NCBI RefSeq assembly: GCF_006874475.1
Contig: NZ_VIRM01000008.1
Span: forward strand, 124,001-188,000
Origin: Microbispora hainanensis
Lineage (GTDB): Bacteria; Actinomycetota; Actinomycetes; Streptosporangiales; Streptosporangiaceae
DNA length: 64,000 nt
Direction: 5' to 3'
Position numbers and translations under genes: made by a program. Numbering within the stretch: position 1 is the first letter of the stretch; each line of letters opens with the position of its first letter. Shown here piece after piece: positions 1-64,000 of the stretch. The notes below the pieces were generated by a model that had not been told where the DNA came from, made no database searches, and saw only the letters and a program-made list of their open reading frames with translations.

Positions 1-476
1 GCGAGGAAGTTGGCCCCCACCGGACCCCAGGTCCAGAAGCCGAACGCCTGGGCCCTGCCGAGGCGCGGCGAGAAGTCGCGGACCAGCGGAGCCGTGCTCG
101 CCATCGCCACTCCGTCGACGAAGGCCAGCACGATCCTGGCGATCAGCAGGTCGCGTGGGCTGTGGACGAGCGTCATGGCGAAGCAGCACACGGCGGTCAG
201 CAGCATCAGCGGGACCAGCAGGCGCACCCGGCCGAGCCGGTCGGTGAGCCTGCCGCCGAGCGCCGACGCGATGGCCCCCGCGAGCGCCGCCGCCCCGGAC
301 ACCGCGCCGTACGTCGCGAGGGACATGTCGAGGTCCTTGAGGAGCAGCGGGACCACGGGGGCGATCTGCGCCTCATAGGAGCCGATGAGGACGGCCAGCA
401 CGGCCATCGTGAGGATCTTCATACGACGCGCACCTGTGGGGTACTCGTCGAGCTCGCGTACGTAGGACAGGCCCAT
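1..476 (-). CDS. MFS transporter, N-terminal part (runs off window)
   Basis: The first 158 residues of a major facilitator superfamily permease are visible; the 3' end lies beyond the window. Hydrophobic helices start near residue 20. The loop 2-3 signature is present as GGRLTDRLGRVR, the classic G-x-x-x-D-R-x-G-R-R motif. The start is an ATG at 474-476. A CTAGAA-type inverted repeat lies 42 bp upstream and is shared with the acyl-CoA genes nearby, so this permease probably belongs to that regulon. It may import the acid or lipid that those genes degrade. The family is certain; the substrate is inferred from context only. Confidence 0.85.
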   Translation of the reverse strand, partial: MGLSYVRELDEYPTGARRMKILTMAVLAVLIGSYEAQIAPVVPLLLKDLDMSLATYGAVSGAAALAGAIASALGGRLTDRLGRVRLLVPLMLLTAVCCFAMTLVHSPRDLLIARIVLAFVDGVAMASTAPLVRDFSPRLGRAQAFGFWTWGPVGANFL

Positions 477-517
477 TGACACGCCTTTCTCGTCAGCCCC
501 CGTCCCAGCGATGAGTT

Positions 518-534
518 CTAGAAGTAAGCTCTAG
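518..534. promoter_or_regulatory. CTAGAA-N5-TTCTAG operator, site A
   Basis: The sequence reads CTAGAA, five bases, CTCTAG: one mismatch from a perfect inverted repeat. It is embedded in a longer TTCTAGAA...TCTAGAATTC region. It lies between the divergent MFS and VOC genes. It is one of six related sites across 17 kb and is probably bound by the TetR encoded at 14492. Confidence 0.6.
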
Positions 535-614
535 AATTCATTTCCACGAATGCTCCGCCACCTCACGCCCGGAGTCAAGGGGCTGTGAGGATGTGTCTCT
601 TTGGCATCGGATGA

Positions 615-631
615 CTAGAATGAGATTCTAG
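615..631. promoter_or_regulatory. CTAGAA-N5-TTCTAG operator, site B (perfect)
   Basis: This is a perfect 6-5-6 inverted repeat, CTAGAA-tgaga-TTCTAG, ending 22 bp before the start of the VOC gene at 654. It is the best match of the six sites. It sits where a repressor would block the promoter or early transcription. Confidence 0.7.
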
Positions 632-653
632 GATTTCGATCGAAGGAGGACGG

Positions 654-1166
654 GTGGACATCGCCGAGGAGCTGGCCGGACTGGACGCGGCCTTCGACCA
701 CACGGCCGTCGCCGCGCCGCGCATCAGGGACCTGCTGCCGATCTACCGCGACCTGCTGGGAGGCGCCTACCTCGGCGGGGGCGACAACGTGGTGAACGGC
801 TACCGGACGCTCCAGCTCGGGTACGCCAACGGGAGCAAGATCGAGCTGATGGAGCCGCTGGCCGGGTCCACGTTCTTCGACAGCTTCTTCGCTCTCACGC
901 GCGGCAGAGGCGGGGTGCACCACCTCAACTTCCACGTCACCGACATCGAGGCCGCCGTGGCGGCGCTGCGCGAGCGCGGCTATCGGCTGTTCGGCCTCAA
1001 CCTCGCCGAACCCCGCTGGCGCGAGGTCTTCCTCCACCCGAAGGAGGCGCACGGCGTCCTGGTCCAGCTCGCCCAGCGCGGGCCGCGCAAGCCCGAGCCG
1101 GTGCCGTCGCTCGACGACGTGCTGGCCGGTCGCGGCCGGCGCGGCAACGGCGTCCCCAGCCCGTGA
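654..1166 (+). CDS. VOC-family (glyoxalase/epimerase-like) protein
   Basis: This 170-residue protein has the vicinal oxygen chelate fold. The N-terminal module begins FDHTAVA (His16), followed by IELMEP (Glu64). The second module opens with GVHHLNFHV and ends HPKEAHGVLVQL. That ending resembles methylmalonyl-CoA epimerase, so a CoA-thioester epimerase or isomerase role is possible. The start is GTG with a GAAGGAGGA ribosome site. A perfect regulon operator lies just upstream, and a DUF35/thiolase operon follows in the same direction. The family is clear; the reaction is not. Confidence 0.8.
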   Translation: MDIAEELAGLDAAFDHTAVAAPRIRDLLPIYRDLLGGAYLGGGDNVVNGYRTLQLGYANGSKIELMEPLAGSTFFDSFFALTRGRGGVHHLNFHVTDIEAAVAALRERGYRLFGLNLAEPRWREVFLHPKEAHGVLVQLAQRGPRKPEPVPSLDDVLAGRGRRGNGVPSP

Positions 1167-1185
1167 CAACGGACCCTCGCCATCT

Positions 1186-1215
1186 CTAGATTGGAGTTCT
1201 AGAATCCGACTCTAA
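1186..1215. promoter_or_regulatory. Two overlapping CTAGAA-type operators, site C
   Basis: CTAGAT-tggag-TTCTAG (1186-1202, one mismatch) overlaps CTAGAA-tccga-CTCTAA (1199-1215, two mismatches). The tandem pair ends 26 bp before the OB-fold gene. The two centres are 13 bp apart. Confidence 0.6.
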
Positions 1216-1241
1216 GACTTCCTCCGCCTCGTAGGAGAACG

Positions 1242-1676
1242 ATGACCGCATCGCACAAACCCGTCCCGAAGCCGACACCGGACACCCAGCCGTTCTGGGA
1301 CGGCACGGCGGAGGGAGAGCTGCGGATCCAGCGCTGCCGCGCCTGCTCGCGGCACTACTTCTATCCACGGCCCGCCTGCCCGCACTGCGGCTCCGACGAC
1401 GTCACCTGGGTGACGGCCGGCGGCAGGGCCACCCTCTACTCGTACGTGATCAGCCACCGCCCCGCTCCCGGCTTCGAGCAGGACGGGCCGTACGCCATCG
1501 CGGTCGTGGAGCTGGAGGAGGGCGTGCGGATGATGACCAACATCGTGGGCGTCGAGATCACCCCGGAGAACCTGCCCCTCGACATGGAGCTGCGCGTGGT
1601 GTTCGAACAGCGCGGCGACGTGTACGTACCCCTCTTCGAGCCCGCCGGAGAGCCCGCCGGAGGTTCCGCCCGATGA
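1242..1676 (+). CDS. Zn-ribbon/OB-fold (DUF35) partner of thiolase
   Basis: This 144-residue protein carries a rubredoxin-like zinc ribbon (Cys32, Cys35, Cys46, Cys49) and then a small OB-fold. It belongs to the DUF35 acyl-CoA-associated family (ChsH2-like). Members pair with SCP2-type thiolases or retro-aldolases, for example in steroid side-chain degradation. Its stop codon overlaps the start of the thiolase gene (ATGA), so the two are translationally coupled and probably form one complex. The regulon operator pair lies directly upstream. Confidence 0.88.
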   Translation: MTASHKPVPKPTPDTQPFWDGTAEGELRIQRCRACSRHYFYPRPACPHCGSDDVTWVTAGGRATLYSYVISHRPAPGFEQDGPYAIAVVELEEGVRMMTNIVGVEITPENLPLDMELRVVFEQRGDVYVPLFEPAGEPAGGSAR

Positions 1677-2800
1677 ACATCGTCATCGCGGGCGCGGCCG
1701 AGACCGACGAGCTCGGCAAGCTGCCCCACATGTCCACCACGCAGCTCCACCTCCAGGCCGCGCGCAATGCGCTCGCCGACGCCGGGATGACCAAGGACGA
1801 CATCGACGGCGTCGCCACCGTCGGCGTGCCCGGCCCGATCCAGATCGCCCACGCGCTCGGGATCGCCCCGGCCTGGCTCGACGGCACCGGGGTGGGCGGC
1901 TCGTCCTTCCTCTTCCACGTACGGCACGCCGCGGCGGCCATCCGGGCCGGGCTGTGCACCACCGTGCTCATCACGCACGGCGAGTCGGGGCGGTCGCGGG
2001 TCGGCGCGCCCCGGCCGGCCCTCGGCCCCGACTCGCTGATCGGCCAGTTCGAGCTGCCGTACGGCGTGCTCGGCCCGCCCACCATGTTCACGCTGACGGC
2101 GCTGCGCTACATGAAGGAGACCGGGCTCACGCACGAGCAGCTCGCGGAGGTCGCGGTCGCGCAGCGCCGGTGGGCGCACCGCAACCCCCGGGCCATGTAT
2201 CAGGACCTGATCACCGTCGAGGACGTGCTCGCCTCCCGGATGGTCGCCTACCCCTTCCACCTGCTGGAATGCTGCCTCGTCACGGACGGCGGCGGCGCGC
2301 TGATCGTGACGACCGAGGAGCGCGCCCGCAGGTCTCCGGTCCACCTGCTCGGCTCCGGCGAGTCGGCCGAGTCGCCGATCATCTCCCAGATGGAGGACTT
2401 CACCACCTCGGCCGCCTTCCGGCGCTCCGGCGAGGCCGCCTTCGCCGAGGCGGGCATATCGCACGACGACGTGGACCACCTGATGATCTACGACGCCTTC
2501 GCGCACGTGCCCATCTACGGCCTGGAGGACCTCGGCTTCGTCAAGCGCGGCGAGGCGGGGCCGTTCATCGCCGAGGGCCACACCTCCCCCGGCGGGCGCC
2601 TGCCGCTCAACACCAACGGCGGCGGTCTCTCCTACACCCACACCGGCATGTACGGGATGTTCGCCATCCAGGAGTCCGTACGGCAACTGCGCGGCGAGGC
2701 CGCCGCCCAGGTGCCGGACGTCGAGGTCAGCGTCGTCCTCGGCAACGGCGGCATGTTCGCCTCCGCCGCCACCCTCGTCCTGTCCAGCCACCGCCCCTGA
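1673..2800 (+). CDS. SCP2-type thiolase, probable Ltp2-like retro-aldolase
   Basis: This is a 375-residue thiolase-superfamily protein. Where classical thiolases carry the nucleophilic cysteine, it reads GGSS (residues 75-78), so ordinary Claisen thiolysis looks unlikely. It keeps the SCP2-thiolase features YDAF (273-276) and NGGG followed by YTHTGMYG (315-328). These correspond to the tyrosine-bearing segments used by Ltp2-type aldolases that act with a DUF35 partner. It overlaps its DUF35 partner by four bases. The likely role is cleaving a 3-hydroxy or 3-oxo acyl-CoA, perhaps from a branched or steroid side chain. The specific substrate is unknown. Confidence 0.85.
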   Translation: MNIVIAGAAETDELGKLPHMSTTQLHLQAARNALADAGMTKDDIDGVATVGVPGPIQIAHALGIAPAWLDGTGVGGSSFLFHVRHAAAAIRAGLCTTVLITHGESGRSRVGAPRPALGPDSLIGQFELPYGVLGPPTMFTLTALRYMKETGLTHEQLAEVAVAQRRWAHRNPRAMYQDLITVEDVLASRMVAYPFHLLECCLVTDGGGALIVTTEERARRSPVHLLGSGESAESPIISQMEDFTTSAAFRRSGEAAFAEAGISHDDVDHLMIYDAFAHVPIYGLEDLGFVKRGEAGPFIAEGHTSPGGRLPLNTNGGGLSYTHTGMYGMFAIQESVRQLRGEAAAQVPDVEVSVVLGNGGMFASAATLVLSSHRP

Positions 2801-2805
2801 CTTAT

Positions 2806-2832
2806 GGCCCTCCGGCGATCCGCCGGAGGGCC
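2806..2832. terminator. Hairpin terminator after thiolase
   Basis: A perfect 11-bp stem, GGCCCTCCGGC with GCCGGAGGGCC, closes a 5-nt loop. It begins 6 bp after the thiolase stop codon. A second, shorter palindrome, GCGGCGTACGCCGC, follows around 2837-2850. There is no U-tract, as is usual in actinomycetes. Confidence 0.75.
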
Positions 2833-2947
2833 GACGGCGGCGTACGCCGCTGTAATGGCCGACGCCCACCCGGCGACTACCTGTCGGGGGAGTTGACGTC
2901 CGGCCGGCCGAACCTTCCGGGGAGCCCGGAAGGCACAGGAGCAGCAG

Positions 2948-5254
2948 ATGAGCATTCAGCGGCGGCTCGAAGATTTCGTCGAGGCGATCGCTGACATTCT
3001 CGGAGAAGAAGAGATTCCTCCGGACAGAGCGCTCCGGCCGAGACTCCGGCGGCTCCTGGAGAAGGAGCTGATCCGGGAGGAGATCCGGAACTCGATGGCA
3101 GACGTCGGCGTCGAGGAAGATCAGCTGTTCGAGATCGCCTCCGGCATGCTCGAGCAGATTCCATGTGAAGCCCCGGACGAGTACGACCGGTTTTGCAGAG
3201 CACTCGGTGACTATCAAGCGGCTCTCAGCACCGCCAGGCGGGACGCCGCGGACGACATGTGGAACCGCGTTCTGCCCCGGCTGGCCGCCTATGGAGGCAG
3301 CGCGGGCGGCGTGATCCTTTCGATCGGCCTGCTGGCAGGCGGCCTGTTCGACGTCCTCGGCGCGCTCCGGTTCGTCGGCGGCCTGATGCTGCTGGCCGCC
3401 GCACTCGTCGCGATTCATCTGCGCGTACGCAAGACGATGACCGGGCAGCGATTCCTGTTCGTCGTCACCGGCAAACGGCATCGCAAGGACTACACCTCGA
3501 AACGGGAAGCACTTCTGTCCACCATCGTCGAGCGCGACCTGGTCGTTCCCACTCTCCGTCTGGCGTTGAACCAGGCGCGCGTCGACAGGCTGAGCCGGCG
3601 TTTCGCCGTCAAGGCCAGTCCCGGCCTCGGGGATCTGCACAGCACGCTGTATTACGTCCCGACGCCCGTCGAACGGGAGGTGGGCGAGCTCATCCGCCAG
3701 CTCACCGGCGGGAGCATCGGCATAGCCGGGCCGCGCGGGTCGGGGAAGTCGTCGTTGCTGGGGCTCTATTGCGCCCCTCGACGGCACGCCTCCTCTGCGG
3801 ATATCTGCTGCCTGGTGTCGGCGCCCGTCGACTACCTGGCACGCGATTTCGTGCTTCACATGTTCGCGGCACTATGCCGGTCCGTCGTCGTCAAGGTCAA
3901 GCGGAGACGGCGAGGCTCGCTTTCACCGGGACAGCTGTTCATATTGATCGTGTTCGGCATCCCTGTGAACGCGATATTCGGCGGCATGGTCTGGTTCGGG
4001 CTGCACAATTTTTCCGGATCGCCGGCGCTCCAGACGCTGTCGGCCGGCGCGATCGTGGTCGGGGGCTCCGTCCTGCTGCTTTACTACGGCAGCTTCGGGC
4101 TCGATCTCGTGAAACGGTGGTGGAGGCACCGCGCGGACCGGCGGCTGCGGAGGGCCGCGCTACGAAATCTCGCCCGGATCCGATATCTCCAGACGCACAC
4201 CGAATCGTGGTCCGGGACCCTGAAGGCGAGCCTCGGGACGAAGCTGGGCCTGGGTCTCGACGGGCAGAGATCGCGCGGCGTCTCCCGGGCGGAGCAGCCC
4301 CTGGGATATCCCGAGATCGTTCGCCTGTTCCGCGTGTTCGCGAGCATGACGTCCGCACATGCACGGAGACAGGGAGGCCGTGTCCTGATCGGCATTGACG
4401 AACTCGACAAGATCTCCTCCGCCGATCAGGGGGAGAAGTTCCTCAACGAGATCAAAAGCATCTTCGGGGTCCCCGGGGTCTACTTCCTCATAACCGTGTC
4501 CGATGACGCGTTGACGGCGTTCGAACGCAGGGGCATACGTCTTCGCGACGCTTTCGACAGCTCTTTCGACGAGATTCTGCGAGTGGAGCTGCTCAGCTAT
4601 CGGGAGTCACGGCGCATGCTCTACAGGCGGGTGATCGGTCTGTCGGAGCCGTACGTGGCGCTGTGCCATGCGCTCTCCGGCGGGTTGGCCCGTGATCTTA
4701 TTCGTTCGGCTCGGCACGTCATCCGATCGGCCACGGAGCACGGGAAGCCCGACGAGTTCGATTCGATCGTGAGACGTCTGGTCAGAGACGACGTCCGGCG
4801 GAAGACGGGAGCACTGAGCCAGATCGAGGCGATCAGGAATGACACCGCGCTGCTTCACGTGCTCCACAGGGTCAAAGTCGGATATTACGCCGAGAAGGAG
4901 CTGTCCGACCTGCTCCATGACGTCCGGGCCGCATGGCCAAAAAATCAGCGGAAGCCAGATTCGGAAGCCGATCTCCTGCGCCGGGAACTGATCGCCTTCC
5001 TCTACCTGTCGATGACGTTGGAAGACGTGTTCAACGAACGCCTCGACGAGGACCGGGTGAGATCCGCCGCCGACGACTCACACGGGCAGTGCCTGTTCGA
5101 CATGCTGGCGTCCGCTCGCTCGGCCCTCGGCACGAACACGGAGCTGGCGTGGAGACTGACGAGCGAAGCGCGCTCGGCCTGGGGCCTGGACAGCTGGGAC
5201 AACGAGGCCGAGTGGCACGGCCCCTTCGGATTGCAGCCGTCTCCGACCCTCTGA
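2948..5254 (+). CDS. KAP-type P-loop NTPase with four membrane helices
   Basis: This is a 768-residue protein. Residues 1-110 are soluble and largely charged. Hydrophobic helices occupy about 118-139 and 142-157. Walker A is GPRGSGKSS (261-269). Two more helices (about 330-350 and 365-384) are inserted before Walker B, VLIGIDELDK (479-488). Membrane segments between Walker A and B are the hallmark of KAP NTPases (Kidins220/PifA family), which act on the inner membrane face; some exclude phage. The C-terminal third is helical with no recognised motif. Codon use is less GC-biased than in the flanking catabolic genes, and the gene is followed by a Uma2 nuclease-like gene. Transfer and a defence role are plausible but unproven. 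Confidence 0.75.
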   Translation: MSIQRRLEDFVEAIADILGEEEIPPDRALRPRLRRLLEKELIREEIRNSMADVGVEEDQLFEIASGMLEQIPCEAPDEYDRFCRALGDYQAALSTARRDAADDMWNRVLPRLAAYGGSAGGVILSIGLLAGGLFDVLGALRFVGGLMLLAAALVAIHLRVRKTMTGQRFLFVVTGKRHRKDYTSKREALLSTIVERDLVVPTLRLALNQARVDRLSRRFAVKASPGLGDLHSTLYYVPTPVEREVGELIRQLTGGSIGIAGPRGSGKSSLLGLYCAPRRHASSADICCLVSAPVDYLARDFVLHMFAALCRSVVVKVKRRRRGSLSPGQLFILIVFGIPVNAIFGGMVWFGLHNFSGSPALQTLSAGAIVVGGSVLLLYYGSFGLDLVKRWWRHRADRRLRRAALRNLARIRYLQTHTESWSGTLKASLGTKLGLGLDGQRSRGVSRAEQPLGYPEIVRLFRVFASMTSAHARRQGGRVLIGIDELDKISSADQGEKFLNEIKSIFGVPGVYFLITVSDDALTAFERRGIRLRDAFDSSFDEILRVELLSYRESRRMLYRRVIGLSEPYVALCHALSGGLARDLIRSARHVIRSATEHGKPDEFDSIVRRLVRDDVRRKTGALSQIEAIRNDTALLHVLHRVKVGYYAEKELSDLLHDVRAAWPKNQRKPDSEADLLRRELIAFLYLSMTLEDVFNERLDEDRVRSAADDSHGQCLFDMLASARSALGTNTELAWRLTSEARSAWGLDSWDNEAEWHGPFGLQPSPTL

Positions 5255-5332
5255 CCGCTCCGTCGGCGGCGCTTCGGCACGTCAGACCGTAGGCTTGGCT
5301 CCGTCGAGTGGACAGTGACGAGGAGAAGCTGG

Positions 5333-5959
5333 ATGACAGCTCTGCCGGATGACAGTTGGCTTCTCAGCATTCGCCCTCAACCCGCCCGCGTCACGGCGGA
5401 GGAGTACGACGCGCTCCCCGAGGAGATCGCCAAGGCCATCGAGATCGTCGACGGCTACGTGGTCTACTGCGCGGCTCCCACACCTGATCACCAGACCGCC
5501 GGCAGGCGACTGGCGAACCTGCTGGAGCGACATGCCCGTGCCGCCATGAGCAAGGGGCATGAGTGCCTCACTGTCAACAACGACGTGGATCTGCGCCTGA
5601 GGGACGTGCCGTTGCTCAACCGCAGGCCCGATGTCGCGCTCTACCGGTGCCTCGACCGAGAGCGGGGCGAGCGTCTGCGCGCCGAGCACGCGCTGCTTGT
5701 CGTGGAGATCGTGTCTCCGGGATCGGAGACCCAGGACACGACGGACAAGCTCGGTGAGTATGCCAAGGCCGGCATCCCGCACTACTGGATCGTCCGTATC
5801 GACGGCACCGGCATATCGGCGATCGAACGCTATCGGCTGGACCGGGCGGCGATGCTCTACAAGCACATCGGCACCCTCATGAAGGACGAGCCCGGGGAGG
5901 CTCCTGTCGTGAGCAACCCGATCCCCATCACCGTCGACTGGGCCGAACTACAGTTCTGA
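5333..5959 (+). CDS. Uma2-family (DUF820) PD-(D/E)XK nuclease-like protein
   Basis: This 208-residue protein has the Uma2 restriction-nuclease fold signature: Asp100 in RRPDVALYR, Glu125 in VVEIVSPG, and Lys139 in DTTDKLGEYAKAGIPHYW. All three putative catalytic residues are present. I chose the ATG at 5333 because AGGAG lies seven bases upstream. It follows the KAP NTPase by 78 bp in the same orientation. Uma2 proteins are numerous in actinomycetes and cyanobacteria and their biological role is mostly unknown. Nuclease activity is predicted from the fold only. Confidence 0.8.
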   Translation: MTALPDDSWLLSIRPQPARVTAEEYDALPEEIAKAIEIVDGYVVYCAAPTPDHQTAGRRLANLLERHARAAMSKGHECLTVNNDVDLRLRDVPLLNRRPDVALYRCLDRERGERLRAEHALLVVEIVSPGSETQDTTDKLGEYAKAGIPHYWIVRIDGTGISAIERYRLDRAAMLYKHIGTLMKDEPGEAPVVSNPIPITVDWAELQF

Positions 5960-5977
5960 ACCCGCTCGGCGGCATCC

Positions 5978-6316
5978 TCATCCGGGGAGGGTGTCTCCGG
6001 GGAAGCCGTGGCAGGGGTGGACCTCGCAGCGCATCATTCCAGCTCGGACGCAGGGGTCCCCGGCCATGATCTCCGCGGCTTCCTCGGCCGGCACGGTCAT
6101 GATCGCGACGCCGGCCACGGTGTCGGAGGCGACCGGGCACAGGATCGCGATCACCCCCTCGGCGCGCAGCGACACCATGCGCCGCTGGTGTTCGAGTTCG
6201 ATGGCGTCCGCGCCGTCCATGGTCCGTTCCGGCCCCCACCGAAGGAGCGCCAGGCTGTACGGCTTCGCGGTGGCGGCCAGAGCCCGGATCTGTTCGTCGG
6301 TCACGGTCGTGCTCAT
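5978..6316 (-). CDS. YCII-related protein
   Basis: This 112-residue protein resembles the YCII/YciI dimeric alpha-beta barrel family, with a characteristic histidine in ELEHQRRM and the segment AGDPCVRAGMM. The start is the ATG at 6314-6316, preceded by GGAGAC. The frame is also open upstream into a VOC gene remnant, so a fused product is formally possible. The independent ribosome site argues for separate translation. Family members have been linked to small redox or degradation reactions; no function is assigned here. Confidence 0.7.
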   Translation of the reverse strand: MSTTVTDEQIRALAATAKPYSLALLRWGPERTMDGADAIELEHQRRMVSLRAEGVIAILCPVASDTVAGVAIMTVPAEEAAEIMAGDPCVRAGMMRCEVHPCHGFPGDTLPG

Positions 6317-6324
6317 GCTGTCTC

Positions 6325-6637
6325 CTACTTCTCGATGCGCTCGGCCAGCGACGGCGACGTTGCGCAGGCCAAGCTCGTTGGCCGGCGCGGCGGGCGAACC
6401 CGGGAGGTGGTCCGGCCGTGTGAAGCTCGACAGCTCCAGCGTCGTGCCTCCCCCGGGCGCTCGCAGCATGACGATCTCGGTGCGGGCGCCGCTCATGCCG
6501 ATCACCGTGTCGAGGAACTCACCTTCGACCGCCATCTTCGGATCGGCCTCCAGGCCGAGGCCGACGAAGAACGCCGTCACGGCATCGAGATCGGCGACGG
6601 TGATGCCGACGTGGTCGAAGCGCCTGACGAAGGTCAT
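6325..6637 (-). pseudogene. VOC-family gene with internal deletion
   Basis: The first 90 or so residues are a normal N-terminal VOC module (FDHVGITVADLDAVTAFFVG through ANELGLRNVA). The second half of the fold is missing. In another frame the next bases encode SLAERIEK followed by TAG at 6325-6327, a typical end for this family. An internal, frame-shifting deletion therefore seems to have joined the middle of the gene to its last codons. The present frame reads through into the YCII protein. The original stop overlaps the YCII ribosome site, so the two were probably an operon. The deletion size is inferred from family length. Confidence 0.65.
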
Positions 6638-6652
6638 GGGATTCCTTTCGAA

Positions 6653-6697
6653 GTCTCTTGAAGAGACCCCAAAGGTAACACCTCAAGTTCCTTGAGG
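6653..6697. promoter_or_regulatory. Two perfect palindromes between VOC remnant and hxlR-type gene
   Basis: GTCTCTT-g-AAGAGAC (6653-6667) and CCTCAAG-ttc-CTTGAGG (6681-6697) are both perfect inverted repeats. They lie in the 85-bp divergent promoter region. They are the natural candidates for binding by the HxlR-type regulator encoded at 6723. Confidence 0.6.
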
Positions 6698-6722
6698 GAA
6701 CCCCGGTTGATAGACTGCCGCC

Positions 6723-7172
6723 ATGCAGCGAACGCAGTTCGGGGACATGGCGTGTTCCATCGCGCGCACCTTGGACGTGATCGGCGAGCCCTGGTCGCCG
6801 CTGATCCTGCGCGACGTGTGGGCCGGGGTGCGCCGCTTCGACCACATCCAGGCCGACCTGGGGATCTCCCGCAAGGTGCTCACCGAGCGGCTCAACCACC
6901 TGGTCGAACAGGGCGTGCTCGAGCGGCGGCCCTACGACGCCCGCCCTCGCTACGAGTACCACCTCACCGACAAGGGCGCCGATCTCGTCGAGATGCTCAT
7001 GGTGATGGCCCGGTGGGGTGACCGCTGGCTGGCCGGTGAGGCCGGGCCTCCCGTCCTTTACCGTCACCACGCCTGCGGGCAGATCGCCCACGTCGACCCC
7101 CGCTGCAGTCACTGCGGAGAGCCGATGCACGCCGGCGACGTCGACCTCCTCCCCGGCCCGGGTTCGGCCTGA
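6723..7172 (+). CDS. HxlR-family transcriptional regulator
   Basis: This 149-residue winged-helix protein contains the HxlR core: IGEPWSPLILRDVWAGVRRFDHIQ, then a recognition region ending RYEYHLTDKGADL. The N-terminal cysteine in MACSIAR is typical of the family. An added C-terminal tail holds CGQ...CSHCGEPM, which looks like a small metal-binding ribbon and is common in actinobacterial members. It is divergent from the VOC remnant/YCII pair, which it probably represses through the palindromes between them. Confidence 0.85.
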   Translation: MQRTQFGDMACSIARTLDVIGEPWSPLILRDVWAGVRRFDHIQADLGISRKVLTERLNHLVEQGVLERRPYDARPRYEYHLTDKGADLVEMLMVMARWGDRWLAGEAGPPVLYRHHACGQIAHVDPRCSHCGEPMHAGDVDLLPGPGSA

Positions 7173-7202
7173 CGGCGGAAGGCCGCCCCGGACGGCGCCG
7201 CC

Positions 7203-7628
7203 TCAGTAAGGCTCGAAGGTCACCGTGCAGGGAACGCCGTTGAGCGTGAAGCCGCTGGGGTGTTCGTCGGCCCCGTAGGCGTTGAAACCGATATAGAAGC
7301 TCGTGCCGGGATCGATGCTCGGCTGCCAGCTCGAAGCGGCCTGAACGCTCGGTGGAGTCTGCGAGAAGGTCGCATTCCACCCCTGAATGAGCGTCTGGCC
7401 GCCGGGGAAGACGAACTGCAGGATCCAGGGGCTGAACGCCCGGGTCCCGGTGTTGGTGATCGTCACTCTGGTCGTGAACCCGGTGACCCATCCCAGGCTG
7501 GCGTAGGTCACCGCACAGTCGTACCCGGCCGGCACGTCCGTGGGCGCCCCCTGGGCGGGCCCCGTCAACACCGTGGCCAGGAGAAGCCCGGCGATACCGA
7601 TCCCCGACGAAGCCCGCAGAAAACGCAT
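7203..7628 (-). CDS. Secreted stand-alone CBM2 (cellulose-binding) protein
   Basis: This 141-residue protein has a signal peptide (MRFLRASSG, a hydrophobic stretch, cleavage near GPAQGA). One carbohydrate-binding module of family 2 fills the rest. Two cysteines (in YDCAV and GVPCTV) bracket the module as in CBM2, and tryptophans in LGWVTGF, QGWNATF and SSWQPS fit the binding face. No catalytic domain is attached. The start is ATG with GAGGGGG upstream. It may bind cellulose or chitin outside the cell, helping other enzymes or attachment. Confidence 0.8.
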   Translation of the reverse strand: MRFLRASSGIGIAGLLLATVLTGPAQGAPTDVPAGYDCAVTYASLGWVTGFTTRVTITNTGTRAFSPWILQFVFPGGQTLIQGWNATFSQTPPSVQAASSWQPSIDPGTSFYIGFNAYGADEHPSGFTLNGVPCTVTFEPY

Positions 7629-7808
7629 CGATCCCCCTCAGGGCGGCGTTCCGTGACAACCGATTTCGATGTGATCGTGAGCCGCTCGAAATTCGCTGTC
7701 AAACAATTCCCGGGGCATATTCGCGGCGCCTCGGCTCTGCCATACGTACGTTCGCCACTTCGACCGGCCGCGCTGAAAGTTTCACCGCCGCCCGCGTGAC
7801 GAAGGACA

Positions 7809-8651
7809 TTACTCGACGTCGTTAATCGTGCTTTTCACGCGCGCCGGAACGGTGACCTGGTGACCACTTCGGTAACGGCCCGGGGTCGTTCCGATGATGT
7901 CGGTGAACGCCGCGATGAAGCCGCTGGGGTTGGCCCATCCGCAGGCGTACGCGATCCGGGTGACGTCGTGGCCGTCGGCGAGGAGCACGAGCGCGTGATG
8001 GACGCGTAGCTGCGTGCGCCACTCGTAGAAGGTCATGCCGAGTTCGTTGCGGAACAGCCGGCTGAGGGTGCGCGTGCTCGCTCCGATCGTCTTCCCGAGC
8101 TGGGCCAGTGAGGCGTTGTCCGCCGGATTCTCCCGCAGCATCCAGGCGATGGCCTGCAGCCGGTCGTCCCGCGGCTCCGGCAGGTGCAGTGGCTGTTCGT
8201 GTGCCTCGCGGAGTTCGTCGACCAGGACGCGAAGGAGGCGAAGGCGCGCGGAGCGGCTGTAGGCAGGCGCGGCGTCGCCGTAGTTGCGGGGGCCGGTCAG
8301 GGCGAGCAGGACCTCGCGGGCGAGGCCGGAGGCCAGGAACACGGCGGGATGCTCCGGTATGAGCCGGGCGAGGGACGGCGCGAGAAAGACGATCCGCATG
8401 TCGGTGTCGCCGTGGGCGCGGTGGTAGTGCGTGAACCCGGCCGGGGTCCAGGCGACCCGGTTGGCGGGAACGATCGACGTGCCGCGCTCGGTGTGGACCG
8501 CCAGGACGCCGCTCGCCGCGTACACCAGGTGCCCGCGTGCGTGCGACTGCACCCCGCTTGTCTCACCGGACGCCCACAGGTGACGCCCTCCCGAGGGCCA
8601 GATATGCGAGGTCACACCGGCGACGGGGCGAGGTTGGCGGGGAACGGGCAT
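7809..8651 (-). CDS. AraC-family regulator
   Basis: This is a 280-residue protein. The N-terminal 120 residues form a cupin-type sensor domain (SHARGHLVYAASG and THYHRAHGD). The C-terminal 100 residues form the double helix-turn-helix: SLAQLGKTIGASTRTLSRLF, then IAYACGWANPSGFIAAF and GTTPGRYR. It is transcribed away from the alpha/beta hydrolase at 8757, its likely target. The inducer is unknown. Confidence 0.88.
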   Translation of the reverse strand: MPVPRQPRPVAGVTSHIWPSGGRHLWASGETSGVQSHARGHLVYAASGVLAVHTERGTSIVPANRVAWTPAGFTHYHRAHGDTDMRIVFLAPSLARLIPEHPAVFLASGLAREVLLALTGPRNYGDAAPAYSRSARLRLLRVLVDELREAHEQPLHLPEPRDDRLQAIAWMLRENPADNASLAQLGKTIGASTRTLSRLFRNELGMTFYEWRTQLRVHHALVLLADGHDVTRIAYACGWANPSGFIAAFTDIIGTTPGRYRSGHQVTVPARVKSTINDVE

Positions 8652-8756
8652 CGGGTGGCATCGTATCGGTGGCCGGCCATGCCGTGATCTCGTGACACTT
8701 CCTCAAGGCGATGCCGCGCGCCTCTGCGCCGCGGAGCGAGAGAGAAGGAGAGACAC

Positions 8757-9488
8757 ATGGCGACGTTCGTTCTTGTGCCCGGCGGTTGGAAGGGCTCCTG
8801 GGCGTATGAGGCGGTGGTTCCGCTGCTGGAGGGCGCCGGTCATACCGTTCACGCCCTGACCCTGACCGGTCTGCGGCCGGACGACGACACCGCGACGGTC
8901 GCGACCGCCAACCTCGACACGCACGCCGGCGACGTGTTGCGGCTCCTCGATCGTGCCCGCATCACCAGCGCGACGCTGGTCGGCCACAGCTATGCCGGGA
9001 TGGTGATCGCCGCCGCCGCCGATCGCGCCGACGGGCGGATCTCCCGGCTGGTGCATCTCGACGCCTTCGTCCCGCGCGACGGCGAGTCGTGGTGGTCGTC
9101 GGCGAACGAGTACTTCCGGGAAGTGATCGCGGCCGGCGCCGCGAGCACCGGCTACGCCGTGCGTCCGCCGGACGGCGGCGATCCCCGCCGCCGTCCTCAT
9201 CCCCTCGCCTCGTTCCTGCAGGCGATCCGGCTCACGGGCGCGCTCGCCCGGGTCCCCCGCAGGGAGTTCGTCTACTGCTCCGGGTGGGAGGACCGGACGC
9301 CCTTCGCCGGGCTCCGCGCCCGGCTCCACGCCGATCCCGAGTGGCAGGTCCACGACCTCCCGACCGGCCACGACGCGATGCACGAGGCCCCGGAGGCGGT
9401 CGCCGCGCTGCTGCTCGGCGACGCGGGCCACGACCTCCGCGATGGCGTCGAGATCGGTGGACCCGGCGCCACGAGCGCCCTGCAGTAG
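8757..9488 (+). CDS. Alpha/beta hydrolase
   Basis: This 243-residue protein has the alpha/beta hydrolase fold. The nucleophile elbow is GHSYAG with Ser78, an early oxyanion segment reads LVPGGWKGSW, and the catalytic histidine is in TGHDAMHEAP near residue 211. It resembles the small esterase-like group that includes salicylate/jasmonate-type esterases and actinobacterial homologues. The start is ATG with GAAGGAGAG upstream. The last 20 or so residues are low in homology. The substrate is not predictable. Confidence 0.85.
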   Translation: MATFVLVPGGWKGSWAYEAVVPLLEGAGHTVHALTLTGLRPDDDTATVATANLDTHAGDVLRLLDRARITSATLVGHSYAGMVIAAAADRADGRISRLVHLDAFVPRDGESWWSSANEYFREVIAAGAASTGYAVRPPDGGDPRRRPHPLASFLQAIRLTGALARVPRREFVYCSGWEDRTPFAGLRARLHADPEWQVHDLPTGHDAMHEAPEAVAALLLGDAGHDLRDGVEIGGPGATSALQ

Positions 9489-9524
9489 CGCGGAGCCACG
9501 AGCGCCCCACTCGATCCGGGCGCG

Positions 9525-10139
9525 TCAGCTCGGCGCGGACCGGCGACCTTGCGGACTCGCGGCCAACGCCTCTTCCACGCCCGGCGTCACCACCGCTCGG
9601 AACGCCGCGTCCATCTCGGCGGGCGTGGCGGTGAGTTCGCCGTCGGCCCACTTGCGCAACAGTGCCATGAACGCTCCGACGACGCAGGTGACCATCAGAT
9701 CGAGCGATGCCGGCGGTGTGCTGCCTGCGGGCAGCCCCGCCAGCAGTTCGTCACGGACGACCGCGGCCATGATCTGCTCTCCGCGCGCCATCACGACGCT
9801 GCCCCCACGCCGTCCGAGCAGTGCTCGTACGAGGCGGCGCTGCTCCTGAAGGTGCTCGAACATCGGCAGGCTGAAGGCGAACAACGTGCCCGGCCGGGAC
9901 GCGGGAGCGAGATGGAGGAGGCCGGAGAGTTCGTCCAGGTTGCTGAACAGCACATCCTGCTTGTCGGTGAAGTGCGCGTAGAAGGTCGAGCGGCCGACGT
10001 TGGCGCGGTTGATCAGGTCCGTGACCGTCACCGTCTCATAGCCCTTCTCCAGGATCAGCTCGGTCAGCGCCTGTTGAACGGCCCGCCGGGTGCGCCGCAC
10101 CCGGCGGTCGGAGCTCTCCCGCCGCGGGTTCCCGGACAC
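9525..10139 (-). CDS. TetR-family regulator
   Basis: This 204-residue protein has an N-terminal TetR helix-turn-helix (RRTRRAVQQALTELILEKG, then TVTDLINRANVGRSTFYAHF) and a helical ligand domain. The start is taken as GTG at 10137-10139; a slightly later start is possible because the ribosome site is very close. It is divergent from the methyltransferase at 10258. A perfect palindrome between the two is a likely operator. Confidence 0.85.
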   Translation of the reverse strand: MSGNPRRESSDRRVRRTRRAVQQALTELILEKGYETVTVTDLINRANVGRSTFYAHFTDKQDVLFSNLDELSGLLHLAPASRPGTLFAFSLPMFEHLQEQRRLVRALLGRRGGSVVMARGEQIMAAVVRDELLAGLPAGSTPPASLDLMVTCVVGAFMALLRKWADGELTATPAEMDAAFRAVVTPGVEEALAASPQGRRSAPS

Positions 10140-10229
10140 CTTCCCACCCCTGTCCCGTACGGCACAGCCTGCCGAATCTGCTTGTTGACCGCCTCACGGC
10201 CACGAATCGATCATTTATAACCGAACACA

Positions 10230-10243
10230 TTGTTTCGAAACAA
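10230..10243. promoter_or_regulatory. Palindromic operator TTGTTTCGAAACAA
   Basis: This perfect 14-bp palindrome abuts the AAGGAGG ribosome site of the methyltransferase gene. It lies between that gene and the divergent TetR gene. Palindromes of this kind are typical TetR-family sites; binding here is inferred. Confidence 0.6.
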
Positions 10244-10257
10244 GGAGGAGAATCCCA

Positions 10258-10920
10258 TTGAGCGCAGGAAAGCTCCTGCACGGTCACTCGAAACACGGTG
10301 ACGGGGGCGGCACGATCGATTACCCGCGGGGATACGACGTCTTGGCCGAAATCGGCTTCCTCGGACGCCGCCGCAGCGTTTTCACGCGTCTGGCCGCGCT
10401 GTCGGGCGCCGGGACGGGCCATCAGATCCTGGACGTCGGATGCGGCACCGGCTATCTGACCCGGATGCTGGCTCCGCTCGTGGGGCGCGAAGGGCGGGTG
10501 ACCGGCCTCGACCCGTCGCCGGCGATGATCGCCCACGCCCGTCGGCGTTCACCCGGCAACTGCTCTTATGAGGTGGGCGAGGGGCAGGCGATGCCTTTCC
10601 CCGACGCCTCGTTCGACATCGTGGTTTCCAGTTTCGCCGTTCACCACATGCCCGTCTCCGCCCGCGGCACCGCCGTGAAGGAGATGTTCCGCGTCCTGCG
10701 GCCGGGCGGACAGGTGCTGATCGCCGAGTTCCGTCCGCCGGCCAACCCCCTCGCCGCCCGCCTCGCGGCCGTGCTGGCCGGTCCCGCCATGCGGCCCACC
10801 ATGCCGGAACTGCTCGCCGGTCTGGTTCCCGCCGCCGGCCTTCGCGTCGAGAGCACGGGCACCGTGGGACCGGTGCTGTACTACGTCAACGCCGTTCGCC
10901 CACTCGATTCCCGTTCCTGA
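10258..10920 (+). CDS. Class I SAM-dependent methyltransferase
   Basis: This 220-residue protein has methyltransferase motif I as ILDVGCGTGYLTRM, the acidic loop GLDPSPAMI, and motif III as MFRVLRPGGQVLIAEF. It belongs to the UbiE/Methyltransf_11 type. Translation starts at a TTG, chosen because AAGGAGG lies eight bases upstream and no ATG fits. The divergent TetR gene probably controls it. The acceptor substrate is unknown; small hydrophobic compounds are common for this group. Confidence 0.85.
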   Translation: MSAGKLLHGHSKHGDGGGTIDYPRGYDVLAEIGFLGRRRSVFTRLAALSGAGTGHQILDVGCGTGYLTRMLAPLVGREGRVTGLDPSPAMIAHARRRSPGNCSYEVGEGQAMPFPDASFDIVVSSFAVHHMPVSARGTAVKEMFRVLRPGGQVLIAEFRPPANPLAARLAAVLAGPAMRPTMPELLAGLVPAAGLRVESTGTVGPVLYYVNAVRPLDSRS

Positions 10921-10954
10921 AACACCTCACGGGCCCGCGCGGCCGGGCGAGCCG

Positions 10955-10984
10955 CCTGTGCGCGGCGGGCCGGCCGCGCACAGG
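10955..10984. terminator. Bidirectional hairpin terminator
   Basis: A perfect 12-bp stem, CCTGTGCGCGGC with GCCGCGCACAGG, closes a 6-nt loop. It lies between the convergent methyltransferase and CoA-ligase genes and can serve both strands. Confidence 0.75.
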
Positions 10985-11008
10985 CGTACTACGGGGTCAG
11001 TCTCGAGG

Positions 11009-13150
11009 TCAGCGGCCCGGCCGGTCGCGCCAGGCGACGAGCGCGTCGAGGGCCTCCACGTGGGAGCCGCGCACGAGCAGGGGGTTGATCTCCAGCGACT
11101 CCAGGCCCTCGCCGAGGCTCTCGGCGAGGGCGGCGACGCGGGCCACGACCTCGGCGACGGCGTCGAGGTCGGCGGGCTCCGCGCCTCGGGCGCCCCGCAG
11201 CAGCGCGGCGCCGCGCAGCTCGCCGAGCGCCCACCGCACCTCGGCCGCGTCCACCGGCAGCACGCGCAGCGCCGTGTCACGCAGCGCCTCGACCCAGATC
11301 CCACCCAGGCCGACGGCCAGGGTGAGCCCCCACGCCGGGTCGCGTACGACGCCGACCAGCAGTTCCACGCCGCCGCCGCGCTGCGGCTGGACGAGCGCGC
11401 CCACCCGGCCGGCGCCGGGGACCGCCGCGGCGGCGGCCACGACCTCGCGGTAGGCCCGCTCGACGTCCCGCGCGCCGGACAGGCCCAGCCGGACCCCGCC
11501 GATGTCGCTCTTGTGCCCCAGGCCTTCTGCGGCGGCCTTGAGAACGACCGGGTAGCCGAACCCGACCGCCGCCGCCACCGCCGACTCCTCGTCGTGCACC
11601 AGCTCGCCGGGCACGACCGGGATCCCGGCGGACGCCAGCAGGGCGGCGGCCCGGTGCTCGGTCCACACCCCCGTCCCCGCCTCGATCGCCGCCTCGATCG
11701 CCGGCGCGTTCACCGCGGCTCTCCCTGGAGCGGCGCCGCCGGCCGATACGGCGGCGCGGTAGGCCCTCCCCCATCGGACGGCCGCGCCGATGGCGTGCAT
11801 GCCGTGCTCGATGCCGCCCGCGACGTACGGGAACCCCGCCTGCCGCTGGACGTCGCGGCCGAACTCGGTGACGTCGGTCAGCACGTTGCTCACGACGACG
11901 ACCGGCATCGGCGCCTCGGCCATCCGCTTGGCGCTGGCCGAGTAGGTGGCGTACACAGGCGCGGGGTCGGGCGGCGCGACGCGCGGGAGGTCCGACAGCA
12001 GCATGACCGCGTCCACGCCGGGGTCGGCGGTGACGGCCTCCAGCGCGCGGCCGAGCAGCGTGCGGTCGATGAGCACGTAGCCGGTGACGTCGAGGGGGTT
12101 CTGCACGGTGCCGAAGGCGGGCACGATCTCCCGCAGCCGCGCGACGGTCTCCGGGGCGAACGCCGGCAGCTCCAGCCCCTCGTCCTCGGCCCGGTCGGCG
12201 ATGATCTCCGACGCGCCGCCTGACGGCGTGACGACGCCGATCCGCGGGCCCGGCAGCGGGCCCACCTCGGCCAGCAGGCCCGCGGTGATGATGAGGTCCT
12301 CAAGCGACCGCACCCGCACCACCCCGAGCTGCCGGAACGCCGCGTCGATCACGTTGTCGTCGCCCACGAGCGCGCCGGTGTGGGCCTGGGCGGTGCGGGA
12401 GGCGAGCCGGCTGCGGCCGATCTTCAGCGCGACGATCGGCTTGCCCGCGAGCAGCGCCCGGCGCGCCGCCCGGGAGAACGCCGCCGGGTCGCGGACCGAT
12501 TCGAGGAACAGCGCGATGGCCTTGGTCGCCGGGTCGTCCACCAGGTAGTCGATCACGTCGGTGACGGTGACGAGCGACTCGTTGCCCATCGAGGTGAGCA
12601 GGCTGATCCCGACGTTGCGGGCCTGGGCGAAGCCGAGCACCGAGCTGGCCAGCGCGCCGCTCTGCAGCACCACCCCCACCGGCCCGCGCAGCAGCGGCGA
12701 CGGGATCGGCAGGCCGTACGGCGTGACGTCGGCGGCGGCGTTGATGAAGCCGTTGCCGTTGGGGCCGAGCACGGTGAGGTCGTTCTCCCTGGCGAAGTCG
12801 ACGACCTCCACCTCCAGGGCGGCGCCCTCCGGGCCGGTCTCGCCGAAGCCCGCCGTGAGGATCACGTAGTGGCGGATGCCGAGCTTGGCTCCCTCGCGGA
12901 GCACGGACAGCACGGCCGTCGTCGGCACCATCACGTACGCGAGGTCGACCTGGCCGGGGATGCCGGACAGGCTGCGATGGGCCTGCTCGCCGTGCACGAC
13001 GCCGCCGCGCGGGTTGACCAGGTGGACGGGCCCGCGGAAGCCGTGCGTACGGAGGTTGGTCAGCGTGCTGATCGACCAGCCGGACTTGTCCGTCGCCCCG
13101 ACCAGGGCGATCGACCGGGGGTTGAACAGCTCTCCTACCGGCATCCTCAT
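11009..13150 (-). CDS. ADP-forming acyl-CoA synthetase (CoA-binding + ATP-grasp)
   Basis: This 713-residue protein has the domain order of NDP-forming acyl-CoA synthetases. A CoA-binding Rossmann domain (SIALVGATDKSGW) comes first, then succinyl-CoA-synthetase-like domains with His257 in AQAHTGAL, the expected phosphorylated histidine. A C-terminal ATP-grasp domain begins near residue 490 (FGYPVVLKAAAEGLGHKSDIGG). The start overlaps the stop of the acyl-CoA dehydrogenase gene (ATGA), so the two are co-translated. It probably activates the acid substrate of this catabolic cluster. The frame stays open further upstream, but that is only overlap with the dehydrogenase gene. Confidence 0.88.
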   Translation of the reverse strand: MRMPVGELFNPRSIALVGATDKSGWSISTLTNLRTHGFRGPVHLVNPRGGVVHGEQAHRSLSGIPGQVDLAYVMVPTTAVLSVLREGAKLGIRHYVILTAGFGETGPEGAALEVEVVDFARENDLTVLGPNGNGFINAAADVTPYGLPIPSPLLRGPVGVVLQSGALASSVLGFAQARNVGISLLTSMGNESLVTVTDVIDYLVDDPATKAIALFLESVRDPAAFSRAARRALLAGKPIVALKIGRSRLASRTAQAHTGALVGDDNVIDAAFRQLGVVRVRSLEDLIITAGLLAEVGPLPGPRIGVVTPSGGASEIIADRAEDEGLELPAFAPETVARLREIVPAFGTVQNPLDVTGYVLIDRTLLGRALEAVTADPGVDAVMLLSDLPRVAPPDPAPVYATYSASAKRMAEAPMPVVVVSNVLTDVTEFGRDVQRQAGFPYVAGGIEHGMHAIGAAVRWGRAYRAAVSAGGAAPGRAAVNAPAIEAAIEAGTGVWTEHRAAALLASAGIPVVPGELVHDEESAVAAAVGFGYPVVLKAAAEGLGHKSDIGGVRLGLSGARDVERAYREVVAAAAAVPGAGRVGALVQPQRGGGVELLVGVVRDPAWGLTLAVGLGGIWVEALRDTALRVLPVDAAEVRWALGELRGAALLRGARGAEPADLDAVAEVVARVAALAESLGEGLESLEINPLLVRGSHVEALDALVAWRDRPGR

Positions 13151-14316
13151 TCCCCGATCGTGCCGAGGCGGGCGTGGCCCCTGAGCAGGTTGCGGGCGAT
13201 CGTCCGGCGCTGGATCTCGTCGGTGCCCTCGAAGATCCGCAACAGGCGCAGCTCGCGATACCACCGCTCGATGGGCAGCTCCTTGGTGTAGCCCATGCCG
13301 CCGTGGATCTGCAGCACGCGGTCGACGACCTCGTTGGCCATGACGGCGCCGTTCAGCTTGGCGATCGAGGAGGCGTGCCGGGCGTCCATGCCCTGCTGCA
13401 CGCGCCAGGCGGCGTGCAGGGTGAGCCACTTGGCCGCCTCGATCTCCACCTGCGAGTCGGCGATCATCCACTGGATCGCCTGATATTCGGCGATCGGCTT
13501 GCCCATCGACACGCGGATCTTGGCGTAGTCGATCGCCATCTGGAGCATGCGCTCGGCCGAGCCGACCGCCCGCGCGGGGATCATGTAGCGGCCCTGGCCG
13601 ATCCACTGCATCGCCAGCTCGAAGCCCCTGCCGAGCTCGCCGAGGATGTTCTCCTCCGGCACCCTGACGTCCTCGAAGACCAGCGAGGCCGGGCCCCACT
13701 GCCCCATCGTCGGGATCGGCTCGGACTTCCAGCCCATGTCGCGGTCGGCCAGGAAGCAGGTGACGCCGCCGTTGGCGCCCTTGTCGGGGTCGGTCACCGC
13801 GAACACCATCACGAAGTCGGCCTCGTTGCCGCCGGTGATGAAGGTCTTCTCGCCGTTGATGACCCAGTCGCCGCCGTCCTTGACGGCACGCGTACGGATG
13901 TTGCGGGCGTCCGAGCCCGCACCCGGCTCGGTGATGGCGAAGCAGGAACGCCGTTCGCCTTCGATGGTCGGGATGAGGTAGCGCCGCTTCTGCTCCTCGG
14001 TGCCGGCGTAGAGGATGTTGTCGGCCGACCCGCCGAAGCTGAACGGCACGAACGTCCGCCCCATCTCCATGGCGATGATCGCGGACATGACCGGGCCCAG
14101 GGCGGCTCCGCCGTACTCCTCGGGGGTGTTGATGCCCCAGAAGCCCATCTTCTTCGCCTTGAGCCGCAGGTCGCGCAGGACCCCGGGATCGAGCCCGGGG
14201 CCGCCGGCGCGCTCGCTGCGCAGCACCTCGGGTTCGAGCGGCATGATCTCCCGCTCCACGAACGCGCGGATGGTGTCACGGATCTGCAGTTCCTCTGGGC
14301 TCAGGGAGAAGTCCAT
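13147..14316 (-). CDS. Acyl-CoA dehydrogenase
   Basis: This is a 389-residue flavoprotein of the acyl-CoA dehydrogenase family. It has CFAITEPGAGSD (FAD/substrate region), WVINGEKTFITGG, and the C-terminal IFEGTDEIQRR. Glu363 in that last motif matches the catalytic base position. It would introduce the 2,3-double bond into an acyl-CoA. It is the first gene of a two-gene operon with the CoA ligase. A CTAGAA-type operator lies 16 bp upstream of its start, so it should be strongly repressed by the cluster regulator. Confidence 0.92.
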   Translation of the reverse strand: MDFSLSPEELQIRDTIRAFVEREIMPLEPEVLRSERAGGPGLDPGVLRDLRLKAKKMGFWGINTPEEYGGAALGPVMSAIIAMEMGRTFVPFSFGGSADNILYAGTEEQKRRYLIPTIEGERRSCFAITEPGAGSDARNIRTRAVKDGGDWVINGEKTFITGGNEADFVMVFAVTDPDKGANGGVTCFLADRDMGWKSEPIPTMGQWGPASLVFEDVRVPEENILGELGRGFELAMQWIGQGRYMIPARAVGSAERMLQMAIDYAKIRVSMGKPIAEYQAIQWMIADSQVEIEAAKWLTLHAAWRVQQGMDARHASSIAKLNGAVMANEVVDRVLQIHGGMGYTKELPIERWYRELRLLRIFEGTDEIQRRTIARNLLRGHARLGTIGE

Positions 14317-14331
14317 CGACGCGACTCTTTT

Positions 14332-14348
14332 CTAGAATTTCTCTCTAG
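14332..14348. promoter_or_regulatory. CTAGAA-N5-TTCTAG operator, site D
   Basis: CTAGAA-tttct-CTCTAG has one mismatch, the same one as in site A. It lies just upstream of the acyl-CoA dehydrogenase gene, in the region it shares with the divergent TetR gene. Confidence 0.65.
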
Positions 14349-14393
14349 GAATCGGTTCCAGCCTGGTTCCCCGCCGGAGGGGTGTCAAGAGGT

Positions 14394-14410
14394 CTGGAAT
14401 CAGTTTCTAG
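14394..14410. promoter_or_regulatory. CTAGAA-N5-TTCTAG operator, site E
   Basis: CTGGAA-tcagt-TTCTAG has one mismatch. It lies 82 bp before the TetR start, 62 bp from site D. Two sites between the TetR gene and its neighbour suggest autoregulation and identify this TetR as the best candidate regulator. Confidence 0.65.
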
Positions 14411-14491
14411 AATTAGACCGGCTACGATGGCCTCGTCCCTGGAAAACGCGCCGACCGCGGACACGCCGTCCCCGGAAACAAGGAGCCCCAG

Positions 14492-15157
14492 ATGGCACGC
14501 AAGCCCGGCGGCAAGAGCGGCTCGTGGGAGTGGAGCCGCACCGCCCAGACGCGAAAGAGCATGCTTCAGGCCGCCCGTGATGTCTTCTCCGAGCACGGCT
14601 TCGCCGACGCCAACGTCGCGGACGTCGTCGAGCGCGCGGGCTCCAGCGTCGGCAGCCTCTATCACCACTTCGGGGGCAAGACCGAGCTGTTCCTCGCGCT
14701 GTATGAGGAGCACCAGGCCGCCCACGAGGAGGCCGCCGCCGCCAGCGTCGCCGCGGCCAAGCAGGCGGGCGTGAAGGATCCCGTCGAGCTGTTCATCGCC
14801 GGGGCCAGGGCGTTCCTCGAAGGGTCGTGGCAGCGGCGCGACCTGGCCCGGCTGTTCATGGACGGCGACGGCCCGCCGGGGTTCGAGCTGATGCGGCGCA
14901 CCCGCGGCCGGGAGTGGGTCAGGCAGAACGCCGTCCTGCTCGGCGCGGCGAACACGCCGACCGACCGCCTCACCGTCTCGGTGCTCACCAGCGTGATCGG
15001 CGAGGCGGGCCGCGAGGTCGCGACGAGCGAGACCGAGGAGGAGGCCCAGGAGGTCGTCGAGGCGGCGATCGCGCTGATCCGCCGCTTCGGCGACCCCCTG
15101 GCCACCCACGACGCCGCCACCGACGCCGTGGGCGACGCCGAGGCCGCGCTCGGCTGA
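14492..15157 (+). CDS. TetR-family regulator of the acyl-CoA regulon
   Basis: This 221-residue protein has an N-terminal helix-turn-helix (ARDVFSEHGFADANVADVV, then GSSVGSLYHHFGGKTELF) and a long helical effector domain ending in an Ala/Glu-rich helix. The start is ATG with AAGGAG upstream. Two of the six CTAGAA-N5-TTCTAG sites lie in its own divergent promoter. It is therefore the likely repressor of the beta-oxidation genes on both sides, presumably released by an acyl-CoA ligand as in KstR- or FadR-type TetR proteins. The ligand is inferred, not seen. Confidence 0.85.
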   Translation: MARKPGGKSGSWEWSRTAQTRKSMLQAARDVFSEHGFADANVADVVERAGSSVGSLYHHFGGKTELFLALYEEHQAAHEEAAAASVAAAKQAGVKDPVELFIAGARAFLEGSWQRRDLARLFMDGDGPPGFELMRRTRGREWVRQNAVLLGAANTPTDRLTVSVLTSVIGEAGREVATSETEEEAQEVVEAAIALIRRFGDPLATHDAATDAVGDAEAALG

Positions 15158-15196
15158 CCCGGCAGGCCCCTCCGACGCCTCGCGCGACGCGCCTCG

Positions 15197-16036
15197 TCAG
15201 GCGGGGCGGAAGGCCGCCCTGCCCCGGTCGATGACCACCGTGCCGTCCTCCTTCGCCGTACGGAACGACGCGGTCAGGCCGTCCACCCAGATCGACACCG
15301 TCAGCGTCTCGCCCGGGAAGACCGGCTTGCTGAACCGCCCCGACATGGCCGCGAAGCGCGCCGGATCCGACCCCGCCACCGCGTGCAGCAGCGCCCGCCC
15401 GGTGATCCCGTACGTGCATAGCCCGTGCAGGATCGGCCGGGGGAAGCCGGCGCGGGCGGCGAAGACGGGGTCGGAGTGCAGCGGGTTGCGGTCTCCGGAC
15501 AGGCGGTAGAGCAATGCCTGGTCCTGGCGGGTCTCGTAGGTCACCGTGTGGTCCGGCGGCCTGCCGGGCTCTGCCCACTCGTCGCGGGGACCCCGGTCGC
15601 CGCCGAACCCGCCCTCGCCGCGGATGAACACCGAGCTGCGGCTCGTGATCAGCGGCTCGCCGCTCTCGGCGTCCGCCGCCCTGGCCTCGATCGTCACCAG
15701 CGCCCCCGAGCCCTTGTCGTAGATGCCGGTCACCGTCGAGGTGGTCCGTACGCGACCGGCGGGCGGCAGCTCGCGGTGCAGCTCGAACGCCTGCTCGGCG
15801 TGCACGAGCATGGCCGGGTCGAAGTCGCCGAGCCGCCGCCCCGTGGGGGCCTGGGCGGCCAGGACCGCGAACGTCGGCAGCACCCGCTGCCGGACGCCCG
15901 CCGAGTTCTCCGTGGTGAAGGCGAGCTCGCCGGTGCCCGCCCCGACGCCCAGCGCGTACAGGAGGGTGTCGGCGGACGTCCACGACCGCTCGTGCGGCGC
16001 GCTCTCCACCCCGATCAGGCTGTAGTCGAGCGGCAT
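15197..16036 (-). CDS. MaoC-family enoyl-CoA hydratase (two hot-dog domains)
   Basis: This 279-residue protein has an N-terminal degenerate hot-dog half and a C-terminal MaoC half. The hydratase-2 motif is GDRNPLHSDP with Asp182, Asn184 and His187. This is the layout of eukaryotic-type and actinobacterial R-specific 2-enoyl-CoA hydratases, including steroid-degradation homologues. Its start is separated by a single base from the stop of the SDR gene upstream, so the two form an operon. It hydrates the enoyl-CoA made by the dehydrogenase at 13147. Confidence 0.9.
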   Translation of the reverse strand: MPLDYSLIGVESAPHERSWTSADTLLYALGVGAGTGELAFTTENSAGVRQRVLPTFAVLAAQAPTGRRLGDFDPAMLVHAEQAFELHRELPPAGRVRTTSTVTGIYDKGSGALVTIEARAADAESGEPLITSRSSVFIRGEGGFGGDRGPRDEWAEPGRPPDHTVTYETRQDQALLYRLSGDRNPLHSDPVFAARAGFPRPILHGLCTYGITGRALLHAVAGSDPARFAAMSGRFSKPVFPGETLTVSIWVDGLTASFRTAKEDGTVVIDRGRAAFRPA

Positions 16037-16037
16037 G

Positions 16038-16961
16038 TCAGTCCTCCCCGCTGGGGATGCGCCCGCTGGTGAGGGCGTTCGGCGCGGCCTTGTCGACCAG
16101 GGCGGGGATCACCTCGCCCAGCTCGGCCGGATCCCACCGGGCGTCCTTGTCCACCCCCGGCCCGGCGTGCCAGCCCTCGGCCACGCTGATGTGCCCGCCG
16201 CGCACGTTGAAGACCCGGCCCGTGATCCCCCGCGACTGCGCGCTCGCCAGCCACACCACGAGCGGCGCGATGTTGTCCGGCGCCGCGGGGTCGAAACCGC
16301 CCTCGGCGGGCCGCCGCCCGCCCGGGATGAGGTTCTCGGTCATCCGGGTGAGCGCGGCGGGCGCGACCGCGTTGACCGTCACGCCATAACGCGCCAGCTC
16401 CTTGGCCGCGATGATCGTCAGCGAGGCGATCCCCGCCTTGGCCGCGCCGTAGTTGCCCTGGCCCGCGTTGCCGTAGATGCCGGACGACGACGTGGTGTTG
16501 ATCACCCGGGCGTCCACCGGCTCGCCGGCCTTGGCCCTGGACCTCCAGTAGGCGGCGGCGTGCCGCAGCGGGGCGAAGGTGCCGCGCAGGTGCACCCGGA
16601 TGACCGCGTCCCACTCGTCGGCGGTCATGTTGACGAGCATCCGGTCGCGCAGGATGCCCGCGTTGTTGACCAGGACGTGCAGGTCGCCGAAGGTCTCCAC
16701 GGCCCTCCTGATCATGCGCTGCGCGCCGTCGAAGTCGGAGACGTCCTCGCCGTCGACCACGGCCTCGCCGCCCATGGCCCTGATCTCCTCGACCACCTCG
16801 CCCGCGGCGCCGGTGGACGACCCGGTGCCGTCGACCTCCGCGCCCAGGTCGTTGACGACGACCTTGGCGCCCTGGCGCGCGAACTCCAGCGCGTGTCCCC
16901 GCCCGATGCCCCGCGCGGCGCCGGTGACGATCACGACCCGGCCTTCCACGATTCCGCCCAT
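16038..16961 (-). CDS. SDR oxidoreductase, 3-hydroxyacyl-CoA dehydrogenase-like
   Basis: This 307-residue short-chain dehydrogenase has the cofactor motif TGAARGIG (13-20), NNAG (99-102) and catalytic Tyr171/Lys175 in YGAAK. Its length and C-terminal extension match the dehydrogenase part of 17-beta-HSD4/peroxisomal multifunctional enzymes, which work with MaoC hydratases. It should oxidise the 3-hydroxyacyl-CoA formed by the adjacent MaoC protein. The start is ATG with AGGGAGC upstream. A CTAGAA-type operator lies 50 bp before it. Confidence 0.9.
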   Translation of the reverse strand: MGGIVEGRVVIVTGAARGIGRGHALEFARQGAKVVVNDLGAEVDGTGSSTGAAGEVVEEIRAMGGEAVVDGEDVSDFDGAQRMIRRAVETFGDLHVLVNNAGILRDRMLVNMTADEWDAVIRVHLRGTFAPLRHAAAYWRSRAKAGEPVDARVINTTSSSGIYGNAGQGNYGAAKAGIASLTIIAAKELARYGVTVNAVAPAALTRMTENLIPGGRRPAEGGFDPAAPDNIAPLVVWLASAQSRGITGRVFNVRGGHISVAEGWHAGPGVDKDARWDPAELGEVIPALVDKAAPNALTSGRIPSGED

Positions 16962-17010
16962 GCGCAGCTCCCTTGACTCGACCTTGACCCGACCGCGTGT
17001 GAACGTGATT

Positions 17011-17027
17011 CTAGTAATGGAATCTAG
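17011..17027. promoter_or_regulatory. CTAGAA-N5-TTCTAG operator, site F
   Basis: CTAGTA-atgga-ATCTAG is a degenerate copy (two mismatches, one per half-site, symmetric). It is extended by flanking TTCTAG and CTAGAATTC. It lies between the SDR gene and the divergent MFS exporter, so it may control either or both. Confidence 0.55.
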
Positions 17028-17070
17028 AATTCGGTAGGGAGGAGCCGGTCATGATCCAGCTCGCCGTACG

Positions 17071-18543
17071 ATGACGGCCGTGCCGCGGACCATCGCGGCG
17101 GACCCCGGCGAGCGGGAGCGGCTGCGCCGCGCCTGGCGGACGCTGTCGGTCGTGAGCATGGCCAGCGTCCTGACCGCGCTCGGCGGCAGCGCGCTCAACG
17201 TGGCGCTCCCCGAGGTCGTACGGCAGACGCACGCGAGCGCGGATGCCGCGAGCTGGATCCTGCTCGCCTTCCAGCTCACGACGACCGTGCTCATGGTCGT
17301 GTTCGGCCGGCTCGCCGACCTGTTCGGGCGGCGGGCGATGTATCTCGGCGGCCTGGCCACCTACACCGTCGCCAGCCTGCTGGCCGGGCTCGCACCGGGC
17401 GCGTGGGTCATCGTGGCGCTGCGGGTGCTGCAGGCGGCGGGCGGGGCCATGCTGCTGACCAACAGCGCCGCCCTGGTGACCGACGCCTTCCCCAAGTCGC
17501 GGCTCGGCGAGGGGATGGGCGTCTACACCGCGTCGTTCTCCATCGCCCAGCTCGCGGGCCCGTCGCTCGGCGGCCTGTTCACCGAGCATCTCGGCTGGCG
17601 CTGGGTGTTCTGGTACAACGTGCCCCTCGGCGTCGCGTGCCTGGTCTGGGGTGCGGTGGCGCTGCGTCCCGGACCGCCGCAGGGCCGCGACCGGGGGCTC
17701 GACCTGTCCGGCAACGCGCTCGTGCTCGCCTGTCTCGGCGGCCTGCTGCTCGCGCTGTCGGAGGTGACCCGGCTCGGCTGGGGACATCCGATGGTGGTGT
17801 CCGGGCTCGTCGTGTTCGCCGTGACGCTGCCGCTGTTCGTCGTGCGGGAGCTGCGGGCCCGTCATCCCGTCGTGGACATCCGGATGTTCCGCGACGTCAC
17901 GTTCGCCCTCGGGACGCTGGCGTCGTTCCTCAACTCGACCGCCCGGGTCGGGGTGGTGCTCCTCGTGTCGCTGTTCTACCAGGCCGTACGCGGGGAGGAC
18001 CCGGTGCGCGCGGCGCTGAAGGTGCTGCCGCTCTCGATCGCGGCGATGGCGGCGTCGGTCGGGGCGGGCTTCGTGCTGCGCCGCCTCGGCCCGCGCACGG
18101 TGGCCGTCGCCGCGACCTCGCTGACGACGGCGGGCCTGGCCGTCCTGCTGTGCCTGATCTCCCCCGGCGTCTCGTCCGCGGCGCTCATGGCCGCCCTCGT
18201 GCTGATCGGCGTCGGTTCGGGCATGTTCCTGCCGTCCAACACCACCGCGATCCTCGACGGGGTGCCGTCGCACCGGCTGGGGATCGTCAACGCCATGCGC
18301 CTGATGCTGCAGAACACCGGGGTGGTGGTCGGCACCGCGCTGGTCCTGTCGATCATCACGGTGCCGCTGCCGGCCGGGCTGCACGACGCCGTCTTCGCGG
18401 GAACGCTGTCCCACGTCTCGTCCACGGCGGTCGAGCAGCTCGTGACCGGCTATCGCTGGGCGCTGGCCTGCATGACCGCCGTCTCCGCGCTGGCCGTGCT
18501 GACCTGCTTCACCAGAAGGCGGGCGGGCTCGCCGGTCAGCTGA
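17071..18543 (+). CDS. DHA2-type MFS exporter
   Basis: This 490-residue protein is a 14-helix drug:H+ antiporter-2 permease. It has the early motif ALNVALPEV, motif A in loop 2-3 (GRLADLFGRR) and an antiporter-type motif C (SIAQLAGPSLGG). There is no clear ribosome site before the ATG, so it may be leaderless or begin slightly later. Its 3' end overlaps the convergent pirin gene by eight bases. The substrate is unknown. Regulon site F upstream suggests it might be co-controlled with acyl-CoA catabolism. Confidence 0.88.
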   Translation: MTAVPRTIAADPGERERLRRAWRTLSVVSMASVLTALGGSALNVALPEVVRQTHASADAASWILLAFQLTTTVLMVVFGRLADLFGRRAMYLGGLATYTVASLLAGLAPGAWVIVALRVLQAAGGAMLLTNSAALVTDAFPKSRLGEGMGVYTASFSIAQLAGPSLGGLFTEHLGWRWVFWYNVPLGVACLVWGAVALRPGPPQGRDRGLDLSGNALVLACLGGLLLALSEVTRLGWGHPMVVSGLVVFAVTLPLFVVRELRARHPVVDIRMFRDVTFALGTLASFLNSTARVGVVLLVSLFYQAVRGEDPVRAALKVLPLSIAAMAASVGAGFVLRRLGPRTVAVAATSLTTAGLAVLLCLISPGVSSAALMAALVLIGVGSGMFLPSNTTAILDGVPSHRLGIVNAMRLMLQNTGVVVGTALVLSIITVPLPAGLHDAVFAGTLSHVSSTAVEQLVTGYRWALACMTAVSALAVLTCFTRRRAGSPVS

Positions 18544-19498
18544 GGACGCGGCCGTGCCGGTCGCGGGCCTTCAGCCGCACGGTGGGCATCTCGGGGGCGG
18601 GCAGCGGCTCCTGCCCGCCCGGGACGACGCCGAAGCGGCCGCCCCGCATCCAGTCGTCGCGCGCCCGCGCGATCTCCTCGTGCGAACGGCCGACGAAGTT
18701 CCACCACATCACCAGGGGCTCCTCGAACGGCGTGCCGCCCAGCACGAACAGCCGGGCCGGACCGGCCGCCTCGATCGTGATCTCCGTACGGCCCTGGCCG
18801 AGATAGAGCAGCGAGCCGGGGCTCAGCGCGACCCCGGCGACGCCGGCCGTGCCCGACATGGCCAGCACCGCCGTCTCGAAGGCCGGGTCCACCGGCAGCC
18901 GGTGCTCTCCGTGCCCCGCGAACAGCACCTCGGCCCCGAGCAGCGGGGTGTGCACGATGGCGGGCGAGCGCAGCGGCCCGGCCTCGCCCACCACGACGGT
19001 CACCGTGACGTCGCCGTCGCGCAGGACGGGCAGCGCGGCGTGGTGCTCGAACCGCGCCTCGCCGTGCCGGGCCTCCTCCGGCAGCGCGACCCACAGCTGC
19101 AGGCCGTGCATGCCCGGCGGGTGCTCCGGCGGCGACTGCTCCGAATGCGCGATGCCGTGGGCGGCGGTCATCAGGTTGAGCTGACCCGGCACGATCGACT
19201 GGACGTTGCCGAGGCTGTCGCGGTGCAGGATCTCGCCCTCCGCGAGCCACGTGACCGTCTGCAGGCCGGTGTGCGGATGCGGCGGCACCTGCATGCCCGG
19301 CCGGCCGCTCACGTCGTCGGGCCCGAAGTGGTCGACGAAACACCACGCGCCGACCATCCGGCGCGGGCGCTGCGGGAGCAGCCGGCGCACGGTCGTGTAG
19401 CGGCCGAGCGGCACGTCGTGGCCGGGCAGGAGCACGCTCTCCGGTTCCGCCTCGGCCGCCACCGTGCATCCGTACAGCGCCGGCTCCCCCGGGCTCAC
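18536..19498 (-). CDS. Pirin-family protein (1)
   Basis: This 320-residue bicupin protein of the pirin family has metal-binding cupin segments PPHPHTGLQTVTW and GQLNLMTAAHGIAHSE near the N-terminus. C-terminal parts read MWWNFVGRSHEEIARARDDW, a conserved pirin ending. The GTG start overlaps the stop of the upstream acetyltransferase gene (GTGA). Pirins include quercetin dioxygenases and redox-linked regulators. It is the last gene of a pirin-GNAT-pirin operon. Confidence 0.88.
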   Translation of the reverse strand: MSPGEPALYGCTVAAEAEPESVLLPGHDVPLGRYTTVRRLLPQRPRRMVGAWCFVDHFGPDDVSGRPGMQVPPHPHTGLQTVTWLAEGEILHRDSLGNVQSIVPGQLNLMTAAHGIAHSEQSPPEHPPGMHGLQLWVALPEEARHGEARFEHHAALPVLRDGDVTVTVVVGEAGPLRSPAIVHTPLLGAEVLFAGHGEHRLPVDPAFETAVLAMSGTAGVAGVALSPGSLLYLGQGRTEITIEAAGPARLFVLGGTPFEEPLVMWWNFVGRSHEEIARARDDWMRGGRFGVVPGGQEPLPAPEMPTVRLKARDRHGRVLS

Positions 19499-19830
19499 TT
19501 CGATCCCTCCCCGCCGTCCAGGGAGAACCTGGCCCGCTGGTCGGCGGGCACCAGGTCGAGGTAGTCCGGGTGGCGCTCGATGTAGCGCTGCACGAACGGG
19601 CAGAACGGCAGGACCGACAGCCCGGCGTCCCTGGCGGCGTCGAGTGCCGCCTTGACCAGCGTCGAGCCGAGGCCCCGGCCCCCGAAGGCCGGGTCGATCT
19701 CGGTGTGGGTGAAGGAGATCCTCGGCCCGTTGAGCCGATATTCGGCGAAACCGGCGAGGGCGCCGTCCACGGTGATCTCGAAGCGGCTCGCCTCCGGGTT
19801 GTCGGCGACCTGCGGTTCTGACTGCTGCAT
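19495..19830 (-). CDS. GNAT-like N-acetyltransferase (small, YjdJ type)
   Basis: This 111-residue protein resembles the small GNAT-like group. It has FTHTEIDPAFGGRGLGSTLVKA, the acetyl-CoA binding segment with R-G-x-G, then LSVLPFCPFVQRYIERHPDY near the end. I chose the ATG at 19828-19830 because GAAGGAGAA precedes it. The frame stays open upstream through a 15-bp tandem repeat, which is treated as non-coding. It lies between two pirin genes in one operon. Confidence 0.8.
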   Translation of the reverse strand: MQQSEPQVADNPEASRFEITVDGALAGFAEYRLNGPRISFTHTEIDPAFGGRGLGSTLVKAALDAARDAGLSVLPFCPFVQRYIERHPDYLDLVPADQRARFSLDGGEGSK

Positions 19831-19843
19831 CGGTTCTCCTTCT

Positions 19844-19917
19844 TCCGGGACGTCTATTCCGGAATCGTCTGTTCCGGGACCGTTCATTCCGGGACCGTTC
19901 ATTCCGGGATCGTCGTC
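19844..19917. repeat. 15-bp tandem repeat, about five copies
   Basis: Five head-to-tail units of TCCGGGACCGTTCAT fill the gap between a pirin gene and the acetyltransferase gene. Two are exact, the others vary, and the first is one base short. The unit length is a multiple of three and contains ATG on the minus strand, so a longer N-terminus for the acetyltransferase cannot be fully excluded. Confidence 0.75.
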
Positions 19918-20686
19918 AGGCGGCGATCGTCGCGTGCATCTCCCACACCAGGATCTCGGCGGACTCCGTCGCGGTGACCTTCTGGCCGCCGGTGGCGGTG
20001 AATCGTACGGCGTCGCCGGTCTCCAGAGTGCCCGCACCTTCCAGGGTGACGCTCCCCCGGGGTACGAACAGGTGCAGGAACGGCGCCTCGGGCAGCTCCA
20101 CGCTCTGGCCCGGCTGGAGACGCGCGGCGTACAGCGCGGCGTACCGGTTCTTGATCCGGATGGCCGCCTCGCCGGCGTGCTTGTCCATGCCGCTGGCGAC
20201 CGGCACCAGGCCGCCGGCCAGCAGCTCGTTCTCGATCTCCAGCTGCTCGTAGCCGGGCGTGATGCCGGGCTCGTCGGGGACCACCCACATCTGGACGAAG
20301 TGCACCGGCTTGTCGTGAGTGTCGCCGCCGGTCAGCCGCCAGGAGTCGTTCTTCTCGGAGTGCAGGATGCCGGTGCCGGCGCTCATGCGCTGGGCCAGGC
20401 CCGGGTAGATGACGCCCGAGTGGCCCTCGGAGTCCTGGTGGACCAGGGAGCCCTGGAGCACCCAGGTGACGATCTCCATGTCGCGGTGCGGGTGGGTCTC
20501 GAAGCCGGTGCCCGGGTGGACGACGTCGTCGTTGTTGACCAGCAGCAGCCCGTGGTGGGTGTTGTCGGGGTCGTAGTGGCCGCCGAACGAGAACGAGTGC
20601 TTGGAATCCAGCCAGGAGATGCGGGTGGCGAAGCGCTCGGCCGCCCGGCGGACGTCCACACGAGGGGTCGGCCTGGTCGTGGTCAT
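19916..20686 (-). CDS. Pirin-family protein (2)
   Basis: This 256-residue pirin (YhaK/quercetinase-like) has the cupin metal site FETHPHRDMEIVTWVLQG and GLAQRMSAGTGILHSEKND. The C-terminal cupin ends LVWEMHA. I chose the ATG at 20684-20686, which has GGAAAGGG upstream; an in-frame ATG eight codons earlier has no ribosome site. It is the first gene of the pirin-GNAT-pirin operon and divergent from the MarR gene, with two palindromes between. A role in redox or aromatic-compound stress is plausible. Confidence 0.88.
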   Translation of the reverse strand: MTTTRPTPRVDVRRAAERFATRISWLDSKHSFSFGGHYDPDNTHHGLLLVNNDDVVHPGTGFETHPHRDMEIVTWVLQGSLVHQDSEGHSGVIYPGLAQRMSAGTGILHSEKNDSWRLTGGDTHDKPVHFVQMWVVPDEPGITPGYEQLEIENELLAGGLVPVASGMDKHAGEAAIRIKNRYAALYAARLQPGQSVELPEAPFLHLFVPRGSVTLEGAGTLETGDAVRFTATGGQKVTATESAEILVWEMHATIAA

Positions 20687-20710
20687 GGGATGCCCTTTCC
20701 TCGTCGCCAT

Positions 20711-20760
20711 GTAGATGATGTGTCATCTACTGGTGCCTCACAACATACATGACGAGTCAT
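20711..20760. promoter_or_regulatory. Two MarR-type palindromic operators
   Basis: GTAGATGA-tgtg-TCATCTAC (20711-20730) and ATGAC-ga-GTCAT (20749-20760) are both perfect inverted repeats sharing a TGA...TCA core. They lie between the divergent pirin operon and MarR gene, so dual control and autoregulation are likely. Confidence 0.65.
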
Positions 20761-20783
20761 TGATTCCGGATAGCCTGGAGAGC

Positions 20784-21236
20784 ATGAACAGCCCCCGGTG
20801 GCTCGACGCGGACGAGCAGCGCGCCTGGCGGGCGTACCTGCGCATGCAGGGCCGCCTGACCGCCAGGCTCAACCGGCAGCTGCAGGCCGACTCGGGCCTG
20901 TCCCTGGCGGACTACGACGTCCTCGTGCACCTCACCGACCGCGAGGAGGGACGGCTGCGGCCGTACGAGCTGCAGCGCGACCTCCAATGGGAACAGAGCC
21001 GGCTGTCCCACCAGCTCACCCGGATGCAGCGCCGCGGGCTCGTCAGGCGGGAGGAGTGCGCCGACGACGGCCGCGGCGCGTACATCGTGATCACCGAGGA
21101 GGGCCGCCGGGCCATCACGGCCGCGGCCCCCGGGCACGTGGAGACCGTGCGCGGCCTGTTCTTCGACGGCCTCACCCGCGACCAGGTCACCGCGCTCGAA
21201 CGGCTCGCCACCGACGTGCTCGACCGCCTCGACTAA
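20784..21236 (+). CDS. MarR-family regulator
   Basis: This 150-residue winged-helix protein has the MarR core: LADYDVLVHLTDREEG, then LQWEQSRLSHQLTRMQRRGLVRRE with the wing DGRGAYIVITEEGR. I chose the ATG at 20784, preceded by GGAG. It probably represses the divergent pirin-GNAT-pirin operon through the two palindromes between them. Its stop codon overlaps the convergent CBS-domain gene. Confidence 0.9.
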   Translation: MNSPRWLDADEQRAWRAYLRMQGRLTARLNRQLQADSGLSLADYDVLVHLTDREEGRLRPYELQRDLQWEQSRLSHQLTRMQRRGLVRREECADDGRGAYIVITEEGRRAITAAAPGHVETVRGLFFDGLTRDQVTALERLATDVLDRLD

Positions 21237-21838
21237 CTGACGATCCCCTCGGGGAAGACGACGTCGACCACTCCGGGGACGGTCCTGGCGACCAGCTCGG
21301 CGATGCGGGCCGACCGCTCGTCGCCCGGGCCGTACAGCTCGACGACGCCGTCGCGCACGGCCGCGCCGAAGGACGCCGTGTCGGCGCAGTCGCGCAGCGC
21401 CACGAGCACGTCTTCGCGGATCCGCTCGTCTCCGTGGGCCAGCAGGCCCATCAGGTCGCGGCGGCTGACCATCCCCACGAGCTCGCCGCCGCGCACGACG
21501 GGGACGCTCTTCACCCCCGTCGTGATCATCAGTTCGACCAGGTCCATGGTGTCGGCGTCCTCCCCCACGGTGCCGACGCGCGGGGTCATGACCTCCTCGA
21601 CGAGCGCGGGCGGCCTGCCCGTGGGCAGGGCCTCGGGACGCAGGAAGGCCCGGGGGTTGGCCCCGAACTCCCCGCGCAGCAGGTCCATCTCGCTGACGAT
21701 CCCGACCATCCGCCCGGTCCCGTCCACGACCGGCGCGGCCGTGATGTCCTGCTCGTGCAGCAGGCGGACGGCCTGCTTGATCGTCGCCGTGTGCGGGACC
21801 GTCACCACCGGCGTCGTCATGATCTCGCGGACCAGCAT
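21233..21838 (-). CDS. CBS-pair protein with C-terminal BON-like domain
   Basis: The 201-residue protein holds two CBS motifs (VREIMTTPVVTV...GRMVGIVSEMDLLRG and VEEVMTPRV...GELVGMVSRRDLM). A BON-like tail follows: VRDGVVELYGPGDERSARIAELVARTVPGVVDVV. The ATG at 21836-21838 has AGGAGGT eight bases upstream. CBS pairs usually sense adenine nucleotides. It lies 12 bp downstream of the CapA gene and is probably co-transcribed with it. Confidence 0.88.
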   Translation of the reverse strand: MLVREIMTTPVVTVPHTATIKQAVRLLHEQDITAAPVVDGTGRMVGIVSEMDLLRGEFGANPRAFLRPEALPTGRPPALVEEVMTPRVGTVGEDADTMDLVELMITTGVKSVPVVRGGELVGMVSRRDLMGLLAHGDERIREDVLVALRDCADTASFGAAVRDGVVELYGPGDERSARIAELVARTVPGVVDVVFPEGIVS

Positions 21839-21850
21839 CGTGACCACCTC

Positions 21851-22987
21851 CTACCCGGCCGGCGCGAGGGCGAGCGTGCCGCCGGGCGCCGGGACGATCC
21901 GGGCGCCGAAGTCCCGGCTGACGCGGTCGAGTGTCGCCCGCAGCCACTCGCGGTCTTCGCCGCCGGCGTGCCGCAGCCGCAGCCGTACGGCCCGCATCGG
22001 CACCATCCGCAGCTCCAGCAGCCGCCCCGAGGCCGGATCGGCCGTCGCCTCGACGGTGACGAAGTACAGCAGCCGCAGGTCGTCGCGGTATGCCTCGTAT
22101 CCGGAGATGCCCTCGTAGTCATCGATGAAGTCCCCGCAGCCGTAGAGGATCAGCCGGTCCCGATACACCTCGATCGGGCGGGGATGGTGCGAGGAGTGGC
22201 CGTGGACGAGATCGACGCCGCCGTCGACCAGCGCGTGCGCGAACTCGACCTGGTCGTCGTCGACCTCGTAACCCCAGTTGGAACCCCAATGGATGGAGAC
22301 GACCGCGATGTCCCCCGGCCGCTTGACCTCCCTGACCCGGCGGACCATATCCGCCGCGGCGTCGCGCGACGCCTCGGGCAGGAAGGCCACCCCGGGCCGG
22401 TCGGGGGCAGCCGCCCATCCGGCGGGGACGCCGCTGGACGGCATCGCGACCGCGAACACCAGGACCCGCCCGCCGCCCGGGAGCGTCACGATCGCGGGCC
22501 GCCGCGCCTCGTCCTCGTCCCGTCCCGCGCCCGCCTGGTCGAGCCCCGCCTCCTCCAGCACGTCCAGCGTCTCGACGAGCCCGCGTACGCCGAAGTCGAG
22601 CACGTGGTTGTTGGCCAGCACGCACACGTCGGGCCGGGCCACCGCCAGGGCGGGGATGTTGGCCGGGTTCATCCGATAGTGGACCTGCTTGCCCGGCGCG
22701 AAGTCGTCGCTGCGGGTGATGCTCGTCTCCAGGTTGAGCACGCGTGCGTCGGGGGCGACCTCGTCGAGCACCTCCAGGGCGTCACCCCAGGGCCACGAGT
22801 AGCCGCCCTCCCTCGGGACCGGGCCGTTGACCGCCTCCGCCAGCTGGACGTACACGCGGGCGTCCCGGACGCACGGCTCTTGGAGCACGGGATCGCCGGG
22901 GTGCGGAAGGATCTGGTCGATGCCCCGGCCCAGCATGACGTCGCCGCACAGGAACAGCGTCACCGGGTCCCCCGCCGCCGACCGCAT
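21851..22987 (-). CDS. CapA-family metallophosphoesterase-like protein
   Basis: This 378-residue protein is of the CapA/PgsA type. It has LFLCGDVMLGRG at the start, LNLETSIT, VCVLANNHVLDFG, VSIHWGSNWGYE and VHGHSSHHPRP. These are the metal-binding motifs of the calcineurin-like fold in poly-gamma-glutamate capsule proteins. No signal peptide or membrane anchor is seen from the chosen ATG (GGAGGAGGGG upstream), unlike classical CapA. Such soluble homologues are common in actinomycetes and their role is unknown. Confidence 0.88.
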   Translation of the reverse strand: MRSAAGDPVTLFLCGDVMLGRGIDQILPHPGDPVLQEPCVRDARVYVQLAEAVNGPVPREGGYSWPWGDALEVLDEVAPDARVLNLETSITRSDDFAPGKQVHYRMNPANIPALAVARPDVCVLANNHVLDFGVRGLVETLDVLEEAGLDQAGAGRDEDEARRPAIVTLPGGGRVLVFAVAMPSSGVPAGWAAAPDRPGVAFLPEASRDAAADMVRRVREVKRPGDIAVVSIHWGSNWGYEVDDDQVEFAHALVDGGVDLVHGHSSHHPRPIEVYRDRLILYGCGDFIDDYEGISGYEAYRDDLRLLYFVTVEATADPASGRLLELRMVPMRAVRLRLRHAGGEDREWLRATLDRVSRDFGARIVPAPGGTLALAPAG

Positions 22988-23156
22988 GTCACCCCTCCTC
23001 CGGCACGGGCTCACCAGGGCGGAGCAGCCCGGTGGCCGTGCGCGCCGATGGACGTCACACTTCCATCCTCCCCCCTGGCCGCCCGCCGCCACCGGGCGGC
23101 GTCGGGCGCGGGCCGCCAATCGCCTCCCCCGGCGGCGGTCCGCGCGAGCGCGGCGC
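22988..23156. other. Intergenic stretch
   Basis: This 169-bp gap separates the methyltransferase stop from the CapA ribosome site. It is GC-rich, and I see no clear gene, repeat or strong hairpin in it. Confidence 0.5.
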
Positions 23157-23969
23157 TCAGGTCACCCGGCAGAGGATCTCGCCGTGCAGGACGCTGAACC
23201 AGGCGTCCTCGCTCGCGGCCCACTCCCGCCAGCCGTCGGCGATCCGCCGCAGGTCGTCCCGCGTGGCGTGGCCGCTCTCGACCGCACGGCCGGCGTAGGA
23301 GGACTGGACCGTGCGCTCGGCCCACAGCCCGCCCCACCACTCCCGTTCCTGGGGAGTGGCGTAGCACCAGGTGGACGACGACGAGGTGACGTCGGTGAAT
23401 CCGGCCTCCCTGGCCCAGACGTGCAGGCGCCGCCCGGCGTCGGGCTCGCCGCCGTTGGCGCGGGCCACCCGGCGATAGAGATCGAGCCAGTCGTCCATGG
23501 CCGGAATCTGCGGATACCAGACGAAGCCGGCGAAGTCGGAGTCGCGCACCGCGACGATCCCGCCCGGCTTGGTCACCCGCCGCATCTCACGCAGCGCGCC
23601 CACCGGGTCGCCGACATGCTGGAGCACCTGGTGGGCGTGCACCACGCAGAAGGAGGCGTGGGGATAGCCGAGCGCGTGCACGTCGCCGGTCGCGAAGCTC
23701 ACGTTGCCCAGCCCGCGCCCCTCCGCCTCGCGGCGGGCCTGCTCCAGGATCTCGGGCCCGGTGTCCAGGCCGATCACCTCGCCCTCCGGCACCAGCTCGG
23801 CCAGGTCGGCGGTGATCGTGCCCGGCCCGCAGCCGACGTCCAGGATCCGCATGTGGGGCTTCAGCGCGCCCAGCAGGTACGCCGCCGAGTTGGCGGCCGT
23901 ACGCCAGCGGTGGGAGCGCAGGACGGACTCGTGAAAGCCGTGGGTGTACACGGCCGTTTCGTGTGCCAT
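23157..23969 (-). CDS. Class I SAM-dependent methyltransferase
   Basis: This 270-residue methyltransferase has motif I RILDVGCGPGTITADLA, GLDTGPEIL, the segment VHAHQVLQHVGDP, and MRRVTKPGGIVAVRDSD. It is a UbiE-like/Methyltransf_11 type. The start is placed at the ATG 23967-23969. It lies 36 bp downstream of the MMPL transporter gene, so the pair is probably one operon under the TetR at 26239. The acceptor is unknown. Confidence 0.88.
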   Translation of the reverse strand: MAHETAVYTHGFHESVLRSHRWRTAANSAAYLLGALKPHMRILDVGCGPGTITADLAELVPEGEVIGLDTGPEILEQARREAEGRGLGNVSFATGDVHALGYPHASFCVVHAHQVLQHVGDPVGALREMRRVTKPGGIVAVRDSDFAGFVWYPQIPAMDDWLDLYRRVARANGGEPDAGRRLHVWAREAGFTDVTSSSSTWCYATPQEREWWGGLWAERTVQSSYAGRAVESGHATRDDLRRIADGWREWAASEDAWFSVLHGEILCRVT

Positions 23970-24005
23970 GCGAACACCCTTCCACATATCTCGATATTTG
24001 AGCAA

Positions 24006-26150
24006 TTATGTCTCATATTCAGAGACAGACAGCCGCCTGTGCAGGCGGCGCAGCGGCGCCGGGGCCCACCAGTTGGCCGCACCCGCCAGCCGCATCAGCG
24101 CCGGCACGAGCACGCCGCGGATCAGCGTGGCGTCGACGGCGACCGTGAGCGCCATGCCGACGCCGAGCTGCTGCAGGAACACCACCCGTCCCGTGGCGTA
24201 CGCCGCGAACGAGGCGGCCAGGATGGCGGCGGCCGCGGTGACCAGCGGCGCGCTGCGGGCGATGCCCGCGGGCACGGACGTCACGGCGTCGCCCGTCCGG
24301 TCCCACTCCTCCTTGATGCGCGCGAGCAGGAAGACCTCGTAGTCCATCGACAGCCCGTAGGCCACGCAGAACATCAGGATCGGGATGCTCGGCTCGATCG
24401 ACCCGGTCGGCGTGAAGCCGAGCAGCCCGGACAGGTGGCCGTCCTGGAAGACGAACACCAGCGCGCCGAACATCACCGACAGGCTCAGCAGGTTGAGCGC
24501 CGACGCCTTCAGCGGCGCCACGACGCTGCCGGTCATGACGAACAGCACCGCGAACGTCACGAGCACGATCAGCAGACCGATCAGCGGCAGACGCGCGGTC
24601 ACGCCGTCGCGATAGTCGGTCAGCTCGGCGGGGTAGCCGCCCACCTCCACCGGGAAGGGCGCCGGGACGGCCCGCACCTGGCGCACCAGCCCGGGCGCGT
24701 CGGCGTCGAGACGGTCGCTCGCCGCCACCACCGACAGCCAGGTGCCGCGTGCGGCGGCGAACCGCGTGTCCGCGGGCCCCGCCACCGGCCGTCCATCCGT
24801 ATAGGACCCGGCGGCCGAGTCCACCCGCATCACGCCGTCGATCCGCGACAGCGCGGCGGCGTACGGCCCCGCCTCGGCGGCGCTCCCCTCCGGCGCGACC
24901 ACATGGACCGCGTCGGCCTCCTCCTGGGAGAAGCCCGCCCTGATCTGGTCGTACATCTGGCGTACGGGCGCCGAGGACGGCAGCACGCGATCGTCGGGCA
25001 GGCCGAAGCGGATGCCCAGGAAGGGCGACCCGAGCAGCAGCACGACCGCCAGGGCGGCCCCGCCGAACGCCAGCGGCCGCCGCACCACGCGCAGGGCGAG
25101 ACCGTGCCAGAACCCGCGACGCGCGGCCCAGACGGGCGCGGCACGGGCGACCCGGTGACCCAGCAGGGCGAGCGCGGCCGGGAGCGCGACGGTGGCGCCG
25201 GCCACCGCGGCGACCACGACCGCGATCCCCGCGTACGCGAACGAGCGCAGGAACGGGAAGGGGAAGGCGAACAGCACCGACAGCGAGGCGGCGACGGTGA
25301 CCCCGCTGAACAGCACCGTGCGCCCGGCGGTGCGGACGGTCCGCGTCACCGCCTCCGGCACCGGCAGGCCGCGCCGCAGCTCCTCACGGAACCGGAAGAT
25401 CACGAAGAGCCCGTAGTCGACCCCGAGCCCGACGCCCATGACCAGGGCGATGTTCGAGGCGAACGTCGAGACCTCGGTGACGAGCACGACGCCGCGCAGC
25501 AGCGCCAGCGACCCGGCCACGGCGAAGATCCCGACCCCGAGGGTGACCAGGGCCGCCGCGAGCCGCCGATAGACCAGCCAGAGCAGCAACAGGACCATCG
25601 GCAGCACGACCAGCTCGGCCCGCACGAAGTCCTGCCTGGCCTGTTCCATGACGGCGCGGAAGACCTCGTCCGAACCTCCGGCGCGGACGTCGATCACGGC
25701 GTCGCTCCGCCTGAAGCGCGGGGTCAGGGCGGGCAGCACGGCACGCCGCACCCTGTCGGCGTCGCCGGGCACCCAGGCGAGCACCATCGCCTGCCGCCCG
25801 TCGCCGGAGCGCAGCGTCGCGGGCGCGCCTCTCGTCCAGTACGACCAGGCGTCGCCGACGCCGGGATAGGCCGCGAGCTCCCGGGTCAGCGCCCGCCCTG
25901 CGGCCTCCACGGGGCCGCTGTCCACCGTCCCCTGCCGGGCGGTGACCAGCAGCGCCACATTGGGGCTGCCTGTGCGGAACAGCCGGGCGAGGTCGTCGCG
26001 CGCCCGCGCCGACTCCGAGCCCGGCGCCTCGAACCTGTTGAGGGACAGCGCGCCGACGGTCCCGGCGCCCACGACCCCGGCGGCGAGCGTGATCAGCACG
26101 CTCACCACGACGACCCACCGCGCTCCGCGTACGACGATTCCGGCCGGCAA
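24006..26150 (-). CDS. MMPL-family RND transporter
   Basis: This 714-residue membrane protein has the duplicated MMPL layout. There is one N-terminal helix, a periplasmic domain with FRTGSPNVALLV, and five helices that include GLGVDYGLFVIFRFREEL. A second half repeats this with CVAYGLSMDYEVFLLARIKEEW. The GxxxDY motifs in both halves are the proton-relay aspartate segments. The start is taken as TTG at 26148-26150, with AGGGGG just before it. Such pumps export lipids or hydrophobic compounds. A divergent TetR gene with paired operators controls the promoter. Confidence 0.92.
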   Translation of the reverse strand: MPAGIVVRGARWVVVVSVLITLAAGVVGAGTVGALSLNRFEAPGSESARARDDLARLFRTGSPNVALLVTARQGTVDSGPVEAAGRALTRELAAYPGVGDAWSYWTRGAPATLRSGDGRQAMVLAWVPGDADRVRRAVLPALTPRFRRSDAVIDVRAGGSDEVFRAVMEQARQDFVRAELVVLPMVLLLLWLVYRRLAAALVTLGVGIFAVAGSLALLRGVVLVTEVSTFASNIALVMGVGLGVDYGLFVIFRFREELRRGLPVPEAVTRTVRTAGRTVLFSGVTVAASLSVLFAFPFPFLRSFAYAGIAVVVAAVAGATVALPAALALLGHRVARAAPVWAARRGFWHGLALRVVRRPLAFGGAALAVVLLLGSPFLGIRFGLPDDRVLPSSAPVRQMYDQIRAGFSQEEADAVHVVAPEGSAAEAGPYAAALSRIDGVMRVDSAAGSYTDGRPVAGPADTRFAAARGTWLSVVAASDRLDADAPGLVRQVRAVPAPFPVEVGGYPAELTDYRDGVTARLPLIGLLIVLVTFAVLFVMTGSVVAPLKASALNLLSLSVMFGALVFVFQDGHLSGLLGFTPTGSIEPSIPILMFCVAYGLSMDYEVFLLARIKEEWDRTGDAVTSVPAGIARSAPLVTAAAAILAASFAAYATGRVVFLQQLGVGMALTVAVDATLIRGVLVPALMRLAGAANWWAPAPLRRLHRRLSVSEYET

Positions 26151-26169
26151 CGAGCCCCCCTGATAGTGT

Positions 26170-26222
26170 TACGAGCGATCATTCGTGTTTACGGCCCGAG
26201 AATACGAGCAATTACTCGTATT
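26170..26222. promoter_or_regulatory. Paired TetR operators (TACGAG-N6-CTCGTA)
   Basis: A perfect repeat AATACGAG-N6-CTCGTATT (26201-26222) and a degenerate copy TACGAG-N6-TTCGTG (26170-26187) lie between the MMPL and TetR genes. The centres are about 33 bp apart, roughly three helical turns. They should control both divergent promoters. Confidence 0.7.
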
Positions 26223-26238
26223 GACAATGAGGGGTGCA

Positions 26239-26868
26239 ATGGAGAGCGAGGAGGCGCGGCCCCGGCGGCGGCAGGCGCGCGGCGAGCGGCGGATGAGCGA
26301 GATCCTCGACGCGGCGGCGGCCGTGTTCGCCGAGCAGGGCTACGAGAAGGCCACGACGAACGCCATCGCGGCGGCGGCCGGGATCTCCCCCGGATCGCTC
26401 TACCAGTTCTTCCGCAGCAAGGAGGCCGTCGCGCAGGCGCTCACCGACCGGTTCACCGCCCAGATGCGCGACGCGCACGGAGAGGCGTTCGCCCCGGCCG
26501 GCCTGGCCGCCCTGGCCGCCCTCGACCTGGACGACCTGATCGACCGGGTCGTCGATCCGCTGGTGGCGTTCAACATCGCCAACCCGGGGTTCAAGGCGCT
26601 GTTCGCCCGTCCGGACATGCCGCCGGGTCTCGCGACGGCGGCCGGGCCGATCCAGTCGGCGCTGCTCGGCCGGGTCGAGGCGATCCTCGCCGTACGGTCG
26701 CCCGGCCTGTCCGCCCCCGAGCGGGCCCGCAGCGCGCGGGTTCTCGTGCAGATCTTCCAGGCGATGACGCCGGTCGTGGTGGCGGCGGCCTCCGAGGAGG
26801 AGCGGGAGGCCGAGGTGCGCGAGCTGAAGAAGGTGCTGCGCGGCTACCTGGCCCCGCTCGACGGTTGA
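26239..26868 (+). CDS. TetR-family regulator
   Basis: This 209-residue protein has a typical TetR DNA-binding region: MSEILDAAAAVFAEQGYEKA, then TNAIAAAAGISPGSLYQFFRSKEAV. I chose the ATG at 26239 because AGGGG lies just upstream; an earlier in-frame ATG at 26227 lacks a ribosome site. It is divergent from the MMPL exporter and probably represses that operon and itself through the paired operators. The inducer is likely a hydrophobic export substrate (inference). Confidence 0.9.
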   Translation: MESEEARPRRRQARGERRMSEILDAAAAVFAEQGYEKATTNAIAAAAGISPGSLYQFFRSKEAVAQALTDRFTAQMRDAHGEAFAPAGLAALAALDLDDLIDRVVDPLVAFNIANPGFKALFARPDMPPGLATAAGPIQSALLGRVEAILAVRSPGLSAPERARSARVLVQIFQAMTPVVVAAASEEEREAEVRELKKVLRGYLAPLDG

Positions 26869-26900
26869 TTCCCCGGCCCCAGCGCGGGCATGGTGATCGG

Positions 26901-27848
26901 ATGACCAGCGATGAGGTGCGCGACGGAGTCACGCTGACCAACCTCGACCAGCCGCTCTTCGACGACGCGGGCGCGACCAAACGCGACCTTGTCGACTACC
27001 TCGACGCGGTTCGCGACCGCATCATCCCGGTGCTGCGCGACCGGCCCCTGACGGTGGTGCGGGTGCGGCAGGGCCAGGCGCCGTTCATGCAGAAGAACCT
27101 GCCCTCCTACGCCCCGGATTTCGTGCGTAGGGTCACCGTCTGGGCCGAGTCGTCGCAGCGGCGGGTGTCGTACGCGCTGTGCGACGACCGGCGCACCCTG
27201 CTGTGGCTCGCCAACCAGAGGGCGGTGGAGTATCACCCGACACTCGTCCGTGTCGGCGAATGGGACCGTCCCACCCATCTCGTGCTCGACATCGACCCGC
27301 CGTCGGCCGAGGCGTTCCCGCGGGCCGTCGCCGCCGCCCACCTGGTGGGCCGGGCGCTGGCCGACGCCGGCCTGTCGGGCGCGGTCAAGACCAGCGGCGC
27401 CAAGGGCCTGCACGTGTTCGTGCCGCTGGAGGCGCACACGACCGAGGACGTCGCCGCGGCCACCCGCGCGCTCGGCGTACGCGCCGAGCGCCTCGACCCC
27501 GCCCTCGCCACGACGGCGTTCATCCGCGAGGACCGGGGAGACAAGGTGTTCATCGACTCGACCCGGACGGGCGGCGCGACCGTGGTGGCGGCCTACAGCC
27601 CGCGCGTACGGCCCGGCGTTCCCGTGTCGTTCCCGGTGGCCTGGGACGACCTGGATCGGGTCACCCCCGGCGACTTCACCATCCACACGGCGGCCGGGCT
27701 GCTGCGGGACCGCGACCCCTGGGCCATGCTCATGCCGGAGCCCCAGCGGCTCCCCCGCGACCTGATCGAGGAGGGTCACACCATCCCGGTCGCCCGCGTG
27801 CGGGCCATGCACGAGGGCAAGCGCCGTGCCCGCGCCCGGCGCTCGTGA
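26901..27848 (+). CDS. ligD (PolDom): Stand-alone LigD-type polymerase/primase domain (PolDom)
   Basis: This 315-residue protein matches the polymerase domain of bacterial NHEJ ligase D (archaeo-eukaryotic primase fold). It has the catalytic pair Asp130/Asp132 in VLDIDPP, KTSGAKGLHVFVPL with His171, and a third acidic site in KVFIDSTR. The typical ending VAAYSPRVRPGVPVSFPVAWDDL is present. No ligase or phosphoesterase domain is attached, and no Ku gene is in the window. The ribosome site is weak. Actinomycetes often encode such split NHEJ modules, used for gap filling at double-strand breaks. Confidence 0.88.
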   Translation: MTSDEVRDGVTLTNLDQPLFDDAGATKRDLVDYLDAVRDRIIPVLRDRPLTVVRVRQGQAPFMQKNLPSYAPDFVRRVTVWAESSQRRVSYALCDDRRTLLWLANQRAVEYHPTLVRVGEWDRPTHLVLDIDPPSAEAFPRAVAAAHLVGRALADAGLSGAVKTSGAKGLHVFVPLEAHTTEDVAAATRALGVRAERLDPALATTAFIREDRGDKVFIDSTRTGGATVVAAYSPRVRPGVPVSFPVAWDDLDRVTPGDFTIHTAAGLLRDRDPWAMLMPEPQRLPRDLIEEGHTIPVARVRAMHEGKRRARARRS

Positions 27849-27852
27849 GTGA

Positions 27853-27898
27853 GTTGGCGACAGCGTGTTGCTATAGTTCGCGACATGTCGTCGCCAAC
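27853..27898. promoter_or_regulatory. Inverted repeat around a leaderless promoter
   Basis: GTTGGCGA (27853-27860) and TCGCCAAC (27891-27898) form a perfect inverted repeat with a 30-bp spacer. Inside are a -10-like TATAGT (27872-27877) and the palindrome CGACATGTCG (27881-27890), which contains the start codon of the exporter. The arrangement suggests a leaderless, repressor-controlled promoter. Confidence 0.5.
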
Positions 27899-29501
27899 AA
27901 CGCGCCAGAGCTGGATCCCCCTCGTCGTGCTCGCCACGGGCGTGTCGATGGTCGTCATCGACGCCACGATCGTGAACGTCGCGGTGCCGGCCATCATCGC
28001 CGACCTGGGCCTCGGCGCCACCGACGTGGAGTGGGTCAACTCGATCTACTCGCTGATGTTCGCGGCGCTGCTCATCCCGTTCGGCCGGGCCGGCGACCGC
28101 TACGGCAGGCGCCGCCTGTTCGCCCTGGGGGTCGCGGTCTTCCTGCTGGCGAGCGTGCTGGCGGCGATGTCGGTGAACGGGCCCATGCTCATCGGCGTAC
28201 GAGCCGTGCAGGGCGTGGGGGCGGCGATGGCCGTGCCGATGACCCTCGCGATCATCAACCGCGTCTACGTGGGCCGTCAGCGGGTGATCGCCTTCGCGGT
28301 CTGGGGCTCCATCATCGGCGGCATGGCCGCCGTCGGGCCACTGGCGGGGGGCTGGCTCGTCACCGAGCACGGCTGGCGGGCCGCGTTCTGGATCAACCTG
28401 CCCATCGCCGCGCTGCTCCTGCTCGGCTCGCTGCGGGTGCCCGAGTCGCGGGACGGCCACGCGACGGGCGGCGACCTGCTCGGACTCGTCCTCGCCGTGC
28501 TCGGCACGACCGGCGTGGTCTTCGCCCTGATCGAGGGCCAGAAGTACGGCTGGTGGGAGCCGCGGCGGATCGCGGACGTGTTCGGCCTGCGGTTCGCGAG
28601 CGTCTCCCCCGTGCCGTTCGCCTTCGGCATCGGCATCCTCGCACTGGCCGTCCTCGTCGTGCGCGAACGGCGGCGCGGGCGCGCCGGCCTGCCCGTGCTC
28701 GTCGACCTGACGCTGTTCGAGCTGCCGAGTTTCCGCTACGGCGCGATGGCGGCGGTGATCGTGGCGCTCGGCGAGTTCGGCATGATCCTCGTGCTGCCGC
28801 TCTTCCTGCAGTCCGCGCTCGGCTACACCGCCTTCCGGGCCGGCCTCGTCATCGCCGCGCTGGCCCTCGGCACCTTCCTCGCGGGCGGGCTGGTCCCCCC
28901 GCTGTCGAAGAGGTGGTCGCCGCGGACCATCGTGCGGATCGGCCTCGCCCTGGAGGCCGTCGGCGCGGCCGGGATCGGGCTGTCCCTGTCCGCCGACATG
29001 GGCGCCTGGCGGCCCGTGCCGTGGCTGCTCCTCTACGGCGCGGGCATCGGCTTCGCCACCGCGCAGCTCACCGGCGTACTCATGGCCGACGTGCCGGCAC
29101 GGCTGTCGGGCGGCGCGTCCGCGCTCCAGAGCACGGTCCGCCAGCTCGGCGCGGCGCTGGGAGTCGCGATCCTCGGCGGGGTGCTGGTGTCCGGGCTCGG
29201 CTCGGCCGTCGAGCGCGGGCTCGCCGACCGGCCCGAACAGGTGCGTACGAGCGCGGCGCGCGCGGTCGAGGAGAGCGCCGGCGCCGCCATCCCCGCGCTC
29301 CGCGACCCGGTGATCCACGCGGTGGCGGTCGACGCCGCCGCCGAGTCGACCCGCAGGGTCACGTTCATCACGGCGCTGGCGCTGCTCGCCGGCGTCGGCG
29401 TCACCCTCCTGCTCCCCCGCACACCGGCCGCCAAGGACGAGCCGCCGGAGCCGGTCGCCGCGGGCGGGCCGGATACTGGAGGTCGCGACCTGGACATGTA
29501 G
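27885..29501 (+). CDS. DHA2-type MFS exporter
   Basis: This 538-residue, 14-helix MFS protein has VVIDATIVNVAVPAI in helix 1, GRAGDRYGRRR after helix 2, and motif C near IIGGMAAVGPLAGGW. I chose the ATG at 27885, eight bases after a TATAGT -10 element, so the mRNA is probably leaderless. It is followed after 17 bp by a TetR gene on the same strand, the likely local regulator. Drug or antibiotic export is the family role; the substrate is unknown. Confidence 0.9.
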   Translation: MSSPTTRQSWIPLVVLATGVSMVVIDATIVNVAVPAIIADLGLGATDVEWVNSIYSLMFAALLIPFGRAGDRYGRRRLFALGVAVFLLASVLAAMSVNGPMLIGVRAVQGVGAAMAVPMTLAIINRVYVGRQRVIAFAVWGSIIGGMAAVGPLAGGWLVTEHGWRAAFWINLPIAALLLLGSLRVPESRDGHATGGDLLGLVLAVLGTTGVVFALIEGQKYGWWEPRRIADVFGLRFASVSPVPFAFGIGILALAVLVVRERRRGRAGLPVLVDLTLFELPSFRYGAMAAVIVALGEFGMILVLPLFLQSALGYTAFRAGLVIAALALGTFLAGGLVPPLSKRWSPRTIVRIGLALEAVGAAGIGLSLSADMGAWRPVPWLLLYGAGIGFATAQLTGVLMADVPARLSGGASALQSTVRQLGAALGVAILGGVLVSGLGSAVERGLADRPEQVRTSAARAVEESAGAAIPALRDPVIHAVAVDAAAESTRRVTFITALALLAGVGVTLLLPRTPAAKDEPPEPVAAGGPDTGGRDLDM

Positions 29502-29518
29502 CGACCCTGGAGGGGGTA

Positions 29519-30241
29519 ATGCCGAGGATCAGCGCGGCGACCGTAGCGGATCACCGGGCCAACCAGCACGCCGCCCTGCTGGAGGCGGCGCGGGAGATCC
29601 TGGTCTCCGAGGGCGTGCACGCGCTCACCCCGGCGGCCGTCGGCGCCCGCATCGGCCTCGCCCGCTCCAGCGTCTACCGCTACTTCTCCTCCACCGCCGA
29701 CATCCTGGCCCAGCTCGTGGAGGACGCCTTTCCCCGCTGGTCGGACCGCCTGCGCGCCGCCATCGCCCCTGCCGGTCCTGACGCGTCCCTGCCCGCCAGG
29801 ATCCGCGCGTACGGCAGGGCCGCGCTCGACTTCGTCGGCAGCCCCGACTATGCGCTGATTCCGGCGCTGCAGGCGATCGGACTGCCGGGCGAGTGCCGGG
29901 TCCGGGTGGACGAGCTGCACGGCGAGCTGATCGCACCGCTCGCCGACGCGCTACGGGAGGCCGGGGCCGACCATCCGGCGTTGCGGGCCGAGCTGGCGTG
30001 GGGCGTGCTGCGGGCGGGCGCCCGCCGCCTCATGCCCGACGCGGCGGCACACCACCCGGACCCGGCGGTTCACGATCCGGAGCCGGCGGTTCACGATCCG
30101 AGGTCCACGGTTCACGACCCAGGGTCCACGGCTCACGGCCCGGAGTCCACGGCTCACGAGCCGGAGTCCGCGACGGCGGACGCGGACCCGGACGACATCA
30201 TCGAGATCACCCTCGACGTGCTCACCCGCGCCCTGCGCTGA
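29519..30241 (+). CDS. TetR-family regulator with C-terminal heptapeptide repeats
   Basis: This 240-residue protein has an N-terminal TetR domain (LLEAAREILVSEGVHALTPAAVGARIGLARSSVYRYF) and a TetR_C-like core. Residues 178-219 are six copies of a seven-residue repeat (HDPEPAV, HDPRSTV, HDPGSTA and variants), inserted before the last helix DIIEITLDVLTRAL. Such an expansion in a TetR effector domain is unusual. It lies 17 bp after the exporter gene with GGAGGGGG upstream, so the two are co-transcribed. It probably represses its own operon. Confidence 0.85.
   Translation: MPRISAATVADHRANQHAALLEAAREILVSEGVHALTPAAVGARIGLARSSVYRYFSSTADILAQLVEDAFPRWSDRLRAAIAPAGPDASLPARIRAYGRAALDFVGSPDYALIPALQAIGLPGECRVRVDELHGELIAPLADALREAGADHPALRAELAWGVLRAGARRLMPDAAAHHPDPAVHDPEPAVHDPRSTVHDPGSTAHGPESTAHEPESATADADPDDIIEITLDVLTRALR
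30050..30175 (+). repeat. 21-bp tandem repeat inside TetR gene, six copies
   Basis: Six head-to-tail 21-bp units encode His-(Asp/Gly/Glu)-Pro-rich heptapeptides. Copies differ at several positions. The reading frame is preserved throughout, and the conserved C-terminal helix follows. Confidence 0.85.
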
Positions 30242-30318
30242 CCCCCTGCCGACAGGCGGACGCGAACACCGGTCGGTGCGCGGGACGCTTGATGCGCGAG
30301 GGCGGCGTCGAGCCGCTC

Positions 30319-30400
30319 ATGGCGTCATCCTGCTGCACCGTATCCTGCTGCACCATCCTCGCTTCCCGCTCCCCGCTCCCCGCTCCCCGCTCCCCGCTGC
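30319..30400. repeat. Short direct repeats in intergenic region
   Basis: The 312-bp gap 30242-30553 holds no gene. It contains two 15-bp-spaced copies of ATCCTGCTGCACC (30327-30354) and five copies of the 7-mer CGCTCCC (30367-30400). Two isolated ATGACGTCAT-like words lie at 30319 and 30428. The phased operator array follows at 30482. Confidence 0.6.
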
Positions 30401-30481
30401 CCTGTTCCGCTGGCATGTGACGCGCCCGTGACGTCGTCCTGCGCCACTCCCTTGCTGCCGTTTCGTGAGTGACCCCCTCGC

Positions 30482-30547
30482 ATGACATCACCATGATGCT
30501 TGATGACGTCATTGCCGATTGACATGACGTCATTATGGCGTCATAGT
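30482..30547 (+). promoter_or_regulatory. Leaderless promoter within a phased ATGACGTCAT operator array
   Basis: The promoter is TTGACA (30519-30524), 17 bp, CATAGT (30542-30547), which places the transcription start at or next to the ATG at 30554. Perfect ATGACGTCAT palindromes lie at 30503-30512 and 30524-30533. Variants are ATGACATCAC at 30482 and ATGGCGTCAT at 30535. Three copies are exactly 21 bp apart (30482, 30503, 30524) and the fourth is 11 bp further, so all face the same side of the helix. The downstream ribbon-helix-helix protein is the likely ligand. Confidence 0.7.
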
Positions 30548-30553
30548 TGGGTC

Positions 30554-31099
30554 ATGGATCTGATGCCGTACGTCGAGAACCTCCGCCGTCAGCTCGCCGT
30601 CGCCGCCGAGGCGGGTGGTCCCGATGCGCGCGCGCTCGCCGAGCGCCTCACGAGCGCTCTCGAATCGGCGACCAGGCTCACCCTGCTGGAGGCGCTGTCG
30701 GCGGCGGCGGACGAGATCACCCGAGATCTCGCCCCCGGTTCGGTCGACGTGCGGCTCCGCGGCGGCGACCCGGCGTTCGTGGTGACGCCACCGCACGCGG
30801 GACCGTCGTCGGATGACGCGGCCGGCGTGACGGAGACCGCGCCACCGGCGGCGCCGGAGGCCGCCCCGCCCGCCGCGCAGCCGTACGGCGAGGAGGGCGG
30901 CACCGCGCGGGTGACCCTGCGGCTGCCCGAGCACCTCAAGGTGCGGGTCGAAGAGGCGGCCGCCCGGCAGGGCGTCTCGGTCAACGCCTGGCTGGTCCGC
31001 GCCGTCTCCGCCGCGTTCGAGCCGGGCGCCGGGAGTGCTCCCGCCGGCCGCCCCCAGCAGCCCCGGAGCGGGCGCAGCTACACCGGCTGGGTGCGTTAA
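30554..31099 (+). CDS. Ribbon-helix-helix (HicB/Arc-like) protein
   Basis: In this 181-residue protein, residues 1-75 are helical and unrecognised. An Ala/Pro-rich linker (80-115) leads to a ribbon-helix-helix domain at 117-156: a strand TARVTLRLP, helix EHLKVRVEEAAARQG, the turn VSVNAWL and a second helix. This is the fold of Arc/CopG/HicB repressors. No toxin gene is adjacent, so an antitoxin role is not supported. It heads an operon with a DUF4097 protein and an ABC exporter. Its promoter is covered by a phased palindrome array, suggesting autoregulation. Confidence 0.82.
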   Translation: MDLMPYVENLRRQLAVAAEAGGPDARALAERLTSALESATRLTLLEALSAAADEITRDLAPGSVDVRLRGGDPAFVVTPPHAGPSSDDAAGVTETAPPAAPEAAPPAAQPYGEEGGTARVTLRLPEHLKVRVEEAAARQGVSVNAWLVRAVSAAFEPGAGSAPAGRPQQPRSGRSYTGWVR

Positions 31100-31185
31100 C
31101 CCCGCCCGGCCTCGTCACCCGCCACCACTCTTCGCCCGGCCCCGAGGCCGGGATGTTCCACCGGACCCATGAGGAGGGCTCCGCC

Positions 31186-32031
31186 ATGCCCGCTTTCGAC
31201 ACCCCCGAGCCGATCACGGCCGACATCCAGATCTACCTCGGCCAGGTCCGCGTCCACGCGAGCGACCGCGCCGACACCGTGGTGGAGGTGCGTCCCAGCG
31301 ACCCCTCCAACGAGGCGAGCGTGCAGGTCGCCGAGCGGATCATCGTCGAGTTCTCCGGCGGACGGCTGCTGGTCAAGGACCCCAAGCCCAAGGCCCTGAG
31401 ATATCTGCTGCCCTGGCGCGGCTCCGTCGAGGTGACCGTCGAACTGCCGGCCGGCTCCCGCGTCGAGACCCAGGGCGCCATGGATCTCGTCGCCACCGGC
31501 CCGCTCGGCCAGGCCGTCCTGCACAGCTCGTACGGTGGCCTGCGCCTGGACGAGACCGGCCCCCTGGAGATCAAGGCGTCGTACGGCGACGTCTCGATCG
31601 ACCGGGTGATCGGCCCCGCCGAGGTGACCACGTCCACCGGGACGATCCGGATCGAGACCATCGACGGCCCCGGCACGCTGCGAACCTCCACCGGCGGCAT
31701 CACCCTCGGCGAGGCGGCCGGTGCGCTGCAGCTGAAAACCGCCCACGGCGACATCATCGTCGACCGCGCGGTGGCCGACCTCACCGCCAAGACCGCGCAC
31801 GGAGGCATCCGGGTGCACGCGGTGTCGAGCGGCACCGTCCACCTGGAGACCGGCTACGGCAAGATCGGCGTCGGCATCGCCGAGGGGACGTCCGCGTGGC
31901 TGGATCTGCACTCCAAGAACGGCGTGGTGCGCAACGCCCTCGACCCCGCCGAAGGCCCCGGGACCACCGACAGGGTCGCCGAGGTGCACGTCAACACCAA
32001 CTGGGGCGACATCGACGTCCACCGGTCCTGA
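31186..32031 (+). CDS. DUF4097-family beta-repeat protein
   Basis: This 281-residue protein is made of short repeating beta strands with recurring G-D-I/V motifs (SSYGGLRLD, ASYGDVSID, TSTGTIRIE, TAHGDIIVD, NTNWGDIDV). That is the right-handed beta-helix-like pattern of DUF4097/adhesin-type proteins. No signal peptide or membrane anchor is visible. The ATG at 31186 is preceded by GAGGAGGG. It lies 86 bp after the ribbon-helix-helix gene and 33 bp before the ABC ATPase gene. The function is unknown; the association with DrrAB-like exporters recurs in actinomycetes, as far as I know. Confidence 0.85.
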   Translation: MPAFDTPEPITADIQIYLGQVRVHASDRADTVVEVRPSDPSNEASVQVAERIIVEFSGGRLLVKDPKPKALRYLLPWRGSVEVTVELPAGSRVETQGAMDLVATGPLGQAVLHSSYGGLRLDETGPLEIKASYGDVSIDRVIGPAEVTTSTGTIRIETIDGPGTLRTSTGGITLGEAAGALQLKTAHGDIIVDRAVADLTAKTAHGGIRVHAVSSGTVHLETGYGKIGVGIAEGTSAWLDLHSKNGVVRNALDPAEGPGTTDRVAEVHVNTNWGDIDVHRS

Positions 32032-32064
32032 CTCCGCACACCACACCCGGCAAGGAGACCCCCT

Positions 32065-33045
32065 ATGAGCGACGCGATCACGGCCGAAGGACTGGTCAAG
32101 AGATACGGCGAGGTGACCGCTCTCGACGGGCTGAGCTTCACCGTCCCGCAGGGGACGGTGCTCGCCCTGCTCGGCCCGAACGGCGCCGGCAAGACCACGA
32201 CCGTGCGGGTCCTGACCACGCTGCTGCGGCCCGACGAAGGCCGCGCCACCGTCGCCGGATGCGACGTCGTCGGCGACGCCCGGCGGCTGCGCTCGTCCAT
32301 CGGACTGTCCGGCCAGTACGCCGCCGTCGACGAGCACCTCACCGGCGCCGAGAACCTGGAGATGATCGGGCGGCTTTATCACCTGGGCGCACGGCACAGC
32401 AAGGCCCGCGCCCGTGAGCTGCTCGAACGCTTCGACCTCACCGAGGCGGCGGACCGTCCGGTGAAGGGCTACTCCGGCGGCATGCGCCGCCGCATCGACC
32501 TCGCCGGCGCCCTGGTCGCCGACCCGCCGGTGCTGTTCCTCGACGAGCCCACCACGGGCCTGGACCCCCGCGCGCGGGCCGCGCTGTGGGACACCATCTC
32601 CGAACTCGTCGCGGGCGGCAGCACGCTGCTGCTCACCACCCAGTACATGGAGGAGGCCGACCACCTGGCCGACCAGATCATGGTGGTCGACCACGGCCGC
32701 GCCATCGCCCGCGGCACCGCCGACGAGCTCAAGGACCAGGTCGGCGGCAGCCGCATCGAGCTGACCGTGACCGACGCCGCCGAAATGGAGACGGCCCGGC
32801 AGACCCTCGCCCGGTTCGCCGCCGGCGATATGCGGACCGTGCCGGAATCGCTCCAGATCACCGTCCCGGTCACCGACGGCCCCGAGGCGCTGCGCCAGGT
32901 CCTCGGCCTGCTCGCCGACGCCGGGGTCCGGGTGCGCGACGCCGGCCTGCGGCGGCCCACCCTCGACGACGTCTACCTCACCCTGACCGGGCACCAGGCG
33001 TCCGGCACCGACTCCGACTCCGAGGCCCGGGAGGCCGCCCGATGA
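32065..33045 (+). CDS. DrrA-like ABC transporter ATP-binding protein
   Basis: This 326-residue ABC ATPase has Walker A GPNGAGKTT (37-45), the signature YSGGMRRRIDLAGAL, Walker B VLFLDEPTTGLDPRAR and the switch histidine region LLLTTQYMEEAD. A C-terminal extension of about 90 residues, including GVRVRDAGLRRPTLDDVYLTLTGH, is typical of the DrrA daunorubicin-exporter family. Its stop overlaps the start of the permease gene (ATGA), so the two subunits are coupled. The likely role is export of a lipid or drug. Confidence 0.93.
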   Translation: MSDAITAEGLVKRYGEVTALDGLSFTVPQGTVLALLGPNGAGKTTTVRVLTTLLRPDEGRATVAGCDVVGDARRLRSSIGLSGQYAAVDEHLTGAENLEMIGRLYHLGARHSKARARELLERFDLTEAADRPVKGYSGGMRRRIDLAGALVADPPVLFLDEPTTGLDPRARAALWDTISELVAGGSTLLLTTQYMEEADHLADQIMVVDHGRAIARGTADELKDQVGGSRIELTVTDAAEMETARQTLARFAAGDMRTVPESLQITVPVTDGPEALRQVLGLLADAGVRVRDAGLRRPTLDDVYLTLTGHQASGTDSDSEAREAAR

Positions 33046-33845
33046 ACGCGCTCACCATGCCCGTCGCCGACGGCTGGACCATCGCCAAGCGCAACACCCT
33101 CAAGATCAGGCGGTCGCCTGACCTGCTCGGCTCCGCGATCATGTTCCCGATCGTGTTCGTGCTGATGTTCGCCTACGTCTTCGGCAGCGTCATCCACGTC
33201 CCGGGGATGTCCTACCGGGAGTTCCTGATCCCCGGCATCTTCGTCCAGGCCGTGCTCGTGAGCGCGCAGGTCACGGGCTACACGCTGACCCTGGACCTGC
33301 AGAAGGGGATCTTCGACCGGTTCCGCTCGCTGCCCATGGCCCCGTCCGGGGTGCTGATCGGCCAGACCGTGAGCGACCTGCTGATGAACCTCGCCAGCCT
33401 GGTCGTCATGGCGGTGATGGGGCTGATCGTCGGCTGGCGGGTGCACACCGCGCCGCACGAGGCCGTCCTCGGCTTCGGGCTGCTGCTGCTGTTCGCCTAC
33501 GCGTTCTCCTGGTTCACCGCGACCGTCGCGCTGGCCCTGCGCACCCCGGAGAGCTTCAACAACGTCGCCACCACGCTCTCCTTTCCGCTGATGTTCGTCT
33601 CCAACGCCTTCCTCGACAGCTCCGCGCTGCCCACGCCGCTCCGCGTCGTCGCCGAGTGGAACCCGGTCTCGACCATCACCCAGGGCGTGCGCGAGCTCTT
33701 CGGCAACACCAGCGCCGCGATGAAGACCGCGGACGCCTGGCCCCTGCAGCACGCCGTCCCGGCGTCGCTGCTCTGGATCGCGGTCATCCTGGTCGTGTTC
33801 GTCCCGCTGGCGACCCGGCTCTACAAGAAGGCGGTCAGCGCCTGA
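33042..33845 (+). CDS. DrrB-like ABC-2 permease
   Basis: This 267-residue ABC-2 type permease has about six membrane helices and the family segments FVLMFAYVFGSVI, YREFLIPGIFVQ, GIFDRFRSLPMA and LSFPLMFVSNAF. It is translationally coupled to the DrrA-like ATPase. Together they should form a homodimeric-type exporter. The operon ends here, at a very strong hairpin 13 bp downstream. Confidence 0.93.
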   Translation: MNALTMPVADGWTIAKRNTLKIRRSPDLLGSAIMFPIVFVLMFAYVFGSVIHVPGMSYREFLIPGIFVQAVLVSAQVTGYTLTLDLQKGIFDRFRSLPMAPSGVLIGQTVSDLLMNLASLVVMAVMGLIVGWRVHTAPHEAVLGFGLLLLFAYAFSWFTATVALALRTPESFNNVATTLSFPLMFVSNAFLDSSALPTPLRVVAEWNPVSTITQGVRELFGNTSAAMKTADAWPLQHAVPASLLWIAVILVVFVPLATRLYKKAVSA

Positions 33846-33857
33846 CCACGCACGCCG

Positions 33858-33899
33858 TCGCGAGAGCCCGCCGCCGGAGCCGGTGGCGGGCTCTCGCGA
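33858..33899. terminator. Strong hairpin terminator after ABC operon
   Basis: A perfect 15-bp stem (33858-33872 with 33885-33899) closes a 12-nt loop. The inner part reads GAGAGCCCGCC with GGCGGGCTCTC. This is the longest perfect hairpin I noticed in the window. Confidence 0.85.
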
Positions 33900-33913
33900 G
33901 CCGGCCCGTCGTA

Positions 33914-33965
33914 CGGCCCGCTCGTCCGGCCCGCTCGTCCGGCCCGCTCGTCCGGCCGTTCGTTC
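33914..33965. repeat. 13-bp tandem repeat, four copies
   Basis: The unit CGGCCCGCTCGTC occurs three times exactly and once with changes, head to tail, in the 159-bp gap between convergent genes. The unit length equals that of the separate repeat at 41981. Confidence 0.8.
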
Positions 33966-34004
33966 GGCCAGACCGGGTGCGCGGTGCCCAGAGCGGGCGC
34001 CGGG

Positions 34005-34829
34005 TCAGGGCTTGCGGCCGACGGCGCCCAGGATGCCGGAGTTGCCCGGGTCCGCCGGCACCGCCCAGGGGACGTCGGGGCGCCACGCCTGCACGGGGAC
34101 CACGCCGGGCTCCAGGATCTTCAGCCCGTCGAAGTACGACGTGATCTGCGCCAGCGACCGGCCCGCCAGCCCGCCCGAGGACGTGGCCGAGTAGACCTGC
34201 TTGCTCGCCTCCACGACCTCCTCCCGGATGTCGCCCCTGTAGATGTGCGACAGCACGAGGTGGCCGCCCGGGATCAGCCGTTCCCGCACCTCCGCCACAA
34301 CGCGGGCGGCGGTCTCGTCCTCGGTCACGAAGTGCAGCACCGAGACCAGGAGGACGGCGAACGGCCGGGTGAAGTCGATGTGGGCCCGCACCGCCGGGTC
34401 GTCGAAGATGGCGCCGGGATCGCGGAGGTCGCCGTTCATGACCATCGTGTCCGGATTGTCGGCCAGCAGCGCCCGCGCGTGGACGAGGACGACGGGGTCG
34501 TTGTCCACGTAGACGACGCGCGATCCCGGGGCGTGCCGCTGCGCGACCTGGTGGACGTTCTCCTGCGTGGGCAGCCCGGCGCCGATGTCGATGAACTGGG
34601 TGACGCCCGACTCGGCCAGGTGCCGTACGGCGCGGCCGAGGAAGCCGCGGTTCTCCCGGGCGATCTCCCGCCCGTCGTTGCCCATCTGGCGGCCGATGGC
34701 GAGCATCTTCTCGGCGGCCTCCCGGTCGGCCGGGAAGTTGTCCTTGCCGCCCAGGTAGTAGTCGTACATCCGGGCGACGCTGGGCACGCTGGGATCGATG
34801 CCCGCCGGTGCCCGTCCGAAGTCGTCCAT
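34005..34829 (-). CDS. Methyltransf_19 (DUF574) SAM-dependent methyltransferase (1)
   Basis: This 274-residue protein is of the actinobacterial DUF574 family. It begins with the conserved PSVARMYDYYLGGKDNFPAD, then FIDIGAGLPTQENVHQVAQ (motif I), VVYVDNDPVVL and SVLHFVTED. The start is ATG with GGAGCGA upstream. Families of these methyltransferases are expanded in streptomycetes and relatives; their substrates are unknown. A paralogue lies at 44544 in the same orientation. Confidence 0.92.
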   Translation of the reverse strand: MDDFGRAPAGIDPSVPSVARMYDYYLGGKDNFPADREAAEKMLAIGRQMGNDGREIARENRGFLGRAVRHLAESGVTQFIDIGAGLPTQENVHQVAQRHAPGSRVVYVDNDPVVLVHARALLADNPDTMVMNGDLRDPGAIFDDPAVRAHIDFTRPFAVLLVSVLHFVTEDETAARVVAEVRERLIPGGHLVLSHIYRGDIREEVVEASKQVYSATSSGGLAGRSLAQITSYFDGLKILEPGVVPVQAWRPDVPWAVPADPGNSGILGAVGRKP

Positions 34830-34943
34830 ACGTCGCTCCTCGCTGGTGGGACCGCTCCCACGAATTCCGTACGGTGATGATCATCCCCTGAGATTCGCCC
34901 AGGGGCAACGGGGCAGCGCGATGGGACGACCTAAGGAGGACGC

Positions 34944-35330
34944 ATGACACCACGCATGCCACCGCGCATGACCCTGACGGCGGCGGTGCTCGACGCACCC
35001 GACGCACGCGAGCTGGCGCTCTTCTACCAGCGGCTGCTGGGCTGGCCGATCGACGACGAACCCGGATGGGTCACGCTGCGCCCGCCGGGCGGCGGGACGG
35101 GCCTGTCGTTCCAGACCGAGAAGCGATACGAGCGGCCCGTGTGGCCCGCGGCGCCCGGGGAGCAGCAGATGATGCTCCACCTGGACATCGAGGTGGACGA
35201 TCTCGGCACGGCCGGGGCCCACGCCGTCGAAGCGGGCGCGACCCTCGCCGGCCATCAGCCGCAGGACGACGTGCGGGTCTACCTCGATCCGGCGGGGCAC
35301 CCGTTCTGCCTGTGGATCAGGACGGGCTGA
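34944..35330 (+). CDS. VOC-family (glyoxalase-like) protein
   Basis: This 128-residue protein of the glyoxalase/bleomycin-resistance fold has AVLDAPDARELALFYQRLLGW, then GWVTLRPPGGGTGLSFQ, QMMLHLDIEVDDL and VRVYLDPAGHPFCLWI. It matches the actinobacterial 'Glyoxalase_6' type. AAGGAGGA precedes the ATG. It is divergent from the methyltransferase at 34005. No substrate can be assigned. Confidence 0.88.
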   Translation: MTPRMPPRMTLTAAVLDAPDARELALFYQRLLGWPIDDEPGWVTLRPPGGGTGLSFQTEKRYERPVWPAAPGEQQMMLHLDIEVDDLGTAGAHAVEAGATLAGHQPQDDVRVYLDPAGHPFCLWIRTG

Positions 35331-35443
35331 CCCGCGCCCCGATGATCTGGCGGTGAGGACGGCGGGCCGGTGAAAACGGATTAATGCGGGCGACATTCCA
35401 CGGACGGTGACCACGTAACAACGCCTGGTCAGACTTCCGGAGT

Positions 35444-36283
35444 ATGAGCGAACCGAGAAATGCCGCCGACGGGGGCGGTCACGCGTCTCCCGGCCCGCAT
35501 CACCGGCACCCGCATCACCGGCGGTCCTGGCGGCGGGAGGTCGCGGAACTGGCCGCGCTCTTCCTCGCCGTCGGCCTCGCCCACGTGCTGACCACCCTGC
35601 TCGGCCACCGGGACCCCGGCCCGGTGATCCTCGTCGGCCTCGGCCTGGCGCTGATCCTCGGCTCGGCCGCGCACCGGCGGCTGTCGGCCCCCGGAGGCGT
35701 ACGGCTGCGCGCAAAGGCTGCCGCGGAGCAGCCCACGAGCCTGTGGCGGGTGCGTGCCCGGGTCGCCGAGCGCCCCGGCCGCCTCGCCGCGCTCGCCGGG
35801 GCGTTCGCCCGGCTGCGCTGCAACATCCTCGCCCTGCAGATCGCGCCCGCCGGAAGCGCGTCGATGCTGCCGGGAGGCTGCGACGCCCTGGACGAGTTCA
35901 TCGTCGAGGCCCCGGCCTCGCTGACGCCCGGCGACCTGCGGCGCGCGGTCGACCGGGCCGGCGGGGCGGACGCCGTGATCGTCCCCGCCCAGGTCAGGGA
36001 CCTCATCGACCCCGGCATCCAGGCGCTGCTGCTGGGCCGGCGCGTACGCGACGACCCGGGCGAGCTGGTCGCGGCCATGACCGAGTTGCTGCGCACGGCC
36101 GACATCGGCAGGCAGGGCCCCGGCGAGCCGGTCCCCGCGGAGGAGCCGACCGTGATGACCATTCCCCTGCCCGGCGGCGTGCTGGTGGCGCGGCGGCCGG
36201 ACCTGCCGTTCACGCCGACCGAGGCGGCGCGGGCCGCCGCGCTGGCCGCGGCGGCCCGGCACCGCCAGTGGGCGGACGAGTGA
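35444..36283 (+). CDS. Membrane-anchored ACT-domain protein
   Basis: This is a 279-residue protein. A His/Pro-rich N-terminus (to residue 26) precedes two membrane helices (about 36-52 and 58-75). An ACT-type regulatory domain follows at about 98-180: LWRVRARVAERPGRLAALAGAF, RCNILALQIAP and DEFIVEAPASLTPGDL. The C-terminal 100 residues, including VMTIPLPGGVLVARRPDLPFTPTEAARAAAL, have no motif I know. ACT domains bind amino acids or similar ligands. A membrane sensor role is inferred. Confidence 0.75.
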   Translation: MSEPRNAADGGGHASPGPHHRHPHHRRSWRREVAELAALFLAVGLAHVLTTLLGHRDPGPVILVGLGLALILGSAAHRRLSAPGGVRLRAKAAAEQPTSLWRVRARVAERPGRLAALAGAFARLRCNILALQIAPAGSASMLPGGCDALDEFIVEAPASLTPGDLRRAVDRAGGADAVIVPAQVRDLIDPGIQALLLGRRVRDDPGELVAAMTELLRTADIGRQGPGEPVPAEEPTVMTIPLPGGVLVARRPDLPFTPTEAARAAALAAAARHRQWADE

Positions 36284-36358
36284 GCCGGCTCCGGACGAAT
36301 CAGCTCGTCCGGAGAATTCGGCTCGGCCCCGGAGCCGCCCCTGGACGAGCCGGTTCCG

Positions 36359-36389
36359 TCCGGGGACGGGTGAGCCGCCCGTCCCCGGA
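36359..36389. terminator. Bidirectional hairpin terminator
   Basis: A perfect 12-bp stem, TCCGGGGACGGG with CCCGTCCCCGGA, closes a 7-nt loop. It lies between the convergent ACT-domain and aldo/keto reductase genes. Confidence 0.75.
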
Positions 36390-36404
36390 TGGGCGTACCG
36401 GTCC

Positions 36405-37268
36405 TCAGCCCGCCGCGTCGAGGCGGCCGAGCTCCTCGGACGACAGCTCCAGGTCCACGGCCTTGACCGAGTCGAGGATCGTCTCCGGGCGCGACGAGCC
36501 GGGGATCGGGATGACCACCGGCGCCTTGGCCAGCATCCAGGCCAGGCACACCTGGTGCGGGCTCACGTTGCGTTCCCGCGCCACCTCCGCGAACGGCGCG
36601 AAGCGCGAACCCAGCTCGCCCGCCTTGGTGATGCCGCCGAACGGGCTCCAGGGCAGGAACGCGATGTCCAGCTCCGCGCACAGCTCCAGCTCCGGCTCGC
36701 TGGAACGGAAGGCCGGGGAGAACTGGTTCTGCACGCTGACCAGACGGCCGCCGAGGATGTCATTGGCCTGGCGGATCTGGTCGGGGTTGGCGTTCGAGAT
36801 GCCGGCGTAGCGGATCTTGCCCGCGTCCAGCAGGTCGCGGATCGCCCCGACCGAGTCCTCGTACGGCACCCGCGGGTCGGGCCGGTGGAACTGGTAGAGG
36901 CCGATCGCGTCGACGCCCAGCCGCTTGAGCGAGGCGTCGCACGCCTGCTTGAGGTAGTCGGGCGAGCCGTTCTGCGTCCAGGTGCCGTCGCCCGGGCGCA
37001 GGTGCCCGCCCTTGGTGGCGACCAGCACGTCCGAGGTGTCGCCGCCGTAGCTCGCCAGAGCCTTGGCGATCAACGTCTCGTTGTGGCCCACCTCGTTCGC
37101 GTGCAGGTGATAGGCGTCGGCCGTGTCGATGAGCGTCACCCCGGCGTCCAGGGCCGCGTGGATGGTCGCGATGGAGCGCTGCTCGTCGGGCCGCCCCTCG
37201 ATGGACATCGGCATGCCCCCGAGACCGATCGCGCCGACCTGCACGTCGCCGATGCGGCGAGTCCGCAT
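36405..37268 (-). CDS. Aldo/keto reductase (1)
   Basis: This 287-residue NADPH-dependent oxidoreductase has the AKR fold. The catalytic Asp/Tyr are in DTADAYHLHANEVGHNE, Lys in LVATKGGH, and His in YQFHRPDP. The C-terminal cofactor segment is PIPGSSRPETILDS. I chose the ATG at 37266-37268, with GGGGGG upstream. It is divergent from a LysR gene, which probably regulates it. The substrate is unknown; aldehydes and ketones are usual. Confidence 0.92.
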   Translation of the reverse strand: MRTRRIGDVQVGAIGLGGMPMSIEGRPDEQRSIATIHAALDAGVTLIDTADAYHLHANEVGHNETLIAKALASYGGDTSDVLVATKGGHLRPGDGTWTQNGSPDYLKQACDASLKRLGVDAIGLYQFHRPDPRVPYEDSVGAIRDLLDAGKIRYAGISNANPDQIRQANDILGGRLVSVQNQFSPAFRSSEPELELCAELDIAFLPWSPFGGITKAGELGSRFAPFAEVARERNVSPHQVCLAWMLAKAPVVIPIPGSSRPETILDSVKAVDLELSSEELGRLDAAG

Positions 37269-37384
37269 AAGAAGATCCCCCCTCGAATGACACAGATCAG
37301 AGTTCTGTGTCCTATCCTGCGGATTTGGCATTAAGCCGTCCAACAGAAGATTCCGATCGCATTGAGCAGCGTGGGTGATAAGCG

Positions 37385-38257
37385 GTGGAGTTACGGCAGC
37401 TCAGGTACTTCGTGGCGGTCGCCGAAGAGAGCCACTTCACACGAGCGGCCGATCGCCTGCGTATCGCGCAGTCCGGTCTGTCGGCGTCCATCCGCGCGCT
37501 CGAACGGGAGCTGGGCGCCGCCCTGTTCCGCCGCAACACCCGGCAGGTCCGGCTCACGCCCGAAGGCCGGGCACTGCTGGTGGAGGCCAGGCGAGCGCTC
37601 GCCGCGAGCGACGCGGCCCGTGAGGCCGTGGCCGCCGTGCAGGGCCTGCTGCGCGGATCGCTGTCCGTCGGATCGCTGCAGTGCCTGCACGCGGTGGACC
37701 TGCCGGCCGTGCTCGCCGGGTTCGTGGAGTCTCATCCCGGCCTCGACATCCGGCTGCGCCACGGCGGCTCGGGCGAGCTGGTCGAGCAGGTGCGCGAGGG
37801 CCGCCTCGACCTCGCCCTGGTGTCCCGCCCGGCGCACGAGCCCGACGACGTCGTGGTGGCCCCTCTCGCGGCCGAGCCGCTCGTGCTGGCCTGCGCGCCG
37901 GGGCACCCGCTGAGCGCGTACGGGAAGGTGCGGCTGGAGGCGCTGCGGGGCGAGCGGTTCGTGGACTTCCCGCCCGACTGGGGCACCCGCACACGGGCGG
38001 ACGAGGCGCTCGCCTCCGCCGGCGTCGACCGCCACGTGGCGCTGGAGGTCACCGACGTCCACTCCCTGCTCGATCTCGTGGGGAACGGCCTCGGCGTCGC
38101 CCTGGTCCCCCGGTCGTTCTCCCTCAAGACCGCGCGCGTGTGCTTCCTGGAACTCACCGATCCCGTTCCGATGTGGGAGACGGTGGCGGTGAGCGCAGCG
38201 CCCGGCGGCGCCGCGGGGGCGGCATTGCTGGAGGAGATCTACCACGCCTCACGTTGA
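37385..38257 (+). CDS. LysR-family regulator
   Basis: This 290-residue protein begins at GTG and has the canonical LysR helix-turn-helix: MELRQLRYFVAVAEESHFTR, then SGLSASIRALERELGAALF. It is followed by a periplasmic-binding-protein-like effector domain (LSVGSLQCLHAVDLP to VALVPRSFS). It is divergent from the aldo/keto reductase gene at 36405, the usual target arrangement. The 116-bp gap contains no obvious T-N11-A site that I can single out. Confidence 0.92.
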   Translation: MELRQLRYFVAVAEESHFTRAADRLRIAQSGLSASIRALERELGAALFRRNTRQVRLTPEGRALLVEARRALAASDAAREAVAAVQGLLRGSLSVGSLQCLHAVDLPAVLAGFVESHPGLDIRLRHGGSGELVEQVREGRLDLALVSRPAHEPDDVVVAPLAAEPLVLACAPGHPLSAYGKVRLEALRGERFVDFPPDWGTRTRADEALASAGVDRHVALEVTDVHSLLDLVGNGLGVALVPRSFSLKTARVCFLELTDPVPMWETVAVSAAPGGAAGAALLEEIYHASR

Positions 38258-38276
38258 CTTTCTCGTCAAAAATCCC

Positions 38277-38293
38277 CCAAATTGGTATATAAC
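38277..38293 (+). promoter_or_regulatory. CCAAATTGG box and -10 element before 47-residue protein gene
   Basis: CCAAATTGGTAT (38277-38288) is identical over 12 bp to the reverse complement of the box before the flavohaemoglobin gene (43247-43258). It runs into a -10-like TATAAC (38288-38293). The same CCAAATTGG core precedes the NsrR gene at 42722. Control by NsrR is inferred. Confidence 0.6.
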
Positions 38294-38364
38294 ACCTTCA
38301 CAAGCCTTCGGGGTTCGGTCCCAAGGCTCCTCCCGAACGGCCGACGACCACGAAGGCGACTCCC

Positions 38365-38508
38365 ATGAGCGTGCACGTCCACGTCCGCCTCAACGACGGT
38401 TACGCAGTCACCGAGGACGGTCAGCTACTGGAGCGGACAAGTTGCCACTGCGGCGCCTCCTGGGAGACGTTCTTCCAGGCCGACGAGGGCGAACCCGAGA
38501 ACATCTGA
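38365..38508 (+). CDS. Small 47-residue Cys-X-Cys protein
   Basis: This short gene encodes MSVHVHVRLNDGYAVTEDGQ followed by a tail containing SCHCGASWETFFQ, 47 residues in all. The two cysteines (Cys-His-Cys) and nearby Trp could bind a metal or sense redox state. The start is ATG; GAAGGCGA lies upstream as a modest ribosome site. I do not recognise the family. Its promoter carries the same CCAAATTGG box as the nsrR and flavohaemoglobin genes, so it may be a new member of the nitric-oxide response. Confidence 0.65.
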   Translation: MSVHVHVRLNDGYAVTEDGQLLERTSCHCGASWETFFQADEGEPENI

Positions 38509-38523
38509 GCCGCCTGACCGTGC

Positions 38524-39498
38524 TCACCGCCCGGCGCGGGCGATGATCTCCAGCAACCCGCGGTGCGTCTCCCGGTCGGCCGCCACGACGAGCCCGCCCG
38601 CCCCGGTGTGCAGCGGCTCGCCGCGGATGCCGGTCACCACGCAACCGGCGGCCTGGCACAGCGCGATCCCGCTCGCGAAGTGCACGCTGTCGCGCAGGTG
38701 GCCGTCGGTGACGTACGCGGCGCGCCGGCCGGCGGCGACCCACGCCACCGCCAGGGTGGTGGAGACGACCCGTGGGCGGAAGCGCTCGGCGAACCCCGGG
38801 TCGGCGAGGAGCGCGGCGGCCCGGAAGGCCGGTGCGTTCGGGAACGGCGGGTCGAGATTGACGTCCACCAGCCGCGATTCGGCCGACGGCGTGAGCCGCT
38901 CGTCCCCGGTGCCCCCGGCGCCCCCGGCCTCCCCAGCGCAGCCTGCGCCTCCGGCATCCCCAGCGCCTCCCGTATCCCCTTCGCCCCAGGCGTCCCCGAC
39001 GTCCCCAGCATCCCCCCCGCCCCAGGCGTCCCTGATGTCCCCAGCGCCTCCAGCATTCCCTCCACCCCCGGCAGCCCCGGCCGCTCCGGCGTCGCGGCGC
39101 ACGTACGCGTGCGCGCCGTCCGTCCAGAACACCTCGCCGGTGAAGGGATCGGCGCAGGCCGCCGCCGTGACGGCGGAGCCCGTCCGCAGGGCGACGTTCA
39201 CCCCGACGAGCATGGTGCGCGCGGCGTAGTTCAGCGTGCCGCACAGAGGATCGACCAGCCACATGCGCTCCGCGCCGTCCCGCCCGGTGCGGCCGGTCTC
39301 CTCGCCCGTCACGGCGTCGTCCGGGCGAGCCGCGCGGATGACGCCGAGGATCGCCTTCTCCGCTTCGATGTCGGCGACCGTGGCGAAGTCGTCCGCGGAT
39401 TTCGCGAAGCGCGTCAGCGACGTCCCCCACATGGCGCGCACGACGGCGGCTCCGGCTCGCGCCGCCGCCAGGGCCAGTTCCTCATCTGTGATCGACAC
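38524..39498 (-). CDS. Inositol-monophosphatase-family protein with Gly-rich insert
   Basis: This 324-residue protein has the IMPase fold: VTGEET (Glu66/Glu67), WLVDPLCGTLNYA (residues 80-92) and a C-terminal DSVHFASGIALCQAAG. In the metal motif D-P-x-D-G-T, the second aspartate is cysteine (Cys86), so activity may differ from classical IMPases. Residues 137-199 are a low-complexity Gly/Ala/Asp insert not seen in IMPases. The start is GTG at 39496-39498. The gene is convergent with the small Cys-X-Cys gene. The function is uncertain. Confidence 0.8.
   Translation of the reverse strand: MSITDEELALAAARAGAAVVRAMWGTSLTRFAKSADDFATVADIEAEKAILGVIRAARPDDAVTGEETGRTGRDGAERMWLVDPLCGTLNYAARTMLVGVNVALRTGSAVTAAACADPFTGEVFWTDGAHAYVRRDAGAAGAAGGGGNAGGAGDIRDAWGGGDAGDVGDAWGEGDTGGAGDAGGAGCAGEAGGAGGTGDERLTPSAESRLVDVNLDPPFPNAPAFRAAALLADPGFAERFRPRVVSTTLAVAWVAAGRRAAYVTDGHLRDSVHFASGIALCQAAGCVVTGIRGEPLHTGAGGLVVAADRETHRGLLEIIARAGR
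38902..39090 (-). repeat. Imperfect Gly/Ala-rich coding repeat
   Basis: About 63 codons of imperfect triplet-based repeats (GGAGDAGG-, DVGDAWGEGD-like units) lie inside the IMPase-like gene, between the first and second halves of the fold. Confidence 0.75.
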
Positions 39499-39667
39499 GA
39501 GGACAGGACTATCACGCCTCCCGGCGCCGCCGACCGCTGCCGCCGACCCGTGCCGCCGACCCGTGCCGTCATGCCGCGCGGGCGGCGTCTCCGGGGATCT
39601 CCCCAAGGCGATCGGTTCTCACTAGGCTGATCCAGAAGTTTCCTCTGTTCAGGTGCTGGAGCCGCTC

Positions 39668-41272
39668 ATGTCCCCCGCCTCGCCGGATGTCGCCCTCGCC
39701 CGCCGTCAGTCGCTCGCGGACCTGCTCCGGCGCTCCGCCCGGCGGCAGCCCGCCCGGCTGGCCGTCGCGGACGCCGCGCAGGTGCGCACGTACGCGGAGC
39801 TCGACGAGGACGTGACGCGGGTGGCGGGCGCACTGATCGCCCGGGGCGTGCGTCCCGGCGACCGCGTGGCGGTGCTGTCGCGCAACAGCGTGGACTACGT
39901 GCGGACCATCTTCGGCGTGGCCCGCGCCGGGGCCGTCCTCGTGCCGGTCAACTTCATGCTCGGCGCCGACGAGATCGCCTACGTGCTGTCCCACTCGGGC
40001 GCGGTCGCGCTGATCGCGCAGGACGCGCTGCTCTCGGTCGCGCGGGACGCGGCCAAGCAGGCCGACGGGCTGCGGCTGCGCATGGTGTTCGGCACGGCGC
40101 CCGAGGAGGGCTGGGAGCCGTTCGACGCGCTGCTCGCCGAAGACGTGGCCGAGCCGGTCGTGCCGATCGGGCCCGACGACCCCGCGCAGATCCTCTACAC
40201 CTCGGGCACGGAGTCGCGCCCGAAGGGCGCCGTGCTGTCCCACGCCGCGCTGATCGCCCAGTATGCGAGCTGCGTCATCGACGGCGGGATGACCCGCGAC
40301 GACGTCGAACTGCACGCGATGCCGCTGTTCCACTGCGCCCAGCAGCACTGCTTCCTGGTGCCGGACATCCAGCTCGGCGCGTCCGGCCACATCCTGCCCG
40401 GGGCCGACCCGGCGGCCGTGCTGGAGGCGATCGAGCGCCACGGCGTGACCAAGTTCTTCGCGCCGCCCACGGTGTGGATCTCGCTGCTGCGCCACCCGGA
40501 CTTCGACCGGCGCGATCTGTCCTCACTGCGCAAGGGCTACTACGGCGCCGCGATCATGCCGGTCGAGGTGCTGCGGGAGATCGGCGAGCGACTGCCGGAC
40601 GTGCGCCTGTGGAACTTCTACGGCCAGACCGAGATGGCGCCGGTCGCGGTGATGCTCCAGCCGGAGGACCAGATCCGCAAGGCGGGCTCGGCCGGCCAGG
40701 CCGCGCTGAACGTCGAGACGCGGGTCGTGGACGCCGACGGCAATGACGTCCCGCCCGGGGAGATCGGGGAGATCGTGCACCGCAGCCCGCACGCGATCCT
40801 CGGCTACCTGGACGACCCCGAGAAGACCGCAGAGGCGTTCCGCGGTGGCTGGTTCCACTCGGGCGACCTCGGGGTGATGGACGAGGAGGGCTATCTCACG
40901 GTCGTCGACCGGATCAAGGACATGATCAAGACCGGCGGGGAGAACGTCGCCAGCCGCGAGGTCGAGGAGGTCGTCTACGAGCACCCGGCGGTCGCGGAGG
41001 TGGCCGTCGTCGGGGTCCGCCACCCGAGCTGGATCGAGGCGGTCGTCGCGATCGTGGTGACCAAGCCGGGCATGACCGTCAGCGAGGAGGAGCTGCGGGC
41101 CCACGTGCGGGCACGGCTGGCCGCGTTCAAGGTGCCCAAGGCCGTCGCGTTCGTGGACGCGCTGCCGAAGAACCCGAGCGGCAAGATCCTCAAGCGTGAG
41201 CTCAGGGACCGCCACGCCGCCCTCGCCGACCGCATCCCCGGCCTGCGGCCCCCGGGCGGTCAGGAGGGGTAG
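39668..41272 (+). CDS. Acyl-CoA synthetase (AMP-forming, FadD type)
   Basis: This 534-residue adenylate-forming enzyme has the AMP-binding motif YTSGTESRPKGAVLSH, then YGQTEM (A5), GGWFHSGDLGVMDEEGYLTVVDR (A7/A8) and the catalytic lysine in NPSGKILKREL. It activates a fatty or aromatic acid as its CoA thioester. I chose the ATG at 39668 with GGAG upstream. An in-frame GTG five codons earlier lacks a ribosome site. It overlaps the convergent methyltransferase gene by 13 bp. No local regulator is obvious. Confidence 0.92.
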   Translation: MSPASPDVALARRQSLADLLRRSARRQPARLAVADAAQVRTYAELDEDVTRVAGALIARGVRPGDRVAVLSRNSVDYVRTIFGVARAGAVLVPVNFMLGADEIAYVLSHSGAVALIAQDALLSVARDAAKQADGLRLRMVFGTAPEEGWEPFDALLAEDVAEPVVPIGPDDPAQILYTSGTESRPKGAVLSHAALIAQYASCVIDGGMTRDDVELHAMPLFHCAQQHCFLVPDIQLGASGHILPGADPAAVLEAIERHGVTKFFAPPTVWISLLRHPDFDRRDLSSLRKGYYGAAIMPVEVLREIGERLPDVRLWNFYGQTEMAPVAVMLQPEDQIRKAGSAGQAALNVETRVVDADGNDVPPGEIGEIVHRSPHAILGYLDDPEKTAEAFRGGWFHSGDLGVMDEEGYLTVVDRIKDMIKTGGENVASREVEEVVYEHPAVAEVAVVGVRHPSWIEAVVAIVVTKPGMTVSEEELRAHVRARLAAFKVPKAVAFVDALPKNPSGKILKRELRDRHAALADRIPGLRPPGGQEG

Positions 41273-41916
41273 CCGTGGCGGCCGTGGAGGCGGACGAAGC
41301 GGGCCAGCGTGAGGACCCGCAGCGGTTCGAGACCGATGACCGTGCGCTCGAACAGCACGACCTCCTCCCGGCCGCCCGTGCCGATGGGCTGCACCAGGCG
41401 TCCGCCGAGCCGCAACTGCTCGACCAGCGGCGTGGGGACCGTGGGAAAGGCGGCCGAGACGATGACGGCGTCGTAGGGGGCGTGCTCGGGCACCCCCCTG
41501 CTGCCGTCGCCGACGAGCACCTCCGCGTTGCGGATGCCCTGCCGGGCGAGGTTGCGGCGCGCGCCGCGCACGAGGTCGGGCCACAACTCGACGCTGACCA
41601 CGTCGGCGGCCATGCGCGCGAGCAGCGCGGTCTGGTAGCCGAGACCGGTGCCGACCTCCAGCACGTGCTCACGGCCGGTGAGCCCGAGTCCCTCGATCAT
41701 CGTGGCCGACAGCGACGGCTGGGTGGTCACCTGCCCGTGCGCGATGGGGATCGGCACGTCCTCGTACGCGTGGGCGGCGTGCTCCGGGGGGACGAAACCC
41801 GCTCTCGGCGTCGACCGCACGGCCTGGAGCAGGCGCTCGTCGCGCACGCCCACCGCCCGGACGGCCCGGACGAGGTCTTCGGGACAGGCGGCTGCGGTCA
41901 CGTCCACCACGCTCAC
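41260..41916 (-). CDS. pcm: Protein-L-isoaspartate O-methyltransferase family protein
   Basis: This 218-residue protein of the PCMT family has TPRAGFVPPEHAAHAYEDVP, GQVTTQPSLSATMIEGL, motif I HVLEVGTGLGYQTALLA and the family ending region LGGRLVQPIG. These enzymes methylate damaged isoaspartyl residues to start repair; in actinomycetes some members act elsewhere. The start is GTG at 41914-41916. The 3' end overlaps the acyl-CoA synthetase gene. Confidence 0.88.
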   Translation of the reverse strand: MSVVDVTAAACPEDLVRAVRAVGVRDERLLQAVRSTPRAGFVPPEHAAHAYEDVPIPIAHGQVTTQPSLSATMIEGLGLTGREHVLEVGTGLGYQTALLARMAADVVSVELWPDLVRGARRNLARQGIRNAEVLVGDGSRGVPEHAPYDAVIVSAAFPTVPTPLVEQLRLGGRLVQPIGTGGREEVVLFERTVIGLEPLRVLTLARFVRLHGRHGYPS

Positions 41917-41980
41917 GTTCGGCGATGAGCCGCACCCTCCCCCGGCGGCCCGCTCATCCCCGGTGATGCCCCCTCGGCCG

Positions 41981-42058
41981 CGCCCGGAATCCGCGCCCGG
42001 AATCCGCGCCCTGAATTCGCACCCTGAATTCGCGTGCGGAATCCGAGCCCGGACGCGG
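41981..42058. repeat. 13-bp tandem repeat, six copies
   Basis: Units based on CGCCCGGAATCCG run head to tail: two exact, then CGCCCTGAATTCG, CACCCTGAATTCG, CGTGCGGAATCCG and a degraded sixth. They fill the gap just before the end of the isochorismatase-like gene. Confidence 0.8.
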
Positions 42059-42063
42059 AGGGC

Positions 42064-42624
42064 TCAGCCGGCGGCGAAGGTCACCTCGGCCGTGGCGACC
42101 GTCTTCCCGTGGCGGCCGGGGGCGCTCTGCCACTGCCAGTAGAGGTTCGTGTGCGCGATCACCTGCTCGGGGGACGGCGCGCCGTAGGCGGTGAGGTCCT
42201 CGGTGGTGTGCGCGTCTCCGACCAGCGTCACGTCGTATCCCCGGACGAACGCCCCGTGGAGGGTGGAGCGGATGCACGCGTCGGTCTGGGCGCCCGTGAC
42301 GACGAGACCGCCCACCCCGCGCTCGGCGAGCAGCGCCTCCAGGCCGGTGTCCTCGAACGAGTCGCCGTACCTCTTGTGGACGAGCGGCTCCTCGTCGCGG
42401 CGGACCAGCTCGGGCACGTACTGCCAGCTCTCGCTGCCCCGCTGGAGATCGTGGTCGTCGGAGTGCTGCACCCAGATCACCGGCACGTCCTCCGCGCGCG
42501 CCTTGCCGATCAAGGTGTCGATGTTCGCGATCACCGTGTCGCGGTTGGGCGCGCCCGCCACCACCCCGCTCTGCACGTCGATGACCAGCAGCGCGGTGTT
42601 CGGGCGATCGGCAAGAGTGGTCAT
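42064..42624 (-). CDS. Isochorismatase-family cysteine hydrolase
   Basis: This 186-residue protein has the family triad: Asp in LLVIDVQSGVV, Lys in HKRYGDSFEDT, and the nucleophilic Cys in VTGAQTDACIRST. I chose the ATG at 42622-42624. It is divergent from the Rrf2/NsrR gene. Members hydrolyse isochorismate, nicotinamide, N-carbamoyl compounds and others; the substrate here is unknown. Confidence 0.9.
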   Translation of the reverse strand: MTTLADRPNTALLVIDVQSGVVAGAPNRDTVIANIDTLIGKARAEDVPVIWVQHSDDHDLQRGSESWQYVPELVRRDEEPLVHKRYGDSFEDTGLEALLAERGVGGLVVTGAQTDACIRSTLHGAFVRGYDVTLVGDAHTTEDLTAYGAPSPEQVIAHTNLYWQWQSAPGRHGKTVATAEVTFAAG

Positions 42625-42715
42625 GGGGGTTCCCGTTCTCGTCGCGTACCTCGTGCATCTCACCCTAGAACGGGCCACCGACATTCAGCCCACGCGCGAA
42701 GTACCCCAAACACGA

Positions 42716-42736
42716 AGCACCCCAAATTGGAGTGCT
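42716..42736. promoter_or_regulatory. CCAAATTGG palindrome before nsrR
   Basis: A 21-bp near-perfect palindrome: AGCAC, one base, CCAA-A-TTGG, one base, GTGCT. It lies 28 bp upstream of the NsrR-type gene. It shares its core with the boxes before the flavohaemoglobin gene and the 47-residue protein gene, so it is the likely NsrR site and suggests autoregulation. Confidence 0.7.
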
Positions 42737-42763
42737 ACATGCCGATTTGCTAGCGTCAGAGGC

Positions 42764-43192
42764 GTGAGGTTGACGAAGTTCACGGACCTGGCCCTGCGCG
42801 TGACCATGCGCCTGGCGGTCCTGGAACCGGGGGCGTCGCTCACCACCCGCCAGGTGGCAGACGCGATGGACATCCCCTACAACCACACCGCCAAGGCCAT
42901 CGCCCGCCTGCAGCACCTCGGCGTCGTGGAGGCCCGCCGGGGACGCGGGGGCGGCCTGGAGCTGACCGAGTTCGGCCACACGGCCTCGATCGGCTGGCTG
43001 GTCCGCGAGCTGGAGGGAGAGGAGGAGGTCGTGACCTGCGAGGGGGATGTCCCCTGTCCGCTGCGGGCCGCCTGTAGCCTGCGCGGGGCGCTGCGTGCGG
43101 CGCAGCAGGCCTTCTACGCCTCCCTCGATCCCATCACGGTGGATCAGCTGGCCTCCTCCACGTCGAGGCCGGTGCTGCTCAGCCTCTCCTGA
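42764..43192 (+). CDS. nsrR: Rrf2-family iron-sulfur regulator, NsrR type
   Basis: This 142-residue protein begins at GTG (MRLTKFTDLALRVTMRLAVL). It carries a winged helix with the Rrf2 recognition region (IPYNHTAKAIARLQHLGVV) and three cysteines, Cys92, Cys98 and Cys104, in C-x5-C-x5-C spacing. This matches NsrR, whose iron-sulfur cluster is destroyed by nitric oxide. The flavohaemoglobin gene 75 bp downstream on the same strand supports the call. It should repress that gene until NO is present. Confidence 0.9.
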   Translation: MRLTKFTDLALRVTMRLAVLEPGASLTTRQVADAMDIPYNHTAKAIARLQHLGVVEARRGRGGGLELTEFGHTASIGWLVRELEGEEEVVTCEGDVPCPLRAACSLRGALRAAQQAFYASLDPITVDQLASSTSRPVLLSLS

Positions 43193-43220
43193 CCTGCGTC
43201 AACAAAAAAGAACACGCAGG
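43193..43220 (+). terminator. Small A-rich-loop hairpin after nsrR
   Basis: CCTGCGT (43193-43199) pairs with ACGCAGG (43214-43220) across a 14-nt A-rich loop, starting right after the nsrR stop. It could be a weak terminator or attenuator between nsrR and hmp. Confidence 0.45.
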
Positions 43221-43246
43221 TTCATGGCGTTAAATTTGCATCTGTC

Positions 43247-43258
43247 ATACCAATTTGG
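43247..43258. promoter_or_regulatory. CCAATTTGG box before flavohaemoglobin gene
   Basis: ATACCAATTTGG ends eight bases before the flavohaemoglobin ATG and overlaps its GGAGG ribosome site by two bases. Its reverse complement is identical to the box at 38277. Repressor binding here would block the start of transcription or early elongation. Confidence 0.65.
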
Positions 43259-43266
43259 AGGATGTC

Positions 43267-44451
43267 ATGCTCTCCCCGGAGTCGGCCGCGACCGTCCGCG
43301 CCACCCTGCCCGTGATCGCGGGCGCGATCCAGGACATCACCGCCCGTTTCTACGACACGATGTTCGCCGACAACCCCGAACTGCTGCGCGACCTGTTCAA
43401 CCGCGGCAACCAGGCCAACGGCGAGCAGCGCGTGGCACTGGCGGGCTCGATCGCCGCGTTCGCGTCCGCGCTGGTGGAGCGTTCCGGGGAACCGCCCCGC
43501 ACGATGCTGTCCAGGATCGCCAACAAGCACGCCTCCCTCGGCGTCACCGAGGAGCAGTACGCCGTGGTGCACAAGTACCTGTTCGGCGCGATCGCCGAGG
43601 TGCTGGGCGACGCCGTGACGCCCGAGGTCGCCCGGGCGTGGGACGAGGTCTACTGGCTCATGGCCGAGACGCTGATCGGCCTGGAGCGCGGCCTCTACCG
43701 CGAGGCGGGCCGGGGCTGGACACGGGCCACGGTGGTCGAGCGGCGCGACGAGACGGCCGACGTGGCCTCCTTCGTCCTGCGCCCCGACCTGCCCATGTCC
43801 TTCCGTCCCGGTCAGTACGTCAGCGTCCAGGTCACGCTGCCCGACGGGGCGCGGCAGATCCGGCAGTACAGCCTGTCGAGCGCCCCGGAGCGCGGCGACT
43901 GGCGGATCACGGTCAAGCGGGTGCGCGGCGAGGGCACGCCCGAGGGCGAGGTCTCCTCCTGGCTGCACGGACACGTCCGGGCCGGTGACGTGCTCTCGGT
44001 CTCCGCGCCCTTCGGCGACCTGACCCTGCCCGAGGGCGACGGCCCGCTGCTGCTCGCCTCGGCGGGGATCGGGGTCACGCCCATCCTGGCGATGCTCGAC
44101 CACCTGGCCGCCACGGGGTCGGAGCGGCGGGTGCTGGTCGTGCACGCCGACCGCTCGCCGGACGCGCACGTCCACCGCGAGGAGCTCGCCGACCTGGTCG
44201 CGGCCCTGCCCGGCGCCACCCTTCACCGGTGGTACGAGGAGCTGCCGGCCGGCCACGCGGGCGACCCGGCGGTCGCGACGGGGCTGGCCGACCTGTCGGA
44301 GGTCGACCTGCCCGGGGACGTCGTGGCCTGCCTGTGCGGGCCGCTGCCGTTCATGCGGGCCGTACGCGCGCAGCTCGTGGAGCGGGGCGTGCCCGCCTCC
44401 GGCATCCACTACGAGGTGTTCGGCCCCGACCTGTGGATCGCGGCCGCGTGA
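43267..44451 (+). CDS. hmp: Flavohaemoglobin (nitric oxide dioxygenase)
   Basis: This 394-residue protein has a globin domain (1-140) with proximal His88 in RIANKHASLGV and distal Tyr/Gln in RFYDTMF and NRGNQANGEQ. A ferredoxin-reductase-type FAD domain (RQYSLSSAPE) and an NAD domain (LASAGIGVTPILAML, VACLCGPLPFMRAV) follow. It converts NO to nitrate using NADPH and O2. I chose the ATG at 43267, with GGAGG upstream. It is controlled by the adjacent NsrR-type repressor. Confidence 0.95.
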   Translation: MLSPESAATVRATLPVIAGAIQDITARFYDTMFADNPELLRDLFNRGNQANGEQRVALAGSIAAFASALVERSGEPPRTMLSRIANKHASLGVTEEQYAVVHKYLFGAIAEVLGDAVTPEVARAWDEVYWLMAETLIGLERGLYREAGRGWTRATVVERRDETADVASFVLRPDLPMSFRPGQYVSVQVTLPDGARQIRQYSLSSAPERGDWRITVKRVRGEGTPEGEVSSWLHGHVRAGDVLSVSAPFGDLTLPEGDGPLLLASAGIGVTPILAMLDHLAATGSERRVLVVHADRSPDAHVHREELADLVAALPGATLHRWYEELPAGHAGDPAVATGLADLSEVDLPGDVVACLCGPLPFMRAVRAQLVERGVPASGIHYEVFGPDLWIAAA

Positions 44452-44457
44452 CCCGAC

Positions 44458-44482
44458 GGCCCGCCACCGGCGGCGGCGGGCC
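44458..44482. terminator. Hairpin terminator after hmp
   Basis: An 8-bp stem, GGCCCGCC with GGCGGGCC, closes a 9-nt loop immediately after the flavohaemoglobin stop. Confidence 0.65.
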
Positions 44483-44498
44483 CTCACACCGGCTCTCT

Positions 44499-44546
44499 TA
44501 TCGGGCCCTGGCAGCGCGCCCTATCGGGCCCTGGCAGCGCGCCCTA
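44499..44546. repeat. 23-bp direct repeat, two copies
   Basis: TATCGGGCCCTGGCAGCGCG plus three bases is repeated exactly (44499-44521 and 44522-44544). A partial third copy runs into the 3' end of the DUF574 gene and includes its stop codon. Confidence 0.75.
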
Positions 44547-45359
44547 TCGGGCGCGCAACAGGCCGACGCCGACGTAGCCGTCCACGCCCGGGATCCTCGG
44601 CAGCCTCGGCTCGTCGGGCTCGGGCCGCCACTCCTCGGTCAGGACCAGACCCGGCTCCACCAGGTCGAACCCGTCGAAGAACCGCAGCAGTTCGGCGTGG
44701 GTCCGCGGGGTGACCGCCCCGGCGGAGGTGTTCTTGTACAGCTCACGTCCCTCGCGGATCTTCTCCTCGTCGAGGTCCCCGTACGACAGGTGACTGATCG
44801 CCATCGCGCTGCCGAGGGCGAGCCGGTCGCGCAGCGTGGCGACGATGCGCTCGGCGTCCTCGTTGCCGGGAACGAAGTGCAGCACGGCCACCATGAGCAG
44901 GCCCACCGGCTTGCCGAAGTCGATGTGCTCGTTGATCCGGGGGTCGTCGAGGATGGCCTCGGGCTCGCGCAGGTCGCCGTCCACGACGATCGTCTGGTCG
45001 TTGTCCGCCAGCAGGGCCCGGCCGTGGGCGAGCACGATCGGGTCGTTGTCGACGTAGACCACCCGCGCGTCGGGGGCTTCGCGGAGCGCGACCTGGTGGA
45101 CGTTCTCCTGCGTCGGCAGCCCGGCGCCGATGTCGAGGAACTGGTGGATGCCCTCGCGGGCCATGAGGGTCACGGCCCGGCGGATGAAGCGCCGGTTGGT
45201 CCGCACGCCTTCGCGGGCGTTCGGGGTGAGCTCGATGAGCTTCTCGGCCGCCGCCCGGTCCACCGCGAAGTTGTCCTTGCCGCCCAGGAGATAGTCGTAG
45301 ATCCGGGCGACGCTGGGGACCGTCACGTCGATGCCCGGCGGGCCCTGCTCCATGTTCAT
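44544..45359 (-). CDS. Methyltransf_19 (DUF574) SAM-dependent methyltransferase (2)
   Basis: This 271-residue paralogue of the protein at 34005 has PSVARIYDYLLGGKDNFAVD, FLDIGAGLPTQENVHQVAL, VVYVDNDPIVLA and AVLHFVPGNE. I chose the ATG at 45357-45359; another two codons later is equally possible. The stop codon lies in a small direct repeat. The substrate is unknown. Confidence 0.9.
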   Translation of the reverse strand: MNMEQGPPGIDVTVPSVARIYDYLLGGKDNFAVDRAAAEKLIELTPNAREGVRTNRRFIRRAVTLMAREGIHQFLDIGAGLPTQENVHQVALREAPDARVVYVDNDPIVLAHGRALLADNDQTIVVDGDLREPEAILDDPRINEHIDFGKPVGLLMVAVLHFVPGNEDAERIVATLRDRLALGSAMAISHLSYGDLDEEKIREGRELYKNTSAGAVTPRTHAELLRFFDGFDLVEPGLVLTEEWRPEPDEPRLPRIPGVDGYVGVGLLRAR

Positions 45360-45488
45360 CCCTGCCCCTGATGCGCTCGTACGTTGATCAAACGTATCCG
45401 ATAAGTCGGGATTAGGCGCGTCAAAAGGGGAGTTGACCGGCACGCGCCCGGACGGGGCCGGTCAACTCCCACAGCACGGCGGGCCCCC

Positions 45489-46946
<1,458 letters not shown>

Positions 46947-47260
46947 TCCCTGTTCGCTCCAGGTTCCGTGCCCGCTTCGGTGAACAGCCCGGACACGGCG
47001 GTCTGCCGTGCGGGCGAATGGACCGTTCCCCCGAAGGCCGCGGGACCCGCCGAGCCGTACGGCGGGCACATACGCGGGCAGACGGAGTTCCGCAGCGGAC
47101 ACCTGAACTCCCTCGCAGGAGATAGGGAAGCGGCTGCGAGACGCGAAAGCGGCCGGACCCGTGGCAACGAAAAAGCCAGCCGATGCCAGCCATCAGAACA
47201 TAAGAGGAGGGGAGGGTGTCAAGTCACGAAAACGTGACGAGAGGAAATTCCGATTACTGG
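46947..47260. other. Long divergent intergenic region upstream of GH1
   Basis: This non-coding gap lies between the GH1 and LacI genes. The only structure I can point to is a perfect palindrome, GTCACG-aaaa-CGTGAC (47223-47238), just upstream of the LacI promoter. I see no convincing gene here. Confidence 0.5.
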
Positions 47261-47320
47261 TTGACGCGCTCACCTGCGGTTGCCTATCTTGAGGAAACCG
47301 GTTGCATGAAACCGGTTACA
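47261..47320 (+). promoter_or_regulatory. LacI-gene promoter with tandem AAACCGGTT operators
   Basis: The promoter reads TTGACG (47261-47266), 18 bp, TATCTT (47285-47290). Immediately downstream are two LacI-type sites: GGAAACCGGTTGCA (47293-47306) and TGAAACCGGTTACA (47307-47320). They are abutting, with centres 14 bp apart. The second fits the CcpA/LacI consensus TGWAANCGNTNWCA at every position. They overlie the transcription start, so autorepression is expected. Confidence 0.7.
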
Positions 47321-47344
47321 GCGAGATGCGATAGCGTTTGGTCC

Positions 47345-48370
47345 GTGGCAACGATCAGAGAGCTGGCGCGCCTGTGCGGCGTGTCTCCGGCGACCGTCTC
47401 CCGCGCGTTCAACAACCCCGAGGTGGTGAACGCGAAGACCAGGGAGCAGGTGCTGCGGACGGCCCGCCAAATCGGCTATCTGCCCAACGAGTCCGCCCGC
47501 ACCCTGGCCACCAAGAAATCCTTCATGGTGGGCCTGGTGTGGGACACCGACCACCGCCGGCCCGGCTGGCGGCATCCTTTCTTCCAGGAAATCCTCATCG
47601 GCCTGAAAACGGCGCTCAGCGGGCGCGGATATCACCTTCTCATGCTCGCCACCAGCGGCGACATGGGCGGGGAGCGGACGGAGGACGCCTACGTGCGCGC
47701 CGTGCGCAGGCACAACCTCGACGGCGTCGTGATGATCGACAGCGGCACCTGGGATCCCTCGCTGCGGCAGCTGTCCGAATCGGGCATCCCCTGCGTCAGC
47801 CTCGACCGTCCCGTGGAGGGGTCCCGCGCCACCTATGTGACGTCGGACAACGCGGGCGGCGCCCGCCTGGCCGTACAGCACCTGCACGAGCGGGGGCGGC
47901 GGGCCATCGCCACGATCACCGGCCCGGCGCACACGCGGCCGGGCGCCGAGCGGCTGCGGGGCTACCGGGAGGAACTGTCCCGGCTGGGGCTGCCGCAGCG
48001 GCCCGGCTTCGTCGTGGAGGGCGACTTCTACCTGTCGGGCGGCCACGCCGCGATGCGCCGCCTGCTTGAGGCGGACGAGCGGCCCGACGCCGTGTTCGTC
48101 GCGGGCGACGAGATGGCCGTCGGCGCGCTGCGCGCGATCGGCGAGGCCGGCCTGAAGGTGCCCGAGGACATCGCCCTGGTCGGGTTCGACGACATCGAGG
48201 TGGCCGCGCTCGTGCCGCCGAGCCTGACGACCGTGGCCCAGGACAAGGCCGGGTTCGGCACGGCCGCCGCGGAGGCGGTGGTCTCCATGATCAACGGCGC
48301 GGACACCCCGCCTCCCCGGATCCTGCCGACGACGCTCGTCGTCCGCGGCTCCAGCACGCCCCCGCTCTGA
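47345..48370 (+). CDS. LacI-family regulator
   Basis: This 341-residue protein starts at GTG. It has the LacI helix-turn-helix TIRELARLCGVSPATVSRAFN and hinge SARTLATKKS, then a periplasmic-binding-protein-like sugar domain (VGLVWDTDHRRPGW to VGFDDIEVAALVPPSLTTV). The divergent GH1 gene suggests it senses a beta-glucoside or related sugar. Tandem operators at its own promoter imply autoregulation. I did not find the same operator close to the GH1 start, so control of GH1 remains an inference. Confidence 0.92.
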   Translation: MATIRELARLCGVSPATVSRAFNNPEVVNAKTREQVLRTARQIGYLPNESARTLATKKSFMVGLVWDTDHRRPGWRHPFFQEILIGLKTALSGRGYHLLMLATSGDMGGERTEDAYVRAVRRHNLDGVVMIDSGTWDPSLRQLSESGIPCVSLDRPVEGSRATYVTSDNAGGARLAVQHLHERGRRAIATITGPAHTRPGAERLRGYREELSRLGLPQRPGFVVEGDFYLSGGHAAMRRLLEADERPDAVFVAGDEMAVGALRAIGEAGLKVPEDIALVGFDDIEVAALVPPSLTTVAQDKAGFGTAAAEAVVSMINGADTPPPRILPTTLVVRGSSTPPL

Positions 48371-48385
48371 CGACGGCCCGCGAGC

Positions 48386-49399
48386 TCACCGGCGGCGAAG
48401 CCGGGGGTCCTGCAGCGCGGGCGGCGTGGCCGCGTAGTTGTCCTCGGGGTTGAGGTCCGTTCCCGGCGGCACGATGGCGTCGATGCGGTCGAGGATGTCG
48501 TCGGTCAGGTCCACGTCGGCGCCGGGCAGGAGCCCGTCGAGCTGGCCGGCGGTGCGCGGCCCGATCAGCACGGACGTGACGGCCGGGTGCGCGCGGGCGA
48601 AGGCGATCGCGAGCTGCGGCAGCGTCATCCCGGCCTCCTCGGCGAGGGCGGCGAGTTCGGCGAGCGCGGCGGTCTTGAGCCTGCCGGCCGGCGTCGCCGG
48701 GTCGTAGTGCGAGGGACGCGACGAGGCCCGGTGGCCGGTCGTGAGGTCGGCCCGGCCGGAGAGCCAGCCGCCGTTGAGGGGGCTGAAGGTGAGGACGCCG
48801 AGCCCGTGGCGCTGGGCGGTGGGGAACACCGCGCCCTCCGGCCTGCGGGTGAACACGGAGTACATGGACTGCTCGGTCAGGAACCGGTGGGTCCCCGTGC
48901 GCTGCGCTGCCCACTGCGCCTCCACGACCAGCTCCGCGGGGAACATAGAGGAGCCGAACGCCCGGATCTTCCCGGCGCGGACAAGGTCGGTCAGGGCCGA
49001 CAGCGTCTCGCCGACGTCCGTCTCGTGGTCGGGCCGGTGCATCTGGTAGAGGTCGATGTGATCGACGTCCAGGCGGCGCAGGCTGTCCTCGACGGCGCGG
49101 AAGATCCACCGACGGGAACCGCCCCGCCGGTTGGGGTCCTCCCCCATCGGCAGCCCGAACTTCGTGGCGATGACGAGGTCGTCGCGGCGGCCCTTGATCG
49201 CCTTTGCGACGATCTCCTCGCATTCTCCCTGGGAGTAGACGTCGGCGGTGTCGATGACGTTGATCCCGGCGTCGAGTGCGCGGTGGATGACGCGGACCGC
49301 GTCGTCGTGGTCGCGGTTTCCCATGCTGCCGAACATCATCGCGCCGAGGGAGAGCTCGCTGACGGACATCCCGGTGGCGCCGAGCGTTCTGCGTTCCAT
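48386..49399 (-). CDS. Aldo/keto reductase (2)
   Basis: This 337-residue AKR has DTADVYSQGECEEIV (catalytic Asp/Tyr), VIATKFGLPM (Lys) and LYQMHRPD (His). The cofactor-binding end is SVLIGPRTAGQLD. It resembles the YajO/voltage-channel beta-subunit-like group of AKRs. It is divergent from an AraC gene. The substrate is unknown. Confidence 0.92.
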   Translation of the reverse strand: MERRTLGATGMSVSELSLGAMMFGSMGNRDHDDAVRVIHRALDAGINVIDTADVYSQGECEEIVAKAIKGRRDDLVIATKFGLPMGEDPNRRGGSRRWIFRAVEDSLRRLDVDHIDLYQMHRPDHETDVGETLSALTDLVRAGKIRAFGSSMFPAELVVEAQWAAQRTGTHRFLTEQSMYSVFTRRPEGAVFPTAQRHGLGVLTFSPLNGGWLSGRADLTTGHRASSRPSHYDPATPAGRLKTAALAELAALAEEAGMTLPQLAIAFARAHPAVTSVLIGPRTAGQLDGLLPGADVDLTDDILDRIDAIVPPGTDLNPEDNYAATPPALQDPRLRRR

Positions 49400-49542
49400 G
49401 TCGTGTGTGCCTTCCGGATTCGCAGGGCTGCTGACCTGTTCATCCCACCAAGCCGGCCCGCCGCGCCGTGAGCCCGATCCTGGCGCCGCCGTGCACCATC
49501 CTGTCAATCTCGTGTGCCGGTCCGAGTGGTTGACTGGCGCGC

Positions 49543-50460
49543 ATGGACCTCCTTGACGAGATGCGGCGGCTGATCACGCGCCTCGCCCCCGGCGGCCTGC
49601 AGCGGGGGATCGCGGACGGCGTGACCGTCGCGTCCCTCGACCGGCCCACATCGCCGGTCGCCACGTTCTCCTCGCCGTCGCTCGCGATCGTCGCGCAGGG
49701 CCTCAAACGCACGGTGCTCAACGGGGTCCCGTACGACTACCGCGCCGGGCAGTATCTCGTCGTGTCGGTGGACCTCCCGGTGATCGGCCAGGCCCTGGAG
49801 GCCGCCCCGGACAGGCCGTTCGTCGTCTTCAGCATGTCTTTGCGCCCGGCGGACATCGCGCCGCTCCTGCTGGAGGCGGGCGCGGCCGGCAGGCCCCCGG
49901 CGTTCACCGGCATGGCGGTGAGCGACGCCTCACCGGAGCTGCTGGACCCCGTCGTGCGTCTGCTGCGCATCGCGGACCGGCCCGACGACCTGCGCGTGCT
50001 CACGCCCGGATATCGCCGCGAGATCCTCTGGTGGCTCATCAACGGCGACCAGGGTGCGCTCGTGCGGCAGATCGGCCTCGTCGACGGCAACCTCGCGCAC
50101 ATCTCCCGGGGAATCCGCTGGATCCGCGAGCACTACCGGGAGCAGTTCTCCGTCACGGACCTTGCGTCGCTCTGCGGCATGAGCGCGTCGTCCTTCCACC
50201 GGCACTTCCGCGCGGCGACGTCGATGACGCCGGTCCAGTTCCAGAAGCAGATCCGTCTCCAGGCGGCCCGCACCCTGCTCATGACGCGCTCGGGGAACGT
50301 GGCGGAGATCGGCTATTTCGTCGGTTACGAAAGCGCGTCGCAGTTCAGCCGGGAGTATCGCAAGGTGTTCGGGGCCTCTCCCGGCCGGGACGCCGCGCGG
50401 CTGAGCGCCATGGCGCAGGACGTCCCGAGGCTGCCGGAGCTGATGGACGAGCCGGCCTGA
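49543..50460 (+). CDS. AraC-family regulator (AraC_N type)
   Basis: This 305-residue protein has an N-terminal AraC_N sensor domain (SSPSLAIVAQGLKRTVLNGVPY, AGQYLVVSVDLPV). The C-terminal double helix-turn-helix reads FSVTDLASLCGMSASSFHRHFRAATSMTP, then VAEIGYFVGYESASQFSREYRKVFG. It is divergent from the aldo/keto reductase at 48386, its likely target. It is the kind of regulator commonly paired with AKR genes. Confidence 0.93.
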   Translation: MDLLDEMRRLITRLAPGGLQRGIADGVTVASLDRPTSPVATFSSPSLAIVAQGLKRTVLNGVPYDYRAGQYLVVSVDLPVIGQALEAAPDRPFVVFSMSLRPADIAPLLLEAGAAGRPPAFTGMAVSDASPELLDPVVRLLRIADRPDDLRVLTPGYRREILWWLINGDQGALVRQIGLVDGNLAHISRGIRWIREHYREQFSVTDLASLCGMSASSFHRHFRAATSMTPVQFQKQIRLQAARTLLMTRSGNVAEIGYFVGYESASQFSREYRKVFGASPGRDAARLSAMAQDVPRLPELMDEPA

Positions 50461-50520
50461 TCGGACCGTCGCCGCCTCACGCTCCCGCGCACGTGCTCCC
50501 CTATCGTGCTTCCGTATGTT

Positions 50521-50536
50521 GTACGGTACGCCGTAC
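50521..50536. promoter_or_regulatory. Palindrome GTACGG-N4-CCGTAC
   Basis: This perfect 6-4-6 inverted repeat lies 21 bp upstream of the start of the NTF2-like gene, just before its ribosome site. It may be an operator for an unidentified regulator. Confidence 0.45.
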
Positions 50537-50556
50537 GACAGAAAGGGGCGTATTTC

Positions 50557-50982
50557 GTGTACGAGCCGAGCGACGAGGAACTGAAGAGCGTCGAGGACTG
50601 GTTCGCCGAGTACGACGCGCTCGCCGAGCAGGGGGCGATCGAGCGGCTGGCCGACCTCGCGGTATTCCCGATGAACCTGGCCACCGACGTGCCGGGCGGC
50701 TTCGCGGCCGTGCGGCAGTGGACGCGCGAGGAGTACGTCGAGGCCATGCGGGAGGCCATGGGCGGCGGGACGGCGGGGCTCGGCGTGGAGTCGGTGCGGA
50801 CGCCGCACTTCCTCAGCCCCAACCTCGTGTTCGTGGAGACCACGGCGACGATGACGATCGAGGGCCGCCGGGAGAGCATGCACTACGGCGACCTGCTGGT
50901 GCGCACCGAGGAAGGGTGGGCGTTCCAGACGATGGCCCAGGGCGGCTGGGGCCACGGCTGGCCGCCCGCCACACGCGGCTGA
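50557..50982 (+). CDS. NTF2-like / DUF4440-type small protein
   Basis: This 141-residue protein is predicted to have the SnoaL/NTF2 cone fold. An N-terminal helix pair (DEELKSVEDWFAEYDALAEQG, then LADLAVFPMNLATD) is followed by strands (VFVETTATMTIEGRRESMHYGDLLVRTEEGWAFQTM). The start is GTG with AAAGGGG upstream. It may be a ligand-binding or small enzymatic protein. The function is unknown. Confidence 0.72.
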   Translation: MYEPSDEELKSVEDWFAEYDALAEQGAIERLADLAVFPMNLATDVPGGFAAVRQWTREEYVEAMREAMGGGTAGLGVESVRTPHFLSPNLVFVETTATMTIEGRRESMHYGDLLVRTEEGWAFQTMAQGGWGHGWPPATRG

Positions 50983-51102
50983 CCGGCCCCCGCGGGCCGC
51001 GGCTCACGCGGCCCGCGAACCCCGGACGGGGGGCCGGTGCGGTGCACCTGGGACGGTTGTATAAGCTACCTATGTAAATCGCTTCCGTCCGGAGGAACTC
51101 CT

Positions 51103-51567
51103 GTGTCCGACACCCCGAGCGCCGATACCCCCGAGGACTCTCAGGCGGTCGCGGCCGTCCTGGACGACCTCGCGGTGCTCGCCATACGGCGGCTGTCCAC
51201 GCAGAGCGACCTCAGCCTCACGGCGACCATGACCCTGTCGTACCTGGACCGCAACGGCCCGGAGCGGCTGAGCGTCCTGGCCGCGCGCCAGTCCGTCACT
51301 CAGCCGTCGATGACCCAGCTCGTGCAGCGCCTTGAGCGTGAGGGCCTGGTGTGCAGGGCGGCCGACGACCTCGACGGCCGCGCGGTGCGGGTCAGCGTCA
51401 CCGACGCCGGCCGGGCGCTGCTGGCCGAGCGGCGCCGCCGGCGCAGAGAGCGGCTCGCCGAGATGCTCGGCACGCTGTCTCCCGGCGAGCTGCGCGAGCT
51501 GACGCGGGTCGCCGGCGAGTTCCTCCCCCTGCTCCGGCGCCTGCTTGAGACCACGGCCGACGAGTAG
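51103..51567 (+). CDS. MarR-family regulator
   Basis: This 154-residue winged-helix protein starts at GTG with GGAGGAA upstream. It has LTATMTLSYLDRNGPERLS, then the recognition region QSVTQPSMTQLVQRLEREGLV and a wing DLDGRAVRVSVTDAGR. It precedes an MFS exporter gene by 39 bp on the same strand, forming the common MarR-exporter operon. An AT-rich segment GTATAAGCTACCTATGTA about 45 bp upstream may hold its promoter and operator. Confidence 0.9.
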   Translation: MSDTPSADTPEDSQAVAAVLDDLAVLAIRRLSTQSDLSLTATMTLSYLDRNGPERLSVLAARQSVTQPSMTQLVQRLEREGLVCRAADDLDGRAVRVSVTDAGRALLAERRRRRRERLAEMLGTLSPGELRELTRVAGEFLPLLRRLLETTADE

Positions 51568-51606
51568 GGATCAGGGCGCTCCCCTCGCTATTTCCCAGGA
51601 GGTCCG

Positions 51607-52884
51607 GTGAGCTCTGCTCATGCCCCCGTCTCCAACCCCTTCAAGCAGCCGAAGGCGGTCTGGGCCGTCGCCTTCGCCTGCGTGATCTCCTTCATGGGGA
51701 TCGGGCTGGTGGACCCGATCCTGCCCGCCCTCAGCGTGAAGCTGCACGCCACGCCCAGCCAGGTGTCGCTGCTGTTCACGAGCTATCTGGTCGTCACCGC
51801 CGTGGCGATGCTGGTCACCGGGTGGGTCTCCAGCCGCATCGGCGCCAAGCGCACCCTCATCGTGGGCCTCGCCCTGATCGTGGTGTTCGCCGCCCTCGCC
51901 GGGACGTCCGGCAGCATCGGCGGCATCGTCGGCTTCCGAGCCGGCTGGGGCCTCGGCAACGCGCTGTTCATCGCCACCTCGCTCGCCGTCATCGTCGCGT
52001 CGAGCAGCGGCGGCTTCGCCGGGGCGATCATCCTGTACGAGACCGCGCTCGGCGTCGGCATCGCGGTCGGGCCCCTGCTGGGCGGCGTGCTCGGCGGCAT
52101 CAGCTGGCGCGGCCCGTTCTACGGCGTCGCGGTCCTGATGGCGATCGCGCTGATCGCCACCGTCACCCTGGTGCGGCCCACGCCCACGCCGGCGAAGAAG
52201 ACGAGCGTCGCGGCCCCGATCAAGGCGCTGCGCCACCGCGGACTGCTCGTCCTGGGCCTGACCGCGCTCTGCTACAACTGGGGCTTCTTCACCCTGCTGG
52301 GCTACGCCCCCTATCCGATGGAGCTGAACGAGCACCAGCTCGGCCTCGTCTTCACCGGCTGGGGAATCCTCGTCGCGGTCTTCTCGGTCTTCGCCGCCCC
52401 GCGGCTGCAGGCCCGCTTCGGCATCGCCCGCACGCTGTACGCCAACCTCATCCTGTTCAGCCTCGACATCCTGGTGATCGCGCTGTTCACCGGCAACCGG
52501 GTCGTCGTGATCTGCGGCGTGATCGTCGCCGGAATCTTCATCGGCGTCAACAACACGGTCACCACCCAGGCGGTCATGACCATCTCGCCCGTGGAGCGGC
52601 CCATCGCCTCCGCGTCGTACGGGTTCATCCGCTTCATCGGCGGCGGCCTCGCGCCCTTCGTCGCGGGCAAGCTCGCCGAGCACTTCGACAGCCAGCACGC
52701 GCCGTTCTACATGGGGGCCGCGGCCGTGCTCCTCAGTGTGGTCGTCCTCGCCACCGCGCACCGGGAGCTCGGCGAGGCCGAGCGCGCCCAGGCGGCCGAG
52801 ATGGCCGCCGCCGCACCGGCCGCCGCGCGGCGGGAGGAGCTGGAGGAGGCGGCGCTCGCCGAGGACCTCGGCTCGGCCACCTGA
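51607..52884 (+). CDS. DHA1-type MFS exporter
   Basis: This 425-residue, 12-helix MFS protein has LVDPILPALSVKL in helix 1, motif A GWVSSRIGAKRTL, and motif C GIAVGPLLGGVLGG. It has a charged Ala/Glu-rich C-terminal tail. The start is GTG with AGGAGG upstream. It is in an operon with the MarR gene, which probably represses it until a toxic compound appears. Confidence 0.93.
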   Translation: MSSAHAPVSNPFKQPKAVWAVAFACVISFMGIGLVDPILPALSVKLHATPSQVSLLFTSYLVVTAVAMLVTGWVSSRIGAKRTLIVGLALIVVFAALAGTSGSIGGIVGFRAGWGLGNALFIATSLAVIVASSSGGFAGAIILYETALGVGIAVGPLLGGVLGGISWRGPFYGVAVLMAIALIATVTLVRPTPTPAKKTSVAAPIKALRHRGLLVLGLTALCYNWGFFTLLGYAPYPMELNEHQLGLVFTGWGILVAVFSVFAAPRLQARFGIARTLYANLILFSLDILVIALFTGNRVVVICGVIVAGIFIGVNNTVTTQAVMTISPVERPIASASYGFIRFIGGGLAPFVAGKLAEHFDSQHAPFYMGAAAVLLSVVVLATAHRELGEAERAQAAEMAAAAPAAARREELEEAALAEDLGSAT

Positions 52885-52985
52885 CCCGCCCGGCGGCGCG
52901 GGCGCGGCGGCCCCCGGCTCCGTGCGTACGGCTTGCCCGAGGCTTTGCTTCGAATGCGGGAATGGTTTGGCCTGCCCGTTTGTGG

Positions 52986-53138
52986 TTACCCACGGTCCGA
53001 CAGCCGCACGGTCCTGTGCCGGTAGGCGGCGTCGAGGCATGATCCCGTCGCATACTGCGCCTTGTCCGCCTGCCGCACGATGTCGCCGGTCGCGGCCTGG
53101 GTCTCGACCTCGCGGCGGCGGATGACGACCGCCGACGA
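52986..53138 (-). pseudogene. GAF-domain gene relic
   Basis: About 50 codons on the minus strand read like part of a GAF domain from actinobacterial GAF/ANTAR proteins: VETQAATGDIVRQADKAQYA, then GSCLDAAYRHRTVRLSD before a stop. The usual L-G-E-G-P-C motif is degraded to A-T-G-S-C. There is no start region or partner domain. The surrounding 385 bp (52885-53269) contains nothing else I can recognise. Confidence 0.5.
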
Positions 53139-53269
53139 GGGGCGGCCCTGTCGTCGTCCCCGCGCTCGTCCCGGCCGGCCACGGGCCACACCACCTCTCG
53201 GCCGCGAGCGGCTCCGAGTGCCTCATCAGGCCCCTGCCCGCCATGACGCCGTCATGCCGGGCAGCGGAT

Positions 53270-54430
53270 TCAGATCCGCGTGAGCAGGTCGGGGGTGAGC
53301 GCGGCGGCCCCAGGGCAGCCGGACAGGGCCAGCGTGAGGTCGGTCTCCGCCAGCACGCAGCGGATCACGTGCTCCACTCCCGCCTGCCCGTCCAGACCCA
53401 GCCCGTACGCGTACGGGCGGCCGAGCAGCACGGTCCTGGCGCCGAGGGCGAGCGCCTTGACGACGTCGTCGCCGGTGCGGACGCCGCCGTCGAACAGCAC
53501 GGTGAGCCGGTCGGCCACGGCGTCGGCGACCGCAGGCAGGGCGTCGGCCGCCCCGATCGAGCCGTTGACCTGGCGTCCCCCGTGGTTGGAGACGACCACG
53601 CCGTCCATGCCCGCGTCGGCCGCGAGACGGGCGTCGTCGGGGTGCAGGACGCCCTTCAGCACGATCGGGCCGTCCCAGTGCTCACGCAGCAGCGCGAGGT
53701 CCGGCCACGTCTTGCCCGGGTCGCCGAACATCCCCACGAAGTGCAGGACGGCGGCGTTCGGGTCCTCGTGCACCGGCCGGGCGAGCCCGGCCTGGAACGC
53801 CGGGTCGGTGAAGTAGTTGGCGGTGCCGACGCCGCGCAGGAACGGCAGGTAGGCCTGGTCGAGATCGCGGGGCCGCCAGGCCAGCAGCGGCGTGTCGAGG
53901 GTGACGACCAGCACGGTGAAGCCCGCCGCCCTGGCCCGGGCGAGGAAGCTGAGGGTGACCTCGCGGTCCTTGCCCCAGTAGAGCTGGAACCACCGCTCGC
54001 CGTCGCCCATGGCCGCCGCCACGTCCTCCATCGGCGTGCTGGAGGCCGACGACAGGACGAAGGGCACACCGGTCGCGGCGGCGGCGCGGGCGGCGGCCCG
54101 CTCGGCCTCCGGATGCATGATCGACAGCACGCCGATCGGCGCGAGCGCCAGCGGCGCGGGCAGCCGCCTGCCCAGCACGGTCACCGACAGGTCGCGTTCA
54201 CGCACGTCGCGGAGCATCCGCGGCACGATCCGCCAGCGGTCGAGCGCCTCGCGGTTGGCGCGCTCCGTGCGGCCGCTGCCCGCGCTGCCGGCGACATAGC
54301 CGAACGGGCCGGGCCCGAGCCGCCGCTCGGCCATCTCCTCCAGCCGGGTCAGGTCGGTCGGCAGCCGGGGCACGGCACCGGTCATGCCGTTGAGGTAGAT
54401 CTCGTACTGGAAGTCCGCCCACGTGGTCAT
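53270..54430 (-). CDS. Alpha-hydroxyacid oxidase family FMN enzyme (lactate 2-monooxygenase-like)
   Basis: This 386-residue FMN-dependent (S)-2-hydroxyacid oxidising enzyme has LALAPIGVLSIMHP, FQLYWGKDREV and VVTLDTPLLAWRPRDLD. The active-site region is GVVVSNHGGRQVNG (catalytic His and Arg), followed by VLFDGGVRTGDDVVKALALGA. Its length and N-terminus (WADFQYEIYLNG) resemble lactate 2-monooxygenases. It follows an SDR and an acyl-CoA dehydrogenase on the same strand after 74 bp, so it may be part of that catabolic unit. Confidence 0.9.
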   Translation of the reverse strand: MTTWADFQYEIYLNGMTGAVPRLPTDLTRLEEMAERRLGPGPFGYVAGSAGSGRTERANREALDRWRIVPRMLRDVRERDLSVTVLGRRLPAPLALAPIGVLSIMHPEAERAAARAAAATGVPFVLSSASSTPMEDVAAAMGDGERWFQLYWGKDREVTLSFLARARAAGFTVLVVTLDTPLLAWRPRDLDQAYLPFLRGVGTANYFTDPAFQAGLARPVHEDPNAAVLHFVGMFGDPGKTWPDLALLREHWDGPIVLKGVLHPDDARLAADAGMDGVVVSNHGGRQVNGSIGAADALPAVADAVADRLTVLFDGGVRTGDDVVKALALGARTVLLGRPYAYGLGLDGQAGVEHVIRCVLAETDLTLALSGCPGAAALTPDLLTRI

Positions 54431-54504
54431 CGTCGCCCTCGTTCCGCCGCCCGCATCGACAGCGGCACGCTACCGAATCACCACCCAAAAACCGACAACC
54501 CTGG

Positions 54505-55260
54505 TCATACCGTCTCACCCCGGGGGCCGGGGGCGCGGCGGAAGAGGAAGGGCTGGCTCTCCCGGCCCGGCACGACGAACCAGCACTCGCCGGTGCCCTC
54601 GCTCGCCAGCAGCGCGAAGAACGCGTCGACGACCGTCTCGACGTCGAGGATCGGGAACTTCAGGTCGTCCAGCAGCTCCTTGATGTCGCCGCTCAGGATC
54701 CCGGTGTCCGCGAACGACGGGCACAGCCCCTGCACCCGGATGCCGAGGGGCTCCAGCTGCGGGCCGAGCGAGCGGACGAGCCCGACGACCGCGTGCTTGT
54801 TGGCCGCATAGACGGGGTCCTGCGGAATGCCCACGATCCCCGCCATGCTGGCGGTCGCCACGATCACACCCCCAGGCCGCATCGCCGGCAGCGCCGCGTG
54901 CACGCCGAAGACGACGCCGTCGAGGTTGATCCCCATCACCCGCCGGTAGCGGTCGAGGTCGAAGTCCTTGCCGAGGCCGCAGCCCGAGGCGACGCCCGCG
55001 TTGAGGAAGGCGAGGTCGAGCCCGCCGTGCCGCTCGACCGCGAGCGCCACCGCGGCCTGGTTGTCCTCCAGCCGCGACACGTCGGTCCGCACGAACGCGG
55101 CGCCGATCTCCTCGGCGGTGCGCGCCCCGGCCTCGGCGTCGACGTCGGCCAGCACCACGTGCGCGCCGTACGCCGCGAGGCGGCGGGCCACGCCCGCGCC
55201 GATGCCGCCCGCGCCCCCGGTGACGAGCGCGACCTTGCCGGAGATGTCGTCGGTGTTCAC
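54505..55260 (-). CDS. SDR oxidoreductase
   Basis: This 251-residue short-chain dehydrogenase has TGGAGGIGAGVAR, DVDAEAG (NAD preference from the aspartate), LNAG, and catalytic Tyr/Lys in YAANKHAVVG. The GTG start overlaps the stop of the acyl-CoA dehydrogenase gene (GTGA), so the two are co-translated. It probably oxidises a hydroxyacyl-CoA or alcohol in the same pathway. Confidence 0.92.
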   Translation of the reverse strand: MNTDDISGKVALVTGGAGGIGAGVARRLAAYGAHVVLADVDAEAGARTAEEIGAAFVRTDVSRLEDNQAAVALAVERHGGLDLAFLNAGVASGCGLGKDFDLDRYRRVMGINLDGVVFGVHAALPAMRPGGVIVATASMAGIVGIPQDPVYAANKHAVVGLVRSLGPQLEPLGIRVQGLCPSFADTGILSGDIKELLDDLKFPILDVETVVDAFFALLASEGTGECWFVVPGRESQPFLFRRAPGPRGETV

Positions 55261-56495
55261 AGCGGAAGCCCTCCCATTGCGGCCCTGGTCGTGCCGGTGG
55301 CCCGATAGGCGTCGATGGTGCGTTCGGCGATGCGCATCTGGTGGATCTCGTCGGCGCCGTCGGCGAACCGCGCCCATCGGGCGTGCTGGAACATGTGCGC
55401 CAGAGGGGTGTCGGTCGAGTAGCCGAGGGCGCCGTGCACCTGGATCGCCCGGTCGACGATCCGGTTGAGGCTGTTCGCCACGAAGTGCTTGGCCATCGAG
55501 ACCTCCGTGCGGAAGTCCTCACCCTTGTCGATCTTCGAGGCGGCGTGCAGGACCATGAGCTTGCACTGGTAGAGCTCCATGGCCGAGTCGGCGATCATCC
55601 ACTGCACGCCCTGCTTGTCGGCGAGCAGCGATCCGTGGCTGAACCTGTCGAGCGCCCGGCCCACCATCATGTCGAGGGCAATCTCCGCCTGCGATATCCA
55701 GCGCATGCAGTGCGCCAGCCGAGCCGGGCCGAGGCGATACTGGCCCAGCCGGTGGCCGTTGCCCCGCCCGCCGAGCACGGCGGAGTCCGGCACGCGCAGG
55801 TCGGTGATGACGATCTCGCTGTGGCCGGTCGAGCCGTGCATGGTCTCGATCTCGCGTACGTCGTTCCAGCCGTCGGCCGGCAGGTCCACGAGGAAGGCGG
55901 TGTTGGCGCCCCGCGCGCCCTCCGGCAGGTCGAACTCCGTCTTGGCGATGAGGATGGCGAAGCTCGCCCTGCGGGCGTTGGAGATGAACCACTTGTGCCC
56001 GTTGATCACCCACTCGTCGCCGTCCTTCACGGCGTTCGTACGGATGAGCGTGGGATCGGAGCCGGCCACCTCGGGCTCGGTCATCGCGAAGCACGACATC
56101 TTCACGCCGTCGAGCAGCGGCCGCAGGTAGCGCTCCTTCTGCTCGTCGGTGCCCCAGTGGAGCAGCGTGTGCATGTTGCCCTCGTCGGGGGCCGCGCAGT
56201 TGAGCACCCACGGCCCGAGCCGGGTCTTGGCCGCCTCGGCCTGCACCATGGCCAGCTCGACGTGGCCGAGGCCCATGCCGCCCCACTCCGTGGGCATGTG
56301 CGGCAGCCAGAGCCCCTCCTCCTTGGCCCTGCGGCGCAGGTCGAAGATCGTGCGCAGGTATTCGTCCCGGATGAGCGCCTTCTCCGCGGAGTCCTCGAAC
56401 GGCTTGACCGCCGGGATCACCGTCTCCTGGACGAACGTCCGCACCCGCGCGCGTATCTCCTCGTGCTCGGGGGCGAGCGTGAAGTCGATGGCCAT
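55257..56495 (-). CDS. Acyl-CoA dehydrogenase (ACAD10/11-like)
   Basis: This 412-residue acyl-CoA dehydrogenase has CFAMTEPEVAGSDPTLIRT, WVINGHKWFISNA, and the C-terminal motif RFADGADEIHQMRIAE. The DG-x-DE-[IV]-H form instead of EGT-x-EI is characteristic of the ACAD10/11-like branch. The ATG at 56493-56495 has GGAGG upstream. It heads an operon with the SDR and probably the hydroxyacid oxidase, and is divergent from a TetR gene. Confidence 0.92.
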   Translation of the reverse strand: MAIDFTLAPEHEEIRARVRTFVQETVIPAVKPFEDSAEKALIRDEYLRTIFDLRRRAKEEGLWLPHMPTEWGGMGLGHVELAMVQAEAAKTRLGPWVLNCAAPDEGNMHTLLHWGTDEQKERYLRPLLDGVKMSCFAMTEPEVAGSDPTLIRTNAVKDGDEWVINGHKWFISNARRASFAILIAKTEFDLPEGARGANTAFLVDLPADGWNDVREIETMHGSTGHSEIVITDLRVPDSAVLGGRGNGHRLGQYRLGPARLAHCMRWISQAEIALDMMVGRALDRFSHGSLLADKQGVQWMIADSAMELYQCKLMVLHAASKIDKGEDFRTEVSMAKHFVANSLNRIVDRAIQVHGALGYSTDTPLAHMFQHARWARFADGADEIHQMRIAERTIDAYRATGTTRAAMGGLPL

Positions 56496-56593
56496 GATCC
56501 TCCCTCGGGCACGATAATGCGGCTGGGTCACGAAATAATGCGATCGCCTGAAATACCGTATCCTTCGGCCGTACGAGCGACAAGGGAGGCACG

Positions 56594-57235
56594 ATGCCGG
56601 CGGAGACCACGGTCCGGAGGCTCGTGGACGCCGCCGAGCGCCTGTTCGCCGAGCGCGGCATCGACGCGGTCTCGCTGCGCGAGATCAACGCCGCCGCCGG
56701 GCAGCGCAACTCCACCGCGTTGCAGTATCACTTCGGCGACCGCGCCAGGCTGCTGAAGGCGGTGCTCGCCAAGCACCGGCCGGAGATCGAGGCGCGGCGC
56801 CACCAGCTCCTGGACGAGTACGAGGCACGCGGCCCGCTGCCGCCGGGCGAGGCGCTGCGCACCCTCGCCGCCGCGCTCGTGCGCCCGGCCGCCGCCAAAC
56901 TGGCCGACCCCGACGGCGGGCGCGACTACCTGCGCGTCATGGAGCAGCTCGTGCACCGCGTGCCGCCCAGCCTCCCCGAGGACGGCGGCGGCAGCATCGG
57001 CCGCTGGCGGGAACTGGTCGCCCCCCTGCTGCCCGAGGCCGCCGTACGCCTGCACCAGCGCTTCATGGCGATCCGCATGACGTACGTCGAGCTGGCCCGC
57101 CGGGCGGGCGGTCCCCCGGCCCGGGACGACCGCCTGTTCACCAGCCATCTGATCGACGTGGTCGCGGCGGTCCTCGCCAGCGAGGTCTCCGGCGAGACCG
57201 CCCGCCTCCTCGCCGAACGCGAGCAGCGCTCCTGA
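56594..57235 (+). CDS. TetR-family regulator
   Basis: This 213-residue protein has the TetR helix-turn-helix AAERLFAERGIDAVSLREINAAAGQRNSTALQYHFGDRARLL. It is divergent from the acyl-CoA dehydrogenase operon, its probable target. The 98-bp gap holds two direct copies of ATAATGCG and the palindrome GCGATCGC (56540-56547); either could be the operator. None of the CTAGAA sites of the first cluster occurs here. Confidence 0.9.
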   Translation: MPAETTVRRLVDAAERLFAERGIDAVSLREINAAAGQRNSTALQYHFGDRARLLKAVLAKHRPEIEARRHQLLDEYEARGPLPPGEALRTLAAALVRPAAAKLADPDGGRDYLRVMEQLVHRVPPSLPEDGGGSIGRWRELVAPLLPEAAVRLHQRFMAIRMTYVELARRAGGPPARDDRLFTSHLIDVVAAVLASEVSGETARLLAEREQRS

Positions 57236-57472
57236 GACCGGCGCGCGTGTCGTCGCCGTACTTTTGCCCTGCCTGGGGAATCCGCTGCCGGAGCCCTGTG
57301 GCAGCGGGGGCACACCCATACTGAGGACGACCGCCGCGCGGCGGTGTCATCGGGCATCAGGGGATCCCGCGGCGGACCTGATTCCGCGTCCCTTCCGCGG
57401 GTCGCGCCGGACGCTCTTCGCGCGCATCGACCGCACCCGCTCACGCCATACGCGATCGGCCAAAGGGTGATC
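57236..57472. other. Intergenic region before synthetase gene
   Basis: This 237-bp gap lies between the TetR and Pls-like genes. The synthetase frame is open back to 57344, but the ATG at 57473 has AAAGGG upstream and begins the conserved protein. No clear operator or promoter stands out. Confidence 0.45.
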
Positions 57473-60400
57473 ATGCCGAGTCACGCATCGCGAACAGCAC
57501 GAACCGAGGACGGCTCGCGGATCTCGTTAAGGCGGTCACACGGACGGCTGCATCACGTCTTCGAGGCGCGGTGCGACCTGACGCCCGGAGCGACGGCGCT
57601 GGAGTGCGGGCCGGTGCGGCTGACCTACGCCGCGCTGGACGCCCGGGCGAACCGGCTCGCGCACCTGCTGCGCGGCCTGGGGATCGGCTGCGGATCCCGC
57701 GTCGCGATCCTGCTGCCGAGGTCGGTGCACACCTACGTGGCGCTGCTCGCGGCCGGCAAGGCGGGCGCGGCGTTCGTGCCGATCGACCCGCAGTCGCCGC
57801 CCGACCGGGTCGGCTACATCCTCGACGACGCCGGCGCCGACCTCGTGCTCACCGCGGCCGGCCGGTCGCCCGCCCTCGTCGCGCCGGGGCACCGCGTGCT
57901 CGACCTCGACGCCTCCGCCGGCCTCGCCGCCGCGCCGGTCACCCGCCCGCTCGACGGCACGTCCCGCGACGACCCGGTCGCCTACGTCATGTACACCTCC
58001 GGGTCGAGCGGCCGGCCGAAGGGCGTCGAGGTGGCGCAGTCGAGCATCACGAACTTCCTCGACGTCGTGCCGGGCCTGTACGGCGTGCGGCCGGACGACC
58101 GGGTCTACCAGGGGATGACGATCTCCTTCGACTTCTCCATCGAGGAGATCTGGCCGACGTGGTCGGCCGGGGCCGCCCTCGTCGCGGGCCCGGCCGGCTT
58201 ACCCCAGTTCGGCGCGGAGCTCGCGGACTTCCTGGACCGCACCGAGATCACGGTGCTCTACTGCGTGCCGACGTTGCTCGCGACGATCCCGCGCGACCTG
58301 CCGCGCCTGCGCACGCTGATCGTCGGGGGCGAGCCCTGCCCGCCCCGCCTGGTGGAGCGGTGGAGCCGGCCGGGCCGCCGGATCCTCAACACGTACGGGC
58401 CCACCGAGGCGACCGTCACCGCGACCTGTGCCGAGCTCCTGCCGGGGCGGCCGGTCACCATCGGCAGGCCGCTGCCGACCTACTCCGTGGTGCTCCTGGA
58501 CGAGCGGCGCGAGCCGGTGCCGGACGGCGAGACCGGCGAGATCTGCATCGGAGGGCCCGGCGTCGCCCGCGGCTACGTCGGCCGTCCCGACCTGACCGCC
58601 GACCGCTTCATCGAGCATCCGCTGGCCTCCCCCGGCGGCCGCCTGTATCGCACCGGCGACCTCGGCCGGGTCACCGCGACCGGGGACATCGAATATCTGG
58701 GCCGCGCCGACTCCGAGGTGAAGATCCGGGGACATCGGGTGGACCTCGGCGAGATCGAGAACGTGCTGCTGGAGGACCCCGGCGTCGCCGAGGCCGTGGC
58801 CGCCCTCGTGCCCGTGCCCGTGCCCGTGCCCGGCGCCTCCGCCGATGCCTCCACTGGCGAGCTCGCCGCCTACGTCGTGCCTGCGGCGAGCGACGGCGAC
58901 ACGGCCCTCGCCGGGCGGCTCCACGACCGGCTGCGCCGCAGGCTTCCGGCCTACATGGTGCCCTCGTTCCTCGACGTCGTGGCCGCGCTGCCGGCCATGC
59001 CGAGCGGCAAGGTGGACCGCAGACGGCTGCCCCCGCCGACCGGCCGCCGCCTCGTGGGCTCCGGGCCGGTGACGCCCGCCGAGGGCGAGCTGGAGACGCG
59101 CCTGCGCGCGGTGTGGGCCGAGGCGTTCGGCGTCGCCCCCGAGTCGCTGTCGGTCGAGGCGGACTTCTTCACCGGCCTCGGCGGCCACTCCCTGCTGGCG
59201 GCGCGCGTGGTGTCGCTGCTGCGTGCCGACGAGATCGGCGCGGGCCTCGCCGTACGCGACCTCTACGCCAACCCCACCGTGCGCCGCCTCGCCGCGCAGC
59301 TGGGCTCCCGTGCGGGCGCGCCGGAGCCGGCCGCCCCGCCCCGCCCGGCCCCCCTGCGGCACGGCCGGCGCCGGATCGCCTTGGCCGGGGCCGCGCAGGG
59401 CGCGGTCATCCACGCGCTGCTGCTCGTGATCACACTGCCGCTGTCCGTCACGTTGTACGGGTGGACCAACCCGCGCCCGGTCCCCGGCGTGCCCAGGACG
59501 GACGAGGGATGGCTGCTGCTGCCCGGTCAGGGCGCCGAGCTGCTCTCCTCACTGGCGATGGCCGCGATGACCGCGTATGTCTGCGTGCACTGGCTGCTGC
59601 CGGTGCTGCTCGCCCGGCCGCTGACGGCCGGCGTGCGGCCCGGGCGATATCCGCTGTGGGGCGTCACCTACGTGCGGTTGTGGGCGCTGCAACTGCTGCT
59701 GTCGGTCTCCCCGCTGCCGCTGCTGAGCGGCTCCCCGATGATGGGGGCATACCTGCGGCTGCTCGGCGCGCGGGTCGGGGCCGGCGCCGCCGTCGCGACG
59801 GCCGACGTCAACCTCCCGGCGCTGCTGCGGATCGGCGCGGGCGCGTCGGTCGGATATCGCTCCTCCCTGCACGCGTGGCTGGTGGTGGACGGATGGGTGG
59901 TCGTCGCCCCCGTGGAGGTCGGCCCGCACGCGTTCGTCGGAAACGGCGCCGTGCTCGGGCCGGGCACGCGGGTCGGCGCCCACGCCGGGCTCGGCGACCA
60001 GTCGGCGCTGACGCAGGGCGAGACGGTGCCGGAGGGGGCGCGGTGGGCGGGGTCGCCGCCGAGCCCGGTGGAGTCGCTCGGGCCCGTGGTGGAGACGATG
60101 CTGGGCGCCCCCGCCCCGGACGGGTGGAAGGCGCGTCACGTGGCCGCGGCGGTGGCGGGCCTCTGCTGCCTTGAGGCGGTCGCGGTGGCCACGATCGTGC
60201 CGAGCGTCCTGCTCGTCTGGGCGGCCGTGGCCACCTGGGGCGTCGCGGCCGGCCCGGCCGCCGTCCTGGTGGCGGGCCCGCTGTACGTGGCCGTCGTCTG
60301 CGCGGCGGTGGCCGCGGGCAAGCGCCTGGTCCTGCGGAAGGCGCCGGTCGGCGTCCACCCGGCGCGCTCCTGGCTCGGCGTACGCAAGTGGGCGGTGGAC

Positions 60401-61516
60401 AAGCTCCTGGAGTTCAGCCTGCGGTCGACCAACTCGCTCTACGGCACGCTGTACACCGCCCCGTGGCTGCGGCTGCTCGGCGCGCGGGTCGGCCGCCGCG
60501 CGGAGGTGTCCACGGCCGCGCAGCTCGACCCCGATCTCCTCACCCTGCGGGAGGAGAGCTTCGTCGCGGACATGGCGAGCGTGGGGGCCGCGGGCTTCGC
60601 CCGGGGCCGGGTCGCCTTCCAGCCGACCGAGGTGGGCAGGCGGGCGTTCGTCGGCAACGCCGCGGTCATCCCGGCGGGCACCCGGATGGGGCCGGGGTCG
60701 CTGGTGGGCGTCAGCACGATCCCGCCCCGCGGCGACGTGCCCGAGGGCACCTCGTGGCTCGGCTCTCCCCCGATGCACCTTCCGGTGCGGCAGGACAGCG
60801 GCTCGTTCTCCGAGGAGCAGACGTTCCGGCCGCCCCGCAGGCTGGTGCTCCACCGCCTGGGCATCGAGTTCTTCCGCGCCACCCTTCCGGCGACGCTGTT
60901 CGGCACCGGCTTCTACCTTTACCTGCTGGGCGTGCACGCGCTCGCCCGCGTCCTGCCCCTGCCGGCGGTCGTGGCCGCCTCGCCGCTCGCCGCCTGCGCG
61001 GCGGGGCTGGCGGTGATCGGCTGCTGCGCCGGGTTCAAGCGGCTCCTCATCGGCGTCTACCGGCCGAGGGTGGAGCCGTTGTGGAGCACATTCGTCCGGC
61101 GTACGGAGTTCGTTACCGGGCTGTACGAGGCCGCCGCGGTCCCGGCCGGGGTCGCGCTGCTGGCCGGCACCCCGTTCCTCCCGCCCGTGCTGCGCTGGTT
61201 CGGGGCCCGCATCGGCAGGCGCACCTGCATCGCGACCACCTACATGACCGAGTTCGACCTGGTGGAGATCGGCGACGACGTCGTGATCGGATCGGGGGTG
61301 TCCCTGCAGACCCACCTCTTCGAGGACCGGGTCATGAAGATGTCCGCCGTGACCGTGCGGCCCGGCGCGAGCGTCGGCCCCCGCGCCGTCGTGCTCTACG
61401 ACTCCGTGGTGGGCGAGGACGTGTCGCTCGGCGCCCTGTCGCTGCTGATGAAGGGCGAGCGGCTCACGCCGGGCACGAGCTGGCGAGGCATCCCGGCGCA
61501 GGCCGCCACCGCCTGA
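57473..61516 (+). CDS. Pls/PosA-like single-module NRPS (poly-amino-acid synthetase)
   Basis: This is a 1347-residue membrane NRPS. Its adenylation domain (25-515) has YVMYTSGSSGRPKG, SFDFSIEEIW, NTYGPTEATV, GDLGRV and Lys513 in PSGKVDRR. A carrier domain (536-610) has Ser573 in GLGGHSLLAA. The rest alternates membrane helices (from about 635) with three left-handed beta-helix, acyltransferase-like blocks (for example VGPHAFVGNGAVLGPGT and AFVGNAAVIPAGTRMG). There is no condensation or thioesterase domain. This is the architecture of epsilon-poly-L-lysine synthetase (Pls, about 1320 residues) and PosA. Specificity positions read by eye give D-F-E-Y-I-G-T-V-T-K; Glu at the third suits a basic amino acid. 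Confidence 0.88.
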   Translation: MPSHASRTARTEDGSRISLRRSHGRLHHVFEARCDLTPGATALECGPVRLTYAALDARANRLAHLLRGLGIGCGSRVAILLPRSVHTYVALLAAGKAGAAFVPIDPQSPPDRVGYILDDAGADLVLTAAGRSPALVAPGHRVLDLDASAGLAAAPVTRPLDGTSRDDPVAYVMYTSGSSGRPKGVEVAQSSITNFLDVVPGLYGVRPDDRVYQGMTISFDFSIEEIWPTWSAGAALVAGPAGLPQFGAELADFLDRTEITVLYCVPTLLATIPRDLPRLRTLIVGGEPCPPRLVERWSRPGRRILNTYGPTEATVTATCAELLPGRPVTIGRPLPTYSVVLLDERREPVPDGETGEICIGGPGVARGYVGRPDLTADRFIEHPLASPGGRLYRTGDLGRVTATGDIEYLGRADSEVKIRGHRVDLGEIENVLLEDPGVAEAVAALVPVPVPVPGASADASTGELAAYVVPAASDGDTALAGRLHDRLRRRLPAYMVPSFLDVVAALPAMPSGKVDRRRLPPPTGRRLVGSGPVTPAEGELETRLRAVWAEAFGVAPESLSVEADFFTGLGGHSLLAARVVSLLRADEIGAGLAVRDLYANPTVRRLAAQLGSRAGAPEPAAPPRPAPLRHGRRRIALAGAAQGAVIHALLLVITLPLSVTLYGWTNPRPVPGVPRTDEGWLLLPGQGAELLSSLAMAAMTAYVCVHWLLPVLLARPLTAGVRPGRYPLWGVTYVRLWALQLLLSVSPLPLLSGSPMMGAYLRLLGARVGAGAAVATADVNLPALLRIGAGASVGYRSSLHAWLVVDGWVVVAPVEVGPHAFVGNGAVLGPGTRVGAHAGLGDQSALTQGETVPEGARWAGSPPSPVESLGPVVETMLGAPAPDGWKARHVAAAVAGLCCLEAVAVATIVPSVLLVWAAVATWGVAAGPAAVLVAGPLYVAVVCAAVAAGKRLVLRKAPVGVHPARSWLGVRKWAVDKLLEFSLRSTNSLYGTLYTAPWLRLLGARVGRRAEVSTAAQLDPDLLTLREESFVADMASVGAAGFARGRVAFQPTEVGRRAFVGNAAVIPAGTRMGPGSLVGVSTIPPRGDVPEGTSWLGSPPMHLPVRQDSGSFSEEQTFRPPRRLVLHRLGIEFFRATLPATLFGTGFYLYLLGVHALARVLPLPAVVAASPLAACAAGLAVIGCCAGFKRLLIGVYRPRVEPLWSTFVRRTEFVTGLYEAAAVPAGVALLAGTPFLPPVLRWFGARIGRRTCIATTYMTEFDLVEIGDDVVIGSGVSLQTHLFEDRVMKMSAVTVRPGASVGPRAVVLYDSVVGEDVSLGALSLLMKGERLTPGTSWRGIPAQAATA

Positions 61517-61529
61517 GAGAGGAACACCC

Positions 61530-62258
61530 ATGGGATCCACCGGCGTACGCGGGGCCCTGCGCCGCCTCTTCCGCCAGGAGAAGCCCCCTCCGCCGCGCTC
61601 CGGACGGCCGCTCGCGCTCGTCTATCGGGGCCCGGCCTCGCTTCCCGGCTGCTCGGAGGCGGTCGCCGGGCTGCTGGAAGGGAGCCGCTGGGGCTTCGAC
61701 GTCCGCTACACCGGCCCCCGGGAGGAGATCCCGCTCTCGGCGGAGGCGCTGGCCGGGGCCGCCGTGTACGCCCAGCCCGGCGGGGGCGACCTCGACCGCG
61801 GCTATCGGCACCTCAAGCGGCATCGCGGCCCGCTCCGCGACTTCGTCGCCCGGGGCGGCCGCTATCTCGGCTTCTGCCTCGGCGGCTATCTCGCCGGAGC
61901 CACCCCGGGGTTCGCCCTGCTGCCGGGCGACACCGACCAGTACATCGCCACGCCGGGCGCGACCGTGGAAGGCGAGGAGGACACGCTCGTCGACGTGCGG
62001 TGGCGCGGCCGGGACAGGAGCGTGTTCTTCCAGGACGGCCCCTGCTTCCTGCTCGAACCCGGCAGCAGGGCCAGCGTCCTCGCCACCTACCCCAACGGCG
62101 CCGTCGCCGCCCTCGTCACGCCGTACGGCGCGGGCCGGGTCGCCGTCGTCGGCCCGCATCCGGAGGCCACCGACGACTGGTTCACCGACGCCGGCCTGCC
62201 GATGCGGCACGCGCAGGATCTCGGCCTCGACCTCGTGGACGCGGTCATGGCCGAGTGA
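61530..62258 (+). CDS. BPL_N / class I glutamine-amidotransferase-like protein
   Basis: This 242-residue protein has the fold of the N-terminal domain of biotin-protein ligase (BPL_N), a glutaminase-like family. The nucleophile elbow is GFCLGGYLAG with Cys116, an upstream loop reads YAQPGGGDLDRGY, and a histidine is in VVGPHPEATDDWF. The start lies 13 bp after the synthetase stop with GAGAGGAA upstream, so the two form an operon. It could modify, release or hydrolyse the poly-amino acid. No such role is established, so the link rests on gene order. Confidence 0.8.
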   Translation: MGSTGVRGALRRLFRQEKPPPPRSGRPLALVYRGPASLPGCSEAVAGLLEGSRWGFDVRYTGPREEIPLSAEALAGAAVYAQPGGGDLDRGYRHLKRHRGPLRDFVARGGRYLGFCLGGYLAGATPGFALLPGDTDQYIATPGATVEGEEDTLVDVRWRGRDRSVFFQDGPCFLLEPGSRASVLATYPNGAVAALVTPYGAGRVAVVGPHPEATDDWFTDAGLPMRHAQDLGLDLVDAVMAE

Positions 62259-62353
62259 CCGCGTGACCTGTGTGCCGAATGAGAATATTCGTTATTAAAG
62301 TGACAGATATGAATGAATTACCGCTTTGACGTAAAAATCCCCATGATGGGGGA

Positions 62354-63742
62354 ATGGTGCGTAGATTAGCCGCCCTTGCCGCGGGCCTCACCCTGATCGC
62401 CGCTTCGGCCGCTCCCGCCGCTCCCGCCGCCGCGGAGCCGGTCACCTTCCTCCCCGGGTCGGCGGGGATGGGCGACGCCTACTATCCCCTCCAGGGCAAC
62501 GGCGGCTACGACGTCGGACACTACGACCTGCGCCTGCGGTTCGACCCCGACGACCACGCGGTGGACGGCACGACGACGATCACCGCCACCGCCGTACAGA
62601 ACCTGTCGCGGTTCGATCTCGACTTCTCCGGACCGCCGATCAGCGGCGTGCTGGTGAACGGCGCCCAGGCGTCCTACCGCCGCGACGGTCAGGAACTGGT
62701 CATCACCCCGCCGAACGGCCTGCTGTCGGGGAGCACGTTCACGGTCGCGGTCTCCTACGCCGGCACCCCCAAGGCGGTCTCGGACGCGACCGGCGAGCAG
62801 GGATGGATCAGGACCAAGGACGGCGTGTACGTGGCGTCCCAGCCGGACGGCGCGCGCAGCTGGTTCCCGGCCAACGACAGCCCGGCGGACAAGGCCACCT
62901 TCTCCTTCCGGATCTCCGCGCCGGAGGATCTCGCCGTGCTGGCCAACGGCGAGCACACGGGCACGGCCGGCGCGGACGACGACGGCTACCGGACCGTGCG
63001 CTGGGAGATGAAGCAGCCGATGGCGCCCTATCTCGCCACGCTCGCGATCGGGCACTTCGTGGTCGACGAGGGCACGGTCGGCGGCATGCCCAACGTGACC
63101 GCCTACGACCCGTCGCTCGCGGACGAGTCGAAGGACCTGCACGACTTCACGGCGAAGGCGGTCACGTGGGAGACCGGCCTGTTCGGTCCCTACCCGTTCT
63201 CCTCCACGGGCGGCATCGCCGACGGCGACGGCTCGGTGACCGCGCTGGAGACGCAGGGCCGGCCCGTCTACAGCGGCGGCCCGACCGACGACCTGGAGAT
63301 CGTGCACGAGCTGGCGCATCAGTGGTTCGGCGACAGCGTCGGCGTGCGGAGCTGGCGCGACATCTGGCTCAACGAGGGCTTCGCGACGTACGCCGAATGG
63401 CTCTACCAGGAGCAGCACGGCGGGCCGTCCGCCAAGGAGATCTTCGACCGGCACTACCGGAAGACCGGCCACTTCTGGCACCTGAAGACCGGCGACCCCG
63501 GCCAGGCGCACATGTTCGACGAGGACGCGGTGTATCTCCGGGGCGCGATGACCGTCCACGCTCTGCGTACGAAGATCGGGGACAAGGTGTTCTTCCCGCT
63601 GCTGAAGACCTGGGCGCAGCAGAACAGGCACGGCACGGCCACCACGGCCGACTTCGTCGCCCTCGCCGAGAAGCTCAGCGGGCAGAACCTGCGCCCCTTC
63701 TTCGACGCGTGGCTCTACCAGGCCGCCAAGCCCCGCATCTGA
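62354..63742 (+). CDS. Secreted M1-family metallo-aminopeptidase
   Basis: This 462-residue protein has a signal peptide (MVRRLAALAAGLTLIAASAA, cleavage near residue 27). The M1 zinc site is HELAH (His318, Glu319, His322) with Glu341 in LNEGFATYAEW. The substrate motif appears as ALETQGRPVY, as in several secreted bacterial M1 enzymes. It lacks the large C-terminal domain of PepN. The epsilon-polylysine-degrading enzyme Pld is also an M1-type aminopeptidase, which makes its position next to a Pls-like gene suggestive. It has its own 95-bp AT-rich upstream region. Confidence 0.9.
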   Translation: MVRRLAALAAGLTLIAASAAPAAPAAAEPVTFLPGSAGMGDAYYPLQGNGGYDVGHYDLRLRFDPDDHAVDGTTTITATAVQNLSRFDLDFSGPPISGVLVNGAQASYRRDGQELVITPPNGLLSGSTFTVAVSYAGTPKAVSDATGEQGWIRTKDGVYVASQPDGARSWFPANDSPADKATFSFRISAPEDLAVLANGEHTGTAGADDDGYRTVRWEMKQPMAPYLATLAIGHFVVDEGTVGGMPNVTAYDPSLADESKDLHDFTAKAVTWETGLFGPYPFSSTGGIADGDGSVTALETQGRPVYSGGPTDDLEIVHELAHQWFGDSVGVRSWRDIWLNEGFATYAEWLYQEQHGGPSAKEIFDRHYRKTGHFWHLKTGDPGQAHMFDEDAVYLRGAMTVHALRTKIGDKVFFPLLKTWAQQNRHGTATTADFVALAEKLSGQNLRPFFDAWLYQAAKPRI

Positions 63743-63788
63743 TCCCGGCGGCTGCCGCCCGGCCTTTTCTCCTACGTCCGTGCGGTCC

Positions 63789-63823
63789 GGCCCGGCGGCT
63801 GGCGGGATCCCCGCCGCCGGGCC
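63789..63823. terminator. Hairpin terminator after M1 peptidase
   Basis: A perfect 10-bp stem, GGCCCGGCGG with CCGCCGGGCC, closes a 15-nt loop 46 bp after the peptidase stop. Confidence 0.7.
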
Positions 63824-63934
63824 CTGGGCTCGCAAAACGGGATGTTTGCCCTGGTGGTGGATGGGGAGGGAGCACAGCGCCTACGCACCCTGCGTGACCA
63901 TGAGGACGCGAGGGGGCGTGACAGGAGGGGCGAG

Positions 63935-64000
63935 GTGAGCGGGCTGCCGACCATCAAGAGCCTGGACGAGCTGACCGAGCTCGTGGAGCACCGGCCCGGT
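63935..64000 (+). CDS. DUF6098-like protein, N-terminal fragment (runs off window)
   Basis: Twenty-two codons from a GTG with AGGAGGGG upstream read SGLPTIKSLDELTELVEHRPG, which resembles the N-terminus of actinobacterial DUF6098 proteins. The rest lies outside the window. Confidence 0.6.
   Translation, partial: MSGLPTIKSLDELTELVEHRPG

Follow-up and report, generated by a model that had tools for sequence, protein, structure and literature searches.

The closest described system to the locus reported here is PDAPs of S. albulus/noursei PD-1, in which poly-diaminopropionate (PDAP) is made by one synthetase with an adenylation (A), a carrier (T) and a terminal domain. The enzyme is reported as a 4,338-bp ORF, its A domain prefers L-Dap, and synthetases of this type have no thioesterase domain (PMC4668381). 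Related enzymes are Pls, which makes epsilon-poly-L-lysine, and PosA, which makes delta-poly-L-ornithine in Acinetobacter baumannii. In PosA, whose specificity code is DMEHNGTVSK, the Glu at code position 3 contacts the side-chain amine of the substrate, and CHPA synthetases keep this residue; position 2 is Phe in PDAP/PDAB synthetases, Ala in Pls and Met in PosA (PMC10522769).

The window, a 64,000-nucleotide stretch of Microbispora DNA, contains a synthetase gene of this kind followed by genes for a BPL_N protein and an M1 peptidase (Table 1). All three open reading frames (the trio) lie where a preliminary description had placed them, with gaps of 13 bp between the synthetase and BPL_N and 95 bp between BPL_N and the M1 gene. 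The synthetase frame stays open for 43 codons further 5', as far as a GTG at 57344, and a promoter scan of the locus found none. The TetR gene and the oxidase/dehydrogenase genes upstream were considered as core parts and rejected, as they differ between species; the TetR gene, missing from four of the Microbispora trio loci (one of them, L048, incomplete), is therefore placed outside the core. The trio is very probably a small operon making a short-chain cationic amino-acid polymer of known type.

Table 1. Features of the synthetase locus in window coordinates.
Feature	Position	Strand	Details
TetR-family regulator gene, 5' of synthetase	56594..57235	+	in 9/13 Microbispora loci
Pls/PosA-family synthetase	57473..61516	+	A domain aa ~20-530, carrier domain Ser573, terminal domain with three membrane-hairpin + beta-helix-like repeats
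BPL_N / class-I glutamine-amidotransferase-fold protein	61530..62258	+	242 aa, triad Cys116-His210-Glu212
AT-rich conserved element before M1	62316..62351	+	AATTACCGCTT-N7-AAAATCCCCATGATGGGG; putative function
M1-family zinc peptidase	62354..63742	+	462 aa, HELAH...E motif, N-terminal hydrophobic stretch

The synthetase scores 538.9 bits against TIGR02353, for which the curated cut-off is 423.1. At E <= 0.001, its Pfam domains are AMP-binding, AMP-binding_C, PP-binding (which carries Ser573) and Hexapep only; it thus has a single A and a single carrier domain, and neither a C nor a TE domain is found at this threshold. In the predicted model of the terminal domain (mean pLDDT 78.6), a two-helix membrane hairpin followed by a run of short strands of the beta-helix type occurs three times. 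Structural matches are to hexapeptide acetyltransferases and are modest (at best, Z 7.6 with an rmsd of 3.2 over 142 aligned residues); they fall mostly on the third block, so it is from the predicted model that three blocks are counted. With that qualification, the architecture first proposed, A and carrier domains fused to a membrane region with three beta-helix blocks, agrees with the TIGR02353 and Pfam matches. These features, read from sequence, support assignment as a probable Pls/PosA-family homopolymer synthetase. PDAPs is likewise a single A-T-membrane terminal protein, and PosA and Pls share the architecture.

The substrate code, read by alignment, is DFEYIGTVTK (residues 220, 221, 224, 263, 283, 285, 307, 315, 316, 513), the same string that had been read by eye. 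Positions 1 and 3 are D220 and E224, as expected for Pls/PosA synthetases, and F221 at position 2 matches the PDAP/PDAB rule, as in PDAPs. The earlier view that Glu at the third position favors a basic side chain accords with its binding of the side-chain amine in PosA, and a neutral amino-acid specificity was rejected because this Glu is conserved in CHPA synthetases (PMC10522769). PosA shares the Glu, Thr and hydroxyl residues of the code with the window enzyme; it differs in having Met for Phe at position 2 and in being a single-gene operon. All 12 Microbispora A domains read carry DFEY[IL]GTVTK, and DFEYxGTVTK occurs in 14 of 16 rows outside the genus, the exceptions being one DFEHNGTASK and one partial row. 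The Pls code, DAESIGTVVK, is found in 18/18 Pls rows (16 distinct genes), and all five Dat-linked rows read have DFECLSAV[TS]K. A search of literature text for six exact code strings found no occurrence.

The terminal-domain tree places the synthetase in a BPL_N-type clade of 19 rows (support 100/100), which grows to 21 rows with Piscicoccus and Nigerium (88/77). Its sister is the Dat-linked synthetase of the S. celluloflavus type (22 rows, 100/99), a gamma-poly-L-Dab synthetase with dat; L133 would be the proven enzyme of this kind, judging from its species and dat. The codes of both begin with DFE; loci of the S. celluloflavus type differ from the window in continuing as DFECLSAVTK, in having an adjoining Dat-type aminotransferase (6/6) and in lacking BPL_N (0/6). 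Pls and split-type synthetases fall apart from the BPL_N-type clade. A polylysine locus was rejected, given the code and the position outside the Pls clade; terminal-domain identity to Pls is 31-36%.

S. noursei A-2-1 encodes exactly two TIGR02353 proteins (E <= 1e-40), one Pls and one BPL_N-type, so that its sole non-Pls member belongs to the clade of the window synthetase. This member and the window synthetase share 67% identity in the A domain and 60% in the terminal domain, and their codes are DFEYVGTVTK and DFEYIGTVTK, respectively. In the NCBI taxonomy, S. albulus resolves to S. noursei, where strain PD-1 is listed. The open frame of the A-2-1 protein has 1422 codons, as compared with the 4,338-bp PDAPs ORF (PMC4668381); orthology would therefore follow from the species, the number of family members and the code rather than from the PD-1 sequence. 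It had initially been suggested that the locus may make a new cationic homopolymer. The code, the clade and the taxonomy instead indicate the known poly-diaminopropionate type, and this polymer is the likeliest product, as judged from sequence, although the missing Dap and Dab supply genes described next speak against it.

At E <= 1e-10, none of 15 Microbispora genomes, the window's own included, contains a match to the SbnB/ornithine-cyclodeaminase family, a departure from the PDAPs system, with its SbnB/NjxB-type gene. Dat exceeds its cut-off in just one of 13 trio genomes (G002), which is not the window's own. The monomer in the other 12 therefore lacks a known Dap/Dab route. SbnB-family genes pass the cut-off in 7 of 16 non-Microbispora genomes checked. 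Ornithine and lysine are available in every cell. The operon could accordingly make another diamino-acid polymer (poly-Dab, poly-Orn or one as yet undescribed), a possibility also suggested by the difference between the window code and the Dat-linked DFECLSAVTK. However, S. noursei, a PDAP species, has the same code except at the variable fifth residue, and Phe at position 2 pairs with three- or four-carbon substrates, whereas Met pairs with ornithine (PMC10522769). We therefore consider a different polymer possible but rather unlikely and retain a poly-diaminopropionate-type product.

BPL_N adjoins the synthetase in all 13 Microbispora loci. A scan that started from BPL_N finds the pair in 25 of 27 loci and, outside Microbispora, in 16 of 18, the two unpaired loci being interrupted by contig edges. 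In a Streptomyces sample drawn blind to BPL_N, with two candidates scored per genome, BPL_N lies beside 9 of 13 clade synthetases, six of these loci being already in the 27-locus scan; it is absent beside three (one synthetase broken), and the fourth shows a partial match at a contig end. BPL_N was found in 0/6 Dat-linked, 0/8 split and 1/16 Pls loci in the stretches read, which for many Pls and some other loci extended 1.5 kb to either side; the single Pls case consists of two abutting clusters. Streptomyces TIGR02353 matches were listed only at or above ~666 bits, and BPL_N-type counts were not drawn from them. A PF09825 scan of 396 phylum genomes at E <= 1e-6 missed the window's own BPL_N and was therefore not used for counts. 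Thus, the gene is conserved beside homologous synthetases, and the lack of such conservation, which the preliminary description had named as refuting it, was not observed. That BPL_N accompanies this clade across several actinomycete families is new here; no description of it as partner of this subfamily was found in the literature searched.

BPL_N matches PF09825 at 43.3 bits, and its C-H-E triad is invariant in 21/21 sequences, consistent with the Cys/His glutaminase-like protein first suggested. Its closest solved folds are glutaminase subunits such as Pdx2 (Z 20.7) and HisH, and gamma-glutamyl peptidase 1 also matches (Z 16.4); identity to Pdx2/HisH glutaminases and plant GGP1 is 13-21% over aligned residues. 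These solved proteins also have a Cys-His-Glu triad. When the BPL_N alignment was searched as a profile against the PDB, only weak matches appeared (best E 0.2), and hydropathy reveals no hydrophobic segment in the window protein. Export-like N-termini, judged by eye, occur in some relatives (the second copy in L065; L148; L149), and in five genomes relatives stand alone, the stretch read around them containing no synthetase (at most 13 candidates scored per genome).

The glutaminase-subunit fold (Pdx2, HisH), the intact triad and the missing SbnB/NjxB-type gene in Microbispora could mean that BPL_N supplies ammonia for Dap synthesis with a cysteine-synthase-like enzyme, in place of the ornithine-derived ammonia of NjxB; NjxA takes ammonia as a substrate (PMC4668381). 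This role is very doubtful, because the trio holds no synthase partner gene, BPL_N also adjoins the synthetase in Streptomyces with SbnB-family genes, and the export-like relatives are easier to reconcile with hydrolysis than with ammonia channeling. Action on the enzyme-bound chain, as a thioesterase-like release or editing factor instead of a free-polymer hydrolase, would suit a synthetase without a thioesterase domain (PMC4668381; Pfam here), the 13-bp gap and the subfamily-specific pairing. It is unlikely, since Pls and Dat-linked enzymes do without BPL_N in the loci read, as do the three Streptomyces clade synthetases noted above, and since stand-alone relatives exist. Isopeptide hydrolysis would be the likeliest activity of BPL_N, as likely as tailoring or likelier.

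The M1 protein has PF01433 and PF17900 domains, and its N-terminal hydrophobic stretch (residues 5-23) suggests secretion. It had been likened to Pld, and PldII would itself be an M1 enzyme. In the M1 tree, however, trio M1 proteins (13 rows, 100/99) and Pls-linked M1 proteins (100/98) form separate clades, so membership in the Pls-linked, Pld-like lineage was rejected; the sister of the trio clade is a Microbispora paralogue. The element AATTACCG precedes the M1 gene in 13/13 Microbispora trio loci, the longer pattern occurs once in the window's own genome, and the AT-rich element is possibly a promoter or leader belonging to M1. Such a promoter, together with a close paralogue elsewhere in other Microbispora genomes, would also suit a housekeeping enzyme that is a neighbor by chance. 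This explanation is quite unlikely, because M1 is adjacent in all 13 trio loci whereas the genes 5' of the synthetase vary, and M1 genes directly adjoin 15 of the 16 Pls synthetases read. A further point against it is a distant M1 gene, below the cut-off of the M1 tree, that lies 3' of BPL_N in Piscicoccus. The S. noursei synthetase locus, unlike the window, has no adjoining M1 gene.

Our results lead us to favor, on balance, a PDAP-type cationic homo-poly(amino acid) operon with proposed roles for BPL_N and M1. The A domain would activate a short diamino acid, most likely L-Dap and next Dab, and load it onto the carrier domain; by analogy with Pls, PDAPs and PosA, the membrane-embedded triple beta-helix domain would couple units via the side-chain amine. 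Cytosolic BPL_N would most likely cleave the isopeptide polymer or the carrier-bound chain inside the cell, for self-protection or chain-length control, and the secreted M1 zinc aminopeptidase would most likely trim exported or returning polymer outside it. More tentatively, and with low confidence, BPL_N may be the founder of a new enzyme class, dedicated to this clade, that hydrolyzes isopeptide polymers or releases chains, with Microbispora and those relatives that lack the known Dap/Dab genes obtaining monomer by an undescribed route or using a diamino acid new to such polymers.

The code DFEYxGTVTK is now tied to one subfamily of homopolymer synthetases, which gains a hydrolase-fold partner in BPL_N, and a missing monomer route is exposed in Microbispora. 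The M1 peptidases that have settled beside such synthetases do not all belong to a single lineage. How thioesterase-less synthetases release, size and tolerate polycations becomes testable with one small soluble protein.

The window synthetase belongs to the Pls/PosA family (TIGR02353) and combines a single adenylation (A) domain and a single carrier domain with a membrane-bound terminal domain. In an AlphaFold2 model (mean pLDDT 78.6), the terminal domain is built from three repeats, each a hairpin of two helices and then short beta-helix-type strands; among solved structures, hexapeptide acetyltransferases come closest, with a modest Z of 7.6 and an alignment mostly over the third block. The BPL_N protein (PF09825) has 242 residues and no hydrophobic segment, and the M1 peptidase has a hydrophobic stretch at its N-terminus. 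The places assigned to all three genes in the preliminary description were borne out by the open reading frames in the window.

Features of the window and of loci (L) fetched around relatives
Location	Feature
window 57473-61516 (+)	synthetase
window 61530-62258 (+)	BPL_N protein
window 62316-62351	AT-rich element ahead of M1
window 62354-63742 (+)	M1 peptidase
L066:4961-15557	S. pinistramenti; complete DFEY-type synthetase and BPL_N directly upstream of Pls (DAESIGTVVK) and M1
L065:8120-11907	synthetase, DDAH-like, BPL_N, DUF418/HGSNAT-like membrane protein, second BPL_N (twin-arginine-like start)
L067:8126-12223	same order as L065
L071:4719-8910	Streptomyces albospinus; DFEY-type synthetase, seemingly interrupted, matches divided between frames
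L193:6715-8637	genome G701; DFEY-type synthetase, seemingly interrupted, about half remaining
L081:9769-11280	Piscicoccus intestinalis; M1-family gene, lipoprotein-like start
L148:8162-9055	Streptomyces; stand-alone BPL_N relative, lipoprotein-like start
L149:7874-8767	Streptomyces; stand-alone BPL_N relative, lipoprotein-like start

The pairing of BPL_N with this synthetase was examined from both sides. Thirteen of 15 Microbispora genomes carry a BPL_N-type synthetase, and the same 13 carry BPL_N, adjoining every time. A BPL_N scan of species genomes gave 27 loci, 9 of them from Microbispora (overlapping with the 13), and a synthetase lies upstream of BPL_N in 25; the other two are a contig beginning at BPL_N and a locus with a 33-residue synthetase remnant at the contig edge. 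The two genes are separated by a DDAH-like gene in Micromonospora and Dactylosporangium and by a DUF418/HGSNAT-like gene in Piscicoccus and Nigerium. Reverse sampling of 392 Streptomyces genomes yielded 13 synthetases of the same clade (62-67% to that of the window). BPL_N lies within 1.5 kb of nine, six of which were already in the 27-locus scan; of the other four, one has a partial BPL_N match at a contig end and three have no BPL_N (one of these synthetases is broken). In the 41-genome set behind the Microbispora counts, the five genomes with Pls alone show no relative of BPL_N at E <= 0.001. When the sequence read around each synthetase was searched by tblastn, BPL_N turned up at none of six Dat-linked and none of eight split-type synthetases. 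Among 16 Pls synthetases it turned up at one, in S. pinistramenti, where two homopolymer clusters stand head to tail. Eight of 199 Streptomyces genomes carry a BPL_N relative; for five of the eight, the 14-18 kb fetched contains no synthetase. The literature searched yielded no description of BPL_N next to a Pls/PosA-type synthetase; because that search was mostly at listing level, with subscription papers outside its scope, this silence is weak evidence of absence.

A terminal-domain tree was built on 40 rows selected from the loci; in it, the BPL_N-type synthetases make up a single clade of 19 rows (100/100), to which those of Piscicoccus and Nigerium attach at 88/77. Sister to these 21 rows, at 100/99 on a branch flagged as long by the program, is the S. 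celluloflavus synthetase (code DFECLSAVTK), which adjoins a gene for a Dat-type aminotransferase. Pls and split-type synthetases fall apart from the BPL_N-type clade, where long branches meet. The Streptomyces sample contains five further Dat-linked synthetases (46-47% to that of the window), all with the aminotransferase directly downstream (74-83% to that of S. celluloflavus) and none with BPL_N within 1.5 kb; the four readable codes are three DFECLSAVTK and one DFECLSAVSK. One stretch, L194 (G666:C68), holds two Dat-linked synthetases, one with the code DFECLSAVSK and the other with DFECLSAVTK; between them lie dat and an M1 gene. The split synthetases (L135, L137, L138, L140, L141, L142, L143, and L144) have the carrier and terminal domain in one protein and the A domain in another, with the code DIWQSTANHK in five of eight loci and an SbnB-family gene nearby in six of eight; they are candidates for other diaminopropionate (Dap) polymers.

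Alignment confirmed the specificity code previously read by eye, DFEYIGTVTK. All 12 Microbispora A domains carry DFEY[IL]GTVTK (a 13th locus, L048, ends before the A domain), as 14 of 16 loci from other genera carry DFEYxGTVTK, the remainder being Nigerium (DFEHNGTASK) and one partial code. The code is DAESIGTVVK in every one of the 18 Pls-type rows, which represent 16 distinct genes. According to PMC10522769, the position 3 Glu binds the side-chain amine in PosA, and position 2 is proposed to determine chain length, being Phe for poly-diaminopropionate or poly-diaminobutyrate, Met for PosA, and Ala for Pls. The window synthetase has Phe at position 2.

As shown in PMC4668381, the poly-diaminopropionate of S. 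albulus PD-1 is made by one A-carrier-terminal synthetase (PDAPs), whose A domain prefers L-Dap. NCBI taxonomy treats S. albulus as S. noursei and places PD-1 there. At E <= 1e-40 the genome of S. noursei A-2-1 yields exactly two members of the family, one Pls and one BPL_N-type, so PDAPs most likely belongs to the BPL_N-type synthetases. A caveat is that the lengths differ, the BPL_N-type frame of A-2-1 having 1422 codons versus a reported 4,338 bp for PDAPs. Monomer supply counts against Dap in Microbispora, as none of the 15 genomes has an SbnB-family match at E <= 1e-10. Dat exceeds the cut-off in two of them, one of which (G005; the other is G002) lacks the trio. The SbnB relatives of A-2-1 all fall under the cut-off, and the Dap genes of PD-1 are not close to pdaps.

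The M1 gene adjoins BPL_N in all 13 Microbispora trio loci. Among 18 BPL_N loci from elsewhere (two of them short), an M1-family gene follows BPL_N in one, Piscicoccus (PF01433, 52.2 bits; ~25% identical to the M1 of the window across 261 residues). The order in that locus (synthetase, DUF418-like, BPL_N, M1) parallels the Microbispora trio. An AT-rich element, AATTACCG...CCCATnATGGG, precedes M1 in the 13 trio loci, the L041 copy being the most divergent; the longer pattern has one match in the genome that the window comes from. M1 directly adjoins 15 of the 16 Pls synthetases read and lies ~5 kb away in the 16th; near Dat-linked synthetases, M1 genes occur in L133 (~5 kb away) and L194. In the M1 tree, from which Piscicoccus was left out, the 13 trio genes group at 100/99 beside a Microbispora paralogue that other members of the genus carry at a different place, separate from the Pls-linked genes (7 rows, 100/98). 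The M1 peptidases that accompany such synthetases thus come from more than one lineage, consistent with repeated recruitment.

The triad Cys116, His210, and Glu212 is kept in all 21 BPL_N sequences. Structural matches to the BPL_N model (pLDDT 90.7) include Pdx2, with Z 20.7 and an rmsd of 2.3 over 178 aligned residues, and the plant enzyme gamma-glutamyl peptidase 1, with Z 16.4 and an rmsd of 3.2 over 198. The predicted fold does not distinguish a glutaminase from a peptidase. Isopeptide hydrolysis is the preferred inference for the activity, because the pairing tracks one synthetase subfamily and because some relatives have, by eye, export-like N-termini. The stand-alone relatives of L148 and L149, which have no synthetase in the 18 kb fetched, may perhaps serve in defence against the polycations of others.
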